Positions 1-64,000 of a stretch of DNA of 64,000 nt are shown piece by piece. The DNA comes from Chryseobacterium balustinum (lineage in GTDB: Bacteria; Bacteroidota; Bacteroidia; Flavobacteriales; Weeksellaceae): NCBI RefSeq assembly GCF_900168205.1, contig NZ_FUZE01000007.1:1-64000 (forward strand), given 5' to 3'. The translations under genes and the position numbers were made by a program. The notes beneath the pieces were generated by a model. That model did not search any database, was not told the origin of the DNA, and worked only from the letters and a program-made list of their open reading frames with translations. The number at the start of each line of letters is the position of its first letter. Position 1 is the first letter of the stretch.

Positions 1-97
1 TGCTTATGAGTTCCAGATTTTAGTTCTTTTTTTTTGCAACTCTAAATTGCTAATTTTCTGGAAACTCTTTTTCTAAATAAGTTTAAACAAGTTCAAT

Positions 98-613
98 ATG
101 AAATTCAATTTTAATAGTTTTTTCAAGTCAAAACAGGATAAAGAAATTCATCCTATTACTGAGGATTATGACAATTTAGGATTTACTAAAATTGAATTGG
201 AAGAATATGATAAAAATGTGAAATTTTATCACATTAATATTCTGAATTCTTTAATTCTATATACTTATAACGTAGAGAAATTAGATAAAATGACTCCTAT
301 TCTAATAGATCCACTGACAGAGTTATATGAAGAACTTGATTATGCTTTTCTACCCGTTCTTTTTGAAACAGTTTTTAGAAATAAATTGCTTGACGAAAGT
401 TTTAAGGAAGAACTTTTACTATTTAAAAAGAAAGTTGATGATATTCCTGTTGAACTCTGGGATTGGGAATTGCTAGATACAAATGAGATATGGATTAAAA
501 TAAGAATTGATGCTGAAAATATTTTAAATAAGCTCAATATAAAAACCAGAATTTATAATGCAGATTATACAACTATAATTTCTAATACAGGGAAAAAAAT
601 AAATTTTAAATAG
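98..613 (+). CDS. hypothetical cytoplasmic protein, 171 aa
   Basis: I do not recognise this protein. It begins with MKFNFNSFFKSKQ and has no signal peptide or membrane segment. The body is acidic, rich in Leu, Ile, Glu and Asp, and predicted mostly helical, with Trp residues clustered around 118-132. It stands alone: nothing upstream is visible in the window and the pirin gene begins 143 nt later behind its own promoter. Small acidic orphans of this kind are often immunity-like or accessory proteins, but there is no adjacent toxin to support that, so function stays open. Confidence 0.6.
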   Translation: MKFNFNSFFKSKQDKEIHPITEDYDNLGFTKIELEEYDKNVKFYHINILNSLILYTYNVEKLDKMTPILIDPLTELYEELDYAFLPVLFETVFRNKLLDESFKEELLLFKKKVDDIPVELWDWELLDTNEIWIKIRIDAENILNKLNIKTRIYNADYTTIISNTGKKINFK

Positions 614-695
614 AGGTTTTTTACTTTGATATAAGTAAATATCTTTGTTTTGCTCTTTCTTACCTTACATCAATATTCTCAACATCTGCAAGCTG

Positions 696-703
696 TACAT
701 TTG
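696..703 (+). promoter_or_regulatory. -7 promoter box for the pirin gene
   Basis: TACATTTG matches the Bacteroidota consensus TAnnTTTG and lies 53 nt before the pirin start codon. A second match, TATCTTTG, lies at 640-647. Neither has a clear TTTG element 19-21 nt upstream, so which one is used is uncertain. Confidence 0.45.
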
Positions 704-756
704 TGTCATAATTAAAAGCAATTATAATAATTAGATAACAAATAAATAATAAAAAT

Positions 757-1485
757 ATGAAAACAGTTTATCACAAAGCAGATTCAAGAGGTCACGCCAA
801 TTATGGTTGGTTAAATTCTTATCACACATTCAGCTTTGCAGGTTACCAAAATCCTGAAAGAACCCATTTCGGAGTTTTAAGAGTGTTGAATGATGATACC
901 GTTTCTCAGGGAATGGGTTTCGGAACACATCCACACAAAGACATGGAAATTATTTCAATTCCGTTGGAAGGCGATTTAGAGCATAAAGATTCTATGGGGA
1001 CAACTGCTGTAATCAAAAAAGGTGAAATTCAGGTAATGAGCGCTGGAACAGGTGTGATGCACAGCGAATACAATAAAAATAAAGATGAAGCCGTAAAATT
1101 CTTGCAGATTTGGGTTTTTCCAAGAGAAACAGGTGTTGAGCCAAGATATGATCAGAAAAGTATTGCAGATGGTGAAAAAAATAACGGATTTCAACAGATT
1201 TTATCACCGAATAAAAACGATGCCGGAGTTTGGATTCACCAGGATGCATGGTTCAATTTGGCTAAATTTTCCAAAGGAAACGGTAAAAACTACATGATTA
1301 ATAAAAAAGGAAATGGTGTTTACGCTTTTGTTTTAAAAGGAAGTGCAAAAATAGGCGACAGAGTTTTAGGTGAAAGAGACGGCTTAGGAATTTGGGATAC
1401 CCAAAGTTTCAACATTGAAGCAACAGAAGATACCGAAATCCTTTTAATGGAAGTTCCTATGGAATTACCCTCTTATTTAAAATAA
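757..1485 (+). CDS. pirin family protein (YhhW-type bicupin)
   Basis: This is a 242-residue pirin, a two-domain cupin. Family members of the YhhW type bind one metal ion in the N-terminal cupin, and some show quercetinase activity. The metal ligands are visible as His58 and His60 (THPHKDMEI), His102 and Glu104 (MHSEY), at nearly the same positions as in E. coli YhhW. Length is normal for the family (about 230-240). It is followed by an FMN reductase gene in the same direction, a frequent neighbour in flavobacteria, and the two may share a redox or detoxification role. Enzymatic activity is not implied by sequence alone. Confidence 0.9.
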   Translation: MKTVYHKADSRGHANYGWLNSYHTFSFAGYQNPERTHFGVLRVLNDDTVSQGMGFGTHPHKDMEIISIPLEGDLEHKDSMGTTAVIKKGEIQVMSAGTGVMHSEYNKNKDEAVKFLQIWVFPRETGVEPRYDQKSIADGEKNNGFQQILSPNKNDAGVWIHQDAWFNLAKFSKGNGKNYMINKKGNGVYAFVLKGSAKIGDRVLGERDGLGIWDTQSFNIEATEDTEILLMEVPMELPSYLK

Positions 1486-1497
1486 AAAAAATAACGG

Positions 1498-1648
1498 CAA
1501 AAGTCACAAAAGATTTTACCAAGAGTTTTAAAAACTTTTTAAAGTTCTCAAAAGAAAAAAATCAAAGATTTTTAAAACTTACGTGCTCTTTTTAAGATAA
1601 TATATTAAACTTAAATAACATAAGTGTTAAAATCTTTTGCGACTTTTG
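1498..1648. repeat. long inverted-repeat element between pirin and FMN reductase genes
   Basis: Two 21-nt arms (1498-1518 and 1628-1648) are reverse complements with one mismatch. They read CAAAAGTC...AAAGATTTTA on the left and TAAAATCTTTTG...GACTTTTG on the right, and enclose about 109 nt of A/T-rich sequence with smaller dyads. The arms carry the word AAAGATTTT, which recurs in the palindromic spacer at 51537-51692. It fills most of the 207-nt gap between the genes and looks like a non-coding, MITE- or cruciform-type repeat rather than a terminator. Confidence 0.6.
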
Positions 1649-1692
1649 TGGTTGAAAAAAACAAAGTAAAATAATATATTTTAAATTATACA

Positions 1693-2250
1693 ATGAAAAT
1701 TTTAGCAGTAGCAGGAAGCAATTCCGAAACATCAATCAATAAATTATTAGTTTCTTACGCAGCTTCATTAATTGAAAATGCAGAAGTAGAGATCGTTGAC
1801 ATGAACGACTTCGAAATGCCAATCTACAAACATCAGCGTGAAGTAGAAAGCGGAGTTCCTCAGGAAGCAAAAAACTTGGCAGAAAAAATAGATGCTGCAG
1901 ACATTCTTTTAGTTTCTTTGTCAGAGCACAATGGAACGTATTCTACAGCATTTAAAAATGTTTTCGACTGGACTTCAAGAATTAAAGACAGAGCAGTTTG
2001 GAACAAAAAACCAATGTTGTTAATGGCTACAGCTCCTGGTGGAAGGGGTGGTTTGGGAGTTTTGGAAGCTGCCGAAAAACGTTTTCCGTTACACGGCGGG
2101 AATATTATCGATACTTTTACGCTTCCATTCTTTAATGATAACTTCGATAGAGAAAATAATAAGATCTCTAACATCGAAAAAAGCAGTGAGTTACAAGAAA
2201 AATTAAATAAGATTTCTGCTGTTGAAATAATCTTAGAAAATAGCATTTGA
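1693..2250 (+). CDS. NAD(P)H-dependent FMN reductase family protein
   Basis: This 185-residue flavodoxin-like protein transfers electrons from NAD(P)H to FMN or an FMN-bound substrate such as a quinone, nitro or azo compound. The N-terminus MKILAVAGSNSETSINKLL holds the phosphate-binding loop between the first beta strand and helix. The segment ATAPGGRGGLGVL near residue 118 is the second flavin-contacting loop of the family. Length is typical. No signal peptide is present, so it is cytoplasmic. It follows the pirin gene after a repeat-containing spacer. Its last codons carry the TTTG element of the next promoter. The exact substrate cannot be read from the sequence. Confidence 0.88.
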   Translation: MKILAVAGSNSETSINKLLVSYAASLIENAEVEIVDMNDFEMPIYKHQREVESGVPQEAKNLAEKIDAADILLVSLSEHNGTYSTAFKNVFDWTSRIKDRAVWNKKPMLLMATAPGGRGGLGVLEAAEKRFPLHGGNIIDTFTLPFFNDNFDRENNKISNIEKSSELQEKLNKISAVEIILENSI

Positions 2251-2276
2251 AAATTAATATAAAATTAATATCTTTG
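2246..2276 (+). promoter_or_regulatory. complete Bacteroidota promoter (TTTG-19-TATCTTTG)
   Basis: TTTG at 2246-2249 lies inside the end of the upstream gene. It is followed by a 19-nt spacer and TATCTTTG at 2269-2276. This is one of the best promoter matches in the window. It drives the short transcript holding the 24-codon ORF and its terminator, and perhaps purM by read-through. Confidence 0.7.
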
Positions 2277-2291
2277 CAAAAAGAAAAAGTA

Positions 2292-2366
2292 ATGAAAATT
2301 CAGACCACTTTTAAAGAATGTTTCTCCGAAAAAGGGAAAATTGTGGACTCTGAAATTCTGAGATAA
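2292..2366 (+). CDS. short leader-like ORF (24 codons) before purM
   Basis: An ATG ORF beginning MKIQTTFKECFSEKGK and ending in SEILR sits 15 nt after a consensus -7 box, and its stop lies 7 nt before a strong intrinsic terminator. The order promoter, short ORF, terminator, biosynthetic gene is the layout of an attenuation leader or of a separate small mRNA. The peptide is charged, has one Cys, and no membrane segment. I recognise no family. Whether it is translated is unknown; the alternative is that the roughly 120-nt transcript is a small RNA and the ORF is chance. Confidence 0.4.
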   Translation: MKIQTTFKECFSEKGKIVDSEILR

Positions 2367-2373
2367 AATAACG

Positions 2374-2405
2374 GCCGATAATCTACCAAGATTGTCGGCT
2401 TTTTT
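2374..2405 (+). terminator. intrinsic terminator/possible attenuator upstream of purM
   Basis: An 11-bp stem pairs GCCGATAATCT (2374-2384) with AGATTGTCGGC (2389-2399), including one G-U pair, around a 4-nt ACCA loop, followed by a run of six T. It lies between a good promoter and purM, so it either ends a small transcript or controls read-through into the purine genes. Confidence 0.75.
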
Positions 2406-2438
2406 GTTTTCTAAATTTGAATAAAAAGTAAAAATAAA

Positions 2439-2510
2439 ATGTACCAATTTATCAATGTAACAGTTTATCAATTTTAAACCATTGTTACATTATTACATTG
2501 ATACATTGCT
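2439..2510. repeat. tract of AATGTA/TACATT repeats before purM
   Basis: About 70 nt built from iterated, inverted copies of AATGTA-like words. Examples are ATCAATGTAA (2451-2460) pairing with TTACATTGAT (2493-2502), and AATGTAACA (2454-2462) pairing with TGTTACATT (2483-2491). The same words make up the hairpin after purN at 4238-4282, so the two spacers share a repeat type. Confidence 0.5.
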
Positions 2511-2522
2511 AAATTATTAAGC

Positions 2523-3515
2523 ATGAGCAACACGTACAAATCTGCAGGAGTAGACAAAGAAGAAGGTTACAAAACCGTTGACAAGATCAAAAAAGCGGTG
2601 GGCGAAACTCACAATTCCAATGTTTTGAATCATTTGGGAAGCTTTGGAGCTTTCTATGAGATCGGAGGATACAAAAATCCAGTGTTGGTTTCAGGAACAG
2701 ATGGAGTAGGAACGAAGCTGAAAGTAGCTTTAGATTCAAAAAAATACGATTCTATTGGGGTTGACTGTTTCGCAATGTGTGCAAATGATATTCTTTGTCA
2801 TGGTGCAAAGCCATTATTTTTCTTGGATTATTTGGCTTGTGGAAAATTAGATTCCGAAATCGCTGCAGAGATCGTTTTAGGAATGGTAGAAGCTTGTAAA
2901 GACAACAACTGTGCGCTTATCGGTGGAGAAACTGCTGAAATGCCGGGAATGTACAAACCGGGAGATTATGATGTTGCTGGATTCTGCGTTGGAATTGTTG
3001 AAAAAGATCAGATTATTGACGGTTCAAAAATCAAACCTGGAGATAAGATTATTGCTTTACCAAGTTCAGGTTTCCACTCAAACGGATTCTCTTTGGTAAG
3101 AAAAGTGTTCCCTGATTTTAACGAAGAATTTGAAGGAAAACCTTTGTACGAAACACTTTTAGTTCCTACAAGATTATATTATAAAGATATTCACAAGGTA
3201 ATTGAAGAAGTAAAAGTTGCAGGTATCGCTCACATTACTGGCGGTGGTTTGTACGAAAACATTCCAAGAATTATTGGTGATGGTTTGTGTGCTTCAATCG
3301 ATGCTTCAAAAATTCAGATTCCTAGTATCATGGTAGAACTAGAAAAAAGAGGAGGCGTAGCTCACGAAGAAATGTTCGGAACCTTCAATATGGGGGTTGG
3401 AATGATCGTCGTAGTTGATGCAGAACATGCAGAAAAAGTATTACACCTTTTGGATGATGCGTACGAAATCGGAGAGATCACAGAAGGAGCTGAAAAAATA
3501 GATTTAAAATTTTAG
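2523..3515 (+). CDS. purM: phosphoribosylformylglycinamidine cyclo-ligase (AIR synthetase)
   Basis: PurM converts formylglycinamidine ribonucleotide to aminoimidazole ribonucleotide with ATP, step five of IMP synthesis. The 330-residue protein shows the family ATP/phosphate loop GTDGVGTKLK (about residues 59-68) and the glycine-rich ITGGGLYENIPR segment (about 238-249). The N-terminal ATP-binding and C-terminal halves are complete and length is normal. The ATG at 2523 lies after the repeat tract and a potential attenuator, with purN, purH, purD and guaA downstream on the same strand. Regulation through the upstream leader is an inference. Confidence 0.96.
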   Translation: MSNTYKSAGVDKEEGYKTVDKIKKAVGETHNSNVLNHLGSFGAFYEIGGYKNPVLVSGTDGVGTKLKVALDSKKYDSIGVDCFAMCANDILCHGAKPLFFLDYLACGKLDSEIAAEIVLGMVEACKDNNCALIGGETAEMPGMYKPGDYDVAGFCVGIVEKDQIIDGSKIKPGDKIIALPSSGFHSNGFSLVRKVFPDFNEEFEGKPLYETLLVPTRLYYKDIHKVIEEVKVAGIAHITGGGLYENIPRIIGDGLCASIDASKIQIPSIMVELEKRGGVAHEEMFGTFNMGVGMIVVVDAEHAEKVLHLLDDAYEIGEITEGAEKIDLKF

Positions 3516-3516
3516 G

Positions 3517-3604
3517 AGCTTAATCCCGCTTTCCGCTGTATCTTTTTCGCCAATGCTTTTTTTAAGCCATTTCAGAAAAAGGATGCCGCTGCAATCGGGG
3601 CTAG
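3517..3604. repeat. intergenic repeat, CCCGCTTTCCGCT family, copy 1
   Basis: The left end carries CCCGCTTTCCGCT followed by GTATCTTTTT, and the right end carries AAAAAGGATGCCGC followed by TGCAATCGGGGCTAG. The ends are imperfect inverted copies of each other. The same ends recur at 7366-7481 before guaA. It begins directly after the purM stop. An in-frame GTG/ATG-like extension of purN runs through it, but that extension is not part of the conserved protein. Confidence 0.7.
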
Positions 3605-3619
3605 TTAATAATATAGAAA

Positions 3620-3650
3620 GCCTTGTCAAGGTTTCAAACCTTGACAAGGC
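3620..3650. repeat. perfect 15-bp hairpin between purM and purN
   Basis: GCCTTGTCAAGGTTT (3620-3634) is followed by a single C and its exact reverse complement (3636-3650). There is no T run after it, so it is not a standard terminator. It ends 13 nt before the purN start codon and could affect purN translation or RNA processing. Confidence 0.6.
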
Positions 3651-3663
3651 TCACAAAATAAAA

Positions 3664-4236
3664 ATGAAAAATATAGTCATTTTAGTTTCAGGTTCAGGAA
3701 CCAATCTACAGAGAATTATTGATACCATTGATAATGGAGAGATCCAAAATGCAAAAGTATCTTTAGTGGTTGCGGATAGAGAATGTTTCGGGTTGGAAAG
3801 AGCAAAAAATCATAACATAGAAAACGTTCTGATTCCGAGAGGGAAAAACTTCAGTAGCGAGTTAAGTAAGATCATTCCTGAAAATACTGATCTTATCGTT
3901 TTAGCTGGTTTTTTATCAATTCTAAAACCTGAATTTTGTGAAAACTGGGGCAGGAAAATAATCAATATTCATCCTGCTTTACTTCCAAAATTTGGAGGAA
4001 AAGGAATGTGGGGACATCATGTACATCATGCAGTGATTGAAGCTAAAGAAAAAGAAAGCGGAGCGACGGTACATTTTGTAACTCCAGGAATTGACGAAGG
4101 AGAAGCAATTCTTCAAAAATCATTCGAAGTTACAGAAAACGATACCCCAGAAACCGTTGCTGAGAAAGTCCATATTATTGAATATGAAATTTTCCCAATA
4201 GCAATAAATAAAGTACTAAATAATGTACCAATGTAA
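3664..4236 (+). CDS. purN: phosphoribosylglycinamide formyltransferase
   Basis: PurN transfers the formyl group of 10-formyltetrahydrofolate to GAR, step three of IMP synthesis. The 190-residue protein starts MKNIVILVSGSGTNLQ, the usual GAR-binding N-terminus. It carries the catalytic Asn and His in NIHPALLP (about residues 101-108) and the later Asp in GIDEGEAI. A longer reading from 3553 would add 37 residues translated from an intergenic repeat, so I start at the ATG at 3664. It lies between purM and purH, and a perfect hairpin follows its stop by one base. Confidence 0.95.
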   Translation: MKNIVILVSGSGTNLQRIIDTIDNGEIQNAKVSLVVADRECFGLERAKNHNIENVLIPRGKNFSSELSKIIPENTDLIVLAGFLSILKPEFCENWGRKIINIHPALLPKFGGKGMWGHHVHHAVIEAKEKESGATVHFVTPGIDEGEAILQKSFEVTENDTPETVAEKVHIIEYEIFPIAINKVLNNVPM

Positions 4237-4237
4237 C

Positions 4238-4282
4238 AATGTATCAGTTTACCAATTAATCAAATTGGTAAACTGATACATT
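4238..4282 (+). repeat. perfect 20-bp hairpin after purN
   Basis: AATGTATCAGTTTACCAATT (4238-4257) and its exact reverse complement (4263-4282) flank a 5-nt loop. It starts two bases after the purN stop. It lacks a T run, so it may be an RNA-stabilising or processing hairpin, or a repeat. Its words match the tract at 2439-2510. Confidence 0.6.
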
Positions 4283-4351
4283 AATGAAATAAAGACACCC
4301 TTAGATTGATTAAAAAATATTTCGAAAAGTAAAAAATCTAAGTAAAAGTAA

Positions 4352-4464
4352 GATCGGAGGTGAAAGAACCGGTCTACAGTTTGAAATAACTGTAAAAAGT
4401 AAAAAGTGAAAAGTCCCGAAAGGGCAAGTAAAAATGAGTGAAAATCGCAGCAATTGCGATTTTT
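4352..4464 (+). promoter_or_regulatory. hairpin-rich 5' leader of purH
   Basis: The 250-nt purN-purH spacer holds four small dyads in a row. These are GATCGG with CCGGTC (4352-4374), ACAGTT with AACTGT (4376-4393), CCC-GAAA-GGG (4415-4424), and AAAATCGCA with TGCGATTTT (4441-4463). The last overlaps a T run about 22 nt before the purH ATG and could act as a weak terminator or sequester the start region. I compared it by eye with the ZTP (pfl) and purine riboswitch cores and saw no match. Calling it regulatory is an inference. Confidence 0.35.
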
Positions 4465-4486
4465 ACTTACAAAAAATTAAAAATCT

Positions 4487-6001
4487 ATGAGCAAGAGAGT
4501 TTTGATCAGTGTTTCTGACAAAAGCGGATTAACAGAATTCGCACAGTTTTTGGAATCCCAAAATTATGAATTGATTTCTACAGGAGGGACGTTCAAACAT
4601 TTGAAAGAGGCTGGTTTAAATCCCATTCAGATTGATGAAGTAACCGATTTTCCTGAAATGTTGGATGGAAGAGTGAAAACTTTACACCCGAAAGTTCACG
4701 GTGGTTTATTGGCGGTTCGTTCAAACGAAGAACACATGAAAACTGTTCAGGAGCACAATATCGGTTTAATCGATATGGTCATCGTAAATCTTTATCCTTT
4801 CTTTGAAAATGTAAACAAAGAGATTCCTCTTCACGAAAAGGTAGAATTTATTGATATTGGAGGTCCTTCAATGCTTCGTTCTGCTGCTAAAAATTTCGAT
4901 TCTGTAACAGTACTTACTGACGTAGAAGATTATGCGAAAGTAAAAATCGAAATGGAGGAGAATGGTGATACGCTTATCGAAACTCGTAAAAGATTAGCAG
5001 GAAAGGTATTCAATTTGACTTCAGCTTATGATGCAGCAATTTCAAGAATGCTTTTAGATGAAGAATATCCAACTTATTTAAGCGCTTCTTACAAAAAAGT
5101 AGCTGACCTTAGATATGGTGAAAATCCTCATCAAACTGCCGCTTATTACGCTTCTACTTTCGAAAATGGAGCAATGAAAGATTTCGAACAATTGGGAGGT
5201 AAAGAATTGTCTTTCAATAATCTTCGTGATATGGATCTTTGCTGGAAAGTAGTTACAGAATTTAAAGAAGAAATGGCTTGTTGTGCGGTAAAGCATTCTA
5301 CACCTTGTGGAGTTGCCATCGGAACTTCGGCTTTAGAAACTTATGCAAAAACTTTCGAATGTGATCCTGTTTCTATCTTTGGCGGAATTGTTGCAATGAA
5401 CTACAAAATCGACGCAGCAACAGCTGAAGAACTTAACAAAACATTCCTTGAGATCGTAATGGCTCCTGATTTTGATGACGAAGCTTTGGAAGTTTTAAGA
5501 AAAAAGAAAAATTTAAGAATTATAAAAATCGTAAACCCTGTTTCTGACAAACAAACTTGGGTGAAGGTTGATGGAGGAATTTTGGTTCAGGATAACGACA
5601 GTATTTTCTCTGATGATATTAAAGTGGTAACAGAAACTCAACCAACAGACGAGCAGAAAAAAGCATTATTGTTTTCTCAGAGAGTGGTAAAATACGTGAA
5701 ATCTAACGCAATCGTTGTATCAAACGGAATCCAGGCTTTCGGAATCGGAGGCGGACAGGTAAACAGAATCTGGGCAACTCAACAAGCAATTGAAAGAGCT
5801 AAAGAAAAATTCACAGGAGACTTAGTTTTAGCTTCTGATGCATTTTTCCCTTTCCGTGATGTAGTAGATTTCTGCGCTCAGGAAGGTATTACGGCAATTA
5901 TTCAGCCGGGTGGAAGTGTAAAAGACCAAGACAGCATCGAAGCGGCAAACGAGCACAAAATCCCGATGATGTTTACTGGAATTAGACATTTTTTCCATTA
6001 A
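4487..6001 (+). CDS. purH: bifunctional AICAR transformylase/IMP cyclohydrolase
   Basis: PurH carries out the last two steps of IMP synthesis: formylation of AICAR, then ring closure. The 504-residue protein has the N-terminal MGS-like cyclohydrolase domain (residues 1-150, with STGGTFKHL and the [14 protein letters not shown] motif near 61-74). The C-terminal transformylase domain follows, with LRYGENPHQ near 207 and the catalytic Lys-His pair in KHSTPCG near 268. Most homologues read KHxNPCG here, so Thr replaces Asn. Length is normal. The start ATG follows a structured spacer; purD follows after 88 nt with its own promoter. Confidence 0.96.
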
Positions 6002-6030
6002 TTAAAATAGAATTAAAAAATAATTTGAGA

Positions 6031-6062
6031 TTGTATTTATAGCATTCAAAATTATATATTTG
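6031..6062 (+). promoter_or_regulatory. promoter of purD (TTG-21-TATATTTG)
   Basis: TTG at 6031-6033, a 21-nt spacer and TATATTTG at 6055-6062 match the Bacteroidota consensus. The purD ATG is 27 nt further on. This suggests purD (and perhaps what follows) can be transcribed apart from purMNH. Confidence 0.65.
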
Positions 6063-6089
6063 TACAATAGACTAGATAATAAATAAAGT

Positions 6090-7328
6090 ATGAGAATATT
6101 AATCATAGGTGAAGGTGGAAGAGAATCTGCTTTGGCAGCAAAACTTCAGAAAGATTCTAGAGTGAGTCATATGTTTTTCGCCAACGGAAATGCAACTACT
6201 GGTGCGATAGGAAAAAATGTTCATTTATCAGAGATTAAAGAACTTAGAGATTTTGCAATTAAGGAGAAAGTAGACCTTACAATTGTAGGTCCAGAAGCTC
6301 CTCTTGTAGCTGGTTTGAAGGATGAGTTTAAGAAACATAATCTTAAAGTTTTTGGTCCTAATCAAAAAGTGGCAAGCTTAGAAGGTAGTAAAGCTTTTTC
6401 TAAGAAATTTATGCAGACCTATGATATCAAAACAGCAAAAGCTGTAGTATTTGATTCTTATCCTGAGGCTAAAGAATATGTTCAAAAGCAGGAATATCCT
6501 TTGGTAATTAAGGCAAGTGGTCTGGCAGGGGGAAAAGGAGTTGTAATCTGCGAAACTTTAGAAGAAGCAGAAGCTACGATTCACGATTTCATGATTAGAA
6601 GAATTTATGGTGATGCAGGAATTCGTTTGGTTATCGAAGAACATTTAGTAGGTTTTGAAGCGTCTATTATTGCATTCTCAAATGGTGAAAAAATATACCC
6701 ATGTATTGCAGCTAAAGATTACAAAAAAGTAGGAAACGGCGATACAGGTCCAAATACAGGAGGAATGGGTTCAGTAGCTCCAAGCCCTGAATTCACGGAA
6801 GTGCATTATGTTGATTTTGAAAATAATATTTTGAATCCAACTGTAAAAGGTCTTAAGGCTGAAGGTTTCACTTTCAAAGGAATGATTTTCTTTGGATTGA
6901 TGATTACTAAAAACGGGACTTACTTATTAGAATATAACATGAGATTTGGTGACCCTGAAACTCAGGTTTTGATGGCGTTAATGGAGAATAATCTTCTTGA
7001 TGTAATCAACGACTGTATGGACGGTAAAGAGATCAAACTTAAATTTAAAGACGAAAAAGCAGTTTGTTTGGTAATGTGTTCTGGTGGTTATCCTAGAAAT
7101 ATGGAAATAGGTTTTGAAATCACTGGTGAAGAAAAAGTGAGACACAGTCAGCTTTTATATGCAGGTGCCATCAAAAAAGGAGATAAAGTAATTTCAAACG
7201 GCGGTAGAGTTTTAAATATCGTTGCAACTGGAGCAACTTACGAAGATGCTCGTAAAAAAGTGTACGAAGATGCAAGTCACGTACATTTCGATTACGGCTT
7301 CTATAGAGAAGACATCGGAAAGTTTTAA
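6090..7328 (+). CDS. purD: phosphoribosylamine-glycine ligase (GAR synthetase)
   Basis: PurD joins glycine to phosphoribosylamine with ATP, step two of IMP synthesis. The 412-residue protein has the PurD N domain (MRILIIGEGGRE, with VGPEAPLVAGL near 67-77). The ATP-grasp core follows (IKASGLAGGKGVV near 140-152, NTGGMGSVAPSP near 222-233, and the metal-binding NMRFGDPETQ near 285-294), then the C-terminal PurD C domain. Length is slightly short but complete. It has its own promoter upstream and a strong terminator 3 nt after the stop, so it may be a single-gene unit inside the purine block. Confidence 0.96.
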   Translation: MRILIIGEGGRESALAAKLQKDSRVSHMFFANGNATTGAIGKNVHLSEIKELRDFAIKEKVDLTIVGPEAPLVAGLKDEFKKHNLKVFGPNQKVASLEGSKAFSKKFMQTYDIKTAKAVVFDSYPEAKEYVQKQEYPLVIKASGLAGGKGVVICETLEEAEATIHDFMIRRIYGDAGIRLVIEEHLVGFEASIIAFSNGEKIYPCIAAKDYKKVGNGDTGPNTGGMGSVAPSPEFTEVHYVDFENNILNPTVKGLKAEGFTFKGMIFFGLMITKNGTYLLEYNMRFGDPETQVLMALMENNLLDVINDCMDGKEIKLKFKDEKAVCLVMCSGGYPRNMEIGFEITGEEKVRHSQLLYAGAIKKGDKVISNGGRVLNIVATGATYEDARKKVYEDASHVHFDYGFYREDIGKF

Positions 7329-7331
7329 TAT

Positions 7332-7359
7332 AAAGCCCTGATTTGTCGGGGCTTTTTTT
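7332..7359 (+). terminator. intrinsic terminator of purD
   Basis: AAAGCCC pairs with GGGGCTTT across a short loop and runs into seven T. It directly follows the purD stop, so guaA is probably transcribed separately. Confidence 0.85.
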
Positions 7360-7365
7360 ATTAGA

Positions 7366-7481
7366 AGCTATTTCCCGCTTTCCGCTATATCTTTTTTATC
7401 ATTGCGAACAAAGTACAGCAATCTGTTGAACTGATGTACAATCGCAATAACAAAAAAGGATGTCGCTGCAATCGGGGCTAT
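7366..7481. repeat. intergenic repeat, CCCGCTTTCCGCT family, copy 2, with nested dyad
   Basis: It has the same ends as copy 1: CCCGCTTTCCGCT then ATATCTTTTTT on the left, and AAAAAAGGATGTCGC then TGCAATCGGGGCTAT on the right. The middle carries extra sequence bounded by ATTGCGA and TCGCAAT (about 7391-7448), absent from copy 1, which looks like a second short repeat nested in the first. It fills the purD-guaA spacer after the purD terminator. Confidence 0.7.
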
Positions 7482-7537
7482 GGTTTTCGGTATTTCAACA
7501 AAAATTAGTTATCAATCATCATTTATCAATTATAAAA

Positions 7538-9067
7538 ATGAACAACGGTATTATCATATTAGATTTCGGATCTCAGTACAACCAGCTTATCGGAAGAAGA
7601 ATCCGTGAGATGGGGGTTTATTCTGAAATTTTACCTTTCAATACACCATTAGAAACAATTTTAGAAAAGCAACCGAGAGGAATCATCCTTTCTGGTGGAC
7701 CCAGTTCTGTGAATGCAGAAAATGCGCATTTGGTTGAAAAAGAATTGTATGAACAAGGAATTCCAGTTTTGGGAATTTGCTACGGAATGCAACTTACAGC
7801 ACATCTTTTAGGTGGAAAAGTACATAAAGGAGTAAAAGGTGAATACGGTAAAGCACACTTAGAAATCGTAAAAGAATCTTCATTATTAAAGGGTGTTACC
7901 AACGATTCTATTGTTTGGATGAGCCACTTTGACGAAGTTGGAGAATTACCTGCAGGTTTTGAATTAAATGCAAAATCTGGTGTAATTGCTTCGATTTCTA
8001 ACGAAGACAAAAAAATATATTGCGTACAGTTTCACCCGGAAGTTTCTCACACAGAAGAAGGTGGAAAAATGTTAGAAAATTTTGTTTTCTCTATCTGTAA
8101 TGCAGAGAAAAACTGGAAACTAACCAATTATATTGAAAAAACAGTTGAAGAAATCCGTGAAAAAGTAGGAGATCAAAAAGTGATTCTTGGGCTTTCAGGA
8201 GGGGTAGATTCTTCTGTTGCAGCAGTTTTAATTCATAAAGCGATTGGTGATCAATTGCAATGTATCTTCGTAGACACAGGATTGTTAAGAAAAGACGAAG
8301 ACGTAAAAGTAATGGAAAACTATGGAGAACATTTCCATATGAACATTAAATTGGTGGATGCTAAAGAAAGATTTCTTTCAAAATTAGCTGGAGTTGATGA
8401 TCCTGAAGCTAAAAGAAAAATCATCGGAAATGAATTTATTCACGTTTTCGACGAAGAATCTCATAAAATTGAAGGCGCTAAATTCTTAGCTCAGGGAACA
8501 ATTTACCCTGACGTTATCGAAAGCCAATCGGTAAATGGCCCTTCTGCAGTGATCAAATCGCATCATAACGTTGGCGGACTTCCTGAAGAAATGGAGTTTG
8601 AATTATTGGAGCCTTTAAGAGAATTGTTTAAAGACGAAGTAAGAAAAGTAGGTGAAGAATTGGGTATTCCTCATCATTTGGTACACAGACATCCTTTCCC
8701 TGGTCCTGGTTTAGGAATCAGAATTTTGGGTGCTGTAGATGCTGAAAAAGTGAAAATCCTTCAGGAAGCTGATGATATTTTTATCGAAGAATTGTACAAA
8801 AATGACTTGTACGATAAAGTTTCTCAGGCATTTGTAGTCTTACTTCCTGTGAAATCTGTAGGAGTAATGGGGGACGAAAGAACGTATGAATATACTGCGG
8901 TTGTTCGTTCAGCCAATACCATTGACTTTATGACGGCAACATGGAGCAGACTTCCTTACGAGTTTTTAGATACTGTTTCAAGCAGAATCATCAACGAAGT
9001 AAGAGGGATCAACAGAGTAGCTTACGATATTTCAAGTAAACCACCTGCAACAATCGAGTGGGAATAA
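7538..9067 (+). CDS. guaA: GMP synthase (glutamine-hydrolysing)
   Basis: GuaA aminates XMP to GMP using glutamine and ATP. The 509-residue protein starts MNNGIIILDFGSQ. The class I glutaminase domain has nucleophile Cys81 in GICYGMQ, and His and Glu in FHPEVSHTEEG near 167-177. The PP-loop ATP pyrophosphatase SGGVDSS near 222-228 and the C-terminal dimerisation domain ending KPPATIEWE are all present. A longer frame from 7460 would add 26 residues read from the upstream repeat (beginning MSLQSGL), so I reject it. It closes the purine block and ends at a strong terminator. Confidence 0.96.
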   Translation: MNNGIIILDFGSQYNQLIGRRIREMGVYSEILPFNTPLETILEKQPRGIILSGGPSSVNAENAHLVEKELYEQGIPVLGICYGMQLTAHLLGGKVHKGVKGEYGKAHLEIVKESSLLKGVTNDSIVWMSHFDEVGELPAGFELNAKSGVIASISNEDKKIYCVQFHPEVSHTEEGGKMLENFVFSICNAEKNWKLTNYIEKTVEEIREKVGDQKVILGLSGGVDSSVAAVLIHKAIGDQLQCIFVDTGLLRKDEDVKVMENYGEHFHMNIKLVDAKERFLSKLAGVDDPEAKRKIIGNEFIHVFDEESHKIEGAKFLAQGTIYPDVIESQSVNGPSAVIKSHHNVGGLPEEMEFELLEPLRELFKDEVRKVGEELGIPHHLVHRHPFPGPGLGIRILGAVDAEKVKILQEADDIFIEELYKNDLYDKVSQAFVVLLPVKSVGVMGDERTYEYTAVVRSANTIDFMTATWSRLPYEFLDTVSSRIINEVRGINRVAYDISSKPPATIEWE

Positions 9068-9090
9068 TCTTGACTTGAATTTTTAAATAT

Positions 9091-9121
9091 AAATCCTGCC
9101 TTATTTTAGGCAGGATTTTTT
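9091..9121 (+). terminator. intrinsic terminator of guaA
   Basis: AATCCTGCCT pairs with AGGCAGGATT around a TATTTT loop and continues into six T. It lies 24 nt after the guaA stop, between two convergent genes. Confidence 0.88.
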
Positions 9122-9144
9122 GTTTCATTTTAAATTATTTTGAA

Positions 9145-9996
9145 TTATTTCTTTTTCTTCCTTGAAATAATAGATTGTAATATCACAGATATGATGACAA
9201 AAGCTAATCCGAAATAAAATGAAGTATTTACTTCTCGTCCTTCATCAAAAAATAGAAAAGCGATAATAATTGCATAAATAGGTTCTAAATTAAAACTTAA
9301 ATTCACAGTAAAAGCTGAAAGCTTTTTAAGCGATTCAGCAAAAAGTACATACAAACCTACCGTGCAAATTAATGCCAATAATATCAGATAAAATGTGTCT
9401 TTTAAATTAGGAATAAATTGCTCATTTGGAAAGAAGTAATAGTAAAAAGGCAATAAAACGGTCAATCCTAAAGTTCCAGCCAACATTTGATAATAATTGA
9501 TGACTTGACTGTCATATTTCTGAACCAATCTTTCATTGTAAATCGTGTACAATGCTGCAAAAGCTGAAGAAATGACACCCAGAATAATTCCGATTTGATA
9601 CGACGCATCAAAATGAAAAATCAGACTGATTCCCAATAAAGTAAGCGCACTAAGAAAAAGCTGAACAAATTTATACTTTGTTTTGTTGAGTAATGGTTCA
9701 AATATCGCAGTGAAAAAACTGGTCAGGCAATAGCATACAACGCCGATTGAAATATTAGAATATTTTATACTCGCATAAAAAAATATCCAGTGAATGGTAA
9801 TGAGAAGTCCTATTTTTCCAACATCGAAAGCTTCTTTCGAAGACTTGAGTTTTTCAACTTTAAAAATTTTTAAACTCAGAAATAAAAATATACTTGAAAA
9901 TAAAACTCTGTACCAAACCAATGGAATTTCGCTAAGAGATATAAGTTTGCCGAATACGCCGGTGAATCCAGCTAAAAGAACTGCAATGTGCAGCAT
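9145..9996 (-). CDS. EamA/DMT-superfamily transporter
   Basis: This 283-residue inner-membrane protein shows about ten hydrophobic helices in two homologous five-helix EamA halves, the fold of drug/metabolite exporters. Related proteins move amino acids, nucleosides or other metabolites; the substrate cannot be read here. The first helix begins directly at the N-terminus and the C-terminus is basic (ISRKKKK), as expected for a cytoplasmic tail. It is transcribed away from pheA. Between its start and its likely promoter lies a 160-nt leader with a 12-codon ORF and a hairpin (described separately), so regulation by translation of that ORF is possible. Confidence 0.85.
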   Translation of the reverse strand: MLHIAVLLAGFTGVFGKLISLSEIPLVWYRVLFSSIFLFLSLKIFKVEKLKSSKEAFDVGKIGLLITIHWIFFYASIKYSNISIGVVCYCLTSFFTAIFEPLLNKTKYKFVQLFLSALTLLGISLIFHFDASYQIGIILGVISSAFAALYTIYNERLVQKYDSQVINYYQMLAGTLGLTVLLPFYYYFFPNEQFIPNLKDTFYLILLALICTVGLYVLFAESLKKLSAFTVNLSFNLEPIYAIIIAFLFFDEGREVNTSFYFGLAFVIISVILQSIISRKKKK

Positions 9997-10073
9997 TAGA
10001 TATTATTTTTTCATGAAAAAGGTCTTTGCCTGTTAATAGATAAATTGAATGTGATGAAGACACAAAGAGATAG

Positions 10074-10091
10074 TACCAAAGAAATTTGGTA
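10074..10091 (-). promoter_or_regulatory. leader hairpin upstream of the EamA gene
   Basis: TACCAAA (10074-10080) and TTTGGTA (10085-10091) form a perfect 7-bp stem with a 4-nt loop. It lies between the micro-ORF at 10119-10157 and the transporter start. It has no T run on the minus strand, so it is not a terminator by itself. Confidence 0.4.
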
Positions 10092-10118
10092 ATGAATGTG
10101 CTTCAAAATAAGTATTTA

Positions 10119-10157
10119 TTAAGGCGTAGGAGGAGGAAGACAGCTTTTTCTGTTCAT
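10119..10157 (-). CDS. 12-codon upstream ORF (Cys/Pro-Pro-Pro) before the EamA gene
   Basis: On the minus strand, TATATTTG (10182-10175) is followed after 17 nt by an ATG that opens the ORF MNRKSCLPPPTP and a TAA stop. The peptide has one Cys followed by Leu-Pro-Pro-Pro-Thr-Pro. Runs of three Pro are known to slow ribosomes that lack EF-P help. The ORF lies about 120 nt upstream of the exporter start on the same strand. I infer a translated regulatory leader; no TTTG element is obvious upstream of the -7 box, so it needs testing. Chance is the main alternative. Confidence 0.4.
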   Translation of the reverse strand: MNRKSCLPPPTP

Positions 10158-10226
10158 GAATTTCGAATAATGAGCAAATATAATAATAAAATTTGTGAGA
10201 GTTAAAATGACTTGCTCAATATTTTT

Positions 10227-10234
10227 TACATTTG
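10227..10234 (+). promoter_or_regulatory. -7 promoter box abutting pheA
   Basis: TACATTTG ends 4 nt before the chosen pheA ATG. If used, the transcript would start at or inside the start codon, making the mRNA leaderless. No good TTTG element is found 19-21 nt upstream. Confidence 0.45.
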
Positions 10235-10238
10235 TCTT

Positions 10239-11075
10239 ATGAAAATAGCATACCTCGGTCCACAAGCCAGTTTCACACAGTTAGCAGCATCTCAGATTTT
10301 CCCGAGTGAAGAATTAGTTCCTCAGTCGAGTATTTTAGATTGCTTTAATGCGGTGAAAAATAATGAAGTAGATAAAGCCGTAGTTCCTCTAGAGAATTCT
10401 ATTGAAGGAACAGTTTCTATGACCCTCGATTATCTCTACGATTTTGAAGTTTTTATCGAAACCGAATTGGTGATGCCAATTGCGCATCATTTGATGATTC
10501 ATCCAGATAACGAAACTTTTGAGAAGGTCATTTCACATCCGCAAGCCTTGGCGCAGACTTTTCATTTCAGATATGAAAATTTTAAAGATATTCCGTCGCA
10601 GGATTTCAGTTCTACCGCGGCTTCAGCAAAGCTGGTTTCTGAAAATCCTCAGGAAAAATGGGCAGCAATCGCCAACCGATATTCTGCAAAATTGTATGGT
10701 TTAAAGATTGTTCATGAAAATATTCAGGATTTTGAACAGAATCATACCAAGTTTATTGTAATTTCAAAAACAAAATCTGCTTTAGATATTCCTTTACCCA
10801 GAATTTCAGAAAAAACTTCTTTAATCATTACGCTTCCCGAAGATCATGCAGGAGGTCTCCATCAGGTACTTTCAGTTTTTGCATGGCGAAAAATGAATCT
10901 CTCTAAAATCGAAAGTAGAACACTAAAAACAGGTTTGGGAAATTATTTTTTCTTCATCAATGTAGCAAGCGAATGGCATAATGTTCTGTCTCAAAATGCA
11001 ATCGATGAGATTATCTCATTAGGTTCTAATGTGAAATTTTTAGGACATTATAACGAATATGTTGTAGAAGAATAA
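10239..11075 (+). CDS. pheA: prephenate dehydratase
   Basis: PheA turns prephenate into phenylpyruvate in phenylalanine synthesis. From the ATG at 10239 the protein has 278 residues. The catalytic domain begins MKIAYLGPQASFTQLAA, has PLENSIEGTVSMTLD near 50-64, and FSSTAASAKLV near 116-126 in place of the usual Thr-Arg-Phe region. The C-terminal ACT domain (about 190-270) has KIESRTLKTGLG, the Phe-binding ESR motif, so feedback inhibition by Phe is expected. It is the stand-alone enzyme without a chorismate mutase domain. An upstream reading from 10212 would cover the promoter box. Confidence 0.93.
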   Translation: MKIAYLGPQASFTQLAASQIFPSEELVPQSSILDCFNAVKNNEVDKAVVPLENSIEGTVSMTLDYLYDFEVFIETELVMPIAHHLMIHPDNETFEKVISHPQALAQTFHFRYENFKDIPSQDFSSTAASAKLVSENPQEKWAAIANRYSAKLYGLKIVHENIQDFEQNHTKFIVISKTKSALDIPLPRISEKTSLIITLPEDHAGGLHQVLSVFAWRKMNLSKIESRTLKTGLGNYFFFINVASEWHNVLSQNAIDEIISLGSNVKFLGHYNEYVVEE

Positions 11076-11226
11076 TTTTTTAAAATCCTTAATTTGGCTT
11101 ATTTAAGCTTAAAATTTAATGTTTAAATGAAATAAATTTCTCTGTCAAATTGAAATGATTAAGTGTAATTTGAAACTAGTTTGTTTAAATTAAGATATTT
11201 TGAAATCTGAATAAATGAAAATAATG

Positions 11227-11273
11227 AATTACAGAAATTTAGGTAAACGATAATTGCTAAAATTTCTGTAATT
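11227..11273 (+). promoter_or_regulatory. 14-bp perfect hairpin upstream of a membrane-protein gene
   Basis: AATTACAGAAATTT (11227-11240) and its exact reverse complement (11260-11273) enclose a 19-nt loop. It ends 22 nt before the start codon at 11296 and lacks a T run, so it could be an operator-like dyad or an mRNA leader hairpin. The function is not known. Confidence 0.4.
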
Positions 11274-11295
11274 TACATTTCCAAAATTTTCACAG

Positions 11296-11997
11296 ATGAT
11301 AGATAAATTAAGATCTAAAAACAGTATTAATGATGAATTTAAATATGTTGCCAAACTTATAAGCCGTGCGACATTTAGCTTCCTTAAGATCAATCTTATC
11401 GGGCAAATTTCTATTGCTGTTTTATGCGTCATTACGATCATTTTAATTATTGCTCAAACTTTTAATAATGGAGGCGGTCCGGTTCATACCAATGGACAAG
11501 CTGCTGTTTTGGTTCTGTTTTTAGCAAGACCAATTTCGTTTGGTTTAACTATTCTGACTGCTTTTGGAGCTCCATTTTTGCTTTTTACATTAGGAAATAA
11601 ATATGTGATGGCTCGTACTATCAACAGATTGATTGCTGATAAAGGCGAACAAATACTTTTCCCGATGATTGACAGGATTTTAAATAAAGTAAAAGCCAAT
11701 CAGCCTCAATTATTTCAAAAGGGAACAGATAAAGCCAAGCTTCAGTTAAAAATTTTACAGGAAATAAGAGATTCTAAAGAAAATAAATGGTTCAAAAAAA
11801 TAATCATTTATGGTTTCAAAAAAGTTGAACTTGACGAAATAGATTTTAAAGATGAAAATGTAAGCTTTACCGAGATCTTAAAAACTAAAATTATAAATAA
11901 GCTTAAAGATATTTCAGAACCAAGCCGACTGTTTTTCTATCTTATTTTGGGATGGCAGACTTTGATCTTGTTGTTGACAGTTTTTAGGGTTATTTAA
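11296..11997 (+). CDS. hypothetical membrane protein, 233 aa
   Basis: I do not recognise a family. Two or three membrane helices lie in the first half (about residues 34-54 and 70-104) and one at the extreme C-terminus (about 212-231). A charged, Lys-rich region of about 100 residues lies between them and is probably cytoplasmic. There is no signal peptide or lipobox. It precedes the UbiB-family kinase gene by 94 nt in the same direction, so the two may be co-transcribed, though nothing else links them. Confidence 0.65.
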   Translation: MIDKLRSKNSINDEFKYVAKLISRATFSFLKINLIGQISIAVLCVITIILIIAQTFNNGGGPVHTNGQAAVLVLFLARPISFGLTILTAFGAPFLLFTLGNKYVMARTINRLIADKGEQILFPMIDRILNKVKANQPQLFQKGTDKAKLQLKILQEIRDSKENKWFKKIIIYGFKKVELDEIDFKDENVSFTEILKTKIINKLKDISEPSRLFFYLILGWQTLILLLTVFRVI

Positions 11998-12091
11998 TAT
12001 TTGATCTGAAATTTCAAGTTTTAATATTGAAAGTAGTTTTTAAAAGGAATAATTTTTGAACGTAACTTGCAATTCAATTTACTCTAACAAT

Positions 12092-13735
12092 ATGTTTGAT
12101 AAACAGCAACGAAAACTCAAAAGATCGGCAAAAATGATTTCCGTTTTAAGTAAATACGGTTTTAAAGACATGATTGCCAGAATGGGCAAAAAACCGGAAG
12201 ATACCGTTGATCAGTCTGATGAAATTATCTCAAAAGGAACTGTTTACGAACGCATTCGTCTTGCTTTGGAAGAGTTGGGACCCACTTTTGTAAAACTTGG
12301 GCAGACTTTTAGTAATCGTGAAGATTTACTTCCACCGGAACTTATTCAGGAGCTTCAAAAACTTCAGGATAGAGTAGAAGTGGTGGAAATGAATGTGGAG
12401 GAAATTCTTGAGAATGAATTTAATATTATTCCCAAAGAACATTTTTTAGAAATTATTACAAAACCTTTGGCAACAGCGTCTATTGCACAAGTTTACAAAG
12501 CAACTTTAATTTCTGGAGAACAAGTAATTTTAAAAATCAAAAAACCGGATGTTTTATCGGTTATTGAAGACGATTTACTGTTGATAAAAGATTTGGTAAA
12601 ACTCATTTCCACCTATTCTGAAATTGGTGCTAAACTCAATCTGAAGCAGGCAATTTTAACTTTTGAAAAATCATTACTGGAAGAAGTTTCTTTGGTGAAT
12701 GAAAGAAATAATATCCAACAGTTTGCTTTAAATTTTAAAAATAATAAAGAAACCTACGTTCCGAAAGTCTATGGTGAATTTTCCAACAACAATGTTTTGT
12801 GTATGGAATTCATCGACGGAATTAAAGTAACCGATAGAGAAGAGCTGCTAAAGCGTAATATTGATCCAGTTGTGGTTTCAGAAGTAGGTTTAAGACTTTT
12901 TGTTTCACAGATTTTAGATTATGGATTTTTCCATGCCGATCCTCATGCCGGCAATATTTTGGTGAAAAAAGATGGAAAAGTTGTTTTCATCGATTTTGGT
13001 GCAGTCGGGAAAATTCAACCAAATGATAAGGATATTTTGGAAAGTCTGATTGTTGCTTTTGTGGCTAAAAATTCTCATAAAATCGTACGTCATCTGAAAA
13101 AAATGGCAGTGAGCTATGAAATTCCTGATGAAAGAAGATTTGAAAATGATGTTGATGAAGTTTTAAATTTCGTTCACAGCACTTCTCTGAAAGACATTGA
13201 TCCGCATATTATTATCAATAAAATGAAAGATGTTCTGAAAGATAACAGATTGTACATGCCTGATTATTTTTATCTTTTATTTAAAGGAATCGGTTTGATA
13301 GAAGGTGTCGGAAGAACGATCAATCCTGATTTGGATATTGTCAAAAGTCTTCATCCGTACACAAAAAAAATACTGAGCAACAAAATAAGTCCGAAGAAAC
13401 TCCTGAAAACAGGAATTGAAAAGATAATGACTTTCACCGATAATATAGATGAAATTCCTAAAGAACTGAGATCTGTATTACAAAAGCTAGATGATAACAG
13501 TTTTACCATTTCAAGTGAAATAAAAAATATTGAAAAAACGAATCAGTTAATAAAATCGAGTATAGTTAATCTGATGCTAACGATGATTTTAGGAGCTAAT
13601 ATTATTGCTACAGCTATCGTTTTTGTTTCAGAATCAGGACCGCGCATCGGTGAAATGTCTTTGGTTGCTGTTTTGGGATTTTGTTTTTCAGTTTTGCTTG
13701 CCATTATTCTTTTATTGAGAATTTCAAGGAAGTGA
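12092..13735 (+). CDS. ABC1/UbiB (AarF) family atypical kinase
   Basis: These membrane-anchored atypical kinases/ATPases support isoprenoid quinone metabolism in many bacteria. The 547-residue protein starts at the ATG of MFDKQQRKL; an upstream TTG frame from 12056 looks spurious. It carries the family KxGQ motif in FVKLGQTFSNRE (about 73-84), the catalytic HADPHAGN (about 289-296), the metal-binding FIDFGAVG (about 307-314), and two C-terminal membrane helices. Bacteroidota make menaquinone, so a direct ubiquinone role is not assumed. Length fits the family. Confidence 0.88.
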   Translation: MFDKQQRKLKRSAKMISVLSKYGFKDMIARMGKKPEDTVDQSDEIISKGTVYERIRLALEELGPTFVKLGQTFSNREDLLPPELIQELQKLQDRVEVVEMNVEEILENEFNIIPKEHFLEIITKPLATASIAQVYKATLISGEQVILKIKKPDVLSVIEDDLLLIKDLVKLISTYSEIGAKLNLKQAILTFEKSLLEEVSLVNERNNIQQFALNFKNNKETYVPKVYGEFSNNNVLCMEFIDGIKVTDREELLKRNIDPVVVSEVGLRLFVSQILDYGFFHADPHAGNILVKKDGKVVFIDFGAVGKIQPNDKDILESLIVAFVAKNSHKIVRHLKKMAVSYEIPDERRFENDVDEVLNFVHSTSLKDIDPHIIINKMKDVLKDNRLYMPDYFYLLFKGIGLIEGVGRTINPDLDIVKSLHPYTKKILSNKISPKKLLKTGIEKIMTFTDNIDEIPKELRSVLQKLDDNSFTISSEIKNIEKTNQLIKSSIVNLMLTMILGANIIATAIVFVSESGPRIGEMSLVAVLGFCFSVLLAIILLLRISRK

Positions 13736-13837
13736 TTTTCCCACAGATTTTTATTCTGAATTATCAGCGAAAATCTGTTAAACGCGTGGGAGTTAAATTC
13801 GCTTTATTAAACCTCAAAAACACAAAAATTAATTACC

Positions 13838-13845
13838 TATCTTTG
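13838..13845 (+). promoter_or_regulatory. -7 promoter box abutting the DEAD-box helicase gene
   Basis: TATCTTTG is an exact consensus match ending 4 nt before the helicase ATG, which suggests a leaderless transcript. No TTTG element is seen at the normal distance. Confidence 0.55.
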
Positions 13846-13849
13846 CAAA

Positions 13850-15202
13850 ATGGAAAAACTCACTTTTGCAGACTTTGAACTTCCGGTTAAAGTTCTTGAT
13901 GTTTTAGCAGATTTAAATTTATTTGAGCCCACTCCAATTCAGGAAAAAAGTATCGGTCCGATTCTTTCGGGAAGAGATGTGATGGGAATTGCACAAACGG
14001 GAACAGGAAAAACGTTAGCTTATTTATTACCGGTTTTAAAAACTTGGAAATATAATAAAAACGGAAATCCTACCGTGGTTGTTTTGGTTCCTACAAGAGA
14101 ATTGGTTGTTCAGGTAACAGAAATCATAGAAAAACTGACAGAAAATCTTACTGCAAGAGTAATAGGAATTTATGGTGGGAAAAATATCAATACGCAGAAA
14201 CTATTATTCAACGATGGTTGCGATATTTTGGTAGGAACTCCGGGTAGAATCATGGATTTGTCGATTGATAATGCAATTTCATTAAAAGAAGTTCAGAAAT
14301 TGATTATTGATGAATTTGATGAAATGCTGAATTTAGGTTTCAGACCACAATTAACGCATATCTTCGAAATGATGCGTGAGAAAAGACAGAATATTCTTTT
14401 TTCAGCAACGATGACTGAAGCTGTTGATGATATGTTGGATGAATATTTTGCAGGACCTATCGAAATTTCATTGGCAAAATCTGGAACTCCGCTTGAAAAA
14501 ATCGAACAAACTGCTTATAAAGTTGAAAACTTCAATACGAAGATCAATTTACTTGAGCATTTGCTGAAAAGCAATGAAGAGATGTCTAAAGTATTGATTT
14601 TTGCGAACAATAAAAAGCATGCAGATTTACTTTTTACCCAAATTAATGAGCTTTTTCCAGAGCAGTTTGATGTAATTCACTCTAACAAATCTCAGAACTA
14701 CAGACTGAAGGCAATGAAACGCTTTGAAAATGAAGAAATCAGAGGATTGATTACGACTGACGTTATGGCGAGAGGTCTTGACATTTCAGATATTACCCAT
14801 GTTGTGAATTTTGAAACTCCTGAAGTTCCTGAACAGTATATTCATAGAATAGGTAGAACAGGTAGAGCAGATAAAGATGGTAAAGCGGTTACTTTTGTCA
14901 CCAAAAAAGAGGATGATTGGGCTTTAGATATCGAGTTGCTGATGGACAAAGAATTGGCATACATCGACTTCCCTGAAGAGGTGAAAATCAATCCTAAGAA
15001 AATTGTATCTGAAGAAGATCAGATTATCATGAAAAATCCGGCGCATGCAAAACTTTTTGACGGTGGAGGAGCTTTCCATGAGAAAAAAGATAAGAATAAA
15101 AAAGAAAACTGGGGTGGACCTTCCAAAAGAAAAACGCCCAAGAAATTCGGAGCGAATAGGTCACAACAGAAAGCAATTTCTAAGTCTAAAAGAAAGAAAT
15201 AA
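13850..15202 (+). CDS. DEAD/DEAH-box RNA helicase (RhlE-like)
   Basis: This ATP-dependent RNA helicase acts in RNA remodelling, such as ribosome assembly or decay. The 450-residue protein has the Q motif PTPIQ (28-32), Walker A AQTGTGKT (48-55), PTRELV (about 83-88), and the box II motif as DEFD rather than DEAD. It also has SAT, the domain-two motif ITTDVMARGLDISD, and HRIGRTGRADKDG. The C-terminal 60 residues are Lys-rich and disordered, as in RNA-binding tails. The DEFD variant keeps both catalytic acidic residues and is common in this group. A strong terminator follows. Confidence 0.93.
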   Translation: MEKLTFADFELPVKVLDVLADLNLFEPTPIQEKSIGPILSGRDVMGIAQTGTGKTLAYLLPVLKTWKYNKNGNPTVVVLVPTRELVVQVTEIIEKLTENLTARVIGIYGGKNINTQKLLFNDGCDILVGTPGRIMDLSIDNAISLKEVQKLIIDEFDEMLNLGFRPQLTHIFEMMREKRQNILFSATMTEAVDDMLDEYFAGPIEISLAKSGTPLEKIEQTAYKVENFNTKINLLEHLLKSNEEMSKVLIFANNKKHADLLFTQINELFPEQFDVIHSNKSQNYRLKAMKRFENEEIRGLITTDVMARGLDISDITHVVNFETPEVPEQYIHRIGRTGRADKDGKAVTFVTKKEDDWALDIELLMDKELAYIDFPEEVKINPKKIVSEEDQIIMKNPAHAKLFDGGGAFHEKKDKNKKENWGGPSKRKTPKKFGANRSQQKAISKSKRKK

Positions 15203-15203
15203 A

Positions 15204-15238
15204 ATAATGCGTCTCAAGCGAGGCGCATTATTTTTTTA
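15204..15238 (+). terminator. intrinsic terminator of the helicase gene
   Basis: AATGCGTCTC pairs with GAGGCGCATT around AAGC, with one G-U pair, and continues into seven T. It begins two bases after the stop and lies between convergent genes. Confidence 0.85.
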
Positions 15239-15291
15239 TTCAAAGTGGATGTCGTTTTTCTGTAGAATTTCATTTTTAAACCCAATAAATT

Positions 15292-15756
15292 TTATTGTTG
15301 CTTTTTAAATAAAATCACTGAGGTATCATTTACACCATCATCATTGTAATCTTCAATGTGATCAACAGTCATCATTTCAATACTGTTGAGCGAATGAACT
15401 ACAGAAGATTCTACCATAGAATCTGAGTAGGTAAAAGTCAACATTTTTGAATTTTCACTATATTGATACGTACCGGTATCGAATCCGTCAGCAATACATT
15501 CCATATTATTTTTAGTATAATATTTTATACTAAAACTTTGATTTTGCCCGAACTCAAAAGTGTTTAGAGCTTCGCAACCTGAAACAGGACTTGATCGTAG
15601 AATGGCATTGTTAGAACCTGAAATCATCATTATTTTACTCATTTTCCAAGTTCCTACGATAGGTTTTATAGCGTTTTGATTATTTTCGTTGTCATCATTA
15701 CCACAGGAAGTAAGTAGAAATATGGTGGCAAATGCCAGTAAGAAGTTTTTTTTCAT
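15292..15756 (-). CDS. lipocalin-like lipoprotein, 154 aa
   Basis: The N-terminus MKKNFLLAFATIFLLTSCGNDDN is a lipoprotein signal with the lipobox LTSC. The mature part starts with VGTWKMSKI, the opening strand of lipocalin-like small lipoproteins of Bacteroidota. It has an internal Cys pair and ends with DYNDDGVNDTSVI, an Asp-rich loop like a calcium-binding EF-hand-type loop. A paralogue sits at 16619-17077, with the SGNH hydrolase gene between them. It has a good promoter (see next entry). The ligand is unknown. Confidence 0.75.
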   Translation of the reverse strand: MKKNFLLAFATIFLLTSCGNDDNENNQNAIKPIVGTWKMSKIMMISGSNNAILRSSPVSGCEALNTFEFGQNQSFSIKYYTKNNMECIADGFDTGTYQYSENSKMLTFTYSDSMVESSVVHSLNSIEMMTVDHIEDYNDDGVNDTSVILFKKQQ

Positions 15757-15783
15757 CGGTGTTTTGTTTGTGTTGTATTTTTA

Positions 15784-15813
15784 CAAATCTATGCTTTTTT
15801 AAAACACTGACAA
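15784..15813 (-). promoter_or_regulatory. promoter of the lipocalin-like lipoprotein (TTG-19-TAGATTTG)
   Basis: On the minus strand TTG (15813-15811), a 19-nt spacer and TAGATTTG (15791-15784) match the Bacteroidota consensus, 27 nt upstream of the start codon. Confidence 0.65.
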
Positions 15814-15823
15814 TGAAATAATT

Positions 15824-15855
15824 AAAAAAAAGCGATCTCAACTGAAACCGCTCTT
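15824..15855 (-). terminator. intrinsic terminator of the SGNH hydrolase gene
   Basis: Read on the minus strand, a 10-bp stem AGCGGTTTCA with TGAGATCGCT (two G-U pairs) and a GTT loop runs into eight T. It lies about 37 nt after the hydrolase stop. Confidence 0.7.
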
Positions 15856-15891
15856 ATTGTTCGAATAATCGAATGTATTTAATGTTTAATT

Positions 15892-16548
15892 TTATTTCAT
15901 ATAAGGATTCATCACCTTTGTCCAAAGACTGTAACCTTCAGGTGTGATATGAAGCATATCTTCTATAAAAAGATCTTTTCTGACATTTCCGTTAGCATCA
16001 TTCATAACCTTCGTAATATCTATGAAATCAGCATTTTTTTCCTTTTTCATAAACTTTTCGATTTTTTTGTTGGCTTCTTTCATTTGAGGCCATAGGTTTT
16101 CGCGGCTCGGAGAATATTTTGTTGAAATATAATCAACCTGAATATTCGGGAATTTCTCACGTATTTTCTTGTAGAACGTTTTGTATCGGTCAACTACAAC
16201 ATCAGCTTTTAAGGTGGCATCATCAGCAAAGTCATTTTCTCCACAATAAATAATGATTTGCTTAGGTTGATAAGGCGACAATAAATCTTCAGAAAAATAG
16301 TTTAAATCTGTTAATCTTGATCCTCCGAAGCCTCTATTGATAATTGTTTTACCAGGAAAATAGTCTGCAACATCCTGCCATTTTGTGAATGATGAGCTGC
16401 CTACTAAAAGAATAGAATTTTTTGGCGGGGCATTTTCTTGATCTAGCTTTTTGAAATACTGAATGTCTTGCCAAAACATCGGTTGTTTTTCCTGAGCGAA
16501 AATCAGGGTGAAAGTGAGTAGCAATACTACTGAGAAAATCTTCTTCAT
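15892..16548 (-). CDS. secreted SGNH/GDSL-family hydrolase
   Basis: This is an esterase/lipase-type hydrolase of the SGNH fold. From the ATG at 16548 it has 218 residues, beginning with a signal peptide MKKIFSVVLLLTFTLIFAQ. SGNH blocks are visible: Ser in VGSSSFTKW (about 51), Gly in NRGFGGSRL (about 75), Asn in GENDFADD (about 105), and His in MLHITPEGY near the C-terminus. An upstream reading to 16647 adds 33 residues before a perfect signal peptide and overlaps the neighbouring terminator, so I reject it. A TACTTTTG box lies at 16573-16566. Related proteins act on acyl groups of glycans or lipids. Confidence 0.87.
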   Translation of the reverse strand: MKKIFSVVLLLTFTLIFAQEKQPMFWQDIQYFKKLDQENAPPKNSILLVGSSSFTKWQDVADYFPGKTIINRGFGGSRLTDLNYFSEDLLSPYQPKQIIIYCGENDFADDATLKADVVVDRYKTFYKKIREKFPNIQVDYISTKYSPSRENLWPQMKEANKKIEKFMKKEKNADFIDITKVMNDANGNVRKDLFIEDMLHITPEGYSLWTKVMNPYMK

Positions 16549-16577
16549 TGTTTCTAAATTTTTTACAAAAGTAAATA

Positions 16578-16605
16578 TAAAAAAAACTCCCGTAAAAACG
16601 GGAGC
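16578..16605 (-). terminator. intrinsic terminator of the second lipocalin-like lipoprotein
   Basis: On the minus strand CTCCCGT pairs with ACGGGAG around a 4-nt loop and is followed by at least seven T, 14 nt after the stop of the 16619-17077 gene. Confidence 0.82.
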
Positions 16606-16618
16606 CAGTATTATAGTT

Positions 16619-17077
16619 TTATCTTTTATAAGTAATGTATGTGACATCTATTACCATATCACCATTGATATCAACATTACCAAACATCTGCATTAACCTA
16701 AGCTCGGTATTGCTTAGAATAACAACCTTGTATGGGTTTTCGCTGTCATTATTATATTTAGTAACCAATAATTTATCTTCATTGGAGTAGGTATAGGTTC
16801 CTTCTGTTTTTTGACTGGTACAGTCTGCACCAACTCCTGAAAAACTAGTATAAGAAGTGTAATAATCGGTTCTGAATTCTGTAGTACTTTTGATATCACA
16901 ACCTGTAGGAGTGAATGCTTTCAATACAGTGGTGTTATCTTTTCCTGATATTACTTCAGTTTTTACCGTTTTCCATTCGCCTTTCAGCATGTCCATTTCA
17001 TAACCTTGAACGTCATCATCTTCACATGATGTCAATGCTAATGCAGAAAAGGCAAATAAGAGTAAGTGTTTTTTCAT
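16619..17077 (-). CDS. lipocalin-like lipoprotein, 152 aa (paralogue)
   Basis: The signal MKKHLLLFAFSALALTSCEDDD has the lipobox LTSC. The mature part opens with LKGEWKTVKTEVISG, carries two Cys near the middle, and ends with a DINGDMVID loop resembling the acidic loop of the paralogue at 15292-15756. I start at the ATG at 17077. A GTG two codons upstream overlaps the -7 box TAAATTTG (17090-17083), which leaves a 5-nt leader at most. The pair flanks the SGNH hydrolase gene. Function is unknown beyond an envelope lipoprotein. Confidence 0.75.
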   Translation of the reverse strand: MKKHLLLFAFSALALTSCEDDDVQGYEMDMLKGEWKTVKTEVISGKDNTTVLKAFTPTGCDIKSTTEFRTDYYTSYTSFSGVGADCTSQKTEGTYTYSNEDKLLVTKYNNDSENPYKVVILSNTELRLMQMFGNVDINGDMVIDVTYITYKR

Positions 17078-17187
17078 TTTCACAAATTTAAGAATATGCT
17101 AAAATATAAATAAATTTGTAATATCTATAATGAAATTAAGGTTTTTTAAACAAATGTTTGTAGAAAATATAATCTAGGTAGCAGGTT

Positions 17188-17277
17188 TTAGGATTTAGGT
17201 TTTAGAAAGTCTCTGAAGTATCATAATTTCTCATTTTCTGAAAAATATATCATGCTATTTCCTTAACTAAATCCTAA
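17188..17277. repeat. 11-bp inverted repeat in a spacer
   Basis: TTAGGATTTAG (17188-17198) and CTAAATCCTAA (17267-17277) are exact reverse complements 68 nt apart, in the 223-nt gap between the lipoprotein and alcohol dehydrogenase genes. Nothing else is seen in the gap. Confidence 0.35.
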
Positions 17278-17300
17278 GTCCTAATAACTATTTTCTAATT

Positions 17301-18464
17301 TTAATAACTCATCTCAACGATTTTGAAAGCATCCTGAGGAGTAAGATTTTTACTTTCACCCAGACCCAGCCAATTTCTTTCAGTAAAAGCTTTTTCTACT
17401 CTTTCTGCGGTTCCGGCAAAATCTTGGGTGTAATCTGATAGTTTAGTCTGAATTTGAAGACTGTGGAAAAATTCTTCCAGTTTTACAATCGCTTGTTCAG
17501 CTTTTTCTTCGGTGCTTCCTTCTGTAATTCCCCAAACTCGTTCTGCATATTGTGCCAGTTTTCCTTTTTTAGTATCAAAATTATAGCGATAATGCGAAGG
17601 GGCGACTACAGCTAAAGTTCTTGCATGGTCGATTCCATAATAAGCGGTTAATTCGTGCCCCATTGCATGAACAGCCCAATCGGTAATTACTCCTTTTTGG
17701 ATTAATCCATTTAAAGCCATCGTGCAACACCACATGAAATTTCCAGCTGCGTCATAATCAAAGTCATTCGACATTACTTTTGGAGCCGCATTTTGGAGAC
17801 TTACCAAAATACTTTCTGCTATTCTTTCCTGAAGATCTGCGGATGACGGTGCCGTCATGTATTGTTCTAAAACGTGTGTATAAGCATCTGCAATTCCGTT
17901 TGCAATTTGATTTTTAGGAATTGATCTGATTACTTCGGGATCTAAAACTGAAAATTGAGGAAATAATCCTGGTCCGCCTGAAGATAATTTTTCGTTGGTT
18001 TCTCTTCTTGAAATGACATACCCTGAATTCATTTCAGATCCGGTTGCCGGTAAAGTTAAAACCGTTCCGAAAGGCATTCCTTCTCCTTCAAAAGTACGGA
18101 CTGGTTTTTTAAGAATTTCCCAAGGTTCACCTTCATAATTGGTAGCTGCAGAAAGAAATTTCACACCGTCAATCACAGATCCGCCACCTACAGCAAGAAG
18201 ATAATTGATTTTGTTTTCTTTAATGAAGCTTAAAGCATTGACTAAAACTTCATACTCAGGATTGGCAGGAACTCCACCAAATTCATGCAAGTCATGATCT
18301 TTTAAAGCCTCTTTTACTTGGTCGTAAACGCCGTTACTTTTGATACTTCCACCACCATAAATCATTAAGATTTTGGCATCTTTAGGGATTTCATTTGAAA
18401 TTTTTGCAATTTCACCTTTTCCGAAAAGTATTTTTGTGGGGTTTTTAAACTCGAAATTAAGCAT
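17301..18464 (-). CDS. iron-containing alcohol dehydrogenase (YqhD/BDH type)
   Basis: This enzyme reduces aldehydes or oxidises alcohols with NAD(P)H and a divalent metal. The 387-residue protein has the cofactor-binding GGGSVIDGVKF (about 93-103), and the metal-site segment HAMGHELTAYYGIDHARTLAV with its clustered His residues. It closely fits the YqhD/butanol dehydrogenase branch, whose members usually prefer NADPH and scavenge aldehydes. A -7 box TACATTTG lies at 18490-18483, 18 nt before the ATG. It is a single-gene unit. Its physiological substrate is unknown. Confidence 0.9.
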   Translation of the reverse strand: MLNFEFKNPTKILFGKGEIAKISNEIPKDAKILMIYGGGSIKSNGVYDQVKEALKDHDLHEFGGVPANPEYEVLVNALSFIKENKINYLLAVGGGSVIDGVKFLSAATNYEGEPWEILKKPVRTFEGEGMPFGTVLTLPATGSEMNSGYVISRRETNEKLSSGGPGLFPQFSVLDPEVIRSIPKNQIANGIADAYTHVLEQYMTAPSSADLQERIAESILVSLQNAAPKVMSNDFDYDAAGNFMWCCTMALNGLIQKGVITDWAVHAMGHELTAYYGIDHARTLAVVAPSHYRYNFDTKKGKLAQYAERVWGITEGSTEEKAEQAIVKLEEFFHSLQIQTKLSDYTQDFAGTAERVEKAFTERNWLGLGESKNLTPQDAFKIVEMSY

Positions 18465-18555
18465 TATTCTAATTATTTACATCAAATGTAAGCATAGAAA
18501 TACAAAATATGAGTTAAGAAAGTTTTAAAATTTATATGATTGTATTTTACTAAAA

Positions 18556-18651
18556 CTATTGCAATTTTGCTTTTATTTCATCTAAACTGTAAATCGTTGA
18601 AATTTCTTCTTTTCCTTTTGATTCAATGGTTTCAAATAATTCTAGACAAAG
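18556..18651 (-). pseudogene. probable 3' remnant of a decayed gene
   Basis: A 31-codon open frame reads LELFETIESKGKEEISTIYS and then LDEIKAKLQ before a stop. It has natural-looking residue usage but no start codon, and is preceded by a stop in its own frame. Other frames just upstream (to about 18750) also contain coding-like stretches such as LTAEEKDFIYSHF, broken by frame changes. I infer a small degraded gene in this 300-nt gap; the family is not recognised. Confidence 0.3.
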
Positions 18652-18762
18652 CTAAGTTTTTTTGATAATCAAGATAAGAATGCACGTTTTTGTACCGAGA
18701 AAAAAATAAAAGTGAGAATAAATAAAGTCTTTTTCTTCGGCTGTTAGAATTAAATTCAAAAA

Positions 18763-19017
18763 TTATAAATACTTAGATTTTCTTGATTTAATCTCAGAAT
18801 TGATCTGGCCAATGCTGATAAAACTTGGCATTAATGTCATTGAGCAACCAAACGCGACAGCAATTAAAGCAAAATTTTTAGATTTTATGGCAAAATAGAA
18901 AAGAATACAGCACGCAATAATCATTACGCTTCCAATGCCTATCGTAAAACTTAAAATTGTTTTCTTTTTTGATTCTAGTTCTTCTATGCTCAGTTCAGAT
19001 AATTTATTTGCTTTCAT
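18763..19017 (-). CDS. small membrane protein, 84 aa
   Basis: From the ATG at 19017 the protein reads MKANKLSELSIEELESKKKT followed by two membrane helices (about residues 21-44 and 50-72) and a short basic tail. The start is 4 nt after the stop of the upstream lipoprotein gene, so the two are probably co-transcribed. A TTG start at 19035 would overlap that gene by 14 nt and is less likely. The first 20 residues resemble those of other small two-helix flavobacterial proteins, but I cannot name a family. Confidence 0.6.
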   Translation of the reverse strand: MKANKLSELSIEELESKKKTILSFTIGIGSVMIIACCILFYFAIKSKNFALIAVAFGCSMTLMPSFISIGQINSEIKSRKSKYL

Positions 19018-19021
19018 AATT

Positions 19022-19435
19022 TTAATCCAATACAATTCTGTAATATCCGTTTTCTTTTGTCGCTATAACGTCTTCAAAATCAATTTTATCAATTTGAAAG
19101 CCATCACAATCTGTTGTAACATCAGATGATTTAATAGAAAAAAAGAAAATATTTGGCGCTGCAGTAAATCTGTATTCTTGAGTTCCGTTAAACGATCCTA
19201 CATTTTTTAAGATAACTTTATGATCATCAGTTTGTGTGAGCTCTACGCTTGTATAACTGTCTTGCCCGGTTTTTCTCATAATGCTGTATGTTGTAAGACT
19301 TCCATTCTGAATTAAATTTTCTCCAGCAGAATTCACAAACTCAAAAACTACTTTTTCGGGAGCTGTATAACAATCTTTTTTACATGAAATTAGAATTAAC
19401 GAAAAGCAAAGCACTAGCAGTAATTTTTTTAACAC
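19022..19435 (-). CDS. lipoprotein of a tandem paralogous pair, 137 aa
   Basis: The signal MLKKLLLVLCFSLILISC ends in the lipobox LISC, followed by KKDCYTAPEKVVFEFVNSAG. The rest is beta-rich. It shares CY-APxxxxFEFVNS, ENLI-NG, LTxTDDxKVILxNVG and CDGxQI-K with the protein at 19626-20030, so the two arose by tandem duplication. The start codon is GTG; no in-frame ATG precedes the lipobox. The small membrane protein at 18763-19017 follows directly. Function is unknown. Confidence 0.7.
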   Translation of the reverse strand: MLKKLLLVLCFSLILISCKKDCYTAPEKVVFEFVNSAGENLIQNGSLTTYSIMRKTGQDSYTSVELTQTDDHKVILKNVGSFNGTQEYRFTAAPNIFFFSIKSSDVTTDCDGFQIDKIDFEDVIATKENGYYRIVLD

Positions 19436-19625
19436 AATAAATATTTTAAGATTTGAATCTCACGAAATTACGAAAAAATAAGGGAATTATTAATTAAAAT
19501 TCCCTTTAAGTTGAAAAAATAAATGCTTTAAAGTATTAGTTTTTAATTCATTTTGATCTTATTTTTTATTATCGGTGTATCACCTTTTGTGAAAGTTTTC
19601 ACGAATGAGAAATCTGTAATGATAA

Positions 19626-20030
19626 TTATTCTAATATAATTTTGTAGTACCCTTTCTCGTCGGTTACATCAATCGCAATCCCAGTAAATGTTAATTTATT
19701 GATTTGATAACCATCACAACCTCCTTTAAATTCTGAAGATTGTATCGAGAAATCAAAAACTTTAAGATTAGAAAAGAAAGTGTAGTTTTTTGTTCCATTA
19801 TAAGCGCCAACATTTTCTAAAATAACTTTGTTATCATCGGTTTTAGTGAGTTGCAGACTAGCATTATTTTCATCTTGAATCGAATAATTACTTAGTGTTC
19901 CATTTGTAATCAGATTTTCATCATCTGAATTTACGAACTCAAAAACAATGGGTTGTGGAGCGTTATAGCATTCTTCGCCACAAGCTGTGAAAAGAAAAGT
20001 AATAACAAGGAACATAAATATTTTTTTCAT
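19626..20030 (-). CDS. lipoprotein of a tandem paralogous pair, 134 aa
   Basis: The signal MKKIFMFLVITFLFTAC ends in the lipobox FTAC, followed by GEECYNAPQPIVFEFVNSDD. The body matches the neighbour at 19022-19435 along its length, including a conserved Cys pair. It begins at the ATG at 20030; a longer frame to 20069 adds 13 residues before a complete lipoprotein signal and is rejected. The two copies are separated by 190 nt, so each may have its own promoter. Function is unknown. Confidence 0.7.
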   Translation of the reverse strand: MKKIFMFLVITFLFTACGEECYNAPQPIVFEFVNSDDENLITNGTLSNYSIQDENNASLQLTKTDDNKVILENVGAYNGTKNYTFFSNLKVFDFSIQSSEFKGGCDGYQINKLTFTGIAIDVTDEKGYYKIILE

Positions 20031-20193
20031 TGGGTATAGATTAATTAGTATGAAAGTAAAATTAATCATTTGTATTTAAAATTCGTCAGGAAAGAATTTT
20101 GTACTGAGATAAGAAAAAAAGGATATGAGAAAAAAATCAAAAAAAAATTAATTCTTGATAAATTGAAATAAATGTAATAATTGTTGTAAAGTT

Positions 20194-20643
20194 TTATTTT
20201 TTTATATCCTTTGCTTTATCAATATCTGCACTAATCAGGTCTCGTGCATAAGAAGTAGCCTTTTGATATTTTGTGAAAAAAGCCTCTTTAAATGCATCAT
20301 CAATTTTTTCAGTCTTCATGAATTCATAAACAATTTCGGCTCTAATAGCTCTAAGTTCAAAGAGAACAAGCTTATAAGTGTTTTTCTTATTGTCAACCTG
20401 AAATAAGGTGTCAAATGCTGTGACCGCAGTAGTTACAGCGCCTAAAATCAAAATGATTTGAGTTTTTCTAGAACCATCAATTTCAGATATTCCAGCTAAA
20501 ACAGTAATTATTCCGGCAAAAACAATTTGAGTGATCCTGATAAAATAAAACAGCCGAATATAATTATCAGCTTTTCTTTCAATTCTGTTAACCTCTTTTT
20601 GAATTTGTAGATAAAAAGGGTCATTTATTGAGTCGTCTTTCAT
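20194..20643 (-). CDS. SLATT/DUF4231-like two-helix membrane protein
   Basis: The 149-residue protein has an N-terminal helix (KEVNRIERKADNYIRLFYFI), two membrane segments (about 33-52 and 61-82), and a helical C-terminal region (about 90-145). This layout is that of the SLATT/DUF4231 superfamily, whose members are predicted membrane effectors or pore-formers, often near nucleotide-signalling or conflict genes. Here no cyclase, nuclease or partner is adjacent: the neighbours are lipoprotein genes and ppc. The assignment rests on topology and general pattern only, so it is moderate. Role is unknown. Confidence 0.5.
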   Translation of the reverse strand: MKDDSINDPFYLQIQKEVNRIERKADNYIRLFYFIRITQIVFAGIITVLAGISEIDGSRKTQIILILGAVTTAVTAFDTLFQVDNKKNTYKLVLFELRAIRAEIVYEFMKTEKIDDAFKEAFFTKYQKATSYARDLISADIDKAKDIKK

Positions 20644-20734
20644 GATAAATAGTTTTAATTAAAATTATATAATTAATTCAAGTAAAGTATATTAAATATT
20701 TTAAATTTAAATTATTTTTAAACCAAACACCATT

Positions 20735-20765
20735 TGAATTCAAGTTTAAATCGATTACATTTGTT
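20735..20765 (+). promoter_or_regulatory. promoter of ppc (TTTG-19-TACATTTG) abutting the ATG
   Basis: TTTG at 20735-20738, a 19-nt spacer and TACATTTG at 20758-20765 form a full consensus promoter. The annotated ATG at 20768 is only 2 nt later, so the mRNA would be leaderless, or translation starts further in. Confidence 0.65.
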
Positions 20766-20767
20766 AT

Positions 20768-23302
20768 ATGATACACGACCAACGCGCAGAAAAATTCAGG
20801 CAGATCGTTGAAAATAAGTTTCAGATCTACAATTCATTATTTATGAGCCTGCCTTATGATAAAATGACGAATATTGGGATGTTGCTTCCGTTTCTTTGTG
20901 AAGAAAGCAAGATCGGTTACGAAGCAGGAAAAACACCTGAAGAAATCGTTGAAGAATTCTTTAAAAATCATACTGATTTACAGACTGAAGAGCAAAAGAC
21001 CGAACTGCTTTTTAAAATCATACAATATATTGAAAGACAGGTTGTTTTGTTTGATAGTATTGAAGACGCTGCCTTTCCTAACATTCACTCCGAAAGTGAT
21101 AATGGAACAGTAACTAATATGTACGAACGTTCACTGCAAGATCACAAACTCGAAAAAATTCGTGAAAAATTGAAGGACTTTGCCGTGAAAATTGTGTTTA
21201 CGGCTCACCCTACGCAGTTTTATCCGAATTCTGTGCAGAGAATTCTTCATGATCTTCGAAATGCAATCACGACAGATTCAATCACAAACATTGATATGTT
21301 GCTGCAACAGTTGGGAAAAACCCCGTTTGTTAATAAAGAAAAACCGACTCCGATTGATGAAGCTTTGAGCATTATTTATTATCTGAGATATGTGTATTAT
21401 GATACCATTGGCGAACTTTTCACAAAGATTAAATCAACATTCGGAAATGAACATTTTCATCTGCATGAAGACCTTATTCAATTAGGTTTTTGGCCAGGAG
21501 GTGACCGTGACGGAAATCCTTTTGTGACGGCAGATGTTACGAAAAGAGTAGCGGAAGAACTGCATTCAGCCATTTTAAAAGCTTACTATAATAATCTGAA
21601 GTCTGTAAGAAGAAGATTAAGTTTCCGAGGAGTTTCTGATGTGTTGACAAAGCTGAGCAATGAATTGTATTCTGCCATTTTTAGAAATGAGAAAATCACT
21701 GCGGAAGATATTATTAAAAGATTAGAAGAAGCTGAAAAGATCTTGGTTGAACAGCATAATTCGCTATTCCTTGATCTTTTAGTGAACTTCAAAGATCGTG
21801 TGAAGATTTTCGGAACTCATTTTGCAACGTTGGATGTTCGACAGGACAGCAGAATTCATCAACAGGTAATTGATACCGTTTTTGCCAAAGTTTTCGGAAA
21901 TATTGAAGCGAGCAATGAAGATAAGTTTAATCAGTTAATTCAAATTTCAGATAAGGTTAATACTGATGATTTTGAAGATATTGTAAAAGATACATTATTG
22001 ACCGTTTCTCAAGTCTCAGAAATTCAGGAATTGAACGGATTGAGAGGAATGAATCGATATATTATTTCGAATTCTGATGCCGTAAAAGATGTGATGAATG
22101 TATATGCATTTTTCAAAGTTTGCGGTTATAAAGATGAAGATATCAATATGGATATTGTTCCACTGTTTGAGACAATGGAAGGTCTTGCGAATGCCGAAAA
22201 TGTAATGAATGAATTGTATCAAAATCCGGTTTACAAAAAGCATCTTTTAAAGAGAGGAAATCAACAAACCATTATGCTTGGTTTTTCAGACGGAACCAAA
22301 GACGGAGGTTATCTAAAGGCGAACTGGGAAATTTATAAAGCCAAAGAAGTTCTAACGAAACTTTCCGAAGAAAACGGAATTAAAGTAGTATTCTTCGACG
22401 GTAGAGGTGGCCCACCTGCAAGAGGAGGCGGAAAAACCCACGATTTCTACGCTTCACAAGGAAAAACAATTGCCAATAATAAAATTGAATTAACTATTCA
22501 AGGACAGACAATTACCAGTATTTTCGGGAATAAAGAACAGGCAAAATATAATTTTGAACAGCTTTTAACAGCCGGAGTTGAAAATGATGTTTTCAAAAAC
22601 TCTAAAAAAGATTTAACTGAAAAAGAAAGAGCTTTAATTATTGAATTGGCAGATATCAGTTATCAAAAATATTCAGATTTGAAGGCGCATCCAATGTTCG
22701 TTCCTTATTTGCAGGAAATGAGTACGCTTGAATATTACGGAAAAACCAATATCGGAAGCCGTCCATCAAAACGTGGTGGAGATAGCGAACTTAAATTTGA
22801 AGATTTGAGAGCGATTCCTTTTGTAGGATCTTGGTCGCAATTGAAACAAAATGTTCCTGGATTTTTCGGATTTGGTTTTGCCATGCAGCAGATGAAAGAG
22901 CAGGGTAGGTTTGAAGAAGTAATCGAATTGTACAGAGGTTCAGATTTCTTTAAAACTTTAGTTTTAAACTCGATGATGAGCATGAACAAGTCTTACTTCC
23001 CATTGACTTATTATATTAAAAAGAATCCGAAATTTGGAGAATTCTGGAATGTTTTATTTGATGAATTTAATCTTTCTAAAAACATTATGCTTGAATTGAC
23101 AGGATTTAAACAACTTCAGGAAGAAGATCCATTATCAAGAAAATCTGTGAAAATCAGAGAGAGAATTGTACTTCCGTTGTTGAGTATCCAGCAATATGCT
23201 TTAATGAAAATTCAGAAAGGGGAAGGTAATAAAGAAGCTTACGAAAAATTGGTAACGCGTTCTCTATTTGGAAATATTAATGCTAGTAGAAATTCGGCGT
23301 AA
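20768..23302 (+). CDS. ppc: phosphoenolpyruvate carboxylase
   Basis: PEPC adds bicarbonate to PEP to make oxaloacetate, refilling the TCA cycle. The 844-residue protein has the catalytic His147 in FTAHPTQFYP, GGDRDGNPFVTADVT near 240, the glycine loop DGRGGPPARGGGKTHDF near 545, and GSRPSKRGG near 665. The loop differs from the E. coli-type FHGRGGxxGRGG, with Asp in place of His and PPA before RGG. The C-terminus ends NASRNSA instead of the usual QNTG. I take it as a divergent Bacteroidota PEPC. A terminator follows. Confidence 0.92.
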   Translation: MIHDQRAEKFRQIVENKFQIYNSLFMSLPYDKMTNIGMLLPFLCEESKIGYEAGKTPEEIVEEFFKNHTDLQTEEQKTELLFKIIQYIERQVVLFDSIEDAAFPNIHSESDNGTVTNMYERSLQDHKLEKIREKLKDFAVKIVFTAHPTQFYPNSVQRILHDLRNAITTDSITNIDMLLQQLGKTPFVNKEKPTPIDEALSIIYYLRYVYYDTIGELFTKIKSTFGNEHFHLHEDLIQLGFWPGGDRDGNPFVTADVTKRVAEELHSAILKAYYNNLKSVRRRLSFRGVSDVLTKLSNELYSAIFRNEKITAEDIIKRLEEAEKILVEQHNSLFLDLLVNFKDRVKIFGTHFATLDVRQDSRIHQQVIDTVFAKVFGNIEASNEDKFNQLIQISDKVNTDDFEDIVKDTLLTVSQVSEIQELNGLRGMNRYIISNSDAVKDVMNVYAFFKVCGYKDEDINMDIVPLFETMEGLANAENVMNELYQNPVYKKHLLKRGNQQTIMLGFSDGTKDGGYLKANWEIYKAKEVLTKLSEENGIKVVFFDGRGGPPARGGGKTHDFYASQGKTIANNKIELTIQGQTITSIFGNKEQAKYNFEQLLTAGVENDVFKNSKKDLTEKERALIIELADISYQKYSDLKAHPMFVPYLQEMSTLEYYGKTNIGSRPSKRGGDSELKFEDLRAIPFVGSWSQLKQNVPGFFGFGFAMQQMKEQGRFEEVIELYRGSDFFKTLVLNSMMSMNKSYFPLTYYIKKNPKFGEFWNVLFDEFNLSKNIMLELTGFKQLQEEDPLSRKSVKIRERIVLPLLSIQQYALMKIQKGEGNKEAYEKLVTRSLFGNINASRNSA

Positions 23303-23322
23303 AGAATTTTTTAAATAAATTG

Positions 23323-23356
23323 AAAGAGACTGCCATAAAGACAGTCTCTTTTTTTT
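23323..23356 (+). terminator. intrinsic terminator of ppc
   Basis: AGAGACTG pairs with CAGTCTCT across a 9-nt loop, followed by eight T. It also lies at the 3' end of the convergent MscS gene, which stops inside the T run. Confidence 0.85.
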
Positions 23357-24245
23357 ATAAACCTAATTTGTCATTAGGATTTGTCTGTTCACTTACCTGA
23401 TTGACCAAATTGATACTTGTCGGCGTAACCAAAGGAATGTTGTCTGCATCAAGACGTTTTTTTATTTTTTCTAAAGCCTCACTTTTGATATGAACCATAT
23501 TGGATCCTGCTACGATCCAGAATTTAGCCTGAAGATTAAAAATTCCTTGTTTTAGACTGGTAAAATTTACCTCGGCAGTTTCAAGCTTATCGATATTTTG
23601 TAAATTTTTGATAACATCCAAAATACCTTGCTGTGCTTTGCTTATATCTTCATCGGCAGGAATTTCAAAATCTAAAATAATTCTCCTTTGCGGAGATGCC
23701 GTAATATTATAAAACGGAGCATTAAAAATTACCTGATTCGGAATGTATGCTTTTTTTCCGTCATCTGTAATCATTTTTGTGGTTAGAAAACCAATGTCCT
23801 GCACGGTTCCAGAGTGATTTCCGATCGTAATATAATCTCCCACTTTGAAAGCTTTATCAATTCCAATCAGCATTCCTGAGAATATACTTGAAACCAGATC
23901 TTTTAATGCAACCCCGGCAATTACCCCGGCAACTCCTAAACTACCAATAAATTTCCATAAAAACCCACTGAATCCCATGATTTCAAGAGCAATAAATGAC
24001 CCCATCATCATGATGATAAATCTAAAAATTCCGATGATGGTAATTACCGAACCTTCGTTCTTACTTTGTGGAAAAACCTTGTGCATGATTTTTACGGCAA
24101 GCTTACTTAGATATTTACTGGTAAAAAGGAAGAATAAAAAAACTAAAATACCCACAACGAGCTTCGGAGTGAGTTTTGCAAATGCGATATACCAGTTCTC
24201 TAGAACTTTGTAGACTGTATCTACGTAGCTTAAGCCATATTCCAT
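23355..24245 (-). CDS. small-conductance mechanosensitive channel (MscS family)
   Basis: MscS channels open under membrane tension to release solutes in hypo-osmotic shock. The 296-residue protein has an N-terminal region with three membrane helices (about 20-45, 65-85, and the pore helix near 90-115 with GVAGVIAGVALKDLVSS). The beta domain follows (FKVGDYITIGNHSGTVQDIGFLTTKM, about 135-160), then the alpha/beta C-terminal domain. Length and order match E. coli MscS. It is divergent from the peroxiredoxin gene and convergent with ppc, with almost no spacer at its 3' end. Confidence 0.93.
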   Translation of the reverse strand: MEYGLSYVDTVYKVLENWYIAFAKLTPKLVVGILVFLFFLFTSKYLSKLAVKIMHKVFPQSKNEGSVITIIGIFRFIIMMMGSFIALEIMGFSGFLWKFIGSLGVAGVIAGVALKDLVSSIFSGMLIGIDKAFKVGDYITIGNHSGTVQDIGFLTTKMITDDGKKAYIPNQVIFNAPFYNITASPQRRIILDFEIPADEDISKAQQGILDVIKNLQNIDKLETAEVNFTSLKQGIFNLQAKFWIVAGSNMVHIKSEALEKIKKRLDADNIPLVTPTSINLVNQVSEQTNPNDKLGL

Positions 24246-24285
24246 AATAATCTTTTAAATTTTAAAATATTTTTTAAGCAAAAAT

Positions 24286-24316
24286 TTTGCCAGTCACAAA
24301 AAGTCTATTAAATTTG
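24286..24316 (+). promoter_or_regulatory. promoter of the peroxiredoxin gene (TTTG-19-TAAATTTG)
   Basis: TTTG at 24286-24289, a 19-nt spacer and TAAATTTG at 24309-24316 give a full consensus promoter 22 nt before the ATG at 24339. Confidence 0.7.
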
Positions 24317-24338
24317 TAGACTAATAAAACGAAATATT

Positions 24339-24974
24339 ATGTCAATCAAACTAGGAGATACCGCACCCAACTTTCAGGCAGATTCATCATTAGGAAATAT
24401 TGATTTTTATGAATACTTAGGAGATTCTTGGGGGATTTTGTTTTCGCATCCTGCAGATTTTACTCCGGTTTGTACGACAGAACTAGGCTTTACTTCAAAA
24501 CTGCAGTCAGATTTTGAGAAAAAAAATACAAAAGTGATTGCATTAAGTGTAGATGGAGTAGAAGATCACAAAAAGTGGATTGATGATATTAATGAAACTC
24601 AAAATACGGAAGTGAAATTTCCAATTATTGCTGATAAAGACAGAAAAGTTTCAGAACAATATGATTTTATTCATCCTAATGCTTCTGCAACTGCTACAGT
24701 TCGTTCATTATTAATTATTGATCCCGAAAAGAAAGTGAGACTGATTATTACGTATCCTGCTTCTACAGGAAGAAATTTTAATGAAATCAATAGAGTTTTA
24801 GACTCTCTTCAGCTCGTAGATTCTCACAAAATTGCAACTCCGGTCAACTGGAATGACGGTGATGATGTGATTATTCCATCCTCAATTTCTACGCAAGATG
24901 CCAAAAATATTTTTCCGAAAGGGGTAACCGAAATAAAACCATATTTACGATACACCCCTCAACCTAATAAATAG
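24339..24974 (+). CDS. peroxiredoxin, Prx6 (1-Cys) type
   Basis: This thioredoxin-fold enzyme reduces hydrogen peroxide and organic peroxides. The 211-residue protein has the peroxidatic Cys45 in ADFTPVCTTELG, a conserved Arg in the TVRSLLIIDPEKKVR region, and the long C-terminal extension (about 170-211) typical of Prx6-type enzymes. No resolving Cys is visible at the usual 2-Cys site. It has its own promoter and a shared palindromic terminator. It is cytoplasmic. Confidence 0.93.
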   Translation: MSIKLGDTAPNFQADSSLGNIDFYEYLGDSWGILFSHPADFTPVCTTELGFTSKLQSDFEKKNTKVIALSVDGVEDHKKWIDDINETQNTEVKFPIIADKDRKVSEQYDFIHPNASATATVRSLLIIDPEKKVRLIITYPASTGRNFNEINRVLDSLQLVDSHKIATPVNWNDGDDVIIPSSISTQDAKNIFPKGVTEIKPYLRYTPQPNK

Positions 24975-25019
24975 GCTTAGATTTTTTATTTATTATATAT
25001 AGTTTAGTTTTAATTTGAA

Positions 25020-25051
25020 GAAAGCGGCTTGGAAATTTCCAAGCCGCTTTC
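25020..25051. terminator. bidirectional palindromic terminator
   Basis: A perfect 32-bp palindrome (two 16-nt arms, GAAAGCGGCTTGGAAA and its complement) lies between the convergent peroxiredoxin and outer-membrane protein genes. The A-rich 5' and T-rich 3' ends allow it to terminate transcription from both sides. Confidence 0.75.
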
Positions 25052-25077
25052 GTTTATTATGATAAAACTGTGTTTTA

Positions 25078-25668
25078 CTATCTTACATCGTTAGCAATAT
25101 CTTTAGCTTTTGAACTCGGCAAGAAAATACTGAAACCAACATTGAATGTAATGTTTGAATTTAATCCTTCATTACCAAAACCAGATTGACCTCTATATTT
25201 TACCAATCCTTCAAGACCGATATTTGGCGTGATAAAGTAAGAATAACCAGGTCCAACACCGAAGTCTAAACCAGTGGTAGAGTTTCCGTTTTCAACGTTA
25301 CGTCCACCAATACCTACATTACCTTCAAAAAACCAACGACCGTGATTTAATAAGTTGTCAACACCTTTTTCTCCCGGAGATAGATAATAACGACCTAAAC
25401 CTCCAACACCATAAGTAAATTCTGTAGGACTTCCATTAGTCACTTTAGAAATTCCTAAATCTACATAACCACCTACAGCTAAATTATCTTCAATAAAATA
25501 AGCTCCTTTTGGCTGAATTCCGATGCTGTATCCTCCTCCTGTATTTAGTCCGAAGTTACTTGAAAGCAAGCTGCTTCCTACCATCCAGTTCCCTTTTTGA
25601 ATTTGTGCATTTGCAGTAGTAGCTAAACCTGCGATAGCTAATATTCCTGTAAAAATTAACTTTTTCAT
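25078..25668 (-). CDS. outer-membrane beta-barrel protein, 196 aa
   Basis: It has a signal peptide MKKLIFTGILAIAGLATTANA and a mature part of alternating beta strands rich in Gly, Tyr and Asn, such as GGYSIGIQPKGAYFIEDNLAVGG. The barrel is about eight-stranded, of the type often called porin family or OmpW/OmpA-like in flavobacteria. It is a stand-alone gene. The specific function is unknown. The long A/T-rich region upstream has no recognisable consensus promoter. Confidence 0.75.
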   Translation of the reverse strand: MKKLIFTGILAIAGLATTANAQIQKGNWMVGSSLLSSNFGLNTGGGYSIGIQPKGAYFIEDNLAVGGYVDLGISKVTNGSPTEFTYGVGGLGRYYLSPGEKGVDNLLNHGRWFFEGNVGIGGRNVENGNSTTGLDFGVGPGYSYFITPNIGLEGLVKYRGQSGFGNEGLNSNITFNVGFSIFLPSSKAKDIANDVR

Positions 25669-26008
25669 ATTTTATAATTTTAATATTAATGTTTATTATT
25701 TTTATAAAACATAAAATTCAATTAATGTGCCAAAATGCTAGTTAAGAAAAGGATTTAAATATTTTCAATATTTTTTTTTAACTAAAAATTAACTTTTCTG
25801 TTGTTATAAATTAAGAATAATGTAATTGAATTTGCGAAATATTTTAACATAAATAAGATATGAAAAGTAATTTATAATGTTTTTAGTAAAGAAGTAATAA
25901 AATTACCAATCAGGTTTAATTTTAAACTTAAATCTAAAATATTATTACTTCAATCGGGATTTAGAATCTTACTGAAAAATATTTTTAGATGAAAGATTAT
26001 TAAAATGC
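25669..26008. other. 340-nt A/T-rich intergenic region
   Basis: No open frame of note is present on either strand. It contains one 10-bp dyad, GAAGTAATAA (25891-25900) with TTATTACTTC (25942-25951), and otherwise only A/T-rich sequence. It holds the upstream region of the beta-barrel gene (minus) and the 3' region of the TonB receptor gene (minus). Confidence 0.5.
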
Positions 26009-26042
26009 AAAGTGGAAGTTACAATATTGCAACTTCCACTTT
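26009..26042 (-). terminator. terminator-like hairpin of the TonB receptor gene
   Basis: AAAGTGGAAGTT (26009-26020) and its exact reverse complement (26031-26042) form a 12-bp stem with a 10-nt loop, 25 nt beyond the receptor stop. The following T run on the minus strand is weak (GCATTTTAAT). Confidence 0.6.
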
Positions 26043-26067
26043 ATATAGTAAATGATTGATTAATTAT

Positions 26068-28371
26068 TTAAAGCTTGTAAGTAAGCGTAAAATAATAATT
26101 TCTTGGTGTAATAGGGTTTACAGAATAATTTTCGTGCACATTGTAATTTTCTACATCAAACAGGTTTCCAACTTTTGCCTGAATCATGAATTTTTTCCAT
26201 TCATATCCTGCAGACAAAGCAACTGTAGTATAATCTTTTACTTCAAAAACTCTGCTCACTCCATTTCTGGCTACTAAACTGTTTGCGCCAGTTTTTGTGT
26301 CGTTCCAGCCAGCCAATCTATTACCGATATAGTATACACTTGCTCCAACTCTAAGTCCGGGAACTAATTTTGTAAACTTATAGAAAACAGAAGCGTTAGC
26401 TGTAGTTGCAGGTGTTCTTACCAATCTTTGATCTTCCACATATCCAAACATTTCAGGAGTATCCAAATAAACAGAATTATTGTAAGAAATACCTCCGATA
26501 ATTGATAAGTTTTCAGTAGGATTTCCTGTAATGTCAAGCTCAACACCACGGCTTCTCATTTGTCCTGCAAAATCTTTTGTTAAACCTGTAGGATCAACAG
26601 CATTTCCATTATTATCTAAAGCATTTTGATAGTAATTTTTGTATAAGATTTGATATACAGTTAAATTTACAGCCAAAGCATTATTCCAAAGATTCTTTTT
26701 TACTCCAACTTCATACTGATCAATGTTTGTAGGTGTTAATGCTTCTCCATTTCTTTCTTTTCCTACGTTTGCAACAAATGAATTGGTATAAGTTGCAAAA
26801 GCTGAAAGATTATCATTTGGCATGTAAACAAAACCTACTTTTGGAGATATTGCTTGGTCTGAAGATGCTGAATTATCTACTAATCCTTTACCATATACAG
26901 AATTTGGATCAACAATATTATTTTTTGCTATTTTATAATCTGTTTTTATAGTAGGCATATTTTCAATATATGACCAACGTAAACCTGCGATTACTTTAAA
27001 TTCTTTTGTTAAACTAACAAAGTCTTGGGCATAGAAACCAATTCTTCTCGTATTGATTCTTGTTTTATTCAATACTGTAGAGTTTGGCATTGCTCCGGAA
27101 GCCCAAGTAGATTGGTCATCAAGATAAATAGTTCCAGGTTGCCCATTAATGCCTGTTGCACCATTTGTTCCAAAATAATAACTTGTCCCAAAAACTTTAT
27201 TATTATCAGGATTATAGTAAGCATAAGAATCCGCTACACCATAATCTGCATCTGTACCGATTAAAACTTTATGATTGATTTTTCCGGTATTAAATTCTCC
27301 ATTCAAGTTTACCTGTGCAGAAGTATAGTTTTGTTCGTTATACGTTCTGTTCAATGGTCTGTTCCAAGAAAGTCGGTTAGGACTTGCTGTTGCATAACCC
27401 CACTGAACTCTTTCTGTAGAAAAATAATCTTTTGTATAATTCTGATAAGAAGCAGTAGAATTTAAAGACCAATTTTCACTAAACTTATGGTTAAAAGTAA
27501 CATTGGTAGAAACCTGTTCTACATTTTGATACTGCCAATCGGTTCCTAAAAACGCACTTCTATCTAATCCTGTGTTCAAAGAATAGCTTTTATCTTTATT
27601 TTCAATAGCACCAATTCCAAAATCCGGAGTGAAATCATTTTTAAGATAATCAGCTTCAACGATTAATTGAGATTTCGGGCTCAGGTTAAATAGAAATGAA
27701 GGATTGAAATAATATTTTTCAGACTGTACCACATCTCTGAAACTTTCAGCATATTCGTAAGCACCGTTTACTCTGAAAGCTATATTTTTTGTTAAAGGTC
27801 CATACATATCAACCGTTGGTTTGTAAGAATTCCAGCTTCCTGCATTTAAACCAATACTTCCACCAAAATCAAACCTAGGTTTTTTAGTAATCATATTGAT
27901 AACACCTCCTGCAGCAGTATTTCCGTAAAGCATTGCGTTGGCTCCTTTCAAAACTTCCACTCTTTCTAATCCGCTTACTTCCGGGAAAACACCACTGTTA
28001 ACTCTTGATCCGTTTTTAAAAATATTATCATTACCTAGTGCGAAACCACGTCCTCCAAAACTATCCTGAGAATTTCCTCTTGATGATGTTATATACATTC
28101 CGTTTACATTTTGCAAAACATCACTAAGCTGTTTTGACTGTTGTTGCTCAATGATATCATGAGTAATGATTGCAATGGGTTGAGGAGTTTCCATTACCGT
28201 AAGATTCGATTTTATTGACATCGGAGTTGCCTTATTAGGGTTTCCTGTCTTACGGATATTCACATCTTCAATGGTTCCGATTCTAATCGTATCAGCTTCT
28301 GCATTTTTTAATTGAGCACTAACTGTTATAGAAATAACCAGAAAGCCTAAGGAGATAATTTGTTTTTTCAT
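26068..28371 (-). CDS. TonB-dependent siderophore receptor
   Basis: This outer-membrane receptor imports ferric siderophores using TonB energy. The 767-residue protein has a signal peptide (MKKQIISLGFLVISITVSA), and a plug domain (about 50-160) with ETPQPIAIITHDIIEQQ and VEVLKGANAMLYGNTAAGGVINMITKKP, which are hallmarks of the siderophore subclass. The 22-strand barrel ends NPITPRNYYFTLTYKL with the terminal aromatic-hydrophobic pattern. A -7 box TACATTTG lies at 28410-28403. Iron (Fur) control is likely from the family, but I do not see a convincing Fur box. The siderophore is unknown. Confidence 0.92.
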   Translation of the reverse strand: MKKQIISLGFLVISITVSAQLKNAEADTIRIGTIEDVNIRKTGNPNKATPMSIKSNLTVMETPQPIAIITHDIIEQQQSKQLSDVLQNVNGMYITSSRGNSQDSFGGRGFALGNDNIFKNGSRVNSGVFPEVSGLERVEVLKGANAMLYGNTAAGGVINMITKKPRFDFGGSIGLNAGSWNSYKPTVDMYGPLTKNIAFRVNGAYEYAESFRDVVQSEKYYFNPSFLFNLSPKSQLIVEADYLKNDFTPDFGIGAIENKDKSYSLNTGLDRSAFLGTDWQYQNVEQVSTNVTFNHKFSENWSLNSTASYQNYTKDYFSTERVQWGYATASPNRLSWNRPLNRTYNEQNYTSAQVNLNGEFNTGKINHKVLIGTDADYGVADSYAYYNPDNNKVFGTSYYFGTNGATGINGQPGTIYLDDQSTWASGAMPNSTVLNKTRINTRRIGFYAQDFVSLTKEFKVIAGLRWSYIENMPTIKTDYKIAKNNIVDPNSVYGKGLVDNSASSDQAISPKVGFVYMPNDNLSAFATYTNSFVANVGKERNGEALTPTNIDQYEVGVKKNLWNNALAVNLTVYQILYKNYYQNALDNNGNAVDPTGLTKDFAGQMRSRGVELDITGNPTENLSIIGGISYNNSVYLDTPEMFGYVEDQRLVRTPATTANASVFYKFTKLVPGLRVGASVYYIGNRLAGWNDTKTGANSLVARNGVSRVFEVKDYTTVALSAGYEWKKFMIQAKVGNLFDVENYNVHENYSVNPITPRNYYFTLTYKL

Positions 28372-28504
28372 TAGATTATTTAGAGTTGTTTTGAATAATG
28401 CGCAAATGTAGTCTTGTTGTTTAGAATAATTAAAAATAATTTTCTGATTTATATCATGTCGTTTTTAGTGAATTATTCTCCATTTCTTATGTTTTAAATT
28501 TAAA

Positions 28505-28512
28505 TATCTTTG
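28505..28512 (+). promoter_or_regulatory. -7 promoter box of the Gfo/Idh/MocA gene
   Basis: TATCTTTG lies 15 nt before the ATG at 28528. It decides the start: a TTG frame from 28510 begins inside the box and would not be transcribed. Confidence 0.55.
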
Positions 28513-28527
28513 TTAAAAAATAAATCT

Positions 28528-29586
28528 ATGCAATTGGTAAAAGTAGGTCTTTGTGCATTCGGAATGAGTGGTAAGGTTTTTCACGCTCCTTTTTTGAAAG
28601 AGCACCCAGGTTTTTTTATGTCTGCGGTTGTAGAACGTTCAAAAGAAGATTCTAAAGAAAAATATCCTGATGCAGAAATTTACCGTTCGGTAGAAGAAAT
28701 GCTGAAAAATGCAGATATCGAGGTCGTTGTTGTAAATACTCCGGTTCAGACTCATTTTGAATATGTAAAAATGGCTTTGGAAGCCGGAAAAAATGTGATT
28801 GTAGAAAAACCGTTTACCGTTACGGTTTCAGAAGCTGAAGAGTTGGTAAATTTAGCTGAAAACAAAAATCTTTTTTTAAGTGTTTATCAAAATAGAAGAT
28901 TCGATCGTGATTACCTTCAGGTACAAAAAGTTTTGGCAGAAGGAAAATTAGGAAACGTACGAGAAACTGAAATTCGTTTCGACAGATTCAGAACTGATCC
29001 AAGCGGAAAAGATCATAAAGAAAACCCAGAACAAAATGGCTCCGGATCTGTACACGATTTGGGTTCGCATTTAGTAGATCAGGCAACACAGTTCTTTGGT
29101 TTTCCTGAGAACGTTTTTGCGGATATTTTTTCAATGAAAGGAGAAGCGTATGCTAATGATTATTTTGAAATTCTTTTGTATTATAAAAATGATTTGCGTG
29201 TGAGATTAAAATCTTCTGTTTTTACCAAAGAAGACCATTATGCCTATAAAATTCATGGCGATAAAGGAAGTTTTTTACAGGAACGTACCGATAATCAGGA
29301 AAATGAATTAGTTGCAGGAGCGATTCCTGCTTACGGAAAAGAATGGATGGAACCTTTAAAGGAACCTGATGGAATTCTTAATTATTTAAATGAAAATTCA
29401 GAAACAAAAAGAGTTTTAACTTCAAGTGAGTTCGGAAATTATATGAATTATTATCAGCAAATCTACGAACATATTGTTTTTGGATATGCTTTGCCTTCTT
29501 TAGGAAATGAGATTGTTCAAAACATGAAAATTATTGAAGCTGCTCTTGAAAGTTCTAAAAAAGGAAAAATTATTGAGTTAGCATAG
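28528..29586 (+). CDS. Gfo/Idh/MocA family oxidoreductase
   Basis: These NAD(P)-dependent enzymes oxidise or reduce sugars, inositols and related compounds. From the ATG at 28528 the protein has 352 residues. The Rossmann N-terminus is VGLCAFGMSGKVFHAPF, followed by VVNTPVQTHFEYVKMALEAGKNV and the family EKP motif in VEKPFTVTVSEAEEL (about 90-104). The C-terminal substrate domain contains GSGSVHDLGSHLVDQA, with the conserved Asp and His. It resembles the YhhX/YdgJ-like branch. It is a single gene; the 52-residue membrane protein follows. Substrate is unknown. Confidence 0.88.
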   Translation: MQLVKVGLCAFGMSGKVFHAPFLKEHPGFFMSAVVERSKEDSKEKYPDAEIYRSVEEMLKNADIEVVVVNTPVQTHFEYVKMALEAGKNVIVEKPFTVTVSEAEELVNLAENKNLFLSVYQNRRFDRDYLQVQKVLAEGKLGNVRETEIRFDRFRTDPSGKDHKENPEQNGSGSVHDLGSHLVDQATQFFGFPENVFADIFSMKGEAYANDYFEILLYYKNDLRVRLKSSVFTKEDHYAYKIHGDKGSFLQERTDNQENELVAGAIPAYGKEWMEPLKEPDGILNYLNENSETKRVLTSSEFGNYMNYYQQIYEHIVFGYALPSLGNEIVQNMKIIEAALESSKKGKIIELA

Positions 29587-29636
29587 TTTTTTTGTAACAA
29601 AATTAGTTGCTAATACACTTATCTGTAAAGTAAATT

Positions 29637-29795
29637 ATGCAAAAAAGAAGTTCAAGTTTTACCGTTATCGGTTTGTTGTTTGTGGGGATTGCAATGACTT
29701 TAGTTCAAGATAATATATATTTGAAATATGGGTTTCTTATTGTGGGAACAGCATTTCTTTTTTACAGTATTTTTACAATGATCAGAAAGAAGTAA
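29637..29795 (+). CDS. small two-helix membrane protein, 52 aa
   Basis: The frame reads MQKRSSSFTVIGLLFVGIAM, a short polar turn (QDNIYLKYG), a second hydrophobic helix and the basic end MIRKK. Both termini are basic, so an inside-inside hairpin is likely. It is 50 nt after the oxidoreductase and 15 nt before a strong terminator, so it is probably the last gene of that transcript. No family is recognised; flavobacteria have many such short proteins. Confidence 0.6.
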   Translation: MQKRSSSFTVIGLLFVGIAMTLVQDNIYLKYGFLIVGTAFLFYSIFTMIRKK

Positions 29796-29810
29796 TTTTA
29801 AATATCATAA

Positions 29811-29850
29811 AAAAATAGCTGTTCAGTGATTGAACAGCTATTTTTTTTAG
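29811..29850. terminator. bidirectional intrinsic terminator
   Basis: AATAGCTGTTCA pairs with TGAACAGCTATT around a short loop, with an A run on the left and eight T on the right. It serves the small membrane protein and the convergent ABC-F gene. Confidence 0.85.
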
Positions 29851-29856
29851 TTTTAT

Positions 29857-31755
29857 TTAGTCTTGAAGCTCAAGCCATCTCATTTCGTGATTTTCAAGTT
29901 TTTCAGCAAGACTTTCCAGTTCTGCAGAAAGTTTAGATATTTTCTCGTAATCAGCTTCATTGTTCAGTTGCTTCAGGATTGTAGCTCTTTTACCTTCAAA
30001 TTCCGGAATTTCTTTTTCTATCGTTTCAAGCTCGCGCTGTTCTTTGAAAGATAATTTCTTTTTTGGAGCTTGAGTCTTTAGAACCTCGGCAACAACAGGT
30101 TTTTCAATTACTTTCTCAACGACAGTTTTTGCTTTTTTATCTTCATTCTTTTGGTTACCATCTTCCAGTTTTTTATTTTCTCGGTATTCTGAAAAGTTTC
30201 CGATGAAATCTTTGATTTTTCCTTCACCTTCAAACGCTAAAATATGATCAACAATACGATCCATAAAATATCTGTCGTGAGAAACGATGATCAAACTGCC
30301 TTGAAAGTTTAAAAGGAAATTTTCCAAAACCGTCAAAGTAGGAAGATCAAGATCATTCGTAGGCTCATCAAAAATCAAAAAGTTAGGATTTTGATATAGA
30401 ATATACATCAAATGCAATCTTCTTTTTTCACCTCCCGAAAGTTTAGAAATCGGTGAGTATTGCGTTTGATCATCAAATAAGAATAACCTCAAAAACTGAG
30501 ATGCAGTAATTGTTTTTCCATTAGCTAAAGGGAAGTTTTCAGAAATTTCTTTAATGAAATCAATCACTCTTTCTTCTTCTTTATATTGAAGTCCTTTTTG
30601 AGAAAAATATCCGAATTTAATAGTTTCTCCGGTTTCTATTTCCCCCGAATCTTTTGGTTCAAAACCTTGAATAATGTTGAGTAAAGTAGATTTTCCGGCT
30701 CCATTTTTTCCTACAATTCCTACCTTTTCACCTCTTTGAAACTGGTAACTGAAATCTTTTAGCAATAATTTATCACCATAACTTTTAGAAATATCTCTAA
30801 GTTCCAGAATTTTATTACCCAATCTTTTCATTTCAAAATCAAGCTCCAAAGACTCTTTTCTGGTATCGGTTTTTGCTACTTTTTCAGTTTCGTAAAAGTC
30901 ATCTTGTCTCGATTTAGATTTTGTAGTTCGTGCTTTTGGCTGTCGACGCATCCACTCCAATTCTTTTCTGTAAAGGTTTTGTGCTTTATCGATCGTAGAA
31001 TTCATATTATCCTCACGAATCATTTTGTTTTCAAGATAAGTCGCATAAGAACCATTATGAAAATATAAATTTTGATCTTCCATTTCCCAGATAATTCCGC
31101 AAACAGCATCAAGGAAATAACGGTCGTGAGTAACAAGAATTAAAGTGATTTTTGCCTTGTTCAAATAATTTTCAAGCCATTCTACCATTTCCACATCAAG
31201 GTGGTTGGTGGGCTCATCCATAATCAAAAGGGTATGACGGTGCTCTGCTCTGGTTTCCGTTAAAAGTTTTGCCAAAGCAACACGTTTAATCTGTCCACCC
31301 GAAAGCATCCCCATTTTAGCGGTTAAATCTGTAATTTTCAACTGTGAAAGAATCTGGCTCATTTCATTTTCCAAATCCCATGCTTTGTGAATCTCCATTT
31401 CAGCAAGTGCTGTTTCCATTTCATCGGGATTTCCAGATAGCAAAGCATGATGGTATTTTTTTAAAGCTAAAATAGGTGCAGAATCTAAAGTCATCATAAA
31501 CTCGTCAATCGTAAGGTCAGAGTCAAAATCTATTTCCTGATCAAACAAAACCACCTGAATGTCTTTATTAATAACTACACTTCCGCTGTCTGCGATTTCT
31601 TTTCCCATCAAAATTTTCAAAAGGGTAGATTTTCCACTACCATTTTTGGCAACAATGGCAATTTTGTCGCCTTCGTTGACATGAAAAGAGATATCTTTAA
31701 ATAAAGTTTTAATACCATATGATTTGGTAAGATTTTCGACAGAAACGTAATTCAT
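29857..31755 (-). CDS. ABC-F family ATPase (Uup-like)
   Basis: ABC-F proteins bind the ribosome and act in translation or rRNA quality control. The 632-residue protein has two ATPase domains without membrane parts. The first has GKNGSGKSTLL (about 39-49), LSGGQIKRVALAK and MDEPTNHLD. The second has GKNGAGKSTLL (about 347-357), LSGGEKRRLHL and FDEPTNDLD. The linker between them is charged (RRQPKARTTKSKSRQ). A C-terminal Lys/Glu-rich coiled coil (about 560-632) points to the Uup branch. A TATTTTTG box is at 31802-31795, about 40 nt before the start. A housekeeping role is more likely than antibiotic protection, but sequence alone does not settle it. Confidence 0.9.
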   Translation of the reverse strand: MNYVSVENLTKSYGIKTLFKDISFHVNEGDKIAIVAKNGSGKSTLLKILMGKEIADSGSVVINKDIQVVLFDQEIDFDSDLTIDEFMMTLDSAPILALKKYHHALLSGNPDEMETALAEMEIHKAWDLENEMSQILSQLKITDLTAKMGMLSGGQIKRVALAKLLTETRAEHRHTLLIMDEPTNHLDVEMVEWLENYLNKAKITLILVTHDRYFLDAVCGIIWEMEDQNLYFHNGSYATYLENKMIREDNMNSTIDKAQNLYRKELEWMRRQPKARTTKSKSRQDDFYETEKVAKTDTRKESLELDFEMKRLGNKILELRDISKSYGDKLLLKDFSYQFQRGEKVGIVGKNGAGKSTLLNIIQGFEPKDSGEIETGETIKFGYFSQKGLQYKEEERVIDFIKEISENFPLANGKTITASQFLRLFLFDDQTQYSPISKLSGGEKRRLHLMYILYQNPNFLIFDEPTNDLDLPTLTVLENFLLNFQGSLIIVSHDRYFMDRIVDHILAFEGEGKIKDFIGNFSEYRENKKLEDGNQKNEDKKAKTVVEKVIEKPVVAEVLKTQAPKKKLSFKEQRELETIEKEIPEFEGKRATILKQLNNEADYEKISKLSAELESLAEKLENHEMRWLELQD

Positions 31756-31823
31756 TATATTATGAAGATTTTATTTGAAATTTCAATTGAGCCGCAAAAA
31801 TACAAAATTAAAACCTTAAAAAT

Positions 31824-32450
31824 ATGATTGCAAAATTACGTTCGATTCCTAAAAAAAGATATTGGGACTATTTTATTTTAGTAGCAAGATTTTTACTTGC
31901 TTTTACTTTTATAAATTATGGGTATAGCAAACTTGTTGATGGTCAGTTTGGAGTTTCATCCAATGATTTACTGGTTCCGTTAAAAGACCTGCCTTTGTTT
32001 AAAGTAATGTGGTTTTTATTTGATCATGAACCATTAAAAACTGCGGTAGGCATACTCCAAATTATTACCGGAATTTTACTTTTGTTTGAATCTACCGCGA
32101 TTTTGGGTGTTGTATTTTTCATTCCCATTGCCGCAAATATTATTTTAATGGATATTAGTTTTATGGATGAAGGCATGGGACGGGCTTTTGCGAGACGCTT
32201 TGCGTACTATTTTGTTTTATGTTTTTTAATTTTATGGAATGATAAAGAGAGGATAAAAATCATTTGGAATACAATGATCAAAAAGTTTTCGATGAAAAGA
32301 AAATTTCCCATCCTTCTTTATTTGTTGTTGCCGTTATTTGCGATACTTTTAGAGATTTTACCGGGTATTCCTTACGCTCTTTATTATTATATAACCAATC
32401 CCGAAAGAATTTCTGAAAGTTTTAAACTTATTCAAAGTCTTTTTCAATAG
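31824..32450 (+). CDS. DoxX-like membrane protein, 208 aa
   Basis: The protein has about five to six membrane helices. The first contains RFLLAFTFINYGYSKLVDGQFG, the typical DoxX start (arginine, then helix with YGxxKL). A LQIITGILLLFE helix follows. Length exceeds the basic DoxX domain (about 140) by a C-terminal helical segment. DoxX relatives act in quinone or thiosulfate redox and oxidative stress; the role here is not known. It is divergent from the ABC-F gene with a 68-nt spacer. Confidence 0.7.
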   Translation: MIAKLRSIPKKRYWDYFILVARFLLAFTFINYGYSKLVDGQFGVSSNDLLVPLKDLPLFKVMWFLFDHEPLKTAVGILQIITGILLLFESTAILGVVFFIPIAANIILMDISFMDEGMGRAFARRFAYYFVLCFLILWNDKERIKIIWNTMIKKFSMKRKFPILLYLLLPLFAILLEILPGIPYALYYYITNPERISESFKLIQSLFQ

Positions 32451-32528
32451 ACCGGATATTTTTGTGCTATGTTTTTTGTAATCATTTTTAATGTAGATTT
32501 GAGAAAATAAACAAATAATTTTTAAGGT

Positions 32529-32536
32529 TAGATTTG
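32529..32536 (+). promoter_or_regulatory. -7 promoter box of the FemAB-like gene
   Basis: TAGATTTG ends at the G of a GTG triplet that could be mistaken for a start. The true ATG is at 32548, 11 nt later. Confidence 0.5.
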
Positions 32537-32547
32537 TGACCTTTTTT

Positions 32548-33678
32548 ATGTCTTATACTTTTAAAATTTTTAATTCTACTACAGAACTTCCGAGTGACTG
32601 GAACTACGTAATCGGGCAACAAAACATCATGTTGTCTGAAGAATATTTTCGTGTTTTGGAAGAATCAAAACCGATTAACATGAAATATTGTTTTGTAGGT
32701 TTCTTTTCTGATAAGGATTTGATTGGCGGCGCATTATTTCAATACTTAAGTTTTATTGAACATAAAAGTTTTCAGAAAGGCGAAGTTTTGTGCAGCATAA
32801 GAAATTTTCTGACCAGACAGTTGAGTAAAGATGTGATGATTTTAGGGAATAATATGCTGACCGGGCAAAACGGTTTTTATTTCGATACTTCAAAAATTCC
32901 AACCGAAAAAGCGATTCTTCTTTTAAATGAAGCTTCCAAAGAGGCGTTGAATGTATTAGGGAAAACATCTTTGGTCATTTATAAAGATTATCAGAAATCG
33001 TTTTTAAAAAACTTTGAGGAAGAAGAATTTAAATCATTTTATAGATTTTCAGTCCAGCCTAATATGATTTTAAATATAAAACCGGAATGGAACAGCTTTG
33101 AGGATTATTCTAATGATTTGTCTAAAAAATACCGGGCAAGATTAAAATCGGCAAAGAAAAAAATCGAAGGAATTCAAAAAAGAGAATTGGATATTGAGTC
33201 AATTAAAAAGTATCAGAATGAAATGAATATTTTGTATCAAAACGTTGCAGAAAACGCTCCCTTCAATACATTTTTTCTTACAAAAAATCATTTTGAAAGT
33301 ATGAAACACAATTTGAAAGATAATTTCAAGGTTTTCGGATATTTTTTTAATGATAAACTGATTGGCTTTTATACTTTAATTCTTAATAATAAATATATTG
33401 ATACCTATTTTTTAGGCTACGATAAAGAGATTCAGAAAGAAAAACAGATTTACCTGAATATGCTTTTTGATATGACCGAATTTGGAATTTCTAACCAATT
33501 TAAACGTATTGTTTTCGGTAGAACTGCGCTCGAAATAAAATCTACAATTGGTGCCGAACCTGTAGAGATTTTTGGACTGATAAAACATAACAACAAAGCC
33601 ATCAATCCTTTTATGGAAAAGATTTTCACATCATTAAATCCTAAAGTTGATTGGATTCAAAGGAAACCTTTTAAATAA
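32548..33678 (+). CDS. GNAT/FemAB-like acyltransferase
   Basis: From the ATG at 32548 the protein has 376 residues. The middle carries the pattern SKKYRARLKSAKKKIEG (about 196-212), common in FemAB/peptidogalycan-type GNAT proteins. A second acetyltransferase-like lobe follows, with GYFFNDKLIGFYTLILNNKYIDTYFLGYDKE (about 255-285). These proteins move acyl or aminoacyl groups onto amines. It has no signal peptide or membrane span. It lies in the same direction as the DoxX gene but has its own promoter. The acceptor is unknown. Confidence 0.7.
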   Translation: MSYTFKIFNSTTELPSDWNYVIGQQNIMLSEEYFRVLEESKPINMKYCFVGFFSDKDLIGGALFQYLSFIEHKSFQKGEVLCSIRNFLTRQLSKDVMILGNNMLTGQNGFYFDTSKIPTEKAILLLNEASKEALNVLGKTSLVIYKDYQKSFLKNFEEEEFKSFYRFSVQPNMILNIKPEWNSFEDYSNDLSKKYRARLKSAKKKIEGIQKRELDIESIKKYQNEMNILYQNVAENAPFNTFFLTKNHFESMKHNLKDNFKVFGYFFNDKLIGFYTLILNNKYIDTYFLGYDKEIQKEKQIYLNMLFDMTEFGISNQFKRIVFGRTALEIKSTIGAEPVEIFGLIKHNNKAINPFMEKIFTSLNPKVDWIQRKPFK

Positions 33679-33804
33679 ATTAAGAATTATGTTCACTTTA
33701 ACGTGATTATTTGTGTTATTTTTAACTAAACAAAGCTCAAATTTAATAGGATTTTATGAGTGATTAATAGGTGGATTTGAGATTTTTGCTTCAAAATTAT
33801 TATC

Positions 33805-35451
33805 ATGAAAAAGCTCAACTTTATACTACTTCTATTTACCGCAGGTTTTTATTATTCACAAACCATTTCGGGAACTGTAATTTCTAAAAATGAAAATCAA
33901 CCGGTTTCTTATGCCAAAATTGGTGTAGATAAAGAAAATATTGGCGTCATTACCGATGAAAACGGAAATTTTACAATCGATCTTTCTAAAGCAAATATTT
34001 CCAATAAGATTAAAGTTGAAGTTGCGGGATATGAACCATTTACTGAAACTGTTGCCAATTTTGTGAAGCAAGATCAACAGAAGATTTATCTGAAAGAAAA
34101 AGTAAAAAATATTCAGGAAGTTGTTTTAAAAACTAAAAAATTAGTCGATAAAAATTGGGGAGTAAATACGAAGACTAAAAGCGTGATGTATTCGGTAAAT
34201 CCCGCATTCAAAAAAGAAGATTTTTTAGGAGAAACAGCATTGGAATTTAAAGCAAGTAAAAAATCTAAAATTAAAAATATTCACCTAAATATTGCAAGTA
34301 TTACAGCAGATCGACCTGTAATTATGCGGTATACGATTTATAATGAAAAAAATGGTTTGCCGAACGAAAGTATTTTGGATGAAGAAATTACGGTTGAATT
34401 AACAAAAGATAAAATTGTTGACGGAACTTTTACTCTGGATGTCAATGACCAAAATATTTGGGTTCAGGGGAAATTTTTTGTAGGAATTCAGTTTTTGAGA
34501 GAGTTTGAAGGAAAGCTAAATATCAGTGCTGCGCTTTTCAGAACAGGATATATCAGAAAGTTTTATGATGAATGGAACAAAATGACCATTGCTGCTCCGG
34601 CCATAAATATTGATGTGAAAGTGGATAAAAATGCAAAAGATGAAAATAAATTTGAAGAAATGAATGACCAAAGTATTGCTTCTCTTTTTCCTGATGTAAG
34701 TAAATATATAGAGGAATCTGATAAAGAAATTTATGGTAAAAACCAAGAAATGGGTAAGCTTTTAATATTAAAAGATGCAAATCTTTATTATGAAGTTTAT
34801 GGTGAAGGGGAGCCACTTTTCTTACTTCATGGAAATTCTGGAAGCATCAAAGATTTTTATCAGCAGATTCCGGTGCTTTCAAAGCAATATAAAGTGATTG
34901 TGATGGATACAAGAGCGCAGGGGAAAAGCATCGATAAAACTAAAAATGATTTTAATTATAAAATTTTTGCAGATGATGTAAAATCTTTGGCTGATCATTT
35001 GGGATTGCAAAAAATCAATATTGCAGGATGGAGTGACGGCGGAAATACAGGGTTGGAATTTGCTTTAAAATATCCACAGAATTTAAATCGATTGATTACA
35101 ACTGGCGCAAATGCTTTTCCGGATGGTGTTGATAAGGAATTACTCAAAAATTTTAATATTAAATATAAAGTTTTACAGCTTCAAAATAGTCCTGAAAAAC
35201 TGAATGAAAGAAGACTGTTGAAACTGATGTTGAAAGAACCAAATATCAGTGAAAAACAACTCAATAAAATTCAGAATAAAGTATTAGTCATTGCCGGTGA
35301 AAAAGATGTCATTAAACAAAGCCACACCGAGTTTTTGGCGAAACAAATCCCCAACTCTGAACTGAAAATATACAAAGACGCCACTCACATGATCCCTTTT
35401 GAAAATGCAGATCAGCTTAATCAGGATATTTTAGAATTTTTGAAACAATAA
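33805..35451 (+). CDS. secreted fusion: carboxypeptidase-regulatory-like domain + alpha/beta hydrolase
   Basis: The 548-residue protein has a signal peptide (1-19) and a carboxypeptidase-regulatory-like beta sandwich (about 20-98) with the usual GTVISKNENQPVSYAKIGV and DENGNFTIDL. A beta-rich linker domain of unknown type follows (about 105-275), then an alpha/beta hydrolase (about 315-548). The triad is visible as Ser410 (GWSDGG), Asp501 (GEKDVI) and His528 (DATHMIPF), with HGNSG at 342-346. The N-terminal domain is normally found on TonB receptors, so the fusion is notable. It lies convergent with the subtilase gene across a palindrome that encodes its last residues. Confidence 0.82.
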   Translation: MKKLNFILLLFTAGFYYSQTISGTVISKNENQPVSYAKIGVDKENIGVITDENGNFTIDLSKANISNKIKVEVAGYEPFTETVANFVKQDQQKIYLKEKVKNIQEVVLKTKKLVDKNWGVNTKTKSVMYSVNPAFKKEDFLGETALEFKASKKSKIKNIHLNIASITADRPVIMRYTIYNEKNGLPNESILDEEITVELTKDKIVDGTFTLDVNDQNIWVQGKFFVGIQFLREFEGKLNISAALFRTGYIRKFYDEWNKMTIAAPAINIDVKVDKNAKDENKFEEMNDQSIASLFPDVSKYIEESDKEIYGKNQEMGKLLILKDANLYYEVYGEGEPLFLLHGNSGSIKDFYQQIPVLSKQYKVIVMDTRAQGKSIDKTKNDFNYKIFADDVKSLADHLGLQKINIAGWSDGGNTGLEFALKYPQNLNRLITTGANAFPDGVDKELLKNFNIKYKVLQLQNSPEKLNERRLLKLMLKEPNISEKQLNKIQNKVLVIAGEKDVIKQSHTEFLAKQIPNSELKIYKDATHMIPFENADQLNQDILEFLKQ

Positions 35452-35473
35452 TCAAATTATTGTTTCAAAAATT
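35435..35473. terminator. coding palindrome shared by two convergent genes
   Basis: AATTTTTGAAACAATAAT (35435-35452) and its exact reverse complement (35456-35473) flank a 3-nt loop. Each arm encodes the last four residues (FLKQ) and stop codon of one gene: the hydrolase on plus and the subtilase on minus. The hairpin may act as a bidirectional terminator, although its stem is A/T-rich. Confidence 0.6.
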
Positions 35474-37058
35474 TTTCATAATATATTTTATCCTTAGTCT
35501 GGATTTTTAAATAATAAGTTCCCTTTGCGAAATCTTCTACTTTGATAGATTTTTGAGCAGATTTTAAAATCATTCTTCCCAGATTATCGTAAACCTCTGT
35601 TGAAATAATTTGTGCTTCGGTCGCAATATTCAGAATGTTTTTTACGGGATTTGGGAAGATCGCTATCGTATTCTTTTTAACGAGCTCTGAAGTATTTAGT
35701 GTGGAATTATAAAAACTTCCAAAATTCAGAATTCCATAGCCTATTTGATCGTTGTGCGCAGGAAATAATGATGCAGTTTGTCTTAAATTTGTTCTCATCA
35801 GATCTCTGTTCATTCCCGGAAAAGCTTGAATTAAACAAGCAACTCCACCAGCGGCAATCGGAGTTGCAATGGATGTTCCTGAAACCGAAATAGTCGTATT
35901 ATTATCAACCGTAGTAGAAGAACTTCCTCTCGTACTCGCATCCGGTTTTATCATTCCTAAAGAGTTGGGGCCGTAAGATGAAAATGCAGAAGCGTTTCCT
36001 GCTGCATCTACCGAACCAATACTGAAAACTTTAACATTGTCTGCCGGAGTTGTGATATAATGCCAAGGAACTTCACCAGAATTTCCGGCTGCAATTAAAA
36101 CAAAAATCCCTTTGTTTACAGCAATTTCACTGGCTCTTCCGATAAAAGATTTTGTACCGTTCATATCATTGTAAGTGTAGCTGTATTTTGGGTCATCAAA
36201 ATTATTGTATCCTAAAGATGTTGTGATAATATCTACACCTTTTCTATCTGCTTCTTCTGCGGCTTCAATCCAGTATAATTCTTCTTCAGGAACTTCAACT
36301 GTCGAATTTTCGCTGCGATAAAGATAAAAATCAGCATCAGGTGCAGAACCTACAAATGTATTGGCAATATAACCGCCAATTGCTCCTAAAACTACCGTTC
36401 CGTGGTTGTTTAGCGAAGGATTATAGATGTCCGTACCTTTTGAAACAAAATCGTAACCGCCTTTTATTTTACTATTCGTCCATAATCTCGAAAAAGCAGA
36501 ACCTGTATTTACGGTTGGAAATCCGGTATCAATAACAGCGATTGTCACTCCTGTTCCGGTAAATCCAGCGAGATGGAGCGGTCTTAAATTGATTTGATCG
36601 ATTTGTTCAGACCCTGAACCATAATCGAATACAGTTTGGTTTTTCTGAGTTGATTCAAATTCTGACCATTTATTGGTGTTTTGAGTTTTTAAAACTAAAG
36701 AAGAATTTTTAGCAAAACTTTCTACAGATTGTACAAATGGTTGTGCTTTGATGATATTTGCTTGTGCCTGATTAACGTTTACGGCAACACCATTCAGCCA
36801 TTTTGAATAATCGGTGATGGTAAATCCTAAATTTTGTAAGTTTTGAATATAAGATTGCTCGATCGGAGCGTCTTGGTCATTTAATGCAATTCCTAATGCG
36901 GTACGTCTGTTAATCGACTTCTGACTAAGTTCAGAAAGAGGATTGGCGTAAAATGCAGCTTTGTTTGGTTTACCGGTAAAATAAACAAAAACAAGTTCAG
37001 TTTGAGCAAATGTTGTAGAATAACCCGCTAAAAAACAAAAGAGTAAAAGTTTTTTCAT
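35457..37058 (-). CDS. secreted S8 (subtilisin-family) serine protease with T9SS sorting domain
   Basis: The 533-residue protein has a signal peptide (1-19), a pro-region and a subtilase domain. Its triad is Asp177 (VIDTGFP), His219 (NNHGTVVLG) and Ser396 (SGTSIATP), with oxyanion Asn326 (AAGNSG). The C-terminal 75 residues begin IFPNPVKNILNI and end KIYYEKFLKQ, a type A sorting domain for export by the type IX secretion system, so the enzyme is expected at the surface or outside the cell. It converges with the hydrolase fusion gene, 5 nt apart. Confidence 0.94.
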   Translation of the reverse strand: MKKLLLFCFLAGYSTTFAQTELVFVYFTGKPNKAAFYANPLSELSQKSINRRTALGIALNDQDAPIEQSYIQNLQNLGFTITDYSKWLNGVAVNVNQAQANIIKAQPFVQSVESFAKNSSLVLKTQNTNKWSEFESTQKNQTVFDYGSGSEQIDQINLRPLHLAGFTGTGVTIAVIDTGFPTVNTGSAFSRLWTNSKIKGGYDFVSKGTDIYNPSLNNHGTVVLGAIGGYIANTFVGSAPDADFYLYRSENSTVEVPEEELYWIEAAEEADRKGVDIITTSLGYNNFDDPKYSYTYNDMNGTKSFIGRASEIAVNKGIFVLIAAGNSGEVPWHYITTPADNVKVFSIGSVDAAGNASAFSSYGPNSLGMIKPDASTRGSSSTTVDNNTTISVSGTSIATPIAAGGVACLIQAFPGMNRDLMRTNLRQTASLFPAHNDQIGYGILNFGSFYNSTLNTSELVKKNTIAIFPNPVKNILNIATEAQIISTEVYDNLGRMILKSAQKSIKVEDFAKGTYYLKIQTKDKIYYEKFLKQ

Positions 37059-37141
37059 CTAATAATTTTGTATAAAGATAAAACAAAATCAATAAAATTT
37101 TTGATAGCACTTTAAAATCCTTATTTTTACGAAAATATTCG

Positions 37142-37189
37142 TTTAAGAATCGCTTTATAAAAATGAATTCAAAGAGTGAAGCGATTTAA
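37142..37189 (+). promoter_or_regulatory. leader hairpin upstream of the DegT gene
   Basis: AATCGCTT (37148-37155) pairs with AAGCGATT (37179-37186), extended by an outer TTTAA/TTAAA pairing with one bulge. The right half overlaps an 8-codon ATG frame (MNSKSEAI) at 37163-37189, 22 nt before the gene start. It may be a leader structure; evidence is weak. Confidence 0.3.
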
Positions 37190-37211
37190 AACTTAAAAAT
37201 AAAATTTACAT

Positions 37212-38336
37212 ATGAAAAAGATACAGATGGTTGACTTGCAAAGTCAGTATTACAAAATTAAAAATGATGTAGACAATGCGGTTTTAAATGTAATGGATTC
37301 TGCTGCTTTTATTAACGGACCAGAAGTAAAATCTTTCCAAAATGAAATGGAAACTTACCTGGATGTAAAACACGTAATTCCTTGTGCTAACGGAACTGAT
37401 GCTTTGCAGATTGCTTTGATGGGTTTAGATTTACAGGAAGGAGACGAGGTAATCACCGCTGATTTTACTTTTGCAGCCACCGTTGAAGTTATTCATTTAT
37501 TAAAACTAAAATCTGTCTTGGTAGATGTAGATTACGATACTTTTACCATCTCTACAGAAGCTATAAAAAAAGCAATTACTCCTAAAACAAAGGCGATTAT
37601 TCCGGTTCATATTTTCGGACAATGTGCCAATATGGAAGAGATTTTAAAAATTGCTGAAGAACATAATTTATTTGTAATTGAAGACAATGCACAGGCAATC
37701 GGTGCTCAATATACTTTTTCAGACGGAAGCGTAAGACACGCAGGAACGATGTCTACGGTTGGAACTACTTCTTTTTTTCCATCTAAAAACTTAGGTTGTT
37801 ACGGTGATGGTGGAGCAATTTTCACCAATAATGATGAGCTTGCTCACCGTTTAAGAGGAATTGTAAACCATGGAATGTATGAAAGATATTACCATGACGA
37901 AGTAGGGGTGAACTCAAGATTAGACAGTATTCAGGCTGCGATCTTAAGAAAAAAACTTCCGAATCTTGATTCTTACAACGATGCAAGAAGAAAAGCTGCT
38001 GATTATTATGACGAAGCTTTTGCAGGAAATGAAAATATCCTGACTCCGAAAAGAGAAGAAAACTCAACTCACGTATTTCATCAATATACTTTAAGAATTT
38101 TAAACGGAAAACGTAACGAATTACAAAAATTCCTTACTGAAAAGGAAATTCCGGCGATGATTTATTATCCTGTTGCTTTAAGAAAACAAAAAGCTTATTA
38201 CCAAGAAAGTAATGACGCTGATTTTGTGAATACAGACAAGCTTTTGGATCAGGTAATTTCTCTTCCGATGCACACCGAATTAGATGAAGAACAGTTGAAG
38301 TATATTACGGATGCTGTTTTGGAGTTTATGGGATAA
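37212..38336 (+). CDS. DegT/DnrJ/EryC1/StrS family sugar aminotransferase
   Basis: This PLP enzyme transaminates keto-sugar nucleotides. The 374-residue protein has the substrate loop CANGTDALQIALMGL (about 58-72), the PLP Asp in VIEDNAQAIGA (about 155-165), and catalytic Lys192 in FFPSKNLGCYGDGG. It is followed by a membrane protein (3-nt gap), galE and a cytidylyltransferase-like gene in one run ending at a terminator, so a role in making an amino sugar for an envelope polysaccharide or lipopolysaccharide is likely. Substrate is inferred only in general terms. Confidence 0.9.
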   Translation: MKKIQMVDLQSQYYKIKNDVDNAVLNVMDSAAFINGPEVKSFQNEMETYLDVKHVIPCANGTDALQIALMGLDLQEGDEVITADFTFAATVEVIHLLKLKSVLVDVDYDTFTISTEAIKKAITPKTKAIIPVHIFGQCANMEEILKIAEEHNLFVIEDNAQAIGAQYTFSDGSVRHAGTMSTVGTTSFFPSKNLGCYGDGGAIFTNNDELAHRLRGIVNHGMYERYYHDEVGVNSRLDSIQAAILRKKLPNLDSYNDARRKAADYYDEAFAGNENILTPKREENSTHVFHQYTLRILNGKRNELQKFLTEKEIPAMIYYPVALRKQKAYYQESNDADFVNTDKLLDQVISLPMHTELDEEQLKYITDAVLEFMG

Positions 38337-38339
38337 ATT

Positions 38340-38789
38340 ATGCTTCACGACGAAAGAATATTAAAAAATAAGTTTGCATACTTTTTTTCAATCATATTTG
38401 TTCTTGGTTGGATAATTTTTTATGCCTACAATATTTTTAAAATTTTTTTAATGGATTATGGATTTAAAGAAGAATATAATATTATTAAAATTCCAATTTA
38501 TATATTATATTTTATAATATTTCCATTATTAATTTTTACATTTATAAGTATATTTAAGGAATCAAAAATGATGTTTAAGTATTTAAATACTTCTGTATTG
38601 TTGATGATTATTTTTCATCTCTTATTTTTTTATGTTAGATATCAAAAAATTAACGATTCTACATATTACATATATTCTTTCATAATTATGAATGTTTTAT
38701 TTATTTTAATACCTGTTGTATTTATAAATTATTCAAAACATTTACCTCCAAATAACGAAATAGAACAAATTGGGAAACTCCAAGATTAA
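38340..38789 (+). CDS. four-helix membrane protein, 149 aa
   Basis: I do not recognise the family. Four hydrophobic segments (about 12-32, 45-67, 78-98 and 108-130) are joined by short, Lys/Tyr-rich loops. It is very A/T- and Phe/Ile-rich compared with its neighbours. The 3-nt gap to the aminotransferase and the 15-nt gap to galE place it in the same operon. It might help export or modify the sugar product, but nothing in the sequence shows this. Its base composition hints at faster evolution or recent acquisition. Confidence 0.6.
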   Translation: MLHDERILKNKFAYFFSIIFVLGWIIFYAYNIFKIFLMDYGFKEEYNIIKIPIYILYFIIFPLLIFTFISIFKESKMMFKYLNTSVLLMIIFHLLFFYVRYQKINDSTYYIYSFIIMNVLFILIPVVFINYSKHLPPNNEIEQIGKLQD

Positions 38790-38804
38790 AAACATAAATA
38801 AAAA

Positions 38805-39827
38805 ATGGCAATACTAGTCACAGGCGGACTTGGATATATTGGTTCTCACACTGTTGTAGAACTCATTAATAATAACTTTGAAGTAATCATTGTTGATGAT
38901 TTATCCAATTCAGAAAAATTTATTTTACATAATATTGAAGAAATTACAGGGAAACGACCTATATTTTATCCTTTTGATTTAAAAAGAAAAGAGCTTCTTC
39001 ATCAGGTTTTTGAGGCACACGATATTGAAGGATGCATTAATTTTGCAGCTTTTAAAGCGGTTGGCGAAAGTCAGGAAAAACCAATTGACTATTATGAAAA
39101 TAATTTGTTTTCGTTAATTAATATTCTTCAGGAATTTAAAACCAGAAAAATATCAAATTTCATTTTCAGTTCATCTTGTACCGTTTACGGACAGGCTGAT
39201 AAAATGCCAATCGACGAAAATACTCCGCTAAAAATGCCGGAAAGTGTTTACGGAAAGACAAAGCAAATAGGTGAGGAGATTTTAAAAGATTTTGCTCAGT
39301 CTTACAAAAGTAAAATTTGTTTATTAAGATATTTTAATCCAATTGGAGCGCATCCTTCATCTTTGCTTGGGGAATTACCCATTGGTGTTCCCAATAATTT
39401 GGTGCCTTATGTGATGCAGACCGCTGCTGGAATTCGTGAGAAATTAAGCGTTTGGGGCAATGATTATCCTACAGAAGACGGAACAGCAATTCGTGACTAT
39501 ATTTATGTAGTAGATTTGGCGAAAGCTCATGTTGCTGCGTTGAAAAGTTTAATGAATAAAGAGACAGAAGAAACGGTCATTGATGTTTATAATCTGGGGA
39601 CAGGAAAAGGTTCATCGGTTTTGGAAGTAGTACAAGCTTTTGAATCTGCAAATGAAGTTGCCGTACCTTATCAAATTTGCAATAGGAGGGAAGGTGATAT
39701 CACTATTGCTTACGCCAATGCTGATAAAGCTGAAAGAGAACTCAACTGGAAATCTGCAACTTCATTGGAAGAATCTTTGAAAACGGTATGGGAATGGCAG
39801 AAGTATTTAGAATCAAGAAAAAATTAA
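38805..39827 (+). CDS. galE: UDP-glucose 4-epimerase
   Basis: GalE interconverts UDP-glucose and UDP-galactose. The 340-residue short-chain dehydrogenase has the NAD loop GGLGYIGSH (7-15), SSSCTVYG (122-129), and the catalytic Tyr149-x3-Lys153 (VYGKTK). The later segment YNLGTGKGSSVLEV and length match true GalE. It sits in the aminotransferase operon, consistent with sugar nucleotide supply for envelope glycans. Confidence 0.93.
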   Translation: MAILVTGGLGYIGSHTVVELINNNFEVIIVDDLSNSEKFILHNIEEITGKRPIFYPFDLKRKELLHQVFEAHDIEGCINFAAFKAVGESQEKPIDYYENNLFSLINILQEFKTRKISNFIFSSSCTVYGQADKMPIDENTPLKMPESVYGKTKQIGEEILKDFAQSYKSKICLLRYFNPIGAHPSSLLGELPIGVPNNLVPYVMQTAAGIREKLSVWGNDYPTEDGTAIRDYIYVVDLAKAHVAALKSLMNKETEETVIDVYNLGTGKGSSVLEVVQAFESANEVAVPYQICNRREGDITIAYANADKAERELNWKSATSLEESLKTVWEWQKYLESRKN

Positions 39828-39853
39828 ATTAGAAATAACACCTATAAATAGAT

Positions 39854-40288
39854 ATGAAAACGGAAAGAATAGGCATTACATTTTCGTCATTTGACCTTTT
39901 GCACGCAGGTCACATCAAAATGTTGGAAGAAGCTAAAACAGTTTGTGATTACCTGATTGTTGGTTTGCAAATTGATCCTTCACATGAACGTCCAACAAAG
40001 AATAAACCTACTCAAACAATTGTTGAGCGATATATTCAGCTGAAAGCCGTGAATGCGGTTGATGAGATTATTCCTTATTATACAGAAGAAGATTTAGAAG
40101 ATATTTTAAAATCTTTTGTAATTGATGTAAGGATTATTGGAGATGATTATTTGGATCGTGATTTCACCGGAAAACAATATTGTGAGGAAAAAGGCATTGA
40201 GATTTTTTATAATAAAAGAGATCACCGCTTTTCTTCAAGCGATTTAAGGAAAAGAATCTACGAAGCCGAAATGGCAAAATCTAAATAA
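39854..40288 (+). CDS. cytidylyltransferase-like (TagD/RfaE-C type) nucleotidyltransferase
   Basis: The 144-residue protein has the HxGH motif in FDLLHAGHIKML (about 13-24) and a C-terminal RFSSSDLRKRIY motif matching the second nucleotide-binding motif of the family. Members activate glycerol-3-phosphate, ribitol phosphate or other phospho-compounds with CTP. Annotation as glycerol-3-phosphate cytidylyltransferase is plausible but not certain. It is the last gene of the DegT-galE run, just before a terminator. Confidence 0.82.
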   Translation: MKTERIGITFSSFDLLHAGHIKMLEEAKTVCDYLIVGLQIDPSHERPTKNKPTQTIVERYIQLKAVNAVDEIIPYYTEEDLEDILKSFVIDVRIIGDDYLDRDFTGKQYCEEKGIEIFYNKRDHRFSSSDLRKRIYEAEMAKSK

Positions 40289-40293
40289 ATAAA

Positions 40294-40326
40294 AATCCCG
40301 AAAAAATTACTTTTCGGGATTTTTTT
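40294..40326 (+). terminator. intrinsic terminator of the DegT-galE unit
   Basis: AATCCCGAAAA pairs with TTTTCGGGATT around a 6-nt loop and continues into T. It lies between convergent genes. Confidence 0.85.
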
Positions 40327-40346
40327 ATGATTGATTGTGAATAATA

Positions 40347-42851
40347 TTACATTGGTCCGCCTTGTTGGTCGTCTCCTGTAGCATTAGAATTTACATCTTT
40401 CTTTCTTTTCGGCTGCTCAATCTTTTCACCTTGCTTAAATCTGTACGTTAAAGATACTGCAAACTGTCTTGGTTGCCATTGCATATAAGAATCTCTTACG
40501 AAATTATCGCCATATGCTGTTGATTCCATTGCTCTTGTATTGAAGATATCTTGAATATTAAAACTAAGTGTTCCATCACCATTCCAAATTGTTTTTGACG
40601 CACCAAAATTAAGAGCATACATACTTTTTCTTTCAATGCTCGAAGTTTTTTGACCACCTCTATAAAAACCTTGTAACTGGAAACTAAACGTCTTATCTAC
40701 TTTAAAAGTTGATGTTAAACGTGCCCTCGCTGAAAAACCACTACCATCAAAAGGTACAGGTTTAGAAACTACAGATAAATCATTGAATATTCCGGTATTT
40801 TTATATCCGAATAAATCAACATTTCCTAAGAATTTCAACCATTTTGTAGCATCCCAGTTAAAGTTTAAATCTAAACCATAGCTATCATTAGTTCCTAAGT
40901 TTATTGGTTTAGTTTTAAAAACTCCTCCATCAGAATATACCAACATTTTTACGTCATCTGTAGAATGTTTGTAATAAAGAGTAGGATTAATTGTAAATTT
41001 TCCTTTTGAAATACTATAACCCAATTCATAAGAATCTACATAAGAAGGATTTAAATCAATATTTCCTTCAAAGATATTCTGATTATCTGTATAGCTCGGA
41101 TTAGGAATCAAGAACCATGATCTCGGTCTGTCAATTCTTCTTGAGTAATTCACTAAAAACTGATTGTCTTTTGTGATTTCGTAGCTTAAGAAGATAGTAG
41201 GGAAAAGATTATTGTATCCCTTTTTATTATCAATGTTTTTCGTATCTGAATTTAAGTTTGAATACTGAATATCAACATTTGAATATTCGTTTCTTACACC
41301 AATCTGATAACCCAATTTCCCGATTTTACTTTTAAACTGTACATATCCTGCATTAAACATTTCTCTGTAGTTTGCATTGTATGTGAAGTTGTTTAAATAA
41401 TGAAAATCAGCAAAAGGAGAGTAACGCTCTAAAACATCATTGTCGTAATTGTTATTGTTGATATCTAATCTGTAACCAGCTTCAATTTTTGAGTTTTCTC
41501 CTATCGGAAGCTCATAATCAGCTTTACCTACCAAAGTCTTATTTCTTGTATTTTGGCTAATGCTGTTCTGAAGTTCAAAAATATTATTTGTAATTTGATT
41601 AACGTCGGTATCGTTATAAGATCTGTTGCTTTGTAAGCTTAATGATAATGAAATATTTTGTCCCTTATCATCAAATTTGTGATCTAAACCGAAATCTCCC
41701 TGAAAAGCCAAGTTGTTATTAGATCCTGTATTGATTCTTTCTGTAAACAAGCTTGGAGCATTCAAAAAACGATAATCATAAGTAATATTTCCCATGTTAT
41801 CACTTTCAAAAGTTCTTATCGTCCCGGATGCGTTAACTGATGTTTTATCTGAAAGATCGTAAACTAAACCTGAAGAAACATTATAATTGCTGTTTTTGTT
41901 TTTAGAAATAGATTCCTGATCAGTTTGAGTTCTTCCGCCATTAGCTGCGTTGAAGAAAGTCGCGTTGTTTCTATTCGTATTTTTAGATTCACGGTAACCA
42001 CCGCCACCATTCAAGAACCAGGTAAGATTACCTTTTCTCCAGCTTAAATTCGTATTCAAATTGGTTTGAGGTAGATATCCCAAAGTTCCGGTAACACTAC
42101 CGTTGAAACCTGTTTTTTTTGATTTCTTTAAAATAATATTTAAAATACCTGCAGTTCCGCTGGCTTCAAATTTTGAAGAAGGGTTGGTAATTACTTCAAT
42201 TCTTTCAATCTGATCGGCAGGAATACTTTGCAATGCATTGGCTCCGTCATCAATTCCAAGAAGGGCAGAAGGTTTTCCGTTAATTAAGAAACGAACGTTT
42301 GAGCTACCTCTCATCGAAACTGTACCGTCGGTATCCACAGAAACCGATGGAACGTTTGATAAAACATCCTGTAGGTTACCACCTTTACTTACAATATCCT
42401 GAGACGGGTCATAAGTTCTTTTATCCAGCTCAACTTTATATGGTTTTGCAGTTGCTGTAATCACAACTCCCTGAATATCCTGAGTTTTTAAGTTGGTACT
42501 TGTTGCTTCAGGTTCTATAGAAAGTGCACCAATACTTCCAGCGGTTGTAATTTGTTTATTAATAACGCTTTTCTTGTAATCGATTGCTTCTATTGTAATA
42601 TCATAGTTGCCCGGAGTAAGGTCTAGTTTATAGTTTCCTTTTTCATCTGTAAGTGTAGCATCACTCAACAGTTTACTTGCTTTATTGCTGAAAGTTACAG
42701 AAGCGTAAGCGACAGGCTGGTTGCTTTTATCAACCACAGTTCCTGAAACTCCCACTTTATCCTGAGCAAAAGCAAAAGCTGCTGCAGATAACACAAAAGT
42801 AAGTCCTAAGGTTTTCTTTGTGAAAATACTGATTATTTCCGTCTGATTCAT
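40347..42851 (-). CDS. TonB-dependent receptor-like outer-membrane protein (OMP_b-brl_3 type)
   Basis: The 834-residue protein has a signal peptide ending AFAFA, a carboxypeptidase-regulatory-like domain (about 30-120, GTVVDKSNQPVAYASVTF), and a plug domain (about 130-240) with DVLSNVPSVSVDTDGTVSMRG and NPSSKFEASGTAGILNIILKK. A long beta barrel follows, rich in Asn. This is the layout of the Bacteroidota outer-membrane beta-barrel family 3. There is no adjacent SusD partner, so it is not a classic SusCD pair. The cargo is unknown. The C-terminus has a Lys-rich, Asn-rich extension after the last strand. Confidence 0.88.
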   Translation of the reverse strand: MNQTEIISIFTKKTLGLTFVLSAAAFAFAQDKVGVSGTVVDKSNQPVAYASVTFSNKASKLLSDATLTDEKGNYKLDLTPGNYDITIEAIDYKKSVINKQITTAGSIGALSIEPEATSTNLKTQDIQGVVITATAKPYKVELDKRTYDPSQDIVSKGGNLQDVLSNVPSVSVDTDGTVSMRGSSNVRFLINGKPSALLGIDDGANALQSIPADQIERIEVITNPSSKFEASGTAGILNIILKKSKKTGFNGSVTGTLGYLPQTNLNTNLSWRKGNLTWFLNGGGGYRESKNTNRNNATFFNAANGGRTQTDQESISKNKNSNYNVSSGLVYDLSDKTSVNASGTIRTFESDNMGNITYDYRFLNAPSLFTERINTGSNNNLAFQGDFGLDHKFDDKGQNISLSLSLQSNRSYNDTDVNQITNNIFELQNSISQNTRNKTLVGKADYELPIGENSKIEAGYRLDINNNNYDNDVLERYSPFADFHYLNNFTYNANYREMFNAGYVQFKSKIGKLGYQIGVRNEYSNVDIQYSNLNSDTKNIDNKKGYNNLFPTIFLSYEITKDNQFLVNYSRRIDRPRSWFLIPNPSYTDNQNIFEGNIDLNPSYVDSYELGYSISKGKFTINPTLYYKHSTDDVKMLVYSDGGVFKTKPINLGTNDSYGLDLNFNWDATKWLKFLGNVDLFGYKNTGIFNDLSVVSKPVPFDGSGFSARARLTSTFKVDKTFSFQLQGFYRGGQKTSSIERKSMYALNFGASKTIWNGDGTLSFNIQDIFNTRAMESTAYGDNFVRDSYMQWQPRQFAVSLTYRFKQGEKIEQPKRKKDVNSNATGDDQQGGPM

Positions 42852-43018
42852 AAGGTATTCTTTAGATAAAACTGTAATGAAAAGGTTTTAATTTTATTAA
42901 TTTATTAACCCTTTTAAAATCACAATTTCACGATTCGTTTATTATTTTTAATAGATATGTCGCTTTTATACGACAAATGTTAATTATTAATTTGTTAAAA
43001 TAAAGTTAAATATGTTTA

Positions 43019-44044
43019 TTATTTGATATTTTTTGAATTCAACCAGTCTTGATATGCTTTTGCATTGATAACATGTTGCTCTGCACTTGCCGTAAATTTG
43101 TGGAATCCAAATCTTTCAGGGTCTGCACACATAAAGATATAATCGTGTTTTTCAGGATTTAAAACCGCATCCACAGAATTTTTATCTACCACACAAATCG
43201 GTCCCGGAGGTATTCCTTTGTTGGCGTAAGTGTTATAAGGGGATGGAGTAGAAAGGTGTTTATAAAAAACTCTTTTAATAGATTCTTTAAAGTTGGTCTG
43301 TTTGTTTATTGCGTAAATAACGGTTGGGTCAGATTGCAATTTCATTCCTTTTTTATATCTGTTTAAATATAAACCGGCAATCGTTTTCATTTCGTCAGGT
43401 TTTCCACCCGATTCTTTGTAAACAATCGATGCCAAAGCATAGATTTGATCTCTTGTTAAACCAGATTGTTGTTCTTTGGCTTTTCTTTCAGAAGTCCAGA
43501 ATTCGTTGTACTGATCTTCGAATTTTTTGAAAAATTCTTTTGGAGTAACCGTCCAAAAAAAGTTATAAGTATCGATGAAGAAATATTTTTTTAGATCTTC
43601 AGCATTTTTATATCCTTTTTCAGAAGCTATTTTGTCAAGGTCACTAACGAATTTTAATGAATCTAGCTCAGTCTTTTTGCTTACTTTTCCTACCATCTGA
43701 TAAATATCCCCGAAATCACCGATTCTGAATGAGTTTTCAGACTGATTTCCGGCTTTTATCATATTTACCAAACTTGTATTACTAGCTCCTTTAGCAAAAT
43801 GATAACGCCCCGGTTTGAAATATTCCTCCATGCTTTTATCTTTTGCTACTTCTACAAATGATTCTTTATTATCAATATAAGGAGCGATGGAGTCTAAAAT
43901 CTGATTAAATTTTGCACCATGTGGAATCAAAACATATCCGTCTTTTGATACATTGTTTCTGTAATACTTACTGTAGAATTTTAAACCAAAAAATCCTGCT
44001 ACCGCAAGAATAAGGAGTACAATAATGAGAATAGCTTTTTTCAT
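43019..44044 (-). CDS. mltG: endolytic murein transglycosylase MltG
   Basis: MltG cleaves nascent peptidoglycan strands and is thought to set glycan length. The 341-residue protein has one N-terminal membrane helix (about 4-24), a LysM-like region (about 35-110), and a YceG catalytic domain with Glu211 in ASIVYKESGGKPDEM, matching E. coli Glu218. It lies 34 nt after dapF on the same strand. The pair joins cell-wall precursor synthesis with glycan processing and is often kept together in flavobacteria. Confidence 0.93.
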   Translation of the reverse strand: MKKAILIIVLLILAVAGFFGLKFYSKYYRNNVSKDGYVLIPHGAKFNQILDSIAPYIDNKESFVEVAKDKSMEEYFKPGRYHFAKGASNTSLVNMIKAGNQSENSFRIGDFGDIYQMVGKVSKKTELDSLKFVSDLDKIASEKGYKNAEDLKKYFFIDTYNFFWTVTPKEFFKKFEDQYNEFWTSERKAKEQQSGLTRDQIYALASIVYKESGGKPDEMKTIAGLYLNRYKKGMKLQSDPTVIYAINKQTNFKESIKRVFYKHLSTPSPYNTYANKGIPPGPICVVDKNSVDAVLNPEKHDYIFMCADPERFGFHKFTASAEQHVINAKAYQDWLNSKNIK

Positions 44045-44078
44045 TATAATTAAATAGATTAAAAGTTTTTATGTTTTT

Positions 44079-44849
44079 TTAAAGAAGATTTACTTTTCCT
44101 CTGAAAACTTGTTTCGCAGGACCTTCAAGCCAAATTTGACGGAATGTTTCTCCATCTTTTTCAGCATAAACTTTAAGGTCGCCGCCCAACGTTTTAACTT
44201 TTATGGAGGTTAGATTGCTTTTTTTCAAAAAAGTTAAAGCAGAAGCTGTAACTCCTGTTCCACAACTGTAAGTTTCGTCCTCAACGCCTCGTTCATAGGT
44301 TCTTACGAATATTTCTCCGTCAGAAATATTTTCCACAAAATTGACATTGATGCCTTTTTCTTTATAATTTTCAGAATTTCTGATGCTGTTTCCTTCTGCA
44401 AAAACGTTGAAACTGGCAATGTCCTCTACATATTTAATATAATGAGGCGAACCCGTATCTAAAACAGAATCTTCTCCATCATTGGTGATTTCTGTAACAT
44501 CACCCATTTTTAGTTTTACAATATTTCCGTTGATTTCGGCTTCGTGAAGTCCGTCAATGGCAGTAAATACGGTTTTATTATCTTTAAAAATAGAAAGGAA
44601 GTGAGCAAAAGCTACCGAACAACGGGCTCCGTTTCCACAGAAGCTTTTTGAGCCATCAGAATTGTAGTAATCAACTTCAAAGTCTACATTTGCTGCGGTG
44701 TTTATTTTAATCAATCCGTCTGCACCAATTCCAAAGCGGCGGTCGCAAAGTTTTTGAATATTTGCAATTGAAAGATAATCCCACTCTCCAGAGCGGTTGT
44801 CTATCATTACAAAGTCGTTTCCAGTTCCCTGATATTTATAAAATTCCAT
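44079..44849 (-). CDS. dapF: diaminopimelate epimerase
   Basis: DapF converts LL- to meso-diaminopimelate for lysine and peptidoglycan synthesis. The 256-residue protein has the two catalytic Cys: Cys71 in KSFCGNGARC and Cys196 in YSCGTGVTA. It starts MEFYKYQGTGNDF, the family N-terminus. A -7 box TAATTTTG at 44883-44876 lies 26 nt upstream. mltG follows closely and is likely co-transcribed. Confidence 0.96.
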   Translation of the reverse strand: MEFYKYQGTGNDFVMIDNRSGEWDYLSIANIQKLCDRRFGIGADGLIKINTAANVDFEVDYYNSDGSKSFCGNGARCSVAFAHFLSIFKDNKTVFTAIDGLHEAEINGNIVKLKMGDVTEITNDGEDSVLDTGSPHYIKYVEDIASFNVFAEGNSIRNSENYKEKGINVNFVENISDGEIFVRTYERGVEDETYSCGTGVTASALTFLKKSNLTSIKVKTLGGDLKVYAEKDGETFRQIWLEGPAKQVFRGKVNLL

Positions 44850-44875
44850 ACTTCTTTTTCTCTAAAATTAGCCTG

Positions 44876-44883
44876 CAAAATTA
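44876..44883 (-). promoter_or_regulatory. -7 promoter box of dapF-mltG
   Basis: On the minus strand TAATTTTG matches TAnnTTTG, 26 nt before the dapF ATG and just after the terminator of the upstream lipoprotein gene. Confidence 0.5.
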
Positions 44884-44896
44884 ATGTAATTAAAAC

Positions 44897-44926
44897 GAAA
44901 AAACGAACAGCGATTGCTGTCCGTTT
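44897..44926 (-). terminator. intrinsic terminator of the Asn-rich lipoprotein gene
   Basis: On the minus strand ACGGACAGC pairs with GCTGTTCGT (one G-U pair) around AATC and runs into six T, about 16 nt after the stop. Confidence 0.8.
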
Positions 44927-44941
44927 TATTATTTAGAATGA

Positions 44942-45544
<603 letters not shown>

Positions 45545-45555
45545 AATTGTACTCT

Positions 45556-46218
45556 TTATTTTTCTTTAAAACTTTTTTTCCAGCTGACATATCCTAAGAT
45601 TGCCATCATAGTAAATACCAAATATTGAACCGAAGTTATTCCGTATCCTTTATAAATATACATCGGGATAGAAATGAGGTCACCCAAAATCCAGAAAAAC
45701 CAACTTTCGATGCGTCTTTTCGCCATCAACCACATTCCGACCAAAAATACAGAAGTTGTAAAAACATCCAGCCAATTTGCCCAATCGAGATGATAAAAAC
45801 CAAATTCTATATTTTCTACAGAAAAACGATTATCGATGTAAGGTTTGTAGTAATAAATGACCATTACAAGAAAGATGCTTAAGATGAAAAGTATTGCTGC
45901 CATCATCCATTCTTTCTTTTTTGCCCAGGAAACTTCTACGTGAATTTGATCTTCAGAACTTTTATTCCACAAAATCCATCCGTACACACTCATCACCGAA
46001 TAGTAGACATTAATCATACAATCTCCAAGCAAGCCTGCGATAAAAAGAAGATAAACATAGATGATGGTAGAAACAATTCCTGTAGGATAAACCCAAATAT
46101 TCTTTTTAATCGAAAAAAATACGCTCATAATTCCTAGAACAGTGGCAAAAGTTTCAAGGAAAATTTGCAGATCAGTGTATGTTTCGTAAGGTTTTATGAA
46201 GAGGTCATACATATTCAT
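45556..46218 (-). CDS. pnuC: PnuC-type nicotinamide riboside transporter
   Basis: PnuC family members carry nicotinamide riboside (some carry thiamine) by facilitated diffusion. From the ATG at 46218 the protein has 220 residues and about seven membrane helices, with YPTGIVSTIIYVYLLFIAGLLGD and SVYGWILW, typical of the family. A longer frame to 46260 adds 14 residues before the conserved start and is not supported. No NadR or thiamine gene is adjacent, so the vitamin cannot be assigned with certainty. Confidence 0.85.
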   Translation of the reverse strand: MNMYDLFIKPYETYTDLQIFLETFATVLGIMSVFFSIKKNIWVYPTGIVSTIIYVYLLFIAGLLGDCMINVYYSVMSVYGWILWNKSSEDQIHVEVSWAKKKEWMMAAILFILSIFLVMVIYYYKPYIDNRFSVENIEFGFYHLDWANWLDVFTTSVFLVGMWLMAKRRIESWFFWILGDLISIPMYIYKGYGITSVQYLVFTMMAILGYVSWKKSFKEK

Positions 46219-46385
46219 GGCTTCAAAAATAAGCAAAAAACACGGCATTTTAAAATGCATTAAAATAGGTGTAAATCAGTTTTATATAGTCTGGAATTAA
46301 AATAAATTGACGAAAGTTTGTCAATAAATGTTAAGGTCTCCAAATTTTTTATATTTTCGTAAATCTTTAAAACAAAGAAAACAAT

Positions 46386-47894
46386 ATGTCAAATATTTGG
46401 AAAACAAAACCGCTTGGAGCCTATGAGGCTGATATGAAAAAGAGTGAGCTTAAGCGAGTTCTGGGGAAATGGAGCCTTACTGCCATTGGTATCGGAGCGA
46501 TTATCGGAGGTGGAATTTTTGTACTTACAGGTACCGGAGCTTATTATCATGCAGGTCCTGCTTTAGCTTTATCATTCGTCGTTGCAGGTATTGCCTGTAT
46601 ATTTGCAGCACTCTGCTATGCAGAATTTGCAGCTTTATTACCCGTTGAAGGTTCTGCGTATGCGTATGCATACGGAACGGTAGGTGAAGTATTCGCTTGG
46701 CTTATTGGTTGGGGATTGGTATTGGAATATGCGATGGGCTCGATGACGGTAGCAGTTTCCTGGTCCGGATATTTTAATAAATTTTTAAAAATCATTAACG
46801 TAGAGCTTCCTTATTATCTCACCAATGATTTTGCTACAGCAAAGCAATATGCAGTAGCTCATGGTTTAACAGAACCTAGCTTTGCATTTAATTTACCTGC
46901 ATTTATCATTGTTTTGATTGTTACTTCAATTTTGGTAAAAGGTACTAAAGAAGCTGCAGGCGCAAACAATATGATTGTAATTTTAAAAACTTCTGTTGTT
47001 GTTTTTGTAATCGTTGTTGGAGCTCTATTTATCAATATGGATAATCTTACACCATTTATTCCGGACGAAAAAATGATTCTTCAGTCAGATGGAAAAATGG
47101 GAGCGGCGTATGGCTTTAACGGTATTATTGCCGGAGCAGCTGCTGTTTTCTTTGCATACATTGGTTTTGACGCAGTTTCTACACAGGCTGCAGAAGCAAA
47201 AAATCCTAGAAAAGATATCCCTTTTGCAATTATTACTTCATTGTTGGTTTGTACAGCTTTATATATTTTAATGTCATTGGTTCTTACGGGAATGATGAGT
47301 TATAAAGACTTTGGATCGGTTCCTGATGCATTAACGGCACCTGTTGCTGTCGCTTTTGAGAAGGCTACCGGAATGAATTGGGCAGTAATCTTAATCACCG
47401 TTGCAGCAACTATCGGACTTATTTCTGTATTATTGGTAATGATGTTGGGACAGTCTAGAATATTTTTGGGAATGGCAAAAGACGGTCTTCTTCCGAAAAT
47501 GTTTAAAGAAATTCACCCGGTAAGAAAAACTCCTTATAAAAACACGATTCTTTTAGGTTTAATTGTAGCTACAGTTGCAGCACTTACACCAATCAGTACT
47601 TTGGTACATATGTGTAGTTTCGGGACTTTATTTGCATTTACAATGGTTTGTTTTGCAGTGTGGTTGCTAAGAATAAAAAAACCGGAACTAAAAAGAGGTT
47701 TCAAAACACCAATGCTTCCTGTTGTGGCATCATTAGGTATTTTAATCAATATTTATTTGATCATCAACTTAGAGCCTAGTGCAATCTATATGGCAATTGG
47801 TTGGTTAGCTCTAGGGCTTTTGATTTACTTCTTGTATGGGAAACGAAACAGTGTTCTGAATAAAGGGGGTTACGATGAATTTATGGAAAAATAA
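46386..47894 (+). CDS. APC-family amino acid permease
   Basis: The 502-residue protein has about twelve to fourteen membrane helices. The first contains GIGAIIGGGIFVLTG, the APC substrate-binding break in helix 1, and a later AYIGFDAVSTQAAEAKNPRKDIP is the helix 6 signature of the cationic amino acid (CAT) branch. Length suits this branch. It imports or exchanges amino acids across the inner membrane; the specificity is unknown. It is a single gene with a strong terminator. Confidence 0.9.
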   Translation: MSNIWKTKPLGAYEADMKKSELKRVLGKWSLTAIGIGAIIGGGIFVLTGTGAYYHAGPALALSFVVAGIACIFAALCYAEFAALLPVEGSAYAYAYGTVGEVFAWLIGWGLVLEYAMGSMTVAVSWSGYFNKFLKIINVELPYYLTNDFATAKQYAVAHGLTEPSFAFNLPAFIIVLIVTSILVKGTKEAAGANNMIVILKTSVVVFVIVVGALFINMDNLTPFIPDEKMILQSDGKMGAAYGFNGIIAGAAAVFFAYIGFDAVSTQAAEAKNPRKDIPFAIITSLLVCTALYILMSLVLTGMMSYKDFGSVPDALTAPVAVAFEKATGMNWAVILITVAATIGLISVLLVMMLGQSRIFLGMAKDGLLPKMFKEIHPVRKTPYKNTILLGLIVATVAALTPISTLVHMCSFGTLFAFTMVCFAVWLLRIKKPELKRGFKTPMLPVVASLGILINIYLIINLEPSAIYMAIGWLALGLLIYFLYGKRNSVLNKGGYDEFMEK

Positions 47895-47914
47895 ATTTTA
47901 AATATATACTTTAC

Positions 47915-47946
47915 AATCCGCAGACTAATCTTCTGCGGATTTTTTT
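47915..47946 (+). terminator. intrinsic terminator of the permease gene, T run overlaps next promoter
   Basis: AATCCGCAGA pairs with TCTGCGGATT around a 7-nt loop, followed by a T run. The T run continues into TATTTTTG (47946-47953), the -7 box of the next gene. Confidence 0.85.
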
Positions 47947-47953
47947 ATTTTTG
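47946..47953 (+). promoter_or_regulatory. -7 promoter box abutting the beta-propeller gene
   Basis: TATTTTTG ends 5 nt before the ATG at 47959. It shares a base with the T run of the upstream terminator. Confidence 0.45.
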
Positions 47954-47958
47954 TTATT

Positions 47959-48984
47959 ATGAAAAAGATCTTCACTTTGTTATTTTCTACGGTTGGTATA
48001 TTGATGTTTTCTCAAAAGATCGAAATTTTTGAAACTATTTTAAATGATAAAATAAGCATCAGAGCAATCGAATTGTACGATAACAAAGTCTGGTACAGTG
48101 GAACGGATTCTAAATTCGGTTTTGTTGATTTAAAAAATAATAAAACTCAAAAACAGATCAAACTGTCTGAAAAGAAATTGCAGTTTAGAACATTAGCACA
48201 AAATAAAGACGCTTTTTATGCTATTAATATCGAAAGCCCGGCTATATTTTTCAGAGTTGATAAAAAAACTTTAGAAAGTGAGATTGTAGAAATAGATTCT
48301 GCAAAAAATGCGTTTTATGATGCGTTACATTTTAATAAGGATAAATTTTACACATTCAGCGACCCTGAAGATGATTTAGAATTTAAAATGCCTACATTTT
48401 CTGAAAAAAATGGAAGTTTTAATTTTCATTTAGAAACATCATCAGCTTTTTTACTTTATAAAGGTGAAGCTGCTTTTGCAGCCAGCAATACAAATATTTC
48501 TTCTACTAAAAATTTTATTTGGATGGCAACTGGCGGTGCATTTTCAAGAATTTTTAGATTGAATTTGAATACACAAGATTTTGACATTTTTAAAACGCCT
48601 TTTATTCAAGGTGAATCTTCTCAGGGGATTTATTCAATAGATTTTTATAACGAAAAATTCGGAGTTGCAGTTGGTGGTGATTACACAAAGCAGGAAGCTA
48701 ACGTTAATAATATTGCAACAACAAATGACGGCGGAAAAACCTGGCAGATTCAGGCATCAGGAAAAAATGCAGGATATACAACGTGTGTAAAGATAAAACC
48801 CAATTCAAAAGGAAAAGAAATGATTTCGGTTGGAGATCAACACATCAGTTATTCTTCAGATTTCGGAAAAACGTGGAAGAAAATTTCTGATGAAAAAGGG
48901 TTTTATGTTTGCAAATGGGTAGATGGAAATACGGTTGTTTTTGCCGGAAAAGATAAAATTTCGCTTATGAAATTAAAATTTTAA
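47959..48984 (+). CDS. secreted YCF48/BNR-like beta-propeller protein
   Basis: The 341-residue protein has a signal peptide (MKKIFTLLFSTVGILMFSQ) and a series of beta-propeller blades. Late blades carry TTNDGGKTWQIQASG and YSSDFGKTWKKISDE, the DxGxTW motif of BNR/YCF48-type repeats. Such proteins are often annotated as oxidoreductase by similarity, but I see no catalytic motif. It is followed by an esterase gene in the same direction. Ligand is unknown. Confidence 0.7.
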   Translation: MKKIFTLLFSTVGILMFSQKIEIFETILNDKISIRAIELYDNKVWYSGTDSKFGFVDLKNNKTQKQIKLSEKKLQFRTLAQNKDAFYAINIESPAIFFRVDKKTLESEIVEIDSAKNAFYDALHFNKDKFYTFSDPEDDLEFKMPTFSEKNGSFNFHLETSSAFLLYKGEAAFAASNTNISSTKNFIWMATGGAFSRIFRLNLNTQDFDIFKTPFIQGESSQGIYSIDFYNEKFGVAVGGDYTKQEANVNNIATTNDGGKTWQIQASGKNAGYTTCVKIKPNSKGKEMISVGDQHISYSSDFGKTWKKISDEKGFYVCKWVDGNTVVFAGKDKISLMKLKF

Positions 48985-49040
48985 ATCTTTTAGATAGAAC
49001 ATATCTTTTCAATTGAAACAGAATTGAAATTTCTTAAAAT

Positions 49041-49048
49041 TACCTTTG
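49041..49048 (+). promoter_or_regulatory. -7 promoter box of the sialate O-acetylesterase gene
   Basis: TACCTTTG lies 13 nt before the ATG at 49062. Confidence 0.45.
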
Positions 49049-49061
49049 ATAAAATTTTCGC

Positions 49062-49970
49062 ATGAAAAATTTAAAAATATTTCTATTATTACTTCCGACA
49101 TTTTTTTATACTCAGAAAATAAGGGTTTTCGTTTTGGCAGGCCAGTCGAATATGAATGGTTTTGGTTATAATAAAGATCTTCCCAATGATTTGAAAATGG
49201 TTAAAGATGTTTATATTTTCCAGGGGAATTCTGTTCCTGACGGAGAAAAAAATGGCGGAACAGGAAAATGGGATGTTTTGAAAGCCGGAAATGGAACTGG
49301 ATTTAAAACTGACGGAAAAACAAATACACTTTCAGACCGATTTGGTTTGGAAGTAACGTTTGCTAAAAGAATGAAAGAACTCTTCCCAAACGATAAAATT
49401 GCGTTGATAAAATATGCAAGAGAGGGAACTTCAATAGACAGTCTTGCGACAGGAAGTTTTGGGTGTTGGGATTCAGATTATCACGGTAAGAATGGATTGA
49501 ATCAATATGATTATTTTCTGAATACGGTAAAAAATGCTTTAAGCGAAAAAGATATTGACGGAAACGGAAAAACAGACGAGTTACAAATGTCCGGAATTTT
49601 GTGGATGCAAGGGGAGGGAGACGCAAGCTACAACGAAGAAATTGCCAATAATTATTATATTCATCTGAAAACTTTGATGTATCAAATGCGGGCTGCCTTA
49701 CGCACTGGTGATTTACCGGTTGTTATTGGAAAAATTTCAGATTCGGGAAAAAATGAAAAAGGAAAAGTCTGGCCAATGGGAGAGTTGGTACAGTATGCTC
49801 AGGAGAAATTTGTAAGAGATGATAAAAATGCTGCGATTGTTCGATCAACCCAAAAATACAATTACGGAAACGACCCATGGCATTATGACAGTGCGGGTTA
49901 CATCGATTTGGGAAAGAGTTTTGCAGACGAGGTATTTAGACTCATTATAAATTTCGAAAAGAAAGACTAA
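49062..49970 (+). CDS. secreted sialate O-acetylesterase-like (SASA) protein
   Basis: SASA-domain esterases remove O-acetyl groups from sugars such as sialic acids. The 302-residue protein has a short signal peptide and the SGNH-type catalytic Ser29 in LAGQSNMNGFG. WMQGEGDASY holds the oxyanion Gln and Glu region, and DPWHYDSAGYIDLG carries the Asp and His near the C-terminus. No sialidase or PUL is adjacent, so the true substrate is open; plant xylan acetyl esterases share this domain. Confidence 0.85.
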   Translation: MKNLKIFLLLLPTFFYTQKIRVFVLAGQSNMNGFGYNKDLPNDLKMVKDVYIFQGNSVPDGEKNGGTGKWDVLKAGNGTGFKTDGKTNTLSDRFGLEVTFAKRMKELFPNDKIALIKYAREGTSIDSLATGSFGCWDSDYHGKNGLNQYDYFLNTVKNALSEKDIDGNGKTDELQMSGILWMQGEGDASYNEEIANNYYIHLKTLMYQMRAALRTGDLPVVIGKISDSGKNEKGKVWPMGELVQYAQEKFVRDDKNAAIVRSTQKYNYGNDPWHYDSAGYIDLGKSFADEVFRLIINFEKKD

Positions 49971-50004
49971 TATAATTCATAAGCTCTAATTCAGAAGTAA
50001 TGGT

Positions 50005-50012
50005 TAATTTTG
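50005..50012 (+). promoter_or_regulatory. -7 promoter box of hemN
   Basis: TAATTTTG overlaps a TTG that could be misread as the start. It lies 51 nt before the chosen ATG at 50064 and 9 nt before an alternative in-frame ATG at 50022. Confidence 0.45.
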
Positions 50013-50063
50013 CAGAATGAAATGTATCAATTTCATCAGTTTAGAAAAAATATAAAGTTTCAA

Positions 50064-51422
50064 ATGAATTCGTTAATCGATAAATATAATATTCCAGGTC
50101 CGCGTTATACGTCTTATCCAACTGTTCCTTATTGGGACGAATCGACTTTTTCTCCGGAAAAATGGAAATCAAGTGTGATAAAATCTTTTAATGAAAGCAA
50201 TTCGGGAGAAGGAATTTCAATATACATTCACCTTCCTTTCTGTGAAGCATTATGTACTTTTTGTGCTTGTCATAAGCGCATTACAAAGCAACACAGTGTA
50301 GAAGTTCCTTATCTTGAAAGTGTTTTAAAAGAATGGATGCTTTATCTTCAATTATTTAATGAAAAGCCGAAGTTAAAAGAACTGCATTTAGGAGGAGGAA
50401 CACCCACGTTTTTTTCTCCGCAAAATCTAAAAACCTTATTGCAGGGAATTTTTGATACGGTTGAAATTGCAGAACATCCTGAATTTTCTTTTGAAGGTCA
50501 CCCAAATAATACTACAAGAGAGCATCTTCAGACTTTATTCGATTTAGGATTTAGAAGAGCGAGTTTTGGGGTGCAGGATTATGATTTGAAGGTTCAGAAA
50601 GCGATCAACAGAGTTCAGCCTTTTGAAAACGTGAAAAATGTTACAGAATGGGCCAGAGAAATTGGGTATACAAGTATTTCTCACGATTTAGTTTATGGTT
50701 TGCCACATTCTAATTGGGAAAGTATGGCTCTTACCATTCATAAAACTTTAGAGCTAAAACCGGATCGTCTTGCTTATTATTCTTATGCTCATGTGCCATG
50801 GATAAAAGGAGTAGGACAAAGAGGTTTTGATGAAAACGACCTGCCAAGCGGTGAAGAGAAAAGAAGATTGTATGAAGACGGAAAAAAATTATTAGAAGAA
50901 TTAGGCTATAAAGAAGTCGGGATGGATCATTTTTCTCTTGAAGAAGATGAGTTGTACAAATCTATGATCTCAGGAGATATTCATCGTAATTTTATGGGAT
51001 ATTCTTCGAGCAAAACTCAATTGATGATAGGTTTAGGGATGAGTTCTATCTCAGATTCTTGGTATGCTTTTGCTCAAAACGTAAAAACAGTTGAGGAGTA
51101 CCAAAAAATTGTGGAAGAAGGCGAAATCCCTGTAGTGAAAGGACATGTTTTAAATGAAGAAGATTTATCAATCAGAAGACATATTCTAAACTTAATGTGC
51201 CAATTGGAAACTACTTTTGAAAATAAAGATGCCATTCCAGAGCTTGAAAATGCTTTTGATATGCTTCAGGAAATGGAACGCGATGAATTGGTTGAAATTA
51301 ATCATAATCAAATAAAAATAACAGAAAAGGGTAGAGCTTTCACAAGAAATGTAGCGATGGTTTTTGATCTCAGAATGTTGAGGAACAAGCCCGAAACCAG
51401 AATTTTTTCAATGACAATATAA
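50064..51422 (+). CDS. hemN: oxygen-independent coproporphyrinogen III oxidase
   Basis: HemN is a radical SAM enzyme that converts coproporphyrinogen III to protoporphyrinogen IX without oxygen. From the ATG at 50064 the protein has 452 residues and begins MNSLIDKYNIPGPRYTSYP, the HemN-specific N-terminus. The cluster motif is Cys60-x3-Cys64-x2-Cys67 followed by Cys69 (FCEALCTFCACH), as in true HemN. The SAM-binding GGGTPTFF is near 112-119, and the C-terminal HemN domain is complete. An earlier ATG at 50022 is possible. A terminator overlaps the stop. Confidence 0.93.
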   Translation: MNSLIDKYNIPGPRYTSYPTVPYWDESTFSPEKWKSSVIKSFNESNSGEGISIYIHLPFCEALCTFCACHKRITKQHSVEVPYLESVLKEWMLYLQLFNEKPKLKELHLGGGTPTFFSPQNLKTLLQGIFDTVEIAEHPEFSFEGHPNNTTREHLQTLFDLGFRRASFGVQDYDLKVQKAINRVQPFENVKNVTEWAREIGYTSISHDLVYGLPHSNWESMALTIHKTLELKPDRLAYYSYAHVPWIKGVGQRGFDENDLPSGEEKRRLYEDGKKLLEELGYKEVGMDHFSLEEDELYKSMISGDIHRNFMGYSSSKTQLMIGLGMSSISDSWYAFAQNVKTVEEYQKIVEEGEIPVVKGHVLNEEDLSIRRHILNLMCQLETTFENKDAIPELENAFDMLQEMERDELVEINHNQIKITEKGRAFTRNVAMVFDLRMLRNKPETRIFSMTI

Positions 51423-51423
51423 A

Positions 51424-51454
51424 AAAAAGCGATTCAGAAATGAATCGCTTTTTT
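51424..51454 (+). terminator. intrinsic terminator of hemN
   Basis: AAAGCGATTCA pairs with TGAATCGCTTT around GAAA and is followed by T. It begins immediately after the stop codon. Confidence 0.85.
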
Positions 51455-51536
51455 ATTGATCTAAAGTATATTTTTTAAAATTAGCTTGTTTATTTAATCT
51501 GAGTTTTGGAAAAGTAATTGAGCAAAATCTTTTTTC

Positions 51537-51692
51537 ACGCAAAGATTTTAATTTTTAAGCTATTATTTTAAGGAGCAAAGAATAGCGACAAGTCGCTGAT
51601 GAAGCTTGAATAAACGAGAGCTTTATAAAAATCAATTTATTGATTCATCTTTGCTCCTTAAAAATAAGATTTGTGAAAATCAATCTTTGCGT
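51537..51692. repeat. nested-palindrome intergenic repeat
   Basis: Outer arms ACGCAAAGATT (51537-51547) and AATCTTTGCGT (51682-51692), and inner arms TTTTAAGGAGCAAAGA (51566-51581) and its exact complement (51648-51663), are nested. A third hairpin AGCGAC-AA-GTCGCT (51584-51597) lies inside. It fills the 326-nt gap between the convergent hemN and sugar dehydrogenase genes and has no ORF. It looks like a mobile-type or structural repeat element; related words appear at 1498-1648 and 56318-56420. Confidence 0.65.
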
Positions 51693-51748
51693 TAAATATA
51701 AATATTCATAATGAATAACTTATGTGTTTTTCTTAAGCCGAATTAAGG

Positions 51749-53110
51749 CTATTTAATAATTATTTTCTGGCTGTAAGATCTAAGATCTCCCGATTTAATA
51801 TTGATGTAGTAAACTCCTGCAGGAATTCCCGAGATGTTGATGCTGTTTTCAAAATCAAATTTTGTTTCGTCTAGAACTTTTCTTCCTTCCGTACTGAAAA
51901 TTTCAGCAATATTGTTGTTGCCTTTTAATCCATCCACAAAAATTCTTTCTGATGCAGGATTTGGGTAAACTCTGACTTGGCTGAATGTTGCATCCTGAAC
52001 TCCCAAAGTTGTTGTTGTAATCTTATAAATCTTACCATTGTTTACAGCAGCCACATAAAGTTCTTTAAGATTGTCTTGTCCGAAGGTAGAAAAATTATTT
52101 CCGGTAAATGGTGTCGTCCATGAAATTGAATTGTTTGCGTCCATCATACCGATCTGTGAAGAACAATAATCTGCGAAAAAGTATTTTCCCTGTAAGCTTG
52201 GGTTTTGTGTTCCACGATAAACGTAACCTCCCGTAATAGAACATTTGCTTCCGGAATGATCATAAATCGCAACCGGGAATGTCATCGTTGAAGAAGCAGC
52301 ACAGCCAGTTGCGTTATAAGTGTTATTTCCTTCATAACATCTCCATCCATAATTGATTCCCGCCTGTGTGATCGGCATTCGATTGATTTCCTCAAAAAGA
52401 CCTTGCCCTACGTCGGCGATCATTGCATTCCCGGCAGTAAGATCGAAAGAAAATTTCCAGGCATTTCTTAGTCCGTAAGACCAAATTTCATCCAAACCTT
52501 CGATTCCTACAAAAGGATTTCCTGTAGGGATATTGTATGGTCCTGTAGAATTAATATCAAGTCTTAAGAGTTTTCCTAATAATGAATTTTTACTTTGAGC
52601 ATTATTATTAGGGTCACCGCTACTTCCGCCATCTCCTGTTACAATCCATAAATTTCCGTCAGGAGCAAAATGAATGCTTCCACCATTATGATTAGCAAAA
52701 GGTTTTGGAATATTTAAAATAATTTTTTCTGAATTAGGATCAGCGGTATTCGGATTGGTAGAATTCACAGAATATCTTGCTACGATAATATTTCCAGCTG
52801 TATTGTTGTAGTACACGAAAAAATATCCGTTGGTTACATATTGTGGATGAAAGGCAAGACCTAAAAGTCCTCTTTCTCCATTGAATGTGATTTTACTGCT
52901 TATATTAAGAAAGTCTGCAGCATTCACGGTTCCGTTGGGTTGTATAATCTTAATGATTCCATTCTGTTGTACTACGAAAAGACGGCTGTCATTTGCGTTG
53001 GTAATTTCTACAGGACTTGTAAGCCCAGTTGCGAATTCTTCCAGAATAAAACTTTGGGATTGTAGTATTAGGGAAGAGAATAATGTTATTGAAAGTAATA
53101 GTCTTTTCAT
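51749..53110 (-). CDS. secreted PQQ-dependent sugar dehydrogenase with T9SS sorting domain
   Basis: The glucose/sorbosone dehydrogenase beta-propeller oxidises aldose sugars with PQQ in the better-known members. The 453-residue protein has a signal peptide (about 1-18), and propeller motifs including GERGLLGLAFHPQY (about 78-91), NHNGGSIHFAPDGNLWIVTGDGG (in two parts, about 140-162), and INYGWRCYEGNNTY. The last 75 residues begin VYPNPASERIFV and end YSQKIIIK, a type A T9SS sorting domain, so it is likely surface-attached or secreted. I cannot tell whether the strain makes PQQ. Confidence 0.87.
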   Translation of the reverse strand: MKRLLLSITLFSSLILQSQSFILEEFATGLTSPVEITNANDSRLFVVQQNGIIKIIQPNGTVNAADFLNISSKITFNGERGLLGLAFHPQYVTNGYFFVYYNNTAGNIIVARYSVNSTNPNTADPNSEKIILNIPKPFANHNGGSIHFAPDGNLWIVTGDGGSSGDPNNNAQSKNSLLGKLLRLDINSTGPYNIPTGNPFVGIEGLDEIWSYGLRNAWKFSFDLTAGNAMIADVGQGLFEEINRMPITQAGINYGWRCYEGNNTYNATGCAASSTMTFPVAIYDHSGSKCSITGGYVYRGTQNPSLQGKYFFADYCSSQIGMMDANNSISWTTPFTGNNFSTFGQDNLKELYVAAVNNGKIYKITTTTLGVQDATFSQVRVYPNPASERIFVDGLKGNNNIAEIFSTEGRKVLDETKFDFENSINISGIPAGVYYINIKSGDLRSYSQKIIIK

Positions 53111-53281
53111 AATATTTTGAAATTTAAGGTGTTGTAAAGTTTAAATGAAAATTTCGTACCATTACCTGTTTTTAATATTTAATAAAATAAGTCATAAAAT
53201 ATCGTTAAAATAAGATTACCGATATATCTGAAAATAAACCATTTCTGTTGTCAAAAGTTCATAAAATATCAATAAAATCAT

Positions 53282-53289
53282 TATATTTG
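53282..53289 (+). promoter_or_regulatory. -7 promoter box of secDF
   Basis: TATATTTG lies 29 nt before the ATG at 53319. No clear TTTG element is found at the standard distance. Confidence 0.5.
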
Positions 53290-53318
53290 CCGACTTAATT
53301 TAACGTAGTTATAACAAA

Positions 53319-56216
53319 ATGCAAGGAAAAGGACTTATTACAATTGTTGCTATTGTACTAGGGTTAATTTGCTTAAATGAGCTATTACCAACCTGGTACG
53401 CCGGCAAAATTGAATCGCAAATCGAAGCTGCGAACGGAAACGAGAAAGAAATTCAGAGATTAAAGGATGAAACTTTAAATCTTGGGTTTACAGAACTTTC
53501 TTATGCTAAGGCAAAAGACAAAGAAATGAAGCTAGGTCTTGACCTGAAAGGGGGGATCAATGTTCTTTTGGAAATCAATCAGAGAGATTTGGTGAATGAT
53601 TTAACTAATTATTCTACCAATCCTATTCTTATTGAAGCTCTAAACAGAACAGATGAAGCTCAAAAAAACTCTACAAAATCTTATATCGACAATTTCTTTG
53701 TTGAGTTTGATGCCGTAAACAAAGCAAAAGGCGCAAACCTTAAACTTGCAGATCCTGAAATCTTCGGAAATACTAATCTTTCTGAGATTAAATTTAACAC
53801 CACCGATGATCAGGTAAGAAGCATTGTTAAAAAAAGAATTGATCTTTCTGTAGGTACTGCTTTTGAAGTAATCAGAACCAGAATTGATAAACTAGGAGCT
53901 ATCCAGCCAAACGTACAGAGAGTTCCGGGAACGGCAAGAATCTCTGTAGAAATGCCGGGTATGAAAGATATCGATAAGGTAAAAAAGATGCTTCAGACTT
54001 CTGCGAAACTCCAGTTTTGGGAAATACAGCAGTTTGCTGAGGTTGCACCTTATTTCCAGACTTTAACGGCTGTAGTTGCTGCAAAAGGTGACTCTATGGG
54101 AGTTGCTAAAAACACTAATTTCCTTAATCTTATGCAAGGTGGTAAATCTGGAAGCATGAGCTCTGTAGGAAGTGTGAAATTGACAGATACTGCAAAAGTA
54201 AACAAGATATTAAATAGTAAAATTGCACAGTCTTTACGTCCTGCAAATATTAAATACACTCAGTTCATGTGGGGTTACAAGCCAGAATCTACGGATGAAA
54301 AAAGCTTGGTCCTATATGCTATAAGAGGTAATATCAATCAAAAAGCTCCGGTAGACGGTGCTGTAGAAACTGCAAGCATCGGTTACGATGAATTAAGCAG
54401 AGTAGTGGTAGATATGCAAATGGATTCTAAAGGTGCTAAAGATTGGAAAACGCTTACTGAGAAAAACGTAGGAAAACCAGTTGCTGTAACTTTAGATAAC
54501 AGAGTATATACTGCGCCAAATGTACAGGGTGCAATTCCTAACGGTAGAACTCAAATCTCTGGTAACTTCTCTCAGGAAGAAGCTAAAGAATTGGTTGACG
54601 TTTTAGGAGCAGGTAAATTACCTGCGGGTGCAAAAGTAGTACAAGCTACACAAGTAGGTCCGTCTTTAGGACAGGAGTCTATTGATGCGGGAGTTTTATC
54701 ATTCTCTATTGCGTTCTTAATTATTATTGCATACATCATTTTCTACTACGGTTTAGCAGGAGTTTATGCGGTAATTGCAATGATTATCAACTTATTCTAT
54801 ATTTTCGGAATTATGGATTCCGGAGACTTTACTTTAACGCTTCCTGGTATTGCGGGTATTGTACTTTCAATGGCGATGGCGGTAGATACCAACGTAATTA
54901 TTTACGAAAGGACTAAAGAAGAATTGTTTGCTGGGAAAAATATTCTTGAAGCTTACAAAGATGGTTTCAAACATGCATTGAATGCAATTATTGATGGTCA
55001 CTTAACGATGATTTTGACGGCGGTAGTATTGTTCTTCTTCGGAACAGGGCCTATCAAAGGATTTGCATTGACGCTATTGATTGGTGCTGTAATGACATTG
55101 TTTACATCAATCTTACTTTCAAGAGTAATGATCTTCCATAGATTAAATAAAGGTAAAGGTCTTTCAGTTTGGACTCCTCCAACGAAAAACTTATTCAGAA
55201 ATACCTGGATCGATTTTATTGGAAAAAGAAAATATTCATATATCATTTCTGCAATTTTAACGGTAATTTCTTTAGGATCAATTTTCGTTAATGGATTTAA
55301 ATTTGGTATCGATTTTACGGGTGGTAGAAACTACGTTGTAAGATTTGATAAAGAAGTAAATGCAGAAGATGTTGAAAATGGTTTAGTTAAAGTTTTCACG
55401 ACTCAGGATGGTAAAAACTCTTCTGTAGAAGCTAAAACTTTTGGGAACAGCAATCAGCTGAAAATCTCTACAGATTACCTTATCAATGACGAATCATTGA
55501 AAGCTGACCAGACGATTGAGCAAAAATTATTTGAAGGTTTAAAACCGAATCTTCCTGCAAAAATGACTCTAGAAGAATTTAAATCTGCAGATACAGATCA
55601 CGCAGGAATTATCTCTTCTGAAAAAGTAGGACCTTCTGTTGCTGATGATATTCAGACACATGGTACTCTTGCGGTTGTTGCTGCTTTGGCAGGTATTTTC
55701 CTTTATATTTTGGTGAGATTTAGAAAATGGCAGTTTTCATTGGGTGCTGTTGCAGCATTATTACATGATGCGATTATCATCTTAGGTGCATTCTCGTTAT
55801 TCCATTCGGTAATGCCTTTCAACATGGAGGTTAACCAGGATTTCATCGCGGCAATTCTTACAGTATTGGGTTATTCAATCAATGATACCGTAATTATCTT
55901 CGATAGAATTAGAGAATACTTGAGAGAGAAGAAAGCACTTACTTTATCAGGATTGTTTGATGATGCTATTTCAAGTACTTTAGGTAGAACGTTTAACACG
56001 ACATTTACCACTTTACTTGTAATTCTTGCCATCTTCATCTTTGGTGGAGACAACTTGAGAGGATTCATGTTTGCATTGCTAATCGGTATTGGTTTTGGTG
56101 CATACTCATCCATCTTTATCGCATCGGCAATCGCTTACGATTTCCTTAAATCAGGAAAAGAAGAAGACGTACACGGTAAATCTTCTTCAGATAAAGAATT
56201 ACTTGCTACAAAGTAA
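53319..56216 (+). CDS. secDF: fused SecDF protein translocase subunit
   Basis: SecD and SecF use the proton gradient to help move proteins through SecYEG. The 965-residue protein is a natural fusion. The SecD half has KLGLDLKGGINVLLEI near 70-85, the P1 periplasmic region, six helices and VDTNVIIYERTKEEL near 530. The SecF half (about 630-950) has GIDFTGGRNYVVRF near 665 and SINDTVIIFDRIREYL near 855-870. Both Asp-containing helix motifs are intact. Fused SecDF is usual in Bacteroidota. A strong terminator follows. Confidence 0.95.
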   Translation: MQGKGLITIVAIVLGLICLNELLPTWYAGKIESQIEAANGNEKEIQRLKDETLNLGFTELSYAKAKDKEMKLGLDLKGGINVLLEINQRDLVNDLTNYSTNPILIEALNRTDEAQKNSTKSYIDNFFVEFDAVNKAKGANLKLADPEIFGNTNLSEIKFNTTDDQVRSIVKKRIDLSVGTAFEVIRTRIDKLGAIQPNVQRVPGTARISVEMPGMKDIDKVKKMLQTSAKLQFWEIQQFAEVAPYFQTLTAVVAAKGDSMGVAKNTNFLNLMQGGKSGSMSSVGSVKLTDTAKVNKILNSKIAQSLRPANIKYTQFMWGYKPESTDEKSLVLYAIRGNINQKAPVDGAVETASIGYDELSRVVVDMQMDSKGAKDWKTLTEKNVGKPVAVTLDNRVYTAPNVQGAIPNGRTQISGNFSQEEAKELVDVLGAGKLPAGAKVVQATQVGPSLGQESIDAGVLSFSIAFLIIIAYIIFYYGLAGVYAVIAMIINLFYIFGIMDSGDFTLTLPGIAGIVLSMAMAVDTNVIIYERTKEELFAGKNILEAYKDGFKHALNAIIDGHLTMILTAVVLFFFGTGPIKGFALTLLIGAVMTLFTSILLSRVMIFHRLNKGKGLSVWTPPTKNLFRNTWIDFIGKRKYSYIISAILTVISLGSIFVNGFKFGIDFTGGRNYVVRFDKEVNAEDVENGLVKVFTTQDGKNSSVEAKTFGNSNQLKISTDYLINDESLKADQTIEQKLFEGLKPNLPAKMTLEEFKSADTDHAGIISSEKVGPSVADDIQTHGTLAVVAALAGIFLYILVRFRKWQFSLGAVAALLHDAIIILGAFSLFHSVMPFNMEVNQDFIAAILTVLGYSINDTVIIFDRIREYLREKKALTLSGLFDDAISSTLGRTFNTTFTTLLVILAIFIFGGDNLRGFMFALLIGIGFGAYSSIFIASAIAYDFLKSGKEEDVHGKSSSDKELLATK

Positions 56217-56238
56217 TATCAACTACATTAAATATATT

Positions 56239-56270
56239 AAAGAGCCTTTCATTTGAAAGGCTCTTTTTTT
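56239..56270 (+). terminator. intrinsic terminator of secDF
   Basis: AAAGAGCCTTTCA pairs with TGAAAGGCTCTTT around two bases and runs into seven T. Confidence 0.88.
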
Positions 56271-56555
56271 ATGACTTTTAAATTTGATTAATGATTGTCC
56301 GCTTTTTGTCATATTAAAAAAATCTTTGTGTACTTATCTAAGTGAAACGCCTTTGCGAGCTTAAAAACAGCGAATTGTTTAAAGAAATCTTTGCGCTCTT
56401 TGCGTTAAAATTTTTATTATGATGTAAAACGGATATGCATAATTTGATTTTAATTAAAACTAAAACAGTTATTCCATCAACCAAAAACCATCAACTATCA
56501 ACTATCAACCAACAACAATTCATCAATTTAACACGAATATTTTTCCTGATTTCCT
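56271..56555. repeat. intergenic region with degenerate GCAAAGATTT-type repeat
   Basis: The 285-nt stretch has no gene. Around 56318-56420 it carries several copies of CTTTGCG and AATCTTTG words (AAATCTTTGTG, CCTTTGCGAGC, AAATCTTTGCGC, CTTTGCGTTAAAA), a diverged relative of the repeat at 51537-51692. The following 100 nt are low-complexity CAACTATCAACC-like sequence. Confidence 0.45.
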
Positions 56556-56563
56556 TATTTTTG
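56556..56563 (+). promoter_or_regulatory. -7 promoter box abutting the MFS exporter gene
   Basis: TATTTTTG ends 7 nt before the ATG at 56571, so the leader is at most a few bases. Confidence 0.5.
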
Positions 56564-56570
56564 CACAACA

Positions 56571-57788
56571 ATGGAAAACTCAAAAAAGAAAGCAGCAATG
56601 AGCTTTATATTTATCACCTTGCTGATAGATATAACGGGATGGGGAATCATCATTCCTGTAGTGCCGCAATTAATTAAAGAACTGATTCATGCAGACATCA
56701 GCGAAGCTGCAAAATACGGTGGCTGGCTCGGTTTTGCCTATGCTTTCGTTCAGTTTGTTTTTTCTCCGGTTGTGGGGAATCTTAGTGATAAATTTGGGCG
56801 AAGACCTATTATTTTGATTTCACTTTTTGGTTTTGCCATTGATTATATTTTGCTTGCTTTGGCTCCAACAATTCTATGGTTGTTTATAGGAAGGATTATT
56901 GCAGGAATTACCGGCGCGAGTGTTACCACCGCGAGTGCATATATTGCAGATATTTCTACAGATAAAGATAGAGCCAAAAACTTCGGATTAATTGGGGCTG
57001 CCTTTGGTCTGGGTTTTATTATAGGTCCGGTTTTAGGTGGTGTTTTAGGGCATTACGGAGCAAGAGTTCCGTTTTATGCAGCCGCAGGTTTATGTCTTTT
57101 AAATTTCCTTTATGGTTATTTTATACTTCCAGAAAGTTTAGATAAAGACAAAAGACGTGAGTTTAGTTGGAAACGTGCAAATCCTGTTGGTTCATTCAAG
57201 TTTTTAGGAAAACATCCTGAAATTTCAGGGTTAATCTTTGCTTTAATTTTAATTTATATTGCAGGTCATGCAGTGCAAAGTAACTGGAGCTTCTTTACAA
57301 TGTATGAATTTGACTGGACAGAAAGAATGGTCGGAATATCTTTAGGAGTCGTCGGCCTTTTGGTAGGGTTGGTTCAGGGAGTTTTAATCCGATGGACAAC
57401 TCCAAAGCTAGGTGAACAAAAAAGTATTTATTACGGATTAATATTATATGCGATAGGATTGCTACTGTTCTCATTCGCATCCGAAGGTTGGATGATGTTT
57501 GTATTTTTAATTCCTTATTGTCTGGGCGGAATTTGTGGTCCGGCATTGCAATCTGTGATTACAAAATCGGTTCCTTCAAATGAGCAGGGAGAATTGCAGG
57601 GCGCTTTAACGAGTTTAATGAGCGCCACATCCATCATCGGACCGCCTGTAATGACCAATTTATTCTACTTTTTTACGCATGACGAAGCACCGTTTAAATT
57701 TTCAGGAGCACCTTTCTTTTTAGCATTTATCTTAATGTCTGTAAGTGTAGTGGTTACCTATTATGCTTTTCAGAAAAATAAATCTTAA
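56571..57788 (+). CDS. MFS drug:H+ antiporter family exporter (TetA-like fold)
   Basis: The 405-residue protein has twelve membrane helices. Helix 1 contains LLIDITGWGIIIPVVPQL, the 2-3 loop has the MFS motif A as GNLSDKFGRRPI (about 65-76), and helix 5 has the antiporter motif C-like GLGFIIGPVLGG. The sequence resembles class TetA/YitG-type exporters, but many chromosomal relatives do not give tetracycline resistance, so I do not call it a resistance gene. It has its own promoter and is a single unit. Confidence 0.87.
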   Translation: MENSKKKAAMSFIFITLLIDITGWGIIIPVVPQLIKELIHADISEAAKYGGWLGFAYAFVQFVFSPVVGNLSDKFGRRPIILISLFGFAIDYILLALAPTILWLFIGRIIAGITGASVTTASAYIADISTDKDRAKNFGLIGAAFGLGFIIGPVLGGVLGHYGARVPFYAAAGLCLLNFLYGYFILPESLDKDKRREFSWKRANPVGSFKFLGKHPEISGLIFALILIYIAGHAVQSNWSFFTMYEFDWTERMVGISLGVVGLLVGLVQGVLIRWTTPKLGEQKSIYYGLILYAIGLLLFSFASEGWMMFVFLIPYCLGGICGPALQSVITKSVPSNEQGELQGALTSLMSATSIIGPPVMTNLFYFFTHDEAPFKFSGAPFFLAFILMSVSVVVTYYAFQKNKS

Positions 57789-57848
57789 AATTTATTTAAA
57801 ATTAAATATATCATAATTTATATATATAATCTTTTGTAATTTAGCACC

Positions 57849-58184
57849 ATGGAATTAAGCATTGGAGAAATGGCACTTATTGCCATTGCAATTGTAGTTT
57901 TGTTTGGTCCGGATAAACTACCTCAAATTGCTCGCGACCTTGGAGCGGGAGTGAGAAAAATGCGTGGCGCAGTAGAAGACATCAAAACTGAAATCATGAA
58001 AGAGACAGATAATCCTGTTTCTGAAATAAAACGTGAGATCGAGAAAGTAAAAGATGCTGCAAAAGATTTTAACCCGATGAAGAACATCGAAGAAAATATT
58101 TTAAAGGAACAGCCTTCTGAAACAGAATTACCAAAAGTAAAACCTGCAGATGATGAAACTTACGAAGGACCGGTAAGCCGTTAA
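57849..58184 (+). CDS. tatA: twin-arginine translocase subunit TatA/TatB-like
   Basis: The 111-residue protein has one N-terminal membrane helix (ELSIGEMALIAIAIVVLFGPDKLPQIARDLG). It contains the FGPDKLP hinge, and an amphipathic helix follows (about 28-50). The acidic tail is longer than a minimal TatA, which leaves TatA or TatB open. Tat moves folded proteins across the inner membrane. It opens a tight operon with a PAP2 phosphatase and a TPR gene; tatC is not in the window. Confidence 0.88.
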   Translation: MELSIGEMALIAIAIVVLFGPDKLPQIARDLGAGVRKMRGAVEDIKTEIMKETDNPVSEIKREIEKVKDAAKDFNPMKNIEENILKEQPSETELPKVKPADDETYEGPVSR

Positions 58185-58187
58185 AAT

Positions 58188-58754
58188 ATGGAAGAAATTA
58201 TTCAGGAAGATAAAAATCTCTTCCTTTATCTCAACAATTTAGGCGATACTCCGTTTGACCAGTTTTGGATGATGATTTCTGCAACCTGGATCTGGGTTCC
58301 GCTGTATGTAATTCTCTGTTATCTTTTATACAAAAATTTCAAATTAAAATCTCTGCTCTATATTCTCCTTTTCATAGCAATTGGAGTCACTGTTTCAGAC
58401 CAGGTTTCAGGGATTTTTAAATATGGCGTTGCAAGATTAAGACCTTGTCATGACCCTTCAATTCAAAACGTAATGCGTATTGTAAAATGTGGAGGGCAAT
58501 ATGGTTTTTATTCGGCACATGCTTCAAATACTTTCTTTTTAGCAAGCTATTTAAGTTTTTTATTGAAAGATAAAATTAAATGGTTTCCTTATGCTATATT
58601 TGTTTGGGCTGCAGTTGTGGCTTACAGCCGTATATATTTAGGAGTACATTTCCCGATAGATATTTTGGTAGGGGCGTTTGTTGGAACTTTATTGGGAGGG
58701 CTTTTTGCTGTGCTCGCAAAAAAAGTGATAAACAAACAAACTATAAAACCATGA
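58188..58754 (+). CDS. PAP2-family membrane phosphatase
   Basis: PAP2 enzymes dephosphorylate lipids such as undecaprenyl pyrophosphate or phosphatidic acid. The 188-residue protein has six membrane segments and the three phosphatase motifs: KYGVARLRP (about 81-89), YSAHAS in place of the usual PSGH (about 107-112), and SRIYLGVHFPID (about 146-157) with its catalytic His and Asp. It starts 3 nt after tatA and its stop overlaps the next ATG as ATGA, so translation is coupled. Confidence 0.88.
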   Translation: MEEIIQEDKNLFLYLNNLGDTPFDQFWMMISATWIWVPLYVILCYLLYKNFKLKSLLYILLFIAIGVTVSDQVSGIFKYGVARLRPCHDPSIQNVMRIVKCGGQYGFYSAHASNTFFLASYLSFLLKDKIKWFPYAIFVWAAVVAYSRIYLGVHFPIDILVGAFVGTLLGGLFAVLAKKVINKQTIKP

Positions 58755-59567
58755 AAAAACATTTACTCACTCTTAGTGTAGTGATAACGTCTTTCGGTTT
58801 TTTATCTGCTCAGGATAAAAAAATAGCTGAAGAATGTTTTAAAAAAGCCGATTACCAATGTGCTGAAGAGCAATATTCAAAATTGGTGCTTTCAGAACAT
58901 ATTCAGAAATATCAATCAGAATATTACGTTAATTTAGGAACTGCACAAAGAAGATTAGGTAAAACAACTTTGGCTTTTAAATCCTATGAATCTGCTTTAA
59001 AATCAAACCCTAAATCTATTGCTGTTTACGAAAGTCTGGCTTCTTTACATAATCAAAAAGGAAATCGTACAAAAGCTTTAGAATATGCCAATACAGGGGT
59101 GAAACTTGAACCTGAAAATGCTGAAATTTATTTAATACGATCCAAGATCTACAATAATTTAGGCAAAAAAGATTTTGCAATGGCAGATCTGAAACAAATT
59201 CTCACTTTTGCTCCCGATAATATTTTTGGCAAGAACAGGATTAGCCAATCTTAAAAAAAATAACGGAGACCTTGAAGGTGCCTTAAAAGATTACAACCAG
59301 TTGCTTACCGAAAAACCTGAGTCTTTGCTTTACAACGGAAGAGCTGATGTTTATCTGAAAATGAAAAAATCAAAAGAAGCTTTAGCAGACATCAATAAAG
59401 CGATTTCTATCGATCCTAAATTTTCGCAGTCTTATGTTACAAAAGCTATCATTTTATTTGAATCTGCAAAAGATAAAGAAGCATGCTCCAATTTAGATAA
59501 AGCGGCTGCATTGGGTCACGAAAAAGCTTTATTGACAGAGTTTGAAGGTAAGTGTGCGAAAAAATAA
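58751..59567 (+). pseudogene. secreted TPR protein, reading frame broken by a +1 shift
   Basis: The gene starts MKKHLLTLSVVITSFGFLSA (signal peptide) and has several tetratricopeptide repeats. The first frame stops at 59254 after LTFAPDNIFGKNRISQS. The TPR frame resumes as ARTGLANLKKNNGDLEGALK in the next frame and runs to 59567. Removing one base at about 59223-59229 (ATATTTTTGGCAAG) restores a continuous protein of about 271 residues. This may be a sequencing or assembly error in the T/G run, a true mutation, or less likely programmed frameshifting. It overlaps the PAP2 stop by ATGA. Confidence 0.8.
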
Positions 59568-59584
59568 TTTGGCATATTTTACTT

Positions 59585-60571
59585 ATGGAAAACCCTTACA
59601 AAGAACAAATTCAAAAAGAAAATACCGATACATTAGTTTACCAGATACATGTCGCGAGTTTCAGTTATCAAAAAGAATATATTTCCGGTTCAATTGATGA
59701 ATTGAAAAAAAGGAATTATGATTTTTCAAGAATGACTCAAAACCTATATATTGAATACGTAGTTAAAGATTTTCCGACCGGATGGAGAAAAACTTTGAGA
59801 AAAATGTTTGATGATCTATCGGCTAACGGATGGACCAATGATGTACCGCTCGATTATAAATATTCTTGGGGCGAATTTGTTATCAAAGGTTTTCGTGCCG
59901 AGGCAAACAGTAAATGTTTGGATATTTACAGAAAATATAAAGAGATATTCCATTTGACCTGTAATAATTGTAGCAGCATAAAGAAAGTAGAACATTTTAA
60001 TGATGAGTACTTATGTCAAAAATGCATTATTTCAAATTTACAAAAAAATAGAATCACAAAGATCAATGCGGCAGGATTTAGATACTACGAGACCTCTTTG
60101 AAAAAGTTCATGAACGTAAACTGGCAGGAAATTAAAAAAATAGAGATTGAAGGGGGAGAAGGAGAGTATTGGTTAAAATTATCTAAAATAAAGGATGAAG
60201 ACATTTTTATTGACGGATATGTTTTTGATCCTACACAGTATTTACCTTTTAATTCATTCAATACCTTCAATTTTTTTAAGGTATTGAAAAAAATTCCTTC
60301 ACAATATTTATCTATTGAACAGAATGAATTGCGAAACAGAATTTTGAACTTACAAAAATGTTTAGTTTGTACACGAAGATCAGTTTTGGATGACAAATGT
60401 ATAATTTGCAGGAGTAATAATTCATCGATCCTTTTCCCCAATAATTCGCAATTAAGAAGATTCAAAACAACCGAGGGTATAATTAAAAATAAAAAAGAAC
60501 ACTTCAGATATTATTTATCATCTTTCACTGAAGTTAGATACAGATACAAAACAGATTCATCATTTAAATAA
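59585..60571 (+). CDS. unrecognised protein with two four-Cys (zinc-ribbon-like) clusters
   Basis: From the ATG at 59585 the protein has 328 residues and no signal peptide or membrane span. It carries two Cys clusters: Cys126-x2-Cys129 with Cys144-x2-Cys147 (TCNNCS ... LCQKCI), and Cys259-x2-Cys262 with Cys272-x2-Cys275 (KCLVCT ... KCIICR). Both look like small zinc ribbons or treble clefs. The rest is rich in Lys, Tyr and Phe. Upstream GTG readings from 59552 overlap the TPR gene. It is flanked by the TPR gene and trmL. Nucleic-acid or ribosome binding is a guess from the zinc motifs. Confidence 0.6.
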   Translation: MENPYKEQIQKENTDTLVYQIHVASFSYQKEYISGSIDELKKRNYDFSRMTQNLYIEYVVKDFPTGWRKTLRKMFDDLSANGWTNDVPLDYKYSWGEFVIKGFRAEANSKCLDIYRKYKEIFHLTCNNCSSIKKVEHFNDEYLCQKCIISNLQKNRITKINAAGFRYYETSLKKFMNVNWQEIKKIEIEGGEGEYWLKLSKIKDEDIFIDGYVFDPTQYLPFNSFNTFNFFKVLKKIPSQYLSIEQNELRNRILNLQKCLVCTRRSVLDDKCIICRSNNSSILFPNNSQLRRFKTTEGIIKNKKEHFRYYLSSFTEVRYRYKTDSSFK

Positions 60572-60585
60572 AAATAAAAAAAATC

Positions 60586-61041
60586 ATGTTAAATATTGTT
60601 CTCGTAGAACCAGAGATCCCTAATAATACCGGAAATATCGGAAGATTATGCGTAGGAACCGAAAGCAGGTTGCATTTAATACATCCTTTCGGATTTTTGA
60701 TCGATGATAAAAACCTGAAACGTTCCGGCTTAGATTATTGGGTGCATCTTGATGTAACAGAATATGAAAATGTCGACGAATGGATGAAAAGTATCCCTGA
60801 TTTGTCTCGTGTTTTTCTAATGAGTTCACATGCTGAAAGATCTTACCTGGAAATTGATTTTCAGGATGGAGATTGGTTGGTTTTCGGAAAAGAAAGTGTA
60901 GGCTTGAGCAAAGACGTTTTAGACCGTTTTGAAAATCATTTGACGATTCCGATGTCTAAATTGATTCGAAGCTTTAATATCGCCAATTCGGTTGCATTTG
61001 TAGTAGGAGAGGCGAAAAGACAGATTACCTTAAAAAAATAG
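60586..61041 (+). CDS. trmL: tRNA (cytidine(34)-2'-O)-methyltransferase
   Basis: TrmL methylates the ribose of the wobble base in certain leucine tRNAs. The 151-residue SPOUT protein starts MLNIVLVEPEIPNNTGNIGR, has VFGKESVGLSKDVL (about 98-111), and ends in the knot region IPMSKLIRSFNIANSVAFVV (about 124-143). These are the three SPOUT motifs of the small TrmL type. Length is typical. The gene is 14 nt after the preceding ORF. Confidence 0.93.
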   Translation: MLNIVLVEPEIPNNTGNIGRLCVGTESRLHLIHPFGFLIDDKNLKRSGLDYWVHLDVTEYENVDEWMKSIPDLSRVFLMSSHAERSYLEIDFQDGDWLVFGKESVGLSKDVLDRFENHLTIPMSKLIRSFNIANSVAFVVGEAKRQITLKK

Positions 61042-61204
61042 TTTTCAAAGGAATACTCCGTGTTTATTTTTCAAAATTTGTTCTTTTGGAATTTGCTGTC
61101 TTTACAATTTCACTAAAAGCAATTTAATGCAGATTGTGATTTGTAGATCACTCCTAATTATAGTTAAAAAATAATGAAATTTAAATTTTATTAAAAGTCT
61201 TTTG

Positions 61205-61212
61205 TATATTTG
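61205..61212 (+). promoter_or_regulatory. -7 promoter box of the 108-aa secreted protein gene
   Basis: TATATTTG lies 33 nt before the ATG at 61246. Confidence 0.45.
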
Positions 61213-61245
61213 AAGAATATCACTTATTGAAGATTTATTTAAATT

Positions 61246-61572
61246 ATGAAAACATTTTCTAGACTTATTTTATCGACAGCTTTTGTAATGACTTTAGCAA
61301 TTTCAAATACAGCTTTTGCTCAGGAAACTAAAAATGAACTTGCTATCAATACCAATTCACTATTAGGAAATACGGTTAAAAGACATGAAGCGTCTCCTGA
61401 ATTAAAAGCAACTACTTTGATTTTTATTGATAAAAATGAAAGCTCACTTGAGGATCTTAAAGAACTTAAAGGAGATCATGTAAAAGGCGTAAAAGTACTT
61501 TTAGACGATTCTGTAAAGAAAAAATTCAGACAAAAAGGGATTAAAGAGATTATTTCGGTTACTACAAAATAG
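61246..61572 (+). CDS. small secreted protein, 108 aa
   Basis: It has a clear signal peptide (MKTFSRLILSTAFVMTLAIS ... AFA) and a mature domain of about 80 residues. The pattern is Lys-rich with hydrophobic strands, such as TTLIFIDKNE and VKGVKVLLDDSVKKKFRQKG. I do not recognise a family. Its stop abuts the rlmH stop with no spacer, and the genes converge. It is probably periplasmic. Confidence 0.6.
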   Translation: MKTFSRLILSTAFVMTLAISNTAFAQETKNELAINTNSLLGNTVKRHEASPELKATTLIFIDKNESSLEDLKELKGDHVKGVKVLLDDSVKKKFRQKGIKEIISVTTK

Positions 61573-62046
61573 TTAATCGTTGTGATAAGGTTTTCCCTGT
61601 AAAATCTGATCTGCTCTGTAAAGCTGTTCTACAATAAAAAGTCGGATCATCTGATGCGTAAAAGTCATTTTAGATAATGACATTTTTTCGTTGGCTCTGT
61701 TGTAGATCTCATCTGAAAAACCATACGCTCCACCAATCAGGATATGAACTTTTTTTACGGAAGAATTCATCCATGAATCTATTTTCTGTGAAAATTCACG
61801 GCTGGTAAACTGTTTCCCTTTTTCATCTAGAAGAATGACCAGATCATTTTTATCGATTTGATTTAAAAATAATTTGGATTCTTCTTTTTTGAGAAGGTCC
61901 GACGAAAGATTTTTGGCATTTTTCACATCCGGAATTTCTGTAATCTCAAAATTCCAATGTTTTGGAAGGCGGATAAGGTAATAACTGATCAAAGATGTAA
62001 TTTCTTTGTCATCTGTTTTACCAATACAAACTAAACTGATTCGCAT
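61573..62046 (-). CDS. rlmH: 23S rRNA (pseudouridine(1915)-N3)-methyltransferase
   Basis: RlmH methylates pseudouridine 1915 of 23S rRNA on 70S ribosomes. The 157-residue SPOUT protein has LIGGAYGFSDEIYNRANEKM (about 103-122) and TFTHQMIRLFIVEQLYRADQ (about 129-148), ending KPYHND with the conserved Tyr-His. Length is normal. It is divergent from the BrkB gene and both read from a single palindromic promoter. Confidence 0.95.
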   Translation of the reverse strand: MRISLVCIGKTDDKEITSLISYYLIRLPKHWNFEITEIPDVKNAKNLSSDLLKKEESKLFLNQIDKNDLVILLDEKGKQFTSREFSQKIDSWMNSSVKKVHILIGGAYGFSDEIYNRANEKMSLSKMTFTHQMIRLFIVEQLYRADQILQGKPYHND

Positions 62047-62050
62047 TTCT

Positions 62051-62073
62051 TATATTTGCTAAGCGCAAATATA
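62051..62073. promoter_or_regulatory. symmetric divergent promoter of rlmH and the BrkB gene
   Basis: A perfect 23-bp palindrome has arms TATATTTGC (62051-62059) and GCAAATATA (62065-62073) with a 5-nt centre. Each arm contains an exact -7 box (TATATTTG) for the gene on its own far side: plus for BrkB (ATG 62078) and minus for rlmH (ATG at 62046). Both start codons are 16 nt from the centre. Confidence 0.7.
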
Positions 62074-62077
62074 CTTT

Positions 62078-63091
62078 ATGGCTTTAAAAATTCCTAAATT
62101 TATCGTGAAATTTCAAGAATTTCTAGACGACATCCATCTTCCGGTACTCGGAATATCGCTTTTGCAGATGTTTCAAATCTATATTTCAGGAATTTTTAAA
62201 GGTAATATAGGGAGGAAAGCAGCTGCCATTTCATGGAGTTTTACCTTAAGTTTATTTCCTTTTTTACTCTTCTTACTTTCGGTAATTCCGTATATGCCGC
62301 ATTATGATAAGCTTCAGTTCTATATTTTTGAAGTTTTAATGCATAATATTTTCCCATCAAATATTGAAGGCGATGTAAGAAGCTATATTGAAGATAGTAT
62401 CATCCCCAACATGAAGGGAATCAGTAATTTAACGATTCTTGTGGCACTTGTTTTTGCCACGAACGGTACTTTTTCTTTAATTAACGGATTCAATGAAAAT
62501 TCAGAAGAAAAGCTGACGGATGTAAAAGAATTTATACTTTCTTTTTTTATCACCATTGGTTTTGTAAGTATTATTTTCTTGGCGCTTTTCGGCGTGTATT
62601 ATGTGGAAGTTGTGCTCAAACTGTTTACACCGTCTTATGATGTTTCATGGCTCGTGAAAAACCTTTCCAAAATTATTGGTTTTGTATCATTTCCTGTATT
62701 TTATTTTATCCTATTGGCGATGTTTTACTGGTTGGGAACGGTCAAAATTATCAGATTCAGACAGGCGATTCCTGGAGCAATTCTTACAACCGTTCTGTTT
62801 GTTGTGACCACGTATTTCTTTGCTTTATATGTGAAAAATATTGCCCGTTACAATGTACTTTACGGTTCCATTGGAAGTATGATTTTATTAATGGTTTGGG
62901 TGAATGTAAATGTTTATCTTTTGCTTTTTGGAAACGAACTGAATATGGCATTGAGAAAATTAAGAATTGAAAAATTGCTTTCAGACGAAATCAAAAGAGA
63001 AGCAAAAAATTATCATTCTCAAAATTCTGAGCCCAATCTTGAAAGTGATGATGAACACAGAAGACCCTATCATGAGAAAAAAGAAAATTAG
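62078..63091 (+). CDS. YihY/BrkB-family inner-membrane protein
   Basis: The 337-residue protein has six membrane helices in the YihY pattern, including GRKAAAISWSFTLSLFPFLLFLL (helix 1), LAMFYWLGTVKIIRFRQAIPGAI and GSIGSMILLMVWVNVNVYLLLFGNELN in the last part. The family was once called ribonuclease BN in error; current evidence supports a membrane protein of uncertain role. The hydrophilic C-terminal tail is about 40 residues. It is divergent from rlmH. A small lipoprotein gene starts 1 nt after its stop. Confidence 0.88.
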   Translation: MALKIPKFIVKFQEFLDDIHLPVLGISLLQMFQIYISGIFKGNIGRKAAAISWSFTLSLFPFLLFLLSVIPYMPHYDKLQFYIFEVLMHNIFPSNIEGDVRSYIEDSIIPNMKGISNLTILVALVFATNGTFSLINGFNENSEEKLTDVKEFILSFFITIGFVSIIFLALFGVYYVEVVLKLFTPSYDVSWLVKNLSKIIGFVSFPVFYFILLAMFYWLGTVKIIRFRQAIPGAILTTVLFVVTTYFFALYVKNIARYNVLYGSIGSMILLMVWVNVNVYLLLFGNELNMALRKLRIEKLLSDEIKREAKNYHSQNSEPNLESDDEHRRPYHEKKEN

Positions 63092-63092
63092 G

Positions 63093-63470
63093 ATGAAAAA
63101 ATCTATTTCAGTCGTATTAATGATTATATCTCTTGTATCTTTTCAGTCGTGTGAAGATGTTATCGATCAGATTTATGAGAATAAACAAGAACAGAACGCT
63201 GTTTCACCATATCAAGGAAATTATACCGGAACTTACACTGGAGACGTGAGTGGAAACCTGATTATTAATGTAAGCGAAAAAGGAACGATAGAAATAACCA
63301 GGAATACTCTTAACGCAAGTGAAACTTATCTTACTGGTTTTATAAACGCATCTTTTAACACCACAAATAAAGCAGCATCGGGTTTTATGCTGATCGGTAA
63401 TCTTAATTCGAAAATGGGAACCTGGGAAATGGGCGGCCTTAAAGGAAACTGGACCGTTAAGAAGAACTGA
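63093..63470 (+). CDS. small lipoprotein, 125 aa
   Basis: The signal MKKSISVVLMIISLVSFQSC ends in lipobox FQSC. The mature part is Gly/Asn/Thr-rich with a beta-hairpin pattern (YQGNYTGTYTGDVSGNLIIN). The ATG lies one base after the BrkB stop, so it is translated in tandem with it. A longer frame from 62967 overlaps BrkB coding and is rejected. Its last 14 bases overlap the convergent nhaA stop. Function is unknown. Confidence 0.65.
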   Translation: MKKSISVVLMIISLVSFQSCEDVIDQIYENKQEQNAVSPYQGNYTGTYTGDVSGNLIINVSEKGTIEITRNTLNASETYLTGFINASFNTTNKAASGFMLIGNLNSKMGTWEMGGLKGNWTVKKN

Positions 63471-64000
63471 TTTTCCTATGTTTTTTTATTCTCTTTTTAT
63501 TTGCACTAAAATTTAAAATCAAATATCCGGAAACTGCTGCGATAAATGAAGCAATTAAAATCGCAAATTTAGCTTCATCCTGAAAAGATATTTCATGTTT
63601 AAAAGAAAGCAAGGCAATGAATATTGACATTGTAAATCCTATTCCCGCTAAAAGACCGACACCGATCATTTGATTCCACGAAGAGCGCTGGGGAAGCGAA
63701 CTGATTTTTAGTTTTATAGCAATTAATGAGAAAAGATTAATTCCTATCAGTTTACCTAAAACAAGTCCGCCAATTATTCCCAATCCTAAACTGTTGAATA
63801 ATCCGTCAACCATACTGCTATTAAAGGCAATATTGGTGTTTGTCAATGCAAAAATAGGCATGATAATAAAGCTCACTGGGAAATGGAGCGAATGTTCAAG
63901 TTTTTCTAAAGGTGAAATTTTTGTTTTAGAAACATTAGTTGGAATCGTAAAAGCCAGTAAAACTCCCGCAATTGTTGCATGAATTCCTGAATGATGCAGG
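63457..64000 (-). CDS. nhaA: Na+/H+ antiporter NhaA (C-terminal part, cut by window end)
   Basis: NhaA exchanges internal Na+ or Li+ for external protons. The visible part has 180 residues and is open to the right edge. It begins in HHSGIHATIAGVLLAFTIPT, matching the NhaA SGVHATxAGV region, and continues with SFIIMPIFALTNTNIAF and GVGLLAGIGFTMSIFIALL, family signatures. A start at 63876 would be internal; the N-terminal half lies outside the window. It overlaps the small lipoprotein gene by 14 nt at its 3' end. Confidence 0.9.
   Translation of the reverse strand, partial: LHHSGIHATIAGVLLAFTIPTNVSKTKISPLEKLEHSLHFPVSFIIMPIFALTNTNIAFNSSMVDGLFNSLGLGIIGGLVLGKLIGINLFSLIAIKLKISSLPQRSSWNQMIGVGLLAGIGFTMSIFIALLSFKHEISFQDEAKFAILIASFIAAVSGYLILNFSANKKRIKKHRKISSS

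Follow-up and report, generated by a model that had tools for sequence, protein, structure and literature searches.

A conserved upstream open reading frame in the leader of an EamA exporter gene is a putative translational attenuator in Chryseobacterium and other Bacteroidota

The gene for an EamA exporter in Chryseobacterium balustinum is preceded by a 12-codon upstream open reading frame (uORF) with a Cys-Leu-Pro-Pro-Pro (C-L-P-P-P) core. Our comparative analyses indicate that this uORF is real and that it is conserved over many Bacteroidota, other families and orders included. New relative to the original prediction for this locus is a predicted pairing between the uORF RNA and the start region of EamA. 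We consider it probable that the EamA leader is a uORF-based translational attenuator: unoccupied RNA would mask the start of the exporter gene, which would become accessible when a ribosome dwells at C-L-P-P-P.

In the window, the whole 64,000-nucleotide stretch of DNA that was analyzed, the uORF and the box upstream of it are sited on the minus strand between pheA, a plus-strand gene for prephenate dehydratase, and the EamA gene (Table 1). The original prediction had placed a box, a 17-nt gap, the 12-codon ORF with its stop and a 7-bp hairpin (10074-10091) on this strand, and all were found at those positions. We call the box TATATTTG promoter-like on the basis of TAnnTTTG, which we take to be the Bacteroidota promoter consensus. 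Of 34 Chryseobacterium leaders, 33 have TAnnTTTG at most 40 nt before the uORF, L011 being the exception. A scan of the window leader for sigma-70-type promoters found one, no better than the 1.2 expected in shuffles. A search of positions 9800-10500 against Rfam returned no family for the leader. It gave one sub-threshold match outside the leader, to CRISPR-DR26 (E = 0.11; 24.1 bits versus 39), at 9876-9900 on the minus strand within the EamA gene, which we took as chance. At the other end of the gene, between the convergent guaA and EamA (about 9091-9122), a hairpin flanked by A and T runs (AAATCCTGCCTTATTTTAGGCAGGATTTTTTG) resembles a shared terminator.

Table 1. Positions of the leader elements and the exporter gene in the window.
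Feature	Coordinates	Strand	Basis or remark
Promoter-like box TATATTTG	10175..10182	minus	Bacteroidota type TAnnTTTG; 17 nt 5′ of uORF ATG
Spacer, box to uORF (17 nt)	10174-10158	minus	
uORF, 12 codons MNRKSCLPPPTP + TAA	10119..10157	minus	ATG 10157-10155; TAA ends at 10119
Codons 8-10, Pro-Pro-Pro, presumed pause site	10128..10136	minus	codon conservation
P0 5′ arm, anti-start strand, uORF nt 8-21	10137..10150	minus	prediction and covariation
P0 3′ arm, region 5′ of ancestral EamA ATG (10014)	10015..10026	minus	prediction and covariation
P1 5′ arm, last uORF codons + stop + 6 nt	10113..10125	minus	prediction and covariation
P1 3′ arm, downstream anti-stop element	10028..10042	minus	prediction and covariation
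P2 5′ arm	10097..10105	minus	predicted folding
P2 3′ arm	10055..10064	minus	predicted folding
P3, 7-bp hairpin TACCAAA/TTTGGTA inside P2	10091-10085 / 10080-10074	minus	sequence
Ancestral EamA start ATG-AAA-AAA, here then TAA	10003..10014	minus	relatives: ATGAAAAAATCATAT or close variants
EamA (DMT) family transporter, 283 aa as read in the window	9145..9996	minus	Pfam match

The product of the downstream gene matches Pfam EamA (PF00892) in two stretches (E = 5.1e-31; 108.2 bits versus a cut-off of 28.2). NCBIfam yielded only a sub-threshold match for this protein, to "carboxylate/amino acid/amine transporter" (82.2 bits versus 230.2), and none of the solved structures matched it at E values up to 1. 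The start given in the original prediction, 9996, is indeed where the ORF opens as read in the window, but the aligned relatives open at the ATG equivalent to 10014. At 10014 the window reads ATG AAA AAA TAA, the ancestral start with an early stop, and L003 and L004, the two closest relatives, have ATA where the window has the 9996 ATG. By these alignments, the 9996 ATG is a restart, and the start has apparently undergone a compensated shift of 18 nt (10014-9994, minus strand) away from the P0 arm. The operon context of 112 loci held no clue to the substrate; EamA was the sole neighbor family common to most of them (108/112), and the next commonest was found in 19. Because EamA and its leader are placed in differing contexts at other loci, the gene and leader seem to travel as a single unit. 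In 18 loci with uORF and EamA (e.g., L035, L019), a gene of the VOC type (glyoxalase-like; named by eye) lies on the same strand just 5′ of the uORF.

Conservation of the uORF was assessed in an unbiased set, namely 50 EamA orthologues with upstream DNA from Chryseobacterium and Flavobacterium that were found by protein similarity without recourse to the uORF pattern. A uORF of 10 or 12 codons (12 in 47, 10 in three), ending in [L/I]-[P/S]-P-P-(x-x)-stop, was present in 50/50. Codons 9 and 10 are Pro-Pro in all 50, with the first two bases kept and the third bases variable. Codon 7 encodes Leu in 47 and Ile in three, codon 8 Pro in 45 and Ser in five, and Cys is found in 49, L212 having Leu instead.

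Within Chryseobacterium, a protein search of 118 genomes recovered 34 full-length orthologues (63-100% identity) and four broken or truncated copies (G067, G012, G048 and G116; L036-L039). All 34 full-length genes have the uORF, with its ATG 149-183 nt 5′ of the matched EamA start. Among the broken copies, the uORF was found in L037 and L039, G048 has the motif ∼400 nt before the truncated match, and G067 has none. In 35 leaders (the 34 plus L037) the uORF always has 12 codons and TAA. Cys6 is kept in 35/35 (TGT in 34, TGC in one), as is Pro at codons 9 and 10, again with varying third bases; codon 7 is Leu in 32 and Ile in three, codon 8 is Pro in 32 and Ser in three, and the final two codons are variable. 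Two further Chryseobacterium genomes in our order sample also have the uORF, L097 and L100 (partial gene). In Flavobacterium, 13 of 121 genomes contain the orthologue, and the uORF is present in 12/12 with upstream DNA (L215 being a partial gene); the uORFs MHVAGCLSPPEN and MYTQGLLSPPRF demonstrate that neither the first Pro nor the Cys is invariant. In support of the original prediction, a uORF is kept at the equivalent position before EamA orthologues in 34/34 full-length cases in the genus and 50/50 overall, with the C-x-P-P core in all but the one that has lost the Cys, and the non-conservation that had been named as counterevidence is not what we found.

We also examined more distant genomes. 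A scan of 296 genomes of the family with the DNA pattern [S/N]C[L/F]PPP gave 20 places outside the genus, of which 11 were examined; two lie within a short ORF starting with MN, both of them 5′ of EamA (MNRESCLPPPLRF and MNRLSCLPPPRA). This short pattern is unspecific alone: a reversed control pattern was about as frequent per genome, and 10 of 30 loci examined in the genus were not uORFs. Among 296 genomes of the order, three orthologues from another family have the uORF (MSFKGCLPPPIN, MNRKSCLPPPRF and MNRKGCLPPPRA). The uORF was absent from the 400 nt upstream of 20/20 EamA homologues at 33-41% identity, and also from two homologues at 47-50% identity. A GTDB-wide scan with MxxK[S/G]C[L/F]PPP, a set that is selected by peptide and so indicates spread and not conservation, returned 83 stretches, 67 of at most 20 codons and 16 longer. 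The short matches precede an EamA orthologue in 64 cases; two have no downstream DNA, and one, a Phe variant in a Euryarchaeota MAG, has another neighbor. None of the 16 longer ORFs was seen 5′ of EamA, with one of the 16 having too little DNA for a judgment. The genera named in the scan include Flavobacterium, Pedobacter, Chitinophaga, Olivibacter, Sphingobacterium, Parapedobacter, Rufibacter, Pseudarcicella, Dyadobacter and Chishuiella, among others, and some of the uORFs stop directly after PPP.

To gain insight into the leader RNA, we collected 112 leaders, of which 66 remained as a non-redundant set at <85% similarity; 41 of the 66 came from pattern searches that fix part of the peptide. 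The first 62% of the stop-to-start segment is predicted to be more stable than dinucleotide shuffles (mean z of −2.60, below −2 in 68% of the 66 leaders), and the last 45 nt before the start are barely better than shuffles (mean z of −0.67). Most of the 17 whole-leader folds displayed share a nested plan. On the outside is P0, in which uORF nt 7-24 (codons 3-8) pair with the EamA start region ∼110 nt downstream. Within it lies P1, in which the end of the uORF, stop codon included, pairs with an element more 3′ in the leader, and P1 encloses P2 and P3. On the 5′ side, the Pro9-Pro10 codons separate the P0 arm from the P1 arm. In the window leader, P0 and P1 have 12 base pairs each, P2 nine and P3 seven. 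The 7-bp hairpin of the original prediction is therefore present, but it is just the inner tip of this nested structure, and the pairing between uORF and EamA start had been missed. The RNAalifold consensus for the Chryseobacterium alignment recovered only part of P2 and a short hairpin. An early idea, a switch between a hairpin right after the uORF stop (regions 1:2) and P2 (2:3), became secondary once P0 and P1 emerged. Such a candidate alternative hairpin can be drawn, for example, in L020 (TTCAAATT/AATTTGAA) and L123 (AATAC/GTATT), and would compete with P1 or P2 after termination. Several leaders, among them L134, L151, L160 and L191 (Pedobacter), have an extra hairpin (e.g., CCTGTTTTTAAGAACAGG) directly 5′ of the P0 3′ arm that looks missing from many Chryseobacterium leaders.

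P0 and P1 are both predicted helices that covary, as indicated by swap, shuffle and alignment analyses whose statistics ignore phylogeny. Across the 66 leaders, cognate P0 arms pair with −12.66 kcal/mol compared to −9.88 (sd 0.33) when swapped between leaders, and the corresponding P1 values are −6.52 and −5.00 (sd 0.22); 0 of 20000 permutations was as good in either case. The same was true of 29 non-redundant leaders of the unbiased set, with −10.22 versus −8.05 (sd 0.45) for P0 and −6.70 versus −5.01 (sd 0.31) for P1 (0/20000 each). Swaps restricted to one genus or group gave P0 p values of 0.0001 for Chryseobacterium (n = 22), 0.02 for Flavobacterium (n = 14), 0.0015 for Pedobacter (n = 13) and 0.00005 for others (n = 12), with P1 values of 0.0001, 0.001, 0.017 and 0.019, respectively. 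In Chitinophagaceae (n = 5), neither helix was significant (P0 p = 0.066, P1 p = 0.16). The best partner of the uORF arm in its own stop-to-start segment was the start region in 60/66 leaders. In the reverse scan the best partner of the start region was the uORF (windows at nt 1-14), again in 60/66, with a sharp peak: windows from uORF nt 6-12 averaged −11 to −12 versus −2 to −5 off the peak. The bases of the Cys codon fall within the best pairing with the exporter start in ∼60/66 leaders.

Individual codons covary with the start region as well. The third base of codon 5 and its partner are C and G in 19 leaders, C and A in eight, T and G in one, T and A in 32, and another combination in five. 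The resulting phi of 0.71 compares to 0.09 (sd 0.13) in permutations, the highest of 300 being 0.44; the register was picked to maximize pairs, and the permutation repeats that choice. For codons 4 and 6, Fisher tests without permutation gave 4e-11 and 2e-4, the codon-4 changes being partly amino acid changes. In the TGC (Cys) leaders L126, L166 and L198 the start region has changed in step (TTGCCT with AGGCAA, AGGTAA and AGGTGA), but these are the only 3/8 TGC leaders with a compensating partner in the main register, the other five being without one. In a sequence-only alignment of 44 leaders from outside Chryseobacterium, P0 and P1 are paired in 84.5% of cells, compared to 39-51% when the register is slid (P0 91.7%, P1 76.6%). 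This alignment contains 41 double-change cells versus 17.5 in shuffles (0/500) and 10 pairs with double change versus 6.6 (4/500); its 24 pair types, versus 21.7, are not significantly more than in shuffles (52/500). In the Chryseobacterium alignment, 76.5% of cells are paired versus 37-46% slid, with 90.8% for P0 and only 70% and 58% for the P1 helices.

In a shuffle-matched test of this pairing, the 66 leaders have a mean z of −2.44 (42/66 below −2), compared to 0.08 (three below −2) for 90 other genes of the same loci (Mann-Whitney p of 8e-19). The raw P0 energy is unexceptional: measured against 295 background genes, unmatched and in part GC-rich, only 6/66 leaders lie beyond the 5% tail, and among the homologue controls for raw energy (13/20 usable) one reached −14.3. 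P0 is weak or shifted in some leaders, namely L132, L182, L201 and L212.

We next asked in silico what a ribosome on the uORF would do to this fold. Masking nt 11-41, a 31-nt footprint at Pro9, increased the share of unpaired bases in the start region from a mean of 0.28 to one of 0.49 over the 66 leaders, with a gain in openness of >0.1 in 54/66; in the window leader, openness rose from 0.23 to 0.59. Control masks of the same size, placed at nt 46-76 or at nt 61-91, gave such a gain in 1/66 each. Masking nt 1-24 alone suffices (56/66), and masking nt 25-44 alone does not (4/66). As masking opens the start, these data suggest that the uORF RNA hides the exporter start and that a ribosome on the uORF exposes it.

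The mechanism that we propose is as follows. In the free mRNA, uORF codons 3-8 (nt 7-24) would pair with the EamA initiation region, from about −18 to the start codon, as P0, and the uORF end would pair with the downstream element as P1, closing the domain with P2 and P3, so that the exporter start would be hidden. A ribosome on the Pro codons, with a footprint of about nt 11-41, would cover the 5′ arms of both P0 and P1; the start would thus open and EamA could be translated, with the dwell time at C-L-P-P-P setting EamA output. We infer a ribosomal pause at the Pro codons on which EamA output depends. A signal might lengthen this pause, be it the compound that EamA exports, an inhibitor of translation, or a lack of EF-P or of charged tRNA. 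The original prediction held that stalling on the uORF may alter the folding or read-through of the leader and so control the exporter; control via folding is very probable, whereas the stalling enters as a presumed step. In Flavobacterium johnsoniae, mRNAs have no Shine-Dalgarno sequences and RNA structure close to the start adjusts initiation (PMC6847099), and this fits a direct occlusion of the start.

Peptide and RNA both seem to be selected. Part of the K-[S/G]-C conservation is an RNA effect, given the covariation between the start region and third bases of the P0 arm. Codons 9-10, in contrast, belong to neither helix and remain Pro while their third bases vary freely, which is a coding signal. 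Cys is kept despite a weak or shifted P0 in L132, L182 and L201, and in the 5/8 TGC leaders that are without a compensating partner. A 12-residue chain would remain inside the ribosome exit tunnel.

Two features of translational attenuation are found here, a uORF 3′ of a promoter-like box and start sequestration, predicted in the form of P0. In attenuation as reviewed in PMC5418344 (ermC, cat, cmlA, fexA and Bacteroides tetracycline resistance), a ribosome stalled on a short leader ORF exposes a hidden downstream start. The EamA leader resembles the erm, cat and cmlA cases in having a short leader ORF and a start hidden by leader RNA, and cmlA and fexA are also export genes. It differs from them in that the hiding strand lies within the uORF codons before the presumed pause site and reaches ∼110 nt around a nested domain, and in having no Shine-Dalgarno, a Pro-Pro core and many host genera. 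In Salmonella, mgtQ is an 8-codon ORF whose RNA is in stem-loops that hide the mgtB start and whose translation promotes the transporter (PMC8092293). There too, uORF RNA hides the start of a transporter gene, but mgtQ uses acidic codons and ribosome destabilization, its Pro codon is reportedly dispensable, and its sequence and helix plan differ. The EamA leader would work like erm/cat/cmlA attenuation and mgtQ-mgtB, with a different helix plan.

CutF of Rhodobacter and CruR of Bordetella are copper uORFs with Cys and a Pro motif that exert post-transcriptional control on a downstream gene; in the model proposed for CutF, a stem-loop covers the Shine-Dalgarno of that gene (PMC9973294 and PMC9426467). 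Their products are longer and contain a signal peptide, a CxxxC or CXXC motif and, in CruR, RAPP, and the genes that follow are linked to copper. None of this applies to the EamA uORF; the Pro-rich C terminus (L-P-P-P, or L-S-P-P/I-S-P-P) is shared with CutF/DUF2946. Membership in the CutF/CruR group was rejected, since there is no Sec signal peptide, CxxC/CxxxC or RAPP, and the window peptide has one Cys and that of L212 none. The CutF-type copper analogy drawn in the original prediction is not supported, 12 residues leaving no room for a signal peptide. RAPP-like arrest peptides and uORFs before secA, secDF and yidC also end in a Pro motif, with some Bacteroidota-only clusters ending in N-S-P or N-A-P (PMC10987492). 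Unlike these, the EamA uORF has a C-[L/I]-[P/S]-P-P core without an R-A-P-P-like motif, and its target is the EamA exporter. A literature search, covering titles, abstracts and some passages of open-licence PMC papers, found no prior description of the uORF-EamA leader; a Flavobacterium paper mentions leader-peptide attenuation before amino acid biosynthesis operons (PMC9723704).

Several other explanations have to be weighed against a regulated attenuator. Under unregulated coupling, any ribosome crossing the uORF would open P0, the Pro codons would merely slow its passage and no signal would be sensed. P0 is indeed covered during uORF translation, and the nt 1-24 mask alone opened the start. 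In addition, LPPP stalls weakly in E. coli (PMC4176338), so that a strong constitutive stall is not expected, which argues for either a conditional pause or plain coupling. However, an open frame needs less than Pro9-Pro10 in 50/50, a C-L core in at least 46/50 and a length held at 12 (47) or 10 (three) codons, and the second helix at the uORF end suggests timing; we regard coupling as rather unlikely. Control at the level of transcription, with stalling or its absence altering Rho access or RNA polymerase pausing, has a model in the CruR-type Pro-motif uORFs, proposed to work via Rho (PMC9426467). Here, the conserved helix aims at the translation start itself, and terminator scans of three leaders (the window, L070 and L151) found none on the leader strand, making such control improbable. 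By eye, a few leaders show a hairpin with a T run some 10 nt later (e.g., L070, L148 and L155).

The Cys of the peptide might sense a metal or thiol, as in CutF/CruR, and the retention of Cys in 49/50 of the unbiased set, in three leaders with weak or shifted P0 (L132, L182 and L201) and in 5/8 TGC leaders would agree with this. Yet the peptide is very short and has a single Cys without CxxC/CxxxC or a signal peptide, the Cys codon lies inside P0, where the start region tracks TGC in L126, L166 and L198, and the L212 orthologue has Leu, all of which makes Cys sensing very improbable. The 64/67 short pattern matches that precede an EamA exporter could also be reconciled with a peptide that has a function of its own or is exported, such as a signal or metal chelator that EamA handles, but the last two residues are free or missing while their RNA joins P1, and third bases covary with the start region, which leaves this reading a minimal chance. 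Lastly, 12 codons can occur by chance, as the original prediction conceded, but the 50/50 unbiased orthologues and a spread over Weeksellaceae-type genera, Flavobacterium, Pedobacter, Chitinophaga, Dyadobacter, Rufibacter and others make a functionless chance ORF almost inconceivable.

Extending the attenuator reading beyond this locus, we tentatively suggest, as a possibility that we rate below even, that such leaders are Bacteroidota-wide "ribosome-wedge" switches. In these, a uORF of 10-12 codons would combine a start-site antisense with a conditional arrest core, C-L-P-P-P, and a ribosome held there by the exporter substrate or a translation-blocking compound would pry the start open. If this is true, selection would act on the same bases for the peptide and the RNA simultaneously, in bacteria whose translation begins without Shine-Dalgarno pairing. 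The leader, if it works as an attenuator, would be a conserved native leader-ORF switch of Bacteroidota that is independent of Shine-Dalgarno sequestration. It would make testable what the EamA exporter removes and what makes the ribosome pause at C-L-P-P-P, and the leader could be used as a reporter in a screen for inducing compounds.
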